From positions 1 through 22,243 of IMG/VR virus record IMGVR_UViG_3300023237_001281: 22,243 nucleotides of DNA. One strand, given 5' to 3'. Origin of the DNA: a virus. Shown in pieces: positions 1 through 22,243 of the stretch; the first letter of the stretch is position 1, and each line of letters begins with the position of its first letter. The notes below the pieces were generated by a model that saw nothing but the letters and a program-made list of their open reading frames with translations, searched no databases and was not told the DNA's origin. A program made the translations under genes and the position numbers.

Positions 1-6620: not shown

Positions 6621-7070
6621 ATGTCTTTGGTTGGACAAGAGACTTTTGCAGAAGCCGTTCTGACCCTGCCGGGGGATCTCCCCCGGCAGGTGATGGACGA
6701 GTTTTCCCGTGGGTGGCACATGCGGGAGGTGATGGCTTTTCAGACGCAACGCGATATCGCTGTGCGGCAGCCGGAGCAAACGTGGTGTGAAGGGATCGGC
6801 CAAAAGACGATGTCGATCGCGGCGGACGCTTATCATTATTGGGGCCAGCGGGTCGGGTATGATTGCTGGTCGGATAAGCAGTTTCGACGGGAATTTCTCC
6901 GGGATAATCCAGAGGCCCGGGTGAAGAGTGTGGCCACGAAGACGATGGTGAGCGTGGATGGGATGAAGGCGGGGAACGCTCGACTCTCAACGCCCAACTC
7001 TCAACCTGCAAGTGGGAGTGTCCGGACGCCTGGAATTTTGTTGGTCAATCGATTTGGAGGGGCGGCCTGA
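6621..7070 (+). CDS. Hypothetical head-tail region protein, 149 aa
   Basis: Begins 12 bases after the previous stop, behind AAGGAAAGG. Residues 1-115 form a compact mixed fold with W-C-E-G-I-G and FRREFLRDNPEARVKS, a helix often seen in proteins encoded between capsid and connector genes; I do not know a function for it. The last 30 residues (from about NARLSTPNSQPASGS) look like an add-on: they are encoded partly by a CAACTCTCAAC-type repeat that resembles intergenic sequence. The stop overlaps the next start (TGATG). A perfect 11-bp inverted repeat lies within its first 25 codons. Confidence 0.55.
   Translation: MSLVGQETFAEAVLTLPGDLPRQVMDEFSRGWHMREVMAFQTQRDIAVRQPEQTWCEGIGQKTMSIAADAYHYWGQRVGYDCWSDKQFRREFLRDNPEARVKSVATKTMVSVDGMKAGNARLSTPNSQPASGSVRTPGILLVNRFGGAA
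6665..6690. repeat. Perfect 11-bp inverted repeat inside a coding region
   Basis: CCTGCCGGGGG (6665-6675) and CCCCCGGCAGG (6680-6690) flank an ATCT loop, giving a GC-only core hairpin at codons about 15-24 of the 149-aa gene (LPGDLPRQ). No T-run follows on either strand. It would be very stable in mRNA and could slow or tune translation. It may also be chance in a GC-rich gene. Confidence 0.7.
6981..7005 (+). repeat. CAACTCTCAAC-type low-complexity repeat within a gene
   Basis: CGACTCTCAACGCCCAACTCTCAAC carries repeated ACTCTCAAC words. I remember similar words as scattered intergenic repeats in Verrucomicrobiota and related genomes; this cannot be checked here. Here it encodes part of a Ser/Thr/Pro-rich tail of the 149-aa protein. 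Confidence 0.4.
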
Positions 7071-7909
7071 TGCGCACGCTTACGTTCGAGCGGTTGCGGG
7101 AAAGCACGCTGACCCGGATGGGGGTGGCGGTGGATACGACGGATCTTTTGATTCTCGGGGCGGTGACCACGTATCTGGGGGATCGGATCCGCGAGGCCTG
7201 GGAGGGATACTATTGGCCGGACACTACGGCGTTGGAGGCGCGGGTGTATTGCGAGCGATGGTCCGACGTGGAGGAAGCGGAGATCATAAGTGGTCAGATT
7301 TTGTATCACGCAAATGCTTATTGGCAGGCTTTGACGAATGCGCCGGCGGGTGAGCCCGCCGCGGGCAGCGCGGAGTGGATGGCGACGAATACGTTTGTCC
7401 ATGCGATCGCCTTGGAGCAGGTCGGGAAGACTCCGATCAGCGAGGTGGTGGAGGTGTGGGACCGGAACCCGCGACTGGATCGGAAGGCTCTGGCGGTCGC
7501 GTTTGATCTGACGGAGGTTGGGATCCTCGTGGCGGATGATGCGCCGGCGGAGGTGTGGGTGGAGTTTTCTTTGCAGGTGTCGGAGTTTCGCGCGACGCCT
7601 TGGGCGGCCGAAGCGGCTTATGTGACGGGAGATTTAATTTTTTACGCCAAGGAATGTTGGCGTGCGGTGGTCGGAACGACTGGCAGTGCGCCGGCGCTGG
7701 ATAATGCGGCCTGGGCTTTGCAGCCGGTGCCGTGGGTGTTGTCGCGCTTTGCTGAGCGGGCGGCTTATTCGGATTCGCTGGCTGAGGACGGCCAGCAGGA
7801 CAAGGCAGAGCGGGAGCTGAGGCGGGCTTACCAGGCGCTGGATGATGAATTTTGCAAGCTGGCACATAAGCAAGGACAGGTGGCGCGCTGGGGCGTGCGG
7901 ACAGGCTAG
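7070..7909 (+). CDS. Head-tail connector protein with two CBM5/12-like modules
   Basis: A 279-residue protein starting at ATG 7070, overlapping the previous stop by one base, with GGAGGGG upstream. The N-terminal 50 residues are helical (LTFERLRESTLTRMGVAVDT), like the start of podovirus adaptor proteins. Two similar segments follow the pattern G-x-I/L-x-Y/F-x-x-x-x-Y/W-x-A, then small residues and a closing W: residues about 72-104 (ISGQILYHANAYWQAL...AEW) and 180-217 (VTGDLIFYAKECWRAV...AAW). That is the signature of carbohydrate-binding module 5/12 (chitin-binding-type 3). The C-terminus is a charged helix (AEDGQQDKAERELRRAYQAL). Probably the adaptor between portal and nozzle, with external sugar-binding modules; an alternative is a tail-tip protein. 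Confidence 0.6.
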   Translation: MRTLTFERLRESTLTRMGVAVDTTDLLILGAVTTYLGDRIREAWEGYYWPDTTALEARVYCERWSDVEEAEIISGQILYHANAYWQALTNAPAGEPAAGSAEWMATNTFVHAIALEQVGKTPISEVVEVWDRNPRLDRKALAVAFDLTEVGILVADDAPAEVWVEFSLQVSEFRATPWAAEAAYVTGDLIFYAKECWRAVVGTTGSAPALDNAAWALQPVPWVLSRFAERAAYSDSLAEDGQQDKAERELRRAYQALDDEFCKLAHKQGQVARWGVRTG

Positions 7910-7911
7910 GA

Positions 7912-7950
7912 AGAGAGACACGGAGAAGGGGAGACGCGGAGACGCGGGGA
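7912..7950. repeat. GAGACGCGGAGACGCGG-type intergenic repeat
   Basis: The 71-base gap between two genes contains GAGACACGGAGAAGGGGAGA followed by two copies of GAGACGCG. On the other strand this reads CGCGTCTCCGCGTCTCC. I recall words like this as frequent intergenic elements in several environmental bacterial phyla, so it may be a host-derived mini-element. No gene or hairpin is visible in it. The SD of the next gene (GGAAGGA) lies at 7964-7970. Confidence 0.45.
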
Positions 7951-7980
7951 TCTTTTACAAATCGGAAGGAAGAAAAATAT

Positions 7981-8226
7981 ATGAATGCTTTGGTTACTAA
8001 TGGAACGGGAGGCGGGGCCTATTACGGCGACACGGCGAATCATGCGGGAGCGGTGTCTGCGGTGCAGGTGATCGCGGATGCGAAATTTCACACTCTGACA
8101 GGGAATGTCTCAGGGGTGGCGAATGTGACTTCGGGCAGTGCGGCCACGATCCCGGCGGGGACGATTCTCTTTGGCAGCTTCACGGCTCTGCAACTGCACT
8201 CGGGTTCAGTGATCGCTTATAAGTGA
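7981..8226 (+). CDS. Small beta-rich virion protein, 81 aa
   Basis: Starts at ATG 7981 with GGAAGGA 10 bases upstream. The sequence is Gly/Ala/Thr/Val-rich and repetitive in character (NGTGGGAYYGDTANHAGAVS, SGVANVTSGSAATIPAGTIL, then FGSFTALQLHSGSVIAYK), typical of small trimeric beta structures in tail or head fibres. The stop is directly followed by the next ATG (TGAATG), so the two are translated together. A fibre-shaft or anchor piece for the lectin-like gene that follows is the best reading. No named family is recognised. Confidence 0.5.
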   Translation: MNALVTNGTGGGAYYGDTANHAGAVSAVQVIADAKFHTLTGNVSGVANVTSGSAATIPAGTILFGSFTALQLHSGSVIAYK

Positions 8227-9048
8227 ATGATCCTGGCGCCGACACTTTCTTTGCATTCGCTTTCGGCCGGGGGCTATGACCCGGACGCGAATGCGTATTT
8301 CGCAGCGGCCGGGGTGACTGACCCGACTGCAAAGGCGCAGATCTCGACGTTTGCTCGGGGAGTGAAGCAGTTGGGCCTCTGGGAGCAAATGGTTTGCTGG
8401 CCGCTGCGGTCGGCGCAGAACGCAGGCACTGGCACGACGGCGTATTCGCTGGGCGGGCTCGGGACTTACAATGGGACGCTGGTCAATGGGCCGACTTGGG
8501 GCGCGGATGGGATTTCGTTTCTGGCAGCGTCTTCCACACGTATTTTGACACCAAACAGCATCGAGCCCTTGGATTCATTCTCCATGTTCTCTGTTGGAAA
8601 ATATGTTAACAGCTCTGAAGTGTCCCTTGTTCTGTTCGGAATGGGAAACGGGAAAGGTAGTGTCGTGGGGATTTACGGAAACAGCGATACTAGACTTAGA
8701 AATGTTTCTTGGAAAGAGGATGCGAGTTCCCTCGGGGTTAGAACTGGACCTGCCACGAATAATCTTTGGTTTTCAGGTGCTTTTTCTAACAACTCTTCTG
8801 GCGCAACAAGCTATATTAATTCTTCGGCAATAGAAACGATCTCTGGTGATTATCGACTTGGGTCTACCTTAACTTCATCGCCGGGAATTGGTGCTAATAT
8901 CTTAAATTCTCCCGGTTCCGCCAACAGCCACTTTAACGGAGACGTAGCGATTGCTGCGTTATTCAAAACTGACTTGAGCGGTCCTCAGTTGACAGCAATC
9001 CGCGACCTTTATAAAGAAACCATCGGCCAAGGTCTCGGACTGCCATGA
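8227..9048 (+). CDS. Lectin-like (concanavalin fold) receptor-binding or tail fibre protein
   Basis: 273 residues, starting right after the previous stop. The N-terminal part (residues 1-70) is helical and Asp/Ala-rich and probably anchors to the virion (DPDANAYFAAAGVTDPTAKA). From about residue 80 the sequence reads like a LamG/concanavalin-type beta sandwich: TTAYSLGGLGTYNGTLVNGPTW, ADGISFLAASSTRI, DSFSMFSVGKY, SGAFSNNSSGATSYINSS, FNGDVAIAALFKTDLSG, ending AIRDLYKETIGQGL. Such domains bind surface sugars of the host. From about 8540 the DNA turns much more AT-rich than the neighbours and the codon use changes, a sign of module exchange. Its stop overlaps the next start by 4 bases (ATGA). 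Confidence 0.7.
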   Translation: MILAPTLSLHSLSAGGYDPDANAYFAAAGVTDPTAKAQISTFARGVKQLGLWEQMVCWPLRSAQNAGTGTTAYSLGGLGTYNGTLVNGPTWGADGISFLAASSTRILTPNSIEPLDSFSMFSVGKYVNSSEVSLVLFGMGNGKGSVVGIYGNSDTRLRNVSWKEDASSLGVRTGPATNNLWFSGAFSNNSSGATSYINSSAIETISGDYRLGSTLTSSPGIGANILNSPGSANSHFNGDVAIAALFKTDLSGPQLTAIRDLYKETIGQGLGLP

Positions 9049-9389
9049 GCTTCGAGTCCCAATATCGAATTATCGCGGTGGCAGCGGAATCTGTCCCGAC
9101 GATGTTTCCGCAACTGCTTGCTGCGTTCGGGGATGACTTGCCAGAGGGTAACAATATCGTCCGCACCATCGGCGGGCATTGGGACGACACTGCACGCACT
9201 CGCAAACGGGCCGCATCATTTCCCACGACAATCACAGGCCAAATCTTGACCGATAGCCGGATGGCATTCCGGGCGCTCTGGGAAACTCGACTGTCCGCTG
9301 CATACGCAAATGGAGACCTTCCCGGCGTTGAGGAACTGACAGAGGAAGAATTGCAGGCATTGTTGCCGGAGCCGGAGGAATTCCCATGA
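9045..9389 (+). CDS. Hypothetical 114-aa protein after the fibre gene, possible fibre chaperone
   Basis: Overlaps the preceding gene by ATGA and ends in ATGA overlap with the next. The protein is mixed alpha/beta with an acidic tail (VEELTEEELQALLPEPEEFP). No family is recognised. Small proteins encoded directly after a fibre gene are often assembly chaperones, and this gene shares the lower G content of the fibre module before it, so the two may have moved together. That is inference from place and composition. Confidence 0.45.
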   Translation: MSFESQYRIIAVAAESVPTMFPQLLAAFGDDLPEGNNIVRTIGGHWDDTARTRKRAASFPTTITGQILTDSRMAFRALWETRLSAAYANGDLPGVEELTEEELQALLPEPEEFP

Positions 9390-9739
9390 GCCAGGATCAG
9401 ATCTATGAGGCAGCGGAACGCTCGACTCCGCAGGAATTGACGGTGCCGATCAATAGTTGGCCGGCGCTGGTGGTCTGGGCCATCGGAAAGTTTGGGGCCT
9501 GGGTGGTGATTGCGGCGCTGCTGTCGGTGGCATTGGAGCGAGTTTATACGGACAGCAAGGCGCAGGACGTGCTGCAACGGGATCTGACGGTGCGGGTGGC
9601 GGAGGCGTTTGAGGGGCAGTCTTCGGTGGGCATGCAGCAAAGTATCGCTCTCACGGCTCTGACTCTGGCGGTGGAGCGGAATACTAAGGAGCTGGAGAAT
9701 ATGCGGCAATCGAGAGGGCAAGACTATGGAAAGAATTGA
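9386..9739 (+). CDS. One-pass membrane protein of the lysis block (holin or inner spanin)
   Basis: 117 residues with one hydrophobic segment at about 25-50 (WPALVVWAIGKFGAWVVIAA, with K35 in its middle), then a hydrophilic helical domain of about 65 residues with heptad character (VLQRDLTVRVAEAFEG..., ALTALTLAVERNTKELENMR). It lies directly before a lipoprotein gene and overlaps it by 14 bases. An N-in topology with a periplasmic coiled coil next to a small lipoprotein recalls Rz/Rz1 spanins. A one-pass holin is the other option. Something in this block must let the signal-less endolysin out; this is the only integral membrane candidate. Confidence 0.55.
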   Translation: MSQDQIYEAAERSTPQELTVPINSWPALVVWAIGKFGAWVVIAALLSVALERVYTDSKAQDVLQRDLTVRVAEAFEGQSSVGMQQSIALTALTLAVERNTKELENMRQSRGQDYGKN

Positions 9740-9953
9740 TCTGATGACGGTGGCGCGGGCGGTTCTCAGTTTGTTGGCGGTGGTGGTGATGGCGGTGGCG
9801 GTCTCTGGCTGTGAGGCGACGTTCCCGATCGGGGCGGAGGCGGCGTATGGGGAGGCTTATGTGGGGTATCGGCTCCCGGCGGTTCGCACTTTTTCGACTT
9901 ATAATATTTTTGGTTCGGAGGAACTGTACGGGAGGACGCTTGGGGACAAATGA
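9726..9953 (+). CDS. Small lipoprotein, outer spanin candidate, 75 aa
   Basis: Starts at ATG 9726 behind AGAGGG. A signal peptide with a hydrophobic core (LSLLAVVVMAVAV) ends in a lipobox, V26-S27-G28-C29, so the mature lipoprotein is 47 residues. Residue 30 is Glu rather than Asp, which fits transport to the outer membrane under the known +2 rule. The mature part is short, with Y and G (AYGEAYVGYRLPAV). Position between the one-pass membrane protein and the phospholipase, each overlapping, makes it a lysis protein, most likely an outer spanin. Lack of a Pro-rich stretch is atypical for Rz1. The lipoprotein call is firm; the spanin call is not. Confidence 0.65.
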   Translation: MERIDLMTVARAVLSLLAVVVMAVAVSGCEATFPIGAEAAYGEAYVGYRLPAVRTFSTYNIFGSEELYGRTLGDK

Positions 9954-10843
9954 AACGGATCCTCTCTATTTCTGGTGGCGGGATGCGCGGCGTGATGGCG
10001 GCTCGCTGGATGGTGGAGCTGGAACGTTGGTTCGGTGCTCCGGTGCGGGATTGTTTTGATCTTGTCGAGGGGACTTCTACGGGTGCAATCCTCGCGGGGA
10101 TGGCGGTCTCTGAGCGACGGCCTTCGGCGCTGGAGATGTTGCGGTTTTATTATGAATCGGGGCCGAAGATTTTCCGCAAGGGGTGGCTGGATTTTGGGGT
10201 GTTTGCGCCCCGGTATGATAACCGGGGGCTGATTGCGGAGCTGCGGGCCTGTATCGGCTCGGAATCGATGGGCGATGTGCAGGGCCGCGTGGTCATGCCG
10301 ACGGTGGACGCGGTGCGGAATGAGGCGGTCTTCGCTAAGAGCTGGGAGCCATGGTGGAAGAATTTTCCGCTTTGGGCGGCGGCGGCGGCTTCGTCTTCGG
10401 CGCAGACGTATTTCCCGGAGTTCGAACTGGCTTATGCCGGGGAGAAGTATCGGTATCTGGATGGGGGCAATCATTCGAATAATCCGGCGGCCTCGGCTTT
10501 GTATGAGGGCTGGCGCCTGTGGCCGGATGAGGAGCTGCTGGTGGTGTCGATCGGCACGGGTAAGCAGGTTTGCCCTGATCCGCTGCCTGGCCGGGCCGGA
10601 ATGCTGGGCTGGGCTCCGCTGGTGTTCGGCGCGATGTCGGAGTGTCAGGATGATGTGGCCCGGTATTTCTGCCGCAATGCTCCGGGGGTTCGCTTCGTGG
10701 AGCTGGATGTGCAGTTGGCTCAATTCCCGGGGATGGATGATGCGCGGTCGGATTCGCTGGATGGATTGGTGCAGCTGACGGAGGCGGAGATCAAGGCGCA
10801 TGGCGCGAGGCTCAAGGAGGAGATTTTAGATGGAAAAGTTTGA
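9950..10843 (+). CDS. Patatin-like phospholipase
   Basis: 297 residues containing all hallmarks of the patatin family. These are the oxyanion loop G9-G10-G11-M-R13-G14; the nucleophile elbow G41-T-S43-T-G45; a SSSAQTYFPEF segment corresponding to the family's A-[ST]-A-P-x-Y-F-x-P block; and the catalytic aspartate motif D171-G172-G173. Patatins hydrolyse acyl chains of phospholipids using a Ser-Asp dyad. No signal peptide is present, so it acts from the cytoplasm unless exported. It overlaps the lipoprotein gene by ATGA and the endolysin gene by 14 bases, a tight block that implies co-translation and a role at lysis. Related bacterial patatins serve in CBASS as CapV effectors, but no cyclase is encoded here. 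Function in lysis is inferred. Confidence 0.88.
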   Translation: MKRILSISGGGMRGVMAARWMVELERWFGAPVRDCFDLVEGTSTGAILAGMAVSERRPSALEMLRFYYESGPKIFRKGWLDFGVFAPRYDNRGLIAELRACIGSESMGDVQGRVVMPTVDAVRNEAVFAKSWEPWWKNFPLWAAAAASSSAQTYFPEFELAYAGEKYRYLDGGNHSNNPAASALYEGWRLWPDEELLVVSIGTGKQVCPDPLPGRAGMLGWAPLVFGAMSECQDDVARYFCRNAPGVRFVELDVQLAQFPGMDDARSDSLDGLVQLTEAEIKAHGARLKEEILDGKV

Positions 10844-11309
10844 TGATCGATCGGAGGGCAATTTGCTCACGTTGCATCCGGAGGCGGCGCGGCAGGCGCG
10901 GGTTTTTCTGGGAGCTGCGAAGCGGCTGATGGCTGTGCATGGGATTTGTGTGCGGATCATCTCGGGGACTCGATCGTATCAGGAGCAGGATGCGCTTTAC
11001 GCTCAGGGCCGGAAGGGCGTGCCAGGGCGACGGGTGACGAATGCCCGCGGCGGGCAGTCGAATCATAATTTTGGGATCGCTTGGGATATCGGGCTTTTTG
11101 AGGGGCCGCGGTATCTGGCGGAGTCCGCTCGCTATAAGGAGCTGGGGGCGCTGGGGCGCTCGCTGGATCTGGAATGGGGCGGGGATTGGAAGTCGATCAA
11201 GGATGAACCGCATTTCCAGGTGCGCCCGGATTGGGCGCGGGGGATGACGGAACGGGATATGCTGGCGGCTCTGCGGATCAGGGTGGCCTCGGGAAAGGGG
11301 ATTTTCTAA
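10830..11309 (+). CDS. Endolysin, M15 family peptidase (VanY/L-Ala-D-Glu type)
   Basis: 159 residues. A strong AAGGAGGAG lies about 9 bases before ATG 10830, and the gene overlaps the phospholipase by 14 bases. The M15 zinc-peptidase motifs are complete: S77-N-H79-N-F-G-I-A-W-D86 (the S-x-H-x-x-G-x-A-x-D box) and D-E126-P-H128, giving zinc ligands H79, D86 and H128. Upstream GTRSYQEQDALYAQGR is the usual arginine-tyrosine region of phage M15 endolysins. No signal peptide or cell-wall binding domain is visible, so it depends on a holin-like partner to reach peptidoglycan and fits a Gram-negative host. Carboxypeptidase or endopeptidase specificity cannot be read from the sequence. Confidence 0.87.
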   Translation: MEKFDDRSEGNLLTLHPEAARQARVFLGAAKRLMAVHGICVRIISGTRSYQEQDALYAQGRKGVPGRRVTNARGGQSNHNFGIAWDIGLFEGPRYLAESARYKELGALGRSLDLEWGGDWKSIKDEPHFQVRPDWARGMTERDMLAALRIRVASGKGIF

Positions 11310-11313
11310 TTTT

Positions 11314-13689
11314 ATGGTGATGGATCTTGATAGTGAAATCTCGCGGGATGGGGACGCCGGATGGTCGGGGTTTCGCTCGCGGCCTGATGCGCTGACGCTG
11401 CCTGAAGGGGTGGCCTCGTATGCGCAGAATATGCGTTTCGTGCGCGGGCGGGCGGAGGTGCGCAAGGGGGCAAAGCGGCTGGCGCAGGATGTGAACGCCG
11501 GATCGGTGCCGCTGACTCTGCCTTTTGTGCTGGGTGATGTGCTGGCGCTGCTGGCGGGCCTGGTGCTGGATTTTGATCTGGAGTCGCCGGTGTCGGTGAC
11601 GAGCTTGGTGCGGCTGAGCACGACGGTGACGGCTACGGTGACGGCGCATGGCCTCTCGACGGGCGATACGGTGAATATCGCGGGGGCGACTGAGCCGGAA
11701 TATAATGGGGATTTCTCGGTGACGGTGACGGGCGTGAATGCTTTCGAATATGAGGTGGTCGGATTCCCGGCTTCTCCTGCCGGTGGCACCATCTCGATGA
11801 TCGTGGGCCCGCTGCTGGGGGCTGGGATCACTCGGGTGGGCACTACGGTGACTGTGGTGACGGCGACGGCGCATGGCCTCGCGACGGGTCAACAGGTGGC
11901 GATCGAGGGGGCGACTCAGACGGAGTATAATGGGGATTTCTCGGTGACGGTGACGGGCGTGAATGCGTTCACTTTCCAGGTGTCTGGAACTCCGACGACT
12001 CCGGCCACGGGGACGATCGTGGTGACGTGGGGCCCGGGGGTGCGGAATAGTTATAGCGGCGGGATTTTTGCGGCAGGGGTGTTTTCTTCTCCGAAGTCTT
12101 CGGTGACTCTGCATGGTCGGGAGTATGTGGTGCTGGTGGGTTCGGACTCGGCGTATCTCTGGCGGGAGGGTGAGACGCTGGTGACGCGTCCTTTCCCTAG
12201 TGGCCAGATCGTGGAGGTGGATGATGAGGTGACGGTGATTCAAGCGTTTGATCGGCTGTTTGTGCTGCGGGCGCGGGATCTGCTGGGGGAATGGGCGCCG
12301 CAGGTGGCGGTGACGCTGACTCGGGCGGGCACGACGGCGACGGCCACGTTTACTCTGGCGCATGGCTTCACGACTTCGGACCGGGTGGCGGTGGAGGGCG
12401 CGGAGCAAGCGGGTTGGCTGGCGGAATTCGATGTGGCCACGGTGGCGGATGCGAACACGATCACTTTCGTGGTCGGGAATGAGCCGGCGACTCCGGCCAC
12501 GGGATCGGTCACGGTGCGAAAGGTGCGGCCGCCGATGGTCTGGAATGGCGAGGGGTCGGAATTCACGGTGGTGGCGGGGGGAAGTCACCCGCTGGGGGCA
12601 TCTTACTCGAAGCTGCGGAGCACGGGGATCGCTGCGTATTTTAATAATCAGTTGGTGTTCGTACCGACGCCGGCGCAGGACACGGTGCTGGTGTCTGATG
12701 TGCTGGATTATGAAACGTATGACCCGATCTTGAAGACCTGGCGCGCGAATGCGGGCAGCGCAGACCGGATCATGGCGCTGCATCCTTTTGCGGAGAGGGA
12801 TGTGCTGGTGTTCATGCGGAACTCGATCTATCGGGCGCATGTGACGACGACTCTGGACGGCACGGCAATGAGCACGACGGATTCATTCATCGAGCTGCTG
12901 ACGACGGAGGTGGGTTGCCGGGCCAGACGCTCGGTGGTGACGGCGGGACCGTATATTTATTTCCTCGCAGATCAGGGGGTTTACCGCATGGATCTGAATT
13001 ACTCGGACTATAAGGTGCGCGGGATGCAGGTGCCGCTCTCGGACGGGATCACGGATCTGCTGGATGATGTCAATGATGCGGCCATGCACCGCTCGAGCGC
13101 GGCGTGGTTTGATAATCGCTATTGGCTGGCGGTGCCGGTGGGGGACTCGGAGTTGCCAAATTGTATTCTCGTCTGGTCGGCTCTGACGAATGAATGGGAA
13201 TCTAAGGATATTTACCCGACGGGGATTTCGCATCTTCTGGTGTCGGACTATGGCGGGAAGCGGCGGCTTTTTGCGGCGTCGCTCTCGGGGACTTTGTTTG
13301 TGCTGGATGAGATGGACCGAGGGGATGATAGCAATAACGGCTCTGAGGTGGTGCCGATCGATGCGGAGCTGATGACGCGGGCGTATTGGCTCAAGGATAT
13401 GGGACCGAAGCGGTGGCTCCGAAGCACGGTGAATGTGCGCCTGGAGGGTGCAAGCGCGGTGGGGCTGGATGCGGTGCTGGCGGAACCGGATGTGGTGGCC
13501 TCGCTGGCTGGTCTCGAGAATGAAGGCGCGGAGATGGAGGACTATGCCTGGAAGATGCCGATCCGCCGGCCGGGGCACAACCTCAAGCTGAGATTTCGGA
13601 ATTCGGTGCCGGGGCGCTGGACGCTCCGAAACTGTGCGGTGGAGGTGGCAACGGCCCGGCCGTCGATGCGGGGGCGGACGGTTGCATGA
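11314..13689 (+). CDS. Nozzle-like tail protein with three beta-sandwich repeats
   Basis: 791 residues, close to T7 gp12 (nozzle, 794). The N-terminus (GFRSRPDALTLPEGVASYAQNMRFVRGRAEVRKG) is the A-x-N-x-R/x-x-G-x-x-x-x-R-x-G entry typical of nozzle and stabilisation proteins, given here with breaks: LPEGVASYAQNMRF, RAEVRKGAKR. Three similar modules follow at residues about 95-162, 169-240 and 330-405 (pattern T-V-T-A-x-x-T-A-H-G-L-x-T-G, YNGDFSVTV, PATGT). The second half shows beta-propeller-like strands (NQLVFVPT, DVLVFMRNSIYRAHV, GPYIYFLADQGVYRM, NRYWLAVPVG, TNEWESKDIYP). It would form the tail channel below the adaptor. The start lacks a close SD (AAAGGGG 13 bases away); ATG 11320 is an alternative. 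Confidence 0.68.
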   Translation: MVMDLDSEISRDGDAGWSGFRSRPDALTLPEGVASYAQNMRFVRGRAEVRKGAKRLAQDVNAGSVPLTLPFVLGDVLALLAGLVLDFDLESPVSVTSLVRLSTTVTATVTAHGLSTGDTVNIAGATEPEYNGDFSVTVTGVNAFEYEVVGFPASPAGGTISMIVGPLLGAGITRVGTTVTVVTATAHGLATGQQVAIEGATQTEYNGDFSVTVTGVNAFTFQVSGTPTTPATGTIVVTWGPGVRNSYSGGIFAAGVFSSPKSSVTLHGREYVVLVGSDSAYLWREGETLVTRPFPSGQIVEVDDEVTVIQAFDRLFVLRARDLLGEWAPQVAVTLTRAGTTATATFTLAHGFTTSDRVAVEGAEQAGWLAEFDVATVADANTITFVVGNEPATPATGSVTVRKVRPPMVWNGEGSEFTVVAGGSHPLGASYSKLRSTGIAAYFNNQLVFVPTPAQDTVLVSDVLDYETYDPILKTWRANAGSADRIMALHPFAERDVLVFMRNSIYRAHVTTTLDGTAMSTTDSFIELLTTEVGCRARRSVVTAGPYIYFLADQGVYRMDLNYSDYKVRGMQVPLSDGITDLLDDVNDAAMHRSSAAWFDNRYWLAVPVGDSELPNCILVWSALTNEWESKDIYPTGISHLLVSDYGGKRRLFAASLSGTLFVLDEMDRGDDSNNGSEVVPIDAELMTRAYWLKDMGPKRWLRSTVNVRLEGASAVGLDAVLAEPDVVASLAGLENEGAEMEDYAWKMPIRRPGHNLKLRFRNSVPGRWTLRNCAVEVATARPSMRGRTVA
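11701..11966 (+). repeat. 41-bp identical direct repeat within the nozzle-like gene
   Basis: The 41 bases at 11701-11741 and 11926-11966 are identical (start TATAATGGGG, end GTGAATGC), spaced by 225 bases or 75 codons. They encode YNGDFSVTVTGVNA in modules 1 and 2. The third module (from about 12301) is diverged. Exact DNA identity in a copy pair points to a recent in-frame duplication or gene conversion. Confidence 0.85.
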
Positions 13690-13692
13690 GGT

Positions 13693-13701
13693 TGGTATAA
13701 T
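13693..13701 (+). promoter_or_regulatory. Possible extended -10 promoter before the second tail fibre gene
   Basis: TGGTATAAT matches the extended -10 form TGnTATAAT perfectly, in the 51-base gap before the fibre gene. No -35 box stands at the right distance (13673-13678 is GGCGGA); extended -10 promoters can work without one. It could give extra fibre and ejection protein transcripts. Chance cannot be excluded. Confidence 0.35.
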
Positions 13702-13740
13702 GGAGAGAGAAATTTTAACACAATGTGGGGGGAATGACTG

Positions 13741-14538
13741 ATGAGTGATTTAACGACAGGATATACTTGGGCGAATGGGTCAACGGTAACGGCGGCCCGG
13801 CTGAATACGGCGATCGAGGACGCGACGCTGGCACCAGCGGCGATCAGCGGGAAGACGGCGAAAACTACGGTGGTGGACGCGGACGAACTTCTGATCTGGG
13901 ACTCGGCGACGTCGGCTCTGAAACGAATGACGCGTGAAAATCTGCTGGGGCTGCTAACGGCGGGGACGGTGCATGGCCAGACGGCGAAAACGAGCCTGGT
14001 GGATGCGGATGAGTTTCTGATCTGGGACTCGGCGGCGACGGCGCTGAAGCGAGTGACGAAGGCGAATCTGCTGACGGCGGTGCAACCGGCAGGCTCGGTG
14101 CTGCAAGTCAAAAATTCGCAATCTCAAACTCAGGTATCGGGATCGACGGATATTCCGCTTGATAATACGATCCCTCAGAACTCGGAGGGGACCGAAATTT
14201 TAACTGTGACTATCACGCCTGCGGCGGATTCAAACACTGTGCTAATTCAGGCGAATTTCATGGTTTCCGCAAATGCCGGGAAAACGATGGTGTTGGCGTT
14301 GTTCCGTGATTCAGGATCGGATGCCATCGCGGTGACCTCTCGATACGCGACAGGAAATGCGTCGGTGGTTGAAAATCTCACTCTTGCGTTTATGGATTCG
14401 CCGTCAACGACGGATCCGATTACATACAAAATTCGATTTGGAGTAAATGGCGCCACTTATTATGTTAATGACGGATCGACTGCCTATTTTGGCAGTAAAA
14501 GAGGATCTTCTTTGGTTGCACAAGAAATCAAGGGATAA
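13741..14538 (+). CDS. Tail fibre protein with tandem 42-residue repeats and a jelly-roll-like tip
   Basis: 265 residues; GGGGGGAATGACTG precedes ATG 13741. The N-terminal segment (DLTTGYTWANGSTVTAARLN) is a common phage fibre anchor. Two tandem 42-residue units follow, residues about 36-77 and 78-119, each with K/Q-T-A-K-T, V-D-A-D-E, L-I-W-D-S-A and an L-K-R helix; they would build the shaft. The C-terminal half (from about residue 125) is a beta-rich tip (IPQNSEGTEILTVTITPAAD, ANFMVSANAGKTMVLALFRD, YYVNDGSTAYFGSKRGSSL) of the type seen in trimeric receptor-binding heads. The tip DNA is more AT-rich than the shaft, as in the lectin-like gene. A start followed by a second fibre suggests two host-recognition proteins. 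Confidence 0.75.
   Translation: MSDLTTGYTWANGSTVTAARLNTAIEDATLAPAAISGKTAKTTVVDADELLIWDSATSALKRMTRENLLGLLTAGTVHGQTAKTSLVDADEFLIWDSAATALKRVTKANLLTAVQPAGSVLQVKNSQSQTQVSGSTDIPLDNTIPQNSEGTEILTVTITPAADSNTVLIQANFMVSANAGKTMVLALFRDSGSDAIAVTSRYATGNASVVENLTLAFMDSPSTTDPITYKIRFGVNGATYYVNDGSTAYFGSKRGSSLVAQEIKG
13846..14097 (+). repeat. Two tandem 126-bp units in the fibre shaft
   Basis: Units 13846-13971 and 13972-14097 align over 126 bases with many identical words, such as ACGGCGAAAAC, CTGATCTGGGACTCGGCG and AATCTGCTG. They encode the two 42-residue shaft repeats. Number of units is a plausible way to vary fibre length. Confidence 0.75.
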
Positions 14539-14543
14539 ATATC

Positions 14544-15500
14544 ATGGCAACTCAACCGGCACCTCGGGACATGGGCGCAGAGATGCGGGATCTGATCCCG
14601 TATCTGGGCCAACTGGCTTCTATGCAGCAAAACGCCTATGTGAAGGGGCAACAGAAGCTGACGGAATATCAGATGGGCCGACTGCCCACGGATGTGCCGA
14701 TGATGGCGCAACTGCAACGGACGGAGACGGGGAATGACCGGACGGCGGCGATTGATTTTCTGAGGACCCAGGGGCCGGATGCCCGGGCGGCGGCAGCGAC
14801 TTCCAATCCTGAGCTGTATTCCCGCCTTGCGGAAATGAATGCACTGGCCTCGAATACGGGGCTGTATGATGAACTGCAAGGGCAGGCATCGAGCGATCTG
14901 GCTCTGGGCCGGATGCTGAGCCCGGAGGAGGAACGGGACGCCACGCAGGCGGCCCGGGTGGGCGCGTCGCAGCGAGGGATGGCCACGGGACCAAGCACGC
15001 TGGCAGCGGAGATCCTCAACCGCAATCGAATGGGGACGGCGCGTGAGGCGGATCGAAGGAATTTTGCGGTGACCGTAGAGGGTCTTCGGGGCCAGCAACT
15101 TGGCTACCTGGGGAGCGCAGTGTCTGCAAATGATTCGACCGATCCGGCGATGAAGATGTTGGGGATGCCTTCGAATAATCAGGTGCAGGGGACGCAGAGC
15201 TTTATCCAAGGGGTGCGGACTCCGGATCCTAGCGGCATCATGGGACAGGGATTGAGCTATGGCGGGGATCTCGCCAACACGAATAATAACGCGGCGTGGA
15301 GCCAGTATTACAATCAACAAAACATGGGGCTGGCGCAGCAGTATGGCGGCCTGGGCCAGGGGGGCGGAAGTAATCCCTGGGGCGGTGCGCTCTCGGGCGC
15401 GGCTTCTGGTGCGGCGGCGGGAACGGCGATCATGCCGGGCTGGGGCACCGCGATCGGCGGCGTGGCCGGCGGCCTCGCGGGGTATCTGGGAAGCTCTTAG
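14544..15500 (+). CDS. Internal virion (ejection) protein with C-terminal glycine zipper
   Basis: 318 residues, mostly helical and Gln/Met/Ala-rich (RDMGAEMRDLIPYLGQLASM, YVKGQQKLTEYQMGRLPTD). The last 39 residues are a glycine zipper (GGALSGAASGAAAGTAIMPG, then IGGVAGGLAGYLGSS), a membrane-active or pore-type segment seen in phage ejection proteins. A Q/N/G-rich stretch precedes it. Position after the tail genes and before two more helical proteins fits the podovirus order of three internal virion proteins that leave the head with the DNA to span the cell envelope. AAGGGAT lies about 8 bases before the ATG. I do not recognise an exact family. Confidence 0.65.
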   Translation: MATQPAPRDMGAEMRDLIPYLGQLASMQQNAYVKGQQKLTEYQMGRLPTDVPMMAQLQRTETGNDRTAAIDFLRTQGPDARAAAATSNPELYSRLAEMNALASNTGLYDELQGQASSDLALGRMLSPEEERDATQAARVGASQRGMATGPSTLAAEILNRNRMGTAREADRRNFAVTVEGLRGQQLGYLGSAVSANDSTDPAMKMLGMPSNNQVQGTQSFIQGVRTPDPSGIMGQGLSYGGDLANTNNNAAWSQYYNQQNMGLAQQYGGLGQGGGSNPWGGALSGAASGAAAGTAIMPGWGTAIGGVAGGLAGYLGSS

Positions 15501-15503
15501 GAA

Positions 15504-15533
15504 AATGATGAAAGATGAATGATGAAGTATGAA
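15504..15533. repeat. GATGAAAGATGAATGATGAA-type intergenic repeat
   Basis: The 46-base gap holds AATGATGAAAGATGAATGATG followed by AAGTATGAA, a run of A/T-G-A words with ATGA every few bases. Words of this kind also occur as intergenic low-complexity repeats in bacteria I associate with this phage type. The SD of the next gene (AAAGGGAT) follows directly. No ORF or hairpin is visible. Confidence 0.35.
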
Positions 15534-15546
15534 AGGGATTTAATTT

Positions 15547-16350
15547 ATGGCATTTCAACCGGTATTTAATCAGGCAGCCCCGTCGATGATCTTCGACGGT
15601 CTGCAAATGGAGGCCCGTATGGGCCAGAGGAATAAGGAGATCAATCAGCAGCAGCTGATGCAGGGGATGCAGGCTGTGGGCCAAGTGGTAGGCCAGGCTG
15701 GGCAGATGTATCAGGAGAATGTCGCGAAGCAGCGGAATAATCTGGGGAAGCTGGAGGCTTATGGCGCTCTGGGGATGCCTCCTGATCAGCTGGATGCGCT
15801 CTCGAAGATCAAGGATCCGGATAAGCTGGCGGGGGCGCTCGCGGTGGCGGATGAGGCGATAAAGCTTCAGCAACGGCAGGGGCTGATTGATCATGAGTAT
15901 GAGTTGCGGGCCGGACTGGCCGCGGCTCAACAGGCGCAAGATCGCACGGGCCAGGTGCTGAATGTGCCGGATCCGAATAATCCGGGGCAGTCTCTGCCGT
16001 TCATCTTTGGCAGTGATAATAATATTGTGCCGCTCAGGCAGCCGAAGGCGGATGGAACGGCTCCGAAGACGATCAATTCGGATTCGGGGATCTTGCAGTG
16101 GGATGCGGGTTCAGGTGGCTATGTGCCGTTGGTTGATCCGATAACGGGAAATGCGGTGCAGCCGGTGAAGAAGGTGCCCTTCAACCCTTACTCTCAGTTT
16201 GATGATGCCGCGCCGACAGAACCGGATTCCCGGAGTGATGGCTCTGGGCGCGGCGGGCCGGTCGGGATCGCGGTGGGCCAGACGGCCACGAATCCAAGAA
16301 CGGGCAAGGTGATGCGCTGGGATGGCTCGGCGTGGCGGGTGGTGCCATGA
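15547..16350 (+). CDS. Helical internal virion protein, 267 aa
   Basis: The ATG at 15547 has AAAGGGAT upstream. The first half is strongly helical and Gln/Met-rich (MGQRNKEINQQQLMQGMQAV, GQAGQMYQENVAKQRNNLGK), then KIKDPDKLAGALAVADEAIKLQ. The second half is more extended, with N and P, and ends in an N-P-x-T-G-K-V-x-x-W-D-G-x-x-W-x-x-V motif, common at the end of phage virion proteins. No family name is recognised. It lies between the glycine-zipper protein and the giant protein and overlaps the latter by 4 bases (ATGA). Likely the second ejection protein. Confidence 0.6.
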   Translation: MAFQPVFNQAAPSMIFDGLQMEARMGQRNKEINQQQLMQGMQAVGQVVGQAGQMYQENVAKQRNNLGKLEAYGALGMPPDQLDALSKIKDPDKLAGALAVADEAIKLQQRQGLIDHEYELRAGLAAAQQAQDRTGQVLNVPDPNNPGQSLPFIFGSDNNIVPLRQPKADGTAPKTINSDSGILQWDAGSGGYVPLVDPITGNAVQPVKKVPFNPYSQFDDAAPTEPDSRSDGSGRGGPVGIAVGQTATNPRTGKVMRWDGSAWRVVP

Positions 16351-19300
16351 ATGTCCCTGAGGGGTTTGTGCTGGATGCGCCGCTTCCTCGCGCGGGCGGG
16401 GTGGGTGCTGGGCTGCCGGATGGTTTTGTGCTGAATGCGGCTCCGCGTCTTGATGAGGTGCCGAAAGGGTTTGTGACGGTGGGGGATCGGGCTTCGCTGA
16501 ATGCCTTGCTGGAACCGGATCTGCCAGAGGTGCGGACTTTGCCAGCGGATCCGGTGAATCTGACGGCATCGACAATCCAAGCGGTAAATGATCAATCAAT
16601 CCCCCCTGCGGAGCCGGTAGTGCGGCGGGCGATGGCGGTGTCTCCGGAGGGTGGGGTGGATCTGGAGGGGCAGGATGCTCTGGCTCTGAATGTGCCGCAG
16701 GATGCGAGGGCTTTGATCCCAGAGGGCTTTGTGTTGGATGCTCCGCCGGATGCGAGATCTTTTATCCCGGAAGGTTTCGAGCTGGATCCTTCGGAGCGGC
16801 CGGAGGGGTTCTTTGATGCAGTGAAGCGGGCGGCTCAACGGGGCTGGATGTCGGGCGAGACGGCGGTGGAGATGTCGCACGGGGTGATGGATGCTGAAGG
16901 GATCGCGAGGCGTCAACGACGTATCGCGGCTCTGCGAGGGACTGAGGATTTTGAGAAGACTTGGGATGATGGGGTGGAAGCCGGGGAGAGTTTTGATGCG
17001 TTTGTGCGGGATCCGATCGGGAATCTGGCGCAGTTGACGGCGGAAAGCCTGGGGACGATGGCCCGGACGCAGTTGGATACGATTGGCAAGGTGCCGGAAC
17101 GTGCGGCGCAGGGCATGGTGGGAGCTGCCACGGCGGGCATGGTGGGCGGTGGACCTCCCGGAGCGGCGGCGATGGTGGTGCCGGGTGCGCTGGTTGGTGG
17201 AAGTGCCGGGTTCGCGGAGAGCGCAATGCTGGCTTCTCATGCGGCGGAGTATTCAGGGGCGTTTCTGGATGCGCTCTCGGAATCCGGGGTGGACATCACG
17301 AATGCGACGGCGATGAAGAATGCGCTGCTGGACTCGAATACGGTGGCGGAGATCCGGGCTTCTGCGGAACGTAAGGCGGTGCCGATCGGGATCGTGGATG
17401 GTCTGATGACAGCAATCGGGGGGCGGCTCTTTGCGTCTCCAGCGAAGAAGGTGATGGGCAAGGCTGTGCAATGGGCTGGCGAGCTGGGTGTGCAGGCTGT
17501 GGGCGGTATGGCTGGCGAGGTGGCCGGGCAGGTGAATCAGAAGGGGAAGGTCACTTCAGTAAAGTCGGTGCTGGCGGAAGGGGTCGGCGAGATCGGCGGC
17601 AGTGTGGCCTCGGTGGCCGTGGGGCGGATCCGCCTGCCGGATCGTGCTGGGAAGGTGGCCGTGGAAGGTGGCTCGAAGACAATGGTGGTCGGGGGCTCTG
17701 AGGTGGCGATGAAGCCTGCCGCAAAGGCCGGCACCACGTCTGAGACGTTGGGGGGTCCGGCGGCGGCAGGTTCCAGGGAGAATGTATCTCAGGAGGCTAA
17801 TAATGTCAATCCGGAGGAGGCGTATATGCGTCCTGAGGATCGGACGCAGCGGGAGTCTGCGGCGGAGGGATCTTCGAAATCAACGAATCCGGAGGAGGCT
17901 CTTTCTCCAGACGCGAAGACGCAACCGCGAGCGATCGAATGGCTGAAGCCGGAGACGAAGGGGAATCCTTCGCTGCGGGGGATCCGGAATTTTCTGAAGA
18001 GGGCGCTGGATGTGCCGATTCGCCAAGGAATGCGGGTCTCTAAGGGGGCTCAGTCGGCGTTGGGGGTGTATCGAATCCGCCCGGAAACGATCCGGATGCG
18101 GGCGCTGAATGATGTGCCGACGCTGATGCATGAGGTGGGGCATTATTTGCATCACATGATTTTCCCGGAGGGAGAGAATCGGGGGAAGGCTCAGAGTTTC
18201 GCAGGGGTGTATGATGGGGAGTTGATGCCGCTGGGTGCGGTGACTTCGACGCCGGCGTATTCTCCGCAGATGGTGCGGCTGGAGGGGGTGGCGGAATGGT
18301 TCCGGATCTGGGTGGCGAACCCGGCGGCCGCGCGGGTGGCGGCGCCGAATTTCACGCAGCATTTTGAGACGACGGTGGCGACGGAGTATCCGCAGATGGC
18401 TCGGATTCTGGGGACACTCCAGGAGCGGGTGCGGCAGTATATGGATCAACCGACGAAGGCGAAGGCGATGGGGATGATCGCCTGGGAGCCGGAGCAGAAG
18501 CGGGGGAACTTCTCGCAGTGGCTGAAGGATCAATATACGGCGTGGTTCCATGAGTTGGCCCCGATTGAGCGGGCGATGGATAAGCTGGTGGAGTTCGGCC
18601 TGCCGAAGGATCGGGCGCAGGTGGTGGTGAATCTGGTTAATAATTACAAGGGCGGCTGGAAGTCGAAGGCGGATTATGATCTGGAGTTTGCTCAGACTGA
18701 TCTGCATGGAAATGTGGTGGGGCCTTCGATGAAGTCGATTCTCGCGCAGGTGGATGATCAGAAGGAATTTGCCACCTATGCGGCGCTGAGGCGTGCGCTG
18801 GAGAAGTCGCGGCAGGGCGTGCAGACGGGTTTCGAGGAGGTGATGGGGGCAAAGGATTTCTGGAGCATGATGAAGGATTGGGAGGGGAGGTTCGAGCCAG
18901 CGCGGCGGTTGCTGGTGGCCTACACTGAGAATCAGATGCGGATGCTGGAGCAGGCGGGGCTGATCTCTGCGGACCAGGTGAAGGCGATGCGGGATGCGAA
19001 TAAGGATTATGTGCCTTTCTACCGTGTGCATGACTCGGTGACGGGTGCGGGACGGAAGGGTGGCAAGGGGTATGTGAATGCTTCCTCCGGGGTGATGCGG
19101 ATGAAGGGGAGTGATCTGGAGATCATGAATCCGATCGAATCAGTGGTGAAGAATACGATGTTGTTTCGCGATCTGGCGGAGCGGAATCGGGCTGGGGCGG
19201 CGTTTGTGAAGGCTGTGCGTGAGACGCAGGGCGGTGGCCGCGTGGGCGAGGTGGTGCTTCAGCCGATGAAGGCTCAGAATGTCTCGGACGCTGAGGTGAG

Positions 19301-21101
19301 GGCGAAGCTGAGGGAGTCGGGGCTGGTGCTGCCACCCGGAGCGGCTGCGGATCTGGGGTTCGCGATCTTTCGGGCGGTGCGTGGAGCGAATGCGAAGGAG
19401 GGGACTTTCGAGGTCATGGTGGACGGGAAGCCGCAGGTGTTTCAGGTGGAGGATCGGGAACTGCTGAGGGCGCTCTCGATGATGGATTCGCTGGATGCGG
19501 AGATTTTTAATCGGATGCCTTTTCTGAAGGTGATGCGGGGGTTTACGTCGGTGTTGCGGGCAGGCGCGACGTTGACGCCGGAGTTTCTGATTCGGAATCC
19601 CTTCCGGGATCAGGTGGTGGCGGGTGTTTACTCGAAGCATGGGTATGTTCCCTTTGTGGATGGGTTCCGCGGGATCTTCTCGATGCTGAAGAAGGATGAT
19701 CTGTATAAGGAATGGCTCCGGGCCGGTGGGAAGTATGGCGGGCTCTATAATGTGGAGGTGAATGACACGCTGGGGGTGATGCGGGCTGTGGGCGCTCAGA
19801 ACCGGTCGGCGGTGGAGCGGGCGGCGGCGCTGCTGGATCCGCGGAATGTGCTGCGGGCGCTGGCGGCGGCGGGAGAGGTGATGGAGAGCGGGACAAGGAT
19901 CAGTGAGTACCGCCGGGCGCGTGAGCAGGGATTGGATGCGGGTGCTGCGGCGATGGCTTCGAAGGATGTGACGCTGAATTTCTCGAGGGCCGGCTATCGC
20001 GGGGCAGTCACGAATAAGATGGTGGCCTTCTTCAATGCGGCGCTCCAGGACATGGATAAGATGGGTCGGACGTTCCGGGAGCGGCCCGTGGCAGCGTCGG
20101 CAAAGGCTCTAACTTACATCACGGTGCCTTCAATGTTGGTGTGGTGGCTGGGGAAGGATGATCCGGAGATCGATGATTTGCCTGAGTGGCGGAAGGCGTT
20201 TTTCTGGAACGTGAATTTGCGTGAGTGGGCGGGGACAGATTTCATCCTGACGGTGCCGAAGCCGTTTCTGATGGGTGCGCTCTTCGGGACGAGCGCGGAG
20301 AAGGGGCTGGATCTAGTGTATAAAAAGGATCCGAATGCGGTGCATAAGTGGTTCCAGGCAGTGATGCAGAATACGCTATTCCGGGGGGATGCTGGGATCG
20401 CAACGGCGGTTAAGCCGCTGCTGGAGAATCTGACGAATTATTCATTTTTCCGGGATGCTCCTCTGGAGAATCAGGCGCAACGGGTACTCTCTCCGGAGAT
20501 GCGGTTTAACCCGAGCACGAGTCTGACGGCGAGGTTTGCGGGGGAGAAATTTGGAGCGTCTCCGCTGATGATCGACAATGCAGTGCGTGGTTATCTTGGG
20601 GGTCTGAGCCGATATGGGACGGATGCGATTGATTATTTCTTGGTGAAATCAAATCTGATGGAGGTGCCTCCTCAGCCTCCGAAGGATCCGCGTGAATTGC
20701 CTTTCGTGAAGGCGTTGATGGTGCCCAAGGATGCCGGGAGTGAATCGGTGGCAAGGTTTTACCGGGCGATGGAACTGGCCGAGAACCGGATCCGGGACTT
20801 CAAGGTGCTGGGGGATCGGATGGAGACTCCGAAACAGAAGGGGTTCTGGATGAAGAATCGGAATGAGCTGATGTATTATGGCACGGTGATGGGAGATGTG
20901 CCGATGATGACGCATCTCCGCCGGACGCAGGGCCAGCTCTCGGAGATCAATAAGGCGATGATGTATGTGCAAAATACTCGCAAGATGAGCCCGGAGAGTA
21001 AGCGGGACCGTCTGGATCTGCTGGAGCGGCAACGGATGGAGATCGCAAAGAGGGCATTCGAGCGCGGCTTTCACCCGAAGGACCGGGCGAGGGCGTTTTA
21101 G
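16347..21101 (+). CDS. Giant polyvalent virion protein: zincin-like metallopeptidase and LPD38-like region
   Basis: 1584 residues. ATG 16347 overlaps the previous stop (ATGA) and is preferred to GTG 16332. In order: six P-E/D/K-G-F repeats (residues about 3-160); helices; two Gly/Ala-rich hydrophobic stretches (about 250-295 and 345-430); a disordered S/E/T linker (about 445-525); a zincin motif H595-E-V-G-H599-Y-L-H-H with a likely third ligand E650 in GVAEWF; a long helical middle; an LPD38-like region (about 1060-1370) with TPEFLIRNPFRDQ and WWLGKDDPEIDDLPEWRKAF; and a basic helical tail. Polyvalent proteins of phages and conjugative elements enter the host with the DNA. This one is therefore probably ejected, possibly with an active protease. 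Substrate unknown. Confidence 0.8.
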   Translation: MNVPEGFVLDAPLPRAGGVGAGLPDGFVLNAAPRLDEVPKGFVTVGDRASLNALLEPDLPEVRTLPADPVNLTASTIQAVNDQSIPPAEPVVRRAMAVSPEGGVDLEGQDALALNVPQDARALIPEGFVLDAPPDARSFIPEGFELDPSERPEGFFDAVKRAAQRGWMSGETAVEMSHGVMDAEGIARRQRRIAALRGTEDFEKTWDDGVEAGESFDAFVRDPIGNLAQLTAESLGTMARTQLDTIGKVPERAAQGMVGAATAGMVGGGPPGAAAMVVPGALVGGSAGFAESAMLASHAAEYSGAFLDALSESGVDITNATAMKNALLDSNTVAEIRASAERKAVPIGIVDGLMTAIGGRLFASPAKKVMGKAVQWAGELGVQAVGGMAGEVAGQVNQKGKVTSVKSVLAEGVGEIGGSVASVAVGRIRLPDRAGKVAVEGGSKTMVVGGSEVAMKPAAKAGTTSETLGGPAAAGSRENVSQEANNVNPEEAYMRPEDRTQRESAAEGSSKSTNPEEALSPDAKTQPRAIEWLKPETKGNPSLRGIRNFLKRALDVPIRQGMRVSKGAQSALGVYRIRPETIRMRALNDVPTLMHEVGHYLHHMIFPEGENRGKAQSFAGVYDGELMPLGAVTSTPAYSPQMVRLEGVAEWFRIWVANPAAARVAAPNFTQHFETTVATEYPQMARILGTLQERVRQYMDQPTKAKAMGMIAWEPEQKRGNFSQWLKDQYTAWFHELAPIERAMDKLVEFGLPKDRAQVVVNLVNNYKGGWKSKADYDLEFAQTDLHGNVVGPSMKSILAQVDDQKEFATYAALRRALEKSRQGVQTGFEEVMGAKDFWSMMKDWEGRFEPARRLLVAYTENQMRMLEQAGLISADQVKAMRDANKDYVPFYRVHDSVTGAGRKGGKGYVNASSGVMRMKGSDLEIMNPIESVVKNTMLFRDLAERNRAGAAFVKAVRETQGGGRVGEVVLQPMKAQNVSDAEVRAKLRESGLVLPPGAAADLGFAIFRAVRGANAKEGTFEVMVDGKPQVFQVEDRELLRALSMMDSLDAEIFNRMPFLKVMRGFTSVLRAGATLTPEFLIRNPFRDQVVAGVYSKHGYVPFVDGFRGIFSMLKKDDLYKEWLRAGGKYGGLYNVEVNDTLGVMRAVGAQNRSAVERAAALLDPRNVLRALAAAGEVMESGTRISEYRRAREQGLDAGAAAMASKDVTLNFSRAGYRGAVTNKMVAFFNAALQDMDKMGRTFRERPVAASAKALTYITVPSMLVWWLGKDDPEIDDLPEWRKAFFWNVNLREWAGTDFILTVPKPFLMGALFGTSAEKGLDLVYKKDPNAVHKWFQAVMQNTLFRGDAGIATAVKPLLENLTNYSFFRDAPLENQAQRVLSPEMRFNPSTSLTARFAGEKFGASPLMIDNAVRGYLGGLSRYGTDAIDYFLVKSNLMEVPPQPPKDPRELPFVKALMVPKDAGSESVARFYRAMELAENRIRDFKVLGDRMETPKQKGFWMKNRNELMYYGTVMGDVPMMTHLRRTQGQLSEINKAMMYVQNTRKMSPESKRDRLDLLERQRMEIAKRAFERGFHPKDRARAF
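16353..16820 (+). repeat. Six PEGF-type short protein repeats at the N-terminus of the giant protein
   Basis: VPEGFVLDA (from 16353), LPDGFVLNA (16413), VPKGFVTV (16458), IPEGFVLDA (16716), IPEGFELDP (16764) and RPEGFFDAV (16798). The consensus is [VIL]-P-[EDK]-G-F-x-[LV]-[DN]. Spacing varies, so these are short linear motifs rather than a folded repeat. They may be docking peptides for another virion protein. Confidence 0.8.
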
Positions 21102-22243
21102 AGGGCCTGCACGTCCCGGAGCTTCAGGTCGTCGAAGTAGTGGTCCCAGGCAGTTTTGATATCGCGGTGGCGGAGCAGCTTGGCGGCGGTCTCGATGCCG
21201 TGGATTCGCGCCATCTCGCTTCCCCACTGCTTTCGTAGCTCGTAGGCGGCTTTTGTCCGGTCGGGTAGGTAAGGACGAACGAAGGTGTTCACTTCGCGTT
21301 TGGAGCCCTCGTATCGGTCGGTGGGGGTTCCGCAGAGGACGAAACCCTCAGCGCCATTTTTGGCTGGGCCAAATTCGGCCACCAGGGACTCGTAGAGTTC
21401 ATGGGCTACGGGGACACTGCCGGCGGAGGCTTTCGGCTTCCAGTAGTCGCGGGCAATCAAGGCGAGCCAGATCTTGCCATCCCGGATTTCAAACCATTCC
21501 CAGCGAAGATTTTGGCATTCGTCATTCCGCAGGCCGCACCTCCGCATGATCCAATAGGTGGCCCAAGCGTTTCGGAGTTGATTCGCTTTGTCTGGCTTGG
21601 CTTCGGTCTTGGCGGCGGTGAGGAGGGCGCCGACTTTCTCGGCCATTTTCGCCAGGATGTCTTCGGGGATGCGGCGGAAACGCTTGTCGGTGGAATCTTT
21701 CAGGAAGGAGACGCCAAGGAATGAGGTGAGATCCGGGAGCTTGAGATCGCGGTAGTGCTCCTGGGCGCGTGAGCTGAAGAGGCTTTTGGCCATCCGCATG
21801 TGGGTATTTGTGGAAGTGGCCTGGCGTGCTCCGCCGGTCTGATCCCGGAAGGCCAACATGGTGTCAGCGGTTAGGACGGAGGCGGAGAGCTGGAGAACGG
21901 CAGCGCGGCTACACCTCTGAGCCTCGGAAATGACGGTGACAAAGCTGGCGATGACGTTCTTCTTTGATTTGACCTGGGTAGAAGCGTCATATCGCTCGAT
22001 GATGGTCTCCAGGCGGACGAATTCGCTTCGAAGGCGCGGAGTCACCCCAAAGAGACCGAGGAGGGAATCATCGCGCATCTTGTTGGCAATGGATTGAGCG
22101 GTTGGCCGAGATGGGGAGCCCGTGGACCGGTTGACCTGCACGGTGCGAACGTGGGATGTGATCGGATCCTGAGTTTTCATCCGGAAATTCGCGTAGAAAA
22201 CCGACTTGCCATCGGGGATGTAGATATTTACGTTCTTATTCAT
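21098..22243 (-). CDS. int: Tyrosine recombinase (phage integrase)
   Basis: 381 residues read from ATG 22243 on the - strand; the start lies at the window edge, so a longer N-terminus is possible. An N-terminal arm-like region and SAM-like core-binding domain (about 60-165) precede the catalytic domain. It holds box I R239 (GLRNDECQNLRW), a likely K269/K271 in the beta hairpin, box II Y334-E-L-R337 (Tyr where most have His), H359 in LLRHRDIKT, and the nucleophile Y369 in DHYFDD. It joins phage and bacterial attachment sites. The catalytic Arg pair, His and Tyr are intact, so it is probably active. It is convergent with the giant gene, overlapping by 4 bases, with no terminator between. The attP site was not found. 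Confidence 0.85.
   Translation of the reverse strand: MNKNVNIYIPDGKSVFYANFRMKTQDPITSHVRTVQVNRSTGSPSRPTAQSIANKMRDDSLLGLFGVTPRLRSEFVRLETIIERYDASTQVKSKKNVIASFVTVISEAQRCSRAAVLQLSASVLTADTMLAFRDQTGGARQATSTNTHMRMAKSLFSSRAQEHYRDLKLPDLTSFLGVSFLKDSTDKRFRRIPEDILAKMAEKVGALLTAAKTEAKPDKANQLRNAWATYWIMRRCGLRNDECQNLRWEWFEIRDGKIWLALIARDYWKPKASAGSVPVAHELYESLVAEFGPAKNGAEGFVLCGTPTDRYEGSKREVNTFVRPYLPDRTKAAYELRKQWGSEMARIHGIETAAKLLRHRDIKTAWDHYFDDLKLRDVQAL

Follow-up and report, generated by a model that had tools for sequence, protein, structure and literature searches.

Zincin domains and the LPD38 domain were already described in phage polyvalent proteins in 2017 (PMC5512222), and that description left open whether the peptidases in ejected phage proteins cut anything. 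The virion polymerase of phage N4 (N4 vRNAP) is an ejected giant protein in which a HExxH domain, C1, is followed by a helical body, C2, of a new fold (PMC12633501). In gluzincins, HExxH is accompanied by a second motif, (E,H)xx(A,F,T,S,G), and the Glu of this second motif is a metal ligand (ArdC structure paper, PMC7213743). In PPEP-3, the catalytic residue is Y190 and the ligand is E197 (PMC12828418). Furthermore, purified virions of phage JC1 contain gp69, which is an LPD38 protein (PMC9144972). Here, we compared with these systems a giant gene in a virus record of 22,243 bases (the window, that is, the whole stretch of DNA analysed), the late region of which is podovirus-like.

Results

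The giant gene and its surroundings

The giant gene can start at ATG 16347, giving 1584 residues, or at the in-frame GTG 16332, giving 1589 residues; the longer product is referred to as P0001, and its numbering is used throughout. Numbers counted from the ATG, as in an earlier sequence-only reading of this DNA, are lower by five. Since the ATG overlaps the stop codon of the upstream gene (ATGA), the 1584-residue length and the numbering of that reading are reasonable. When P0001 was searched against Pfam, LPD38 (PF18857) was matched at 3.6e-30 (105.9 bits, cutoff 27) and nothing else was significant. By this match, P0001 is a phage polyvalent protein, in agreement with the sequence-only reading, which had pointed to zincin domains in the polyvalent proteins of phages and conjugative elements. 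The coordinates of the features are collected in Table 1.

Table 1 Features of the window discussed in the text (residue numbers are those of P0001).
Feature	Position	Strand	Basis
Putative portal gene	765-2846		Homologous ORF at the same place in relatives; name from size and position only
SU10-type major capsid protein gene	5074-6075		
Upstream virion genes	11314-13689, 13741-14538, 14544-15500, 15547-16350	+	blastp; PHROG virion/tail matches
Putative giant polyvalent/internal virion protein gene	16347-21101	+	Open frame; ATGA overlap with upstream gene; LPD38 match
Degenerate PEGFVLDAP-type repeats, N-terminal, at residues 9, 29, 130 and 146 (region 9-153)	16356-16790	+	Regex scan
Low-complexity linker, residues 454-550, candidate self-cleavage segment	17691-17981	+	Order-promoting residue content; cleavage presumed
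Zincin (gluzincin-type) core domain, residues 545-689	17964-18398	+	AlphaFold2; VIA-align; profile search
HEVGH, residues 600-604: predicted zinc ligands H600 and H604, predicted general base E601	18129-18143	+	Sequence; conservation
EGVAEWF: probable ligand E651 (codon 18282-18284), probable second-shell E655 (codon 18294-18296)	18282-18302	+	ExxA rule; conservation; N4-type NEFMAW
Constant C-terminal body, residues 700-1589, including LPD38 at 1278-1459	18429-21098	+	Pfam; homologues with and without zincin; model

Matches to the C-terminal two thirds of P0001 were found in phages of Vibrio, Thalassomonas, Shewanella, Pelagibacter and Bacillus, and several of the matched proteins are annotated next to genes for tail or internal virion proteins. 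L001, the nearest relative found, showed 56% identity from residue 492 to the end; upstream of residue 492, only a short segment immediately preceding the zincin was matched. The body was modelled with a pLDDT of 84.8 and a pTM of 0.84, and the comparison of this model with solved chains gave no convincing relative, none being above noise level. From the genomic context and the virion location of JC1 gp69, we infer that P0001 is probably carried in the particle and delivered into the bacterium. The N-terminal PEGFVLDAP repeats may serve in packaging or docking; they were rejected as a family-wide signal because they were absent in that form from 80 relatives.

The first three of the four upstream virion genes had syntenic homologues upstream of the giant genes of relatives, as detected by blastp. 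The first of them (11314-13689, + strand) codes for a virion structural protein, in which internal repeats similar to the E1_FCCH domain (PF16190, sub-threshold) occur and three stretches match PHROG 9998. Within the late region, we also observed a gene for a patatin-like phospholipase (9950-10843, + strand; PF01734, 1.9e-19), an odd neighbour for virion and lysis genes. It shares 14 bases with the next gene (10830-11309, + strand), the product of which is an M15/VanY-type D-Ala-D-Ala carboxypeptidase (PF13539, 1.1e-13) and probably the endolysin. On the opposite strand, a tyrosine recombinase/integrase gene (21098-22243; PF00589, 1.7e-8) runs past the end of the window; accordingly, the phage is probably temperate.

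Motif and fold of the zincin domain

HEVGH was found at the position given by the sequence-only reading, and GVAEWF (residues 652-657), the Glu of which that reading numbered 650, ended at 18302 as it had stated. Subsequently, a structure prediction was examined, and it was judged on the fold and on the order of the helices. The AlphaFold2 model, built from 69 sequences, had a mean pLDDT of 87.7 and a pTM of 0.80 and showed a helix, three strands, the HExxH helix and the Glu helix in the order of a textbook zincin core (in model numbering: helix 24-35; strands 39-41, 54-57 and 62-65; HExxH helix 71-86; Glu helix 121-138). The succession of the HExxH helix and the Glu helix was that of solved gluzincins, in line with the gluzincin-style site proposed by the earlier reading.

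When the model was aligned with solved structures by VIA-align, the catalytic domain of lethal factor was matched with a Z of 9.4 (139 residues, 4.0 A), followed by PPEP-1 (7.2), PprI (5.6) and ArdC (4.9). In a profile search of PDB sequences, lethal factor again came first (4.7e-4), PPEP-1 was matched at 5.6e-3, and the alignment spanned the motif region. Foldseek against the PDB placed lethal-factor entries in the first 15 positions, all with E above 0.001, and so gave by itself no match under that value; the fold assignment is based on VIA-align, the profiles and the order of the elements. Taken together, as far as identity as a zincin is concerned, the domain is almost certainly a genuine zinc peptidase domain of the gluzincin type, with the motif as its active site.

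It could be argued that HExxH arose by chance in a helical protein and forms no metal site, as no Pfam or NCBIfam zincin family exceeded its cutoff on P0001; for MPTase-PolyVal (PF18818), no match to P0001 was obtained at E 1, and one of 69 relatives was matched at 0.02. However, the chance expectation for HExxH in a protein of this composition is only about 0.008, and the conservation, the fold and the profile matches likewise make this explanation extremely improbable.

The probable zinc-binding glutamate

The Glu helix carries two Glu residues, E651 and E655, that are separated by a single helical turn and are invariant in the 75 aligned sequences. E651-G-V-A654 obeys the ExxA rule, whereas E655-W-F-R658 does not. 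In most of the N4-type virion polymerases examined, the corresponding segment reads NEFMAW or similar, in which the first Glu is kept and position i+4 carries no acid. In the set collected independently of the motif, E651 was present in 32/33 and E655 in 31/33 (replaced by Gln or Asp), a difference that is small when taken alone. On the basis of the ExxA rule and these relatives, the third zinc ligand is very probably E651 (646 when counted from the ATG), and E655 probably belongs to the second shell. Hence, the complete gluzincin-style site proposed in the sequence-only reading was supported by fold and motif as regards its type, but its E650, that is E655, is a less likely third ligand than the neighbouring E651.

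Two relatives of 1775 aa each, L119 and L131, are 88% identical and differ at this point: L131 has AKEGFAEF and L119 has AKKGFAEF, with Lys in place of the ligand Glu. L119 is possibly a natural inactive copy.

Conservation and distribution of the zincin

In the first search, IMG/VR was searched with a profile of six sequences, and 80 of the 178 relatives found were kept. G578, H600, E601, H604, E651, G652, A654 and E655 were identical in 75/75 aligned sequences, a figure that is biased because this search used patterns on the motif itself. For the second search, the patterns were taken from the downstream body alone (closer alignment set A4). Among the 80 viral proteins that this search gave, 33 had the zincin, always at the same junction and with HExxH intact in 33/33; no zincin was seen in the other 47, some of them being truncated at a contig end. 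In the 33 carriers, the domain lay behind a variable N-terminal region and ended about 15-18 residues ahead of the body. On a tree of 73 body rows, its presence required 4 changes, compared with 24 in shuffles.

In the relatives without the zincin, a degenerate form was looked for in Pelagibacter HTVC034P, Bacillus Pascal and ct8d5349 and rejected, as the zincin part gave no profile match there. A separate zincin gene near the giant genes of such relatives was rejected as well; in the stretches that had been fetched, forward ORFs of 80 codons or more contained no HExxH.

Judged from these alignments and the tree, the zincin is inherited with the body, down to about 30% identity, and proteins have it together with its motif or lack it altogether. 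The all-or-none retention of HExxH and the 4 changes on the tree argue for catalysis under selection.

Possible role of the zincin

We infer that the domain is catalytic and that it most likely cuts close to its own position. P0001 is probably an internal virion protein of the podovirus type (ejection, polyvalent); the zincin is an optional but conserved cassette in it, with the variable N-terminal region on one side and the constant body, which contains LPD38, on the other. In the proposed mechanism, H600, H604 and E651 would bind the metal, E601 would activate water and E655 would give support from the second shell. The peptidase would act in cis, or between copies, on the flexible linker just upstream (about residues 454-550), and the cut, made while the particle matures or once the protein has entered the cell, would separate the N-terminal part from the body. 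Self-processing at the adjoining linker is, in our estimation, the single most likely role, and we regard the chances for and against it as about equal.

The linker was the only stretch of P0001 with 40-aa windows containing less than 13% order-promoting residues, and at the same position the content of these residues was below the protein's own average in 96% of the relatives. The body-only relatives also had a stretch of somewhat lower order ahead of the body; hence, such a linker is no peculiarity of the zincin carriers and proves little alone. The fixed end of the zincin before the body, in combination with the low-order stretch directly upstream, was counted in favour of self-processing. 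Release of domains by polyvalent-protein peptidases was proposed by Iyer et al., and DdrB of P1 is processed before packaging (PMC5512222). Against this, N4 vRNAP shares the layout, HExxH domain included, and is packaged uncut, and ArdC and TraC1 are transferred at full length (PMC5512222). Moreover, the metal-ligand mutant E229A of ArdC is still functional in conjugation (PMC7213743), and more than half of the body-bearing relatives are without a zincin (47/80).

The ArdC mutant and the unprocessed N4 vRNAP, together with the Lys at the third ligand of L119, would also suit a metal-binding structural or interaction domain, the peptidase activity of which is unused or residual. This explanation is unlikely, since the strict retention of E601 and both His residues in the 33/33 copies collected independently of the motif is hard to explain without catalysis.

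An active peptidase could instead be directed, after delivery, against a protein of the host or another protein of the phage, for example one in defence or regulation. The closest folds belong to peptidases that are secreted or injected and act on foreign substrates, an effector role for such domains was also proposed (PMC5512222), and the zincin is retained and lost by clade, all of which would be consistent with such a target. However, the constant place of the zincin next to the body fits processing at least equally well, and the closest folds include self-unrelated functions, a common fold demonstrating no function. We therefore consider a target of this kind rather unlikely, although somewhat more probable than the structural role, and self-processing is retained as the preferred role. 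As one defined linker and one set of ligands can be mutated, self-processing is directly testable.

Discussion

The zincin of P0001 is evolutionarily maintained and of an already known kind, and the interest in it is accordingly modest. This interest is raised by the natural comparison that the family offers, which is a clean one: the same C-terminal body occurs in related phages with the zincin intact or with none. What is new here is evidence independent of the motif that the site matters, namely the intact HExxH in 33/33 copies and a presence that follows descent.

The arrangement of P0001 is like that of N4 vRNAP in that a HExxH domain with a third-ligand ExxA is directly followed by a large helical body, and unlike it in that P0001 has no RNA polymerase. 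Profile comparison by hhalign gave weak matches between C1 of N4 vRNAP (L090, about 2203-2234) and the P0001 zincin (P 0.054, 32 columns) and, collinear with it, between the end of C2 (about 3330-3447) and the P0001 body (P 0.16). With hmmsearch, the similarity to N4 vRNAP was sub-threshold, and the N4 structure was absent among the fold matches listed for the body model. The weak hhalign and sub-threshold hmmsearch results do not establish homology of the P0001 zincin and body to C1 and C2. A broader and doubtful idea is that the LPD38 ejection proteins of podoviruses process themselves by means of a conserved cassette, lethal-factor-like and all-or-none in its occurrence, which would cut the variable cargo at the N-terminus off a constant body for delivery, and that C1-C2 of N4 vRNAP is built on the same two-part module. 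If true, the cassette and the shared module would represent a general phage protein-delivery unit.

The best structural and profile matches were to the M34 family (the catalytic domain of anthrax lethal factor, PPEP-1), which, like P0001, has HExxH and a Glu on a later helix. P0001 differs from M34 by its phage virion context. Furthermore, the catalytic Tyr of M34 at position -7 from the ligand Glu has no conserved counterpart: residue 644 of P0001 is Ser, and the position of the adjacent Y643 is Tyr in 14/75. Without the conserved -7 Tyr, the P0001 zincin is not classed as M34 despite the similar fold.

ArdC of plasmid R388 is likewise a mobile-element protein with a gluzincin domain in which the Glu follows the ExxA rule, and it was among the VIA-align matches given above. 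In contrast to P0001, it is a small protein of a conjugative plasmid and has an N-terminal ssDNA-binding domain.

Finally, the MPTase domains of polyvalent proteins (Iyer et al. 2017, PMC5512222) were compared. One widespread MPTase clade has a His ending strand 2, where P0001 has Y580 (His in 6/75), and an Asp three residues past HExxH, where P0001 has H607 (Asp in 31/75, Glu in 22/75); these His and Asp features belong to that clade and not to the whole family. As in the MPTase domains, the zincin core of P0001 combines a HExxH helix with a Glu helix and lies within a large multidomain LPD38 phage protein in a late-gene neighbourhood, with capsid and virion genes upstream. In the general features that were tested, the P0001 zincin agrees with the zincin-like MPTase domains known from polyvalent proteins.
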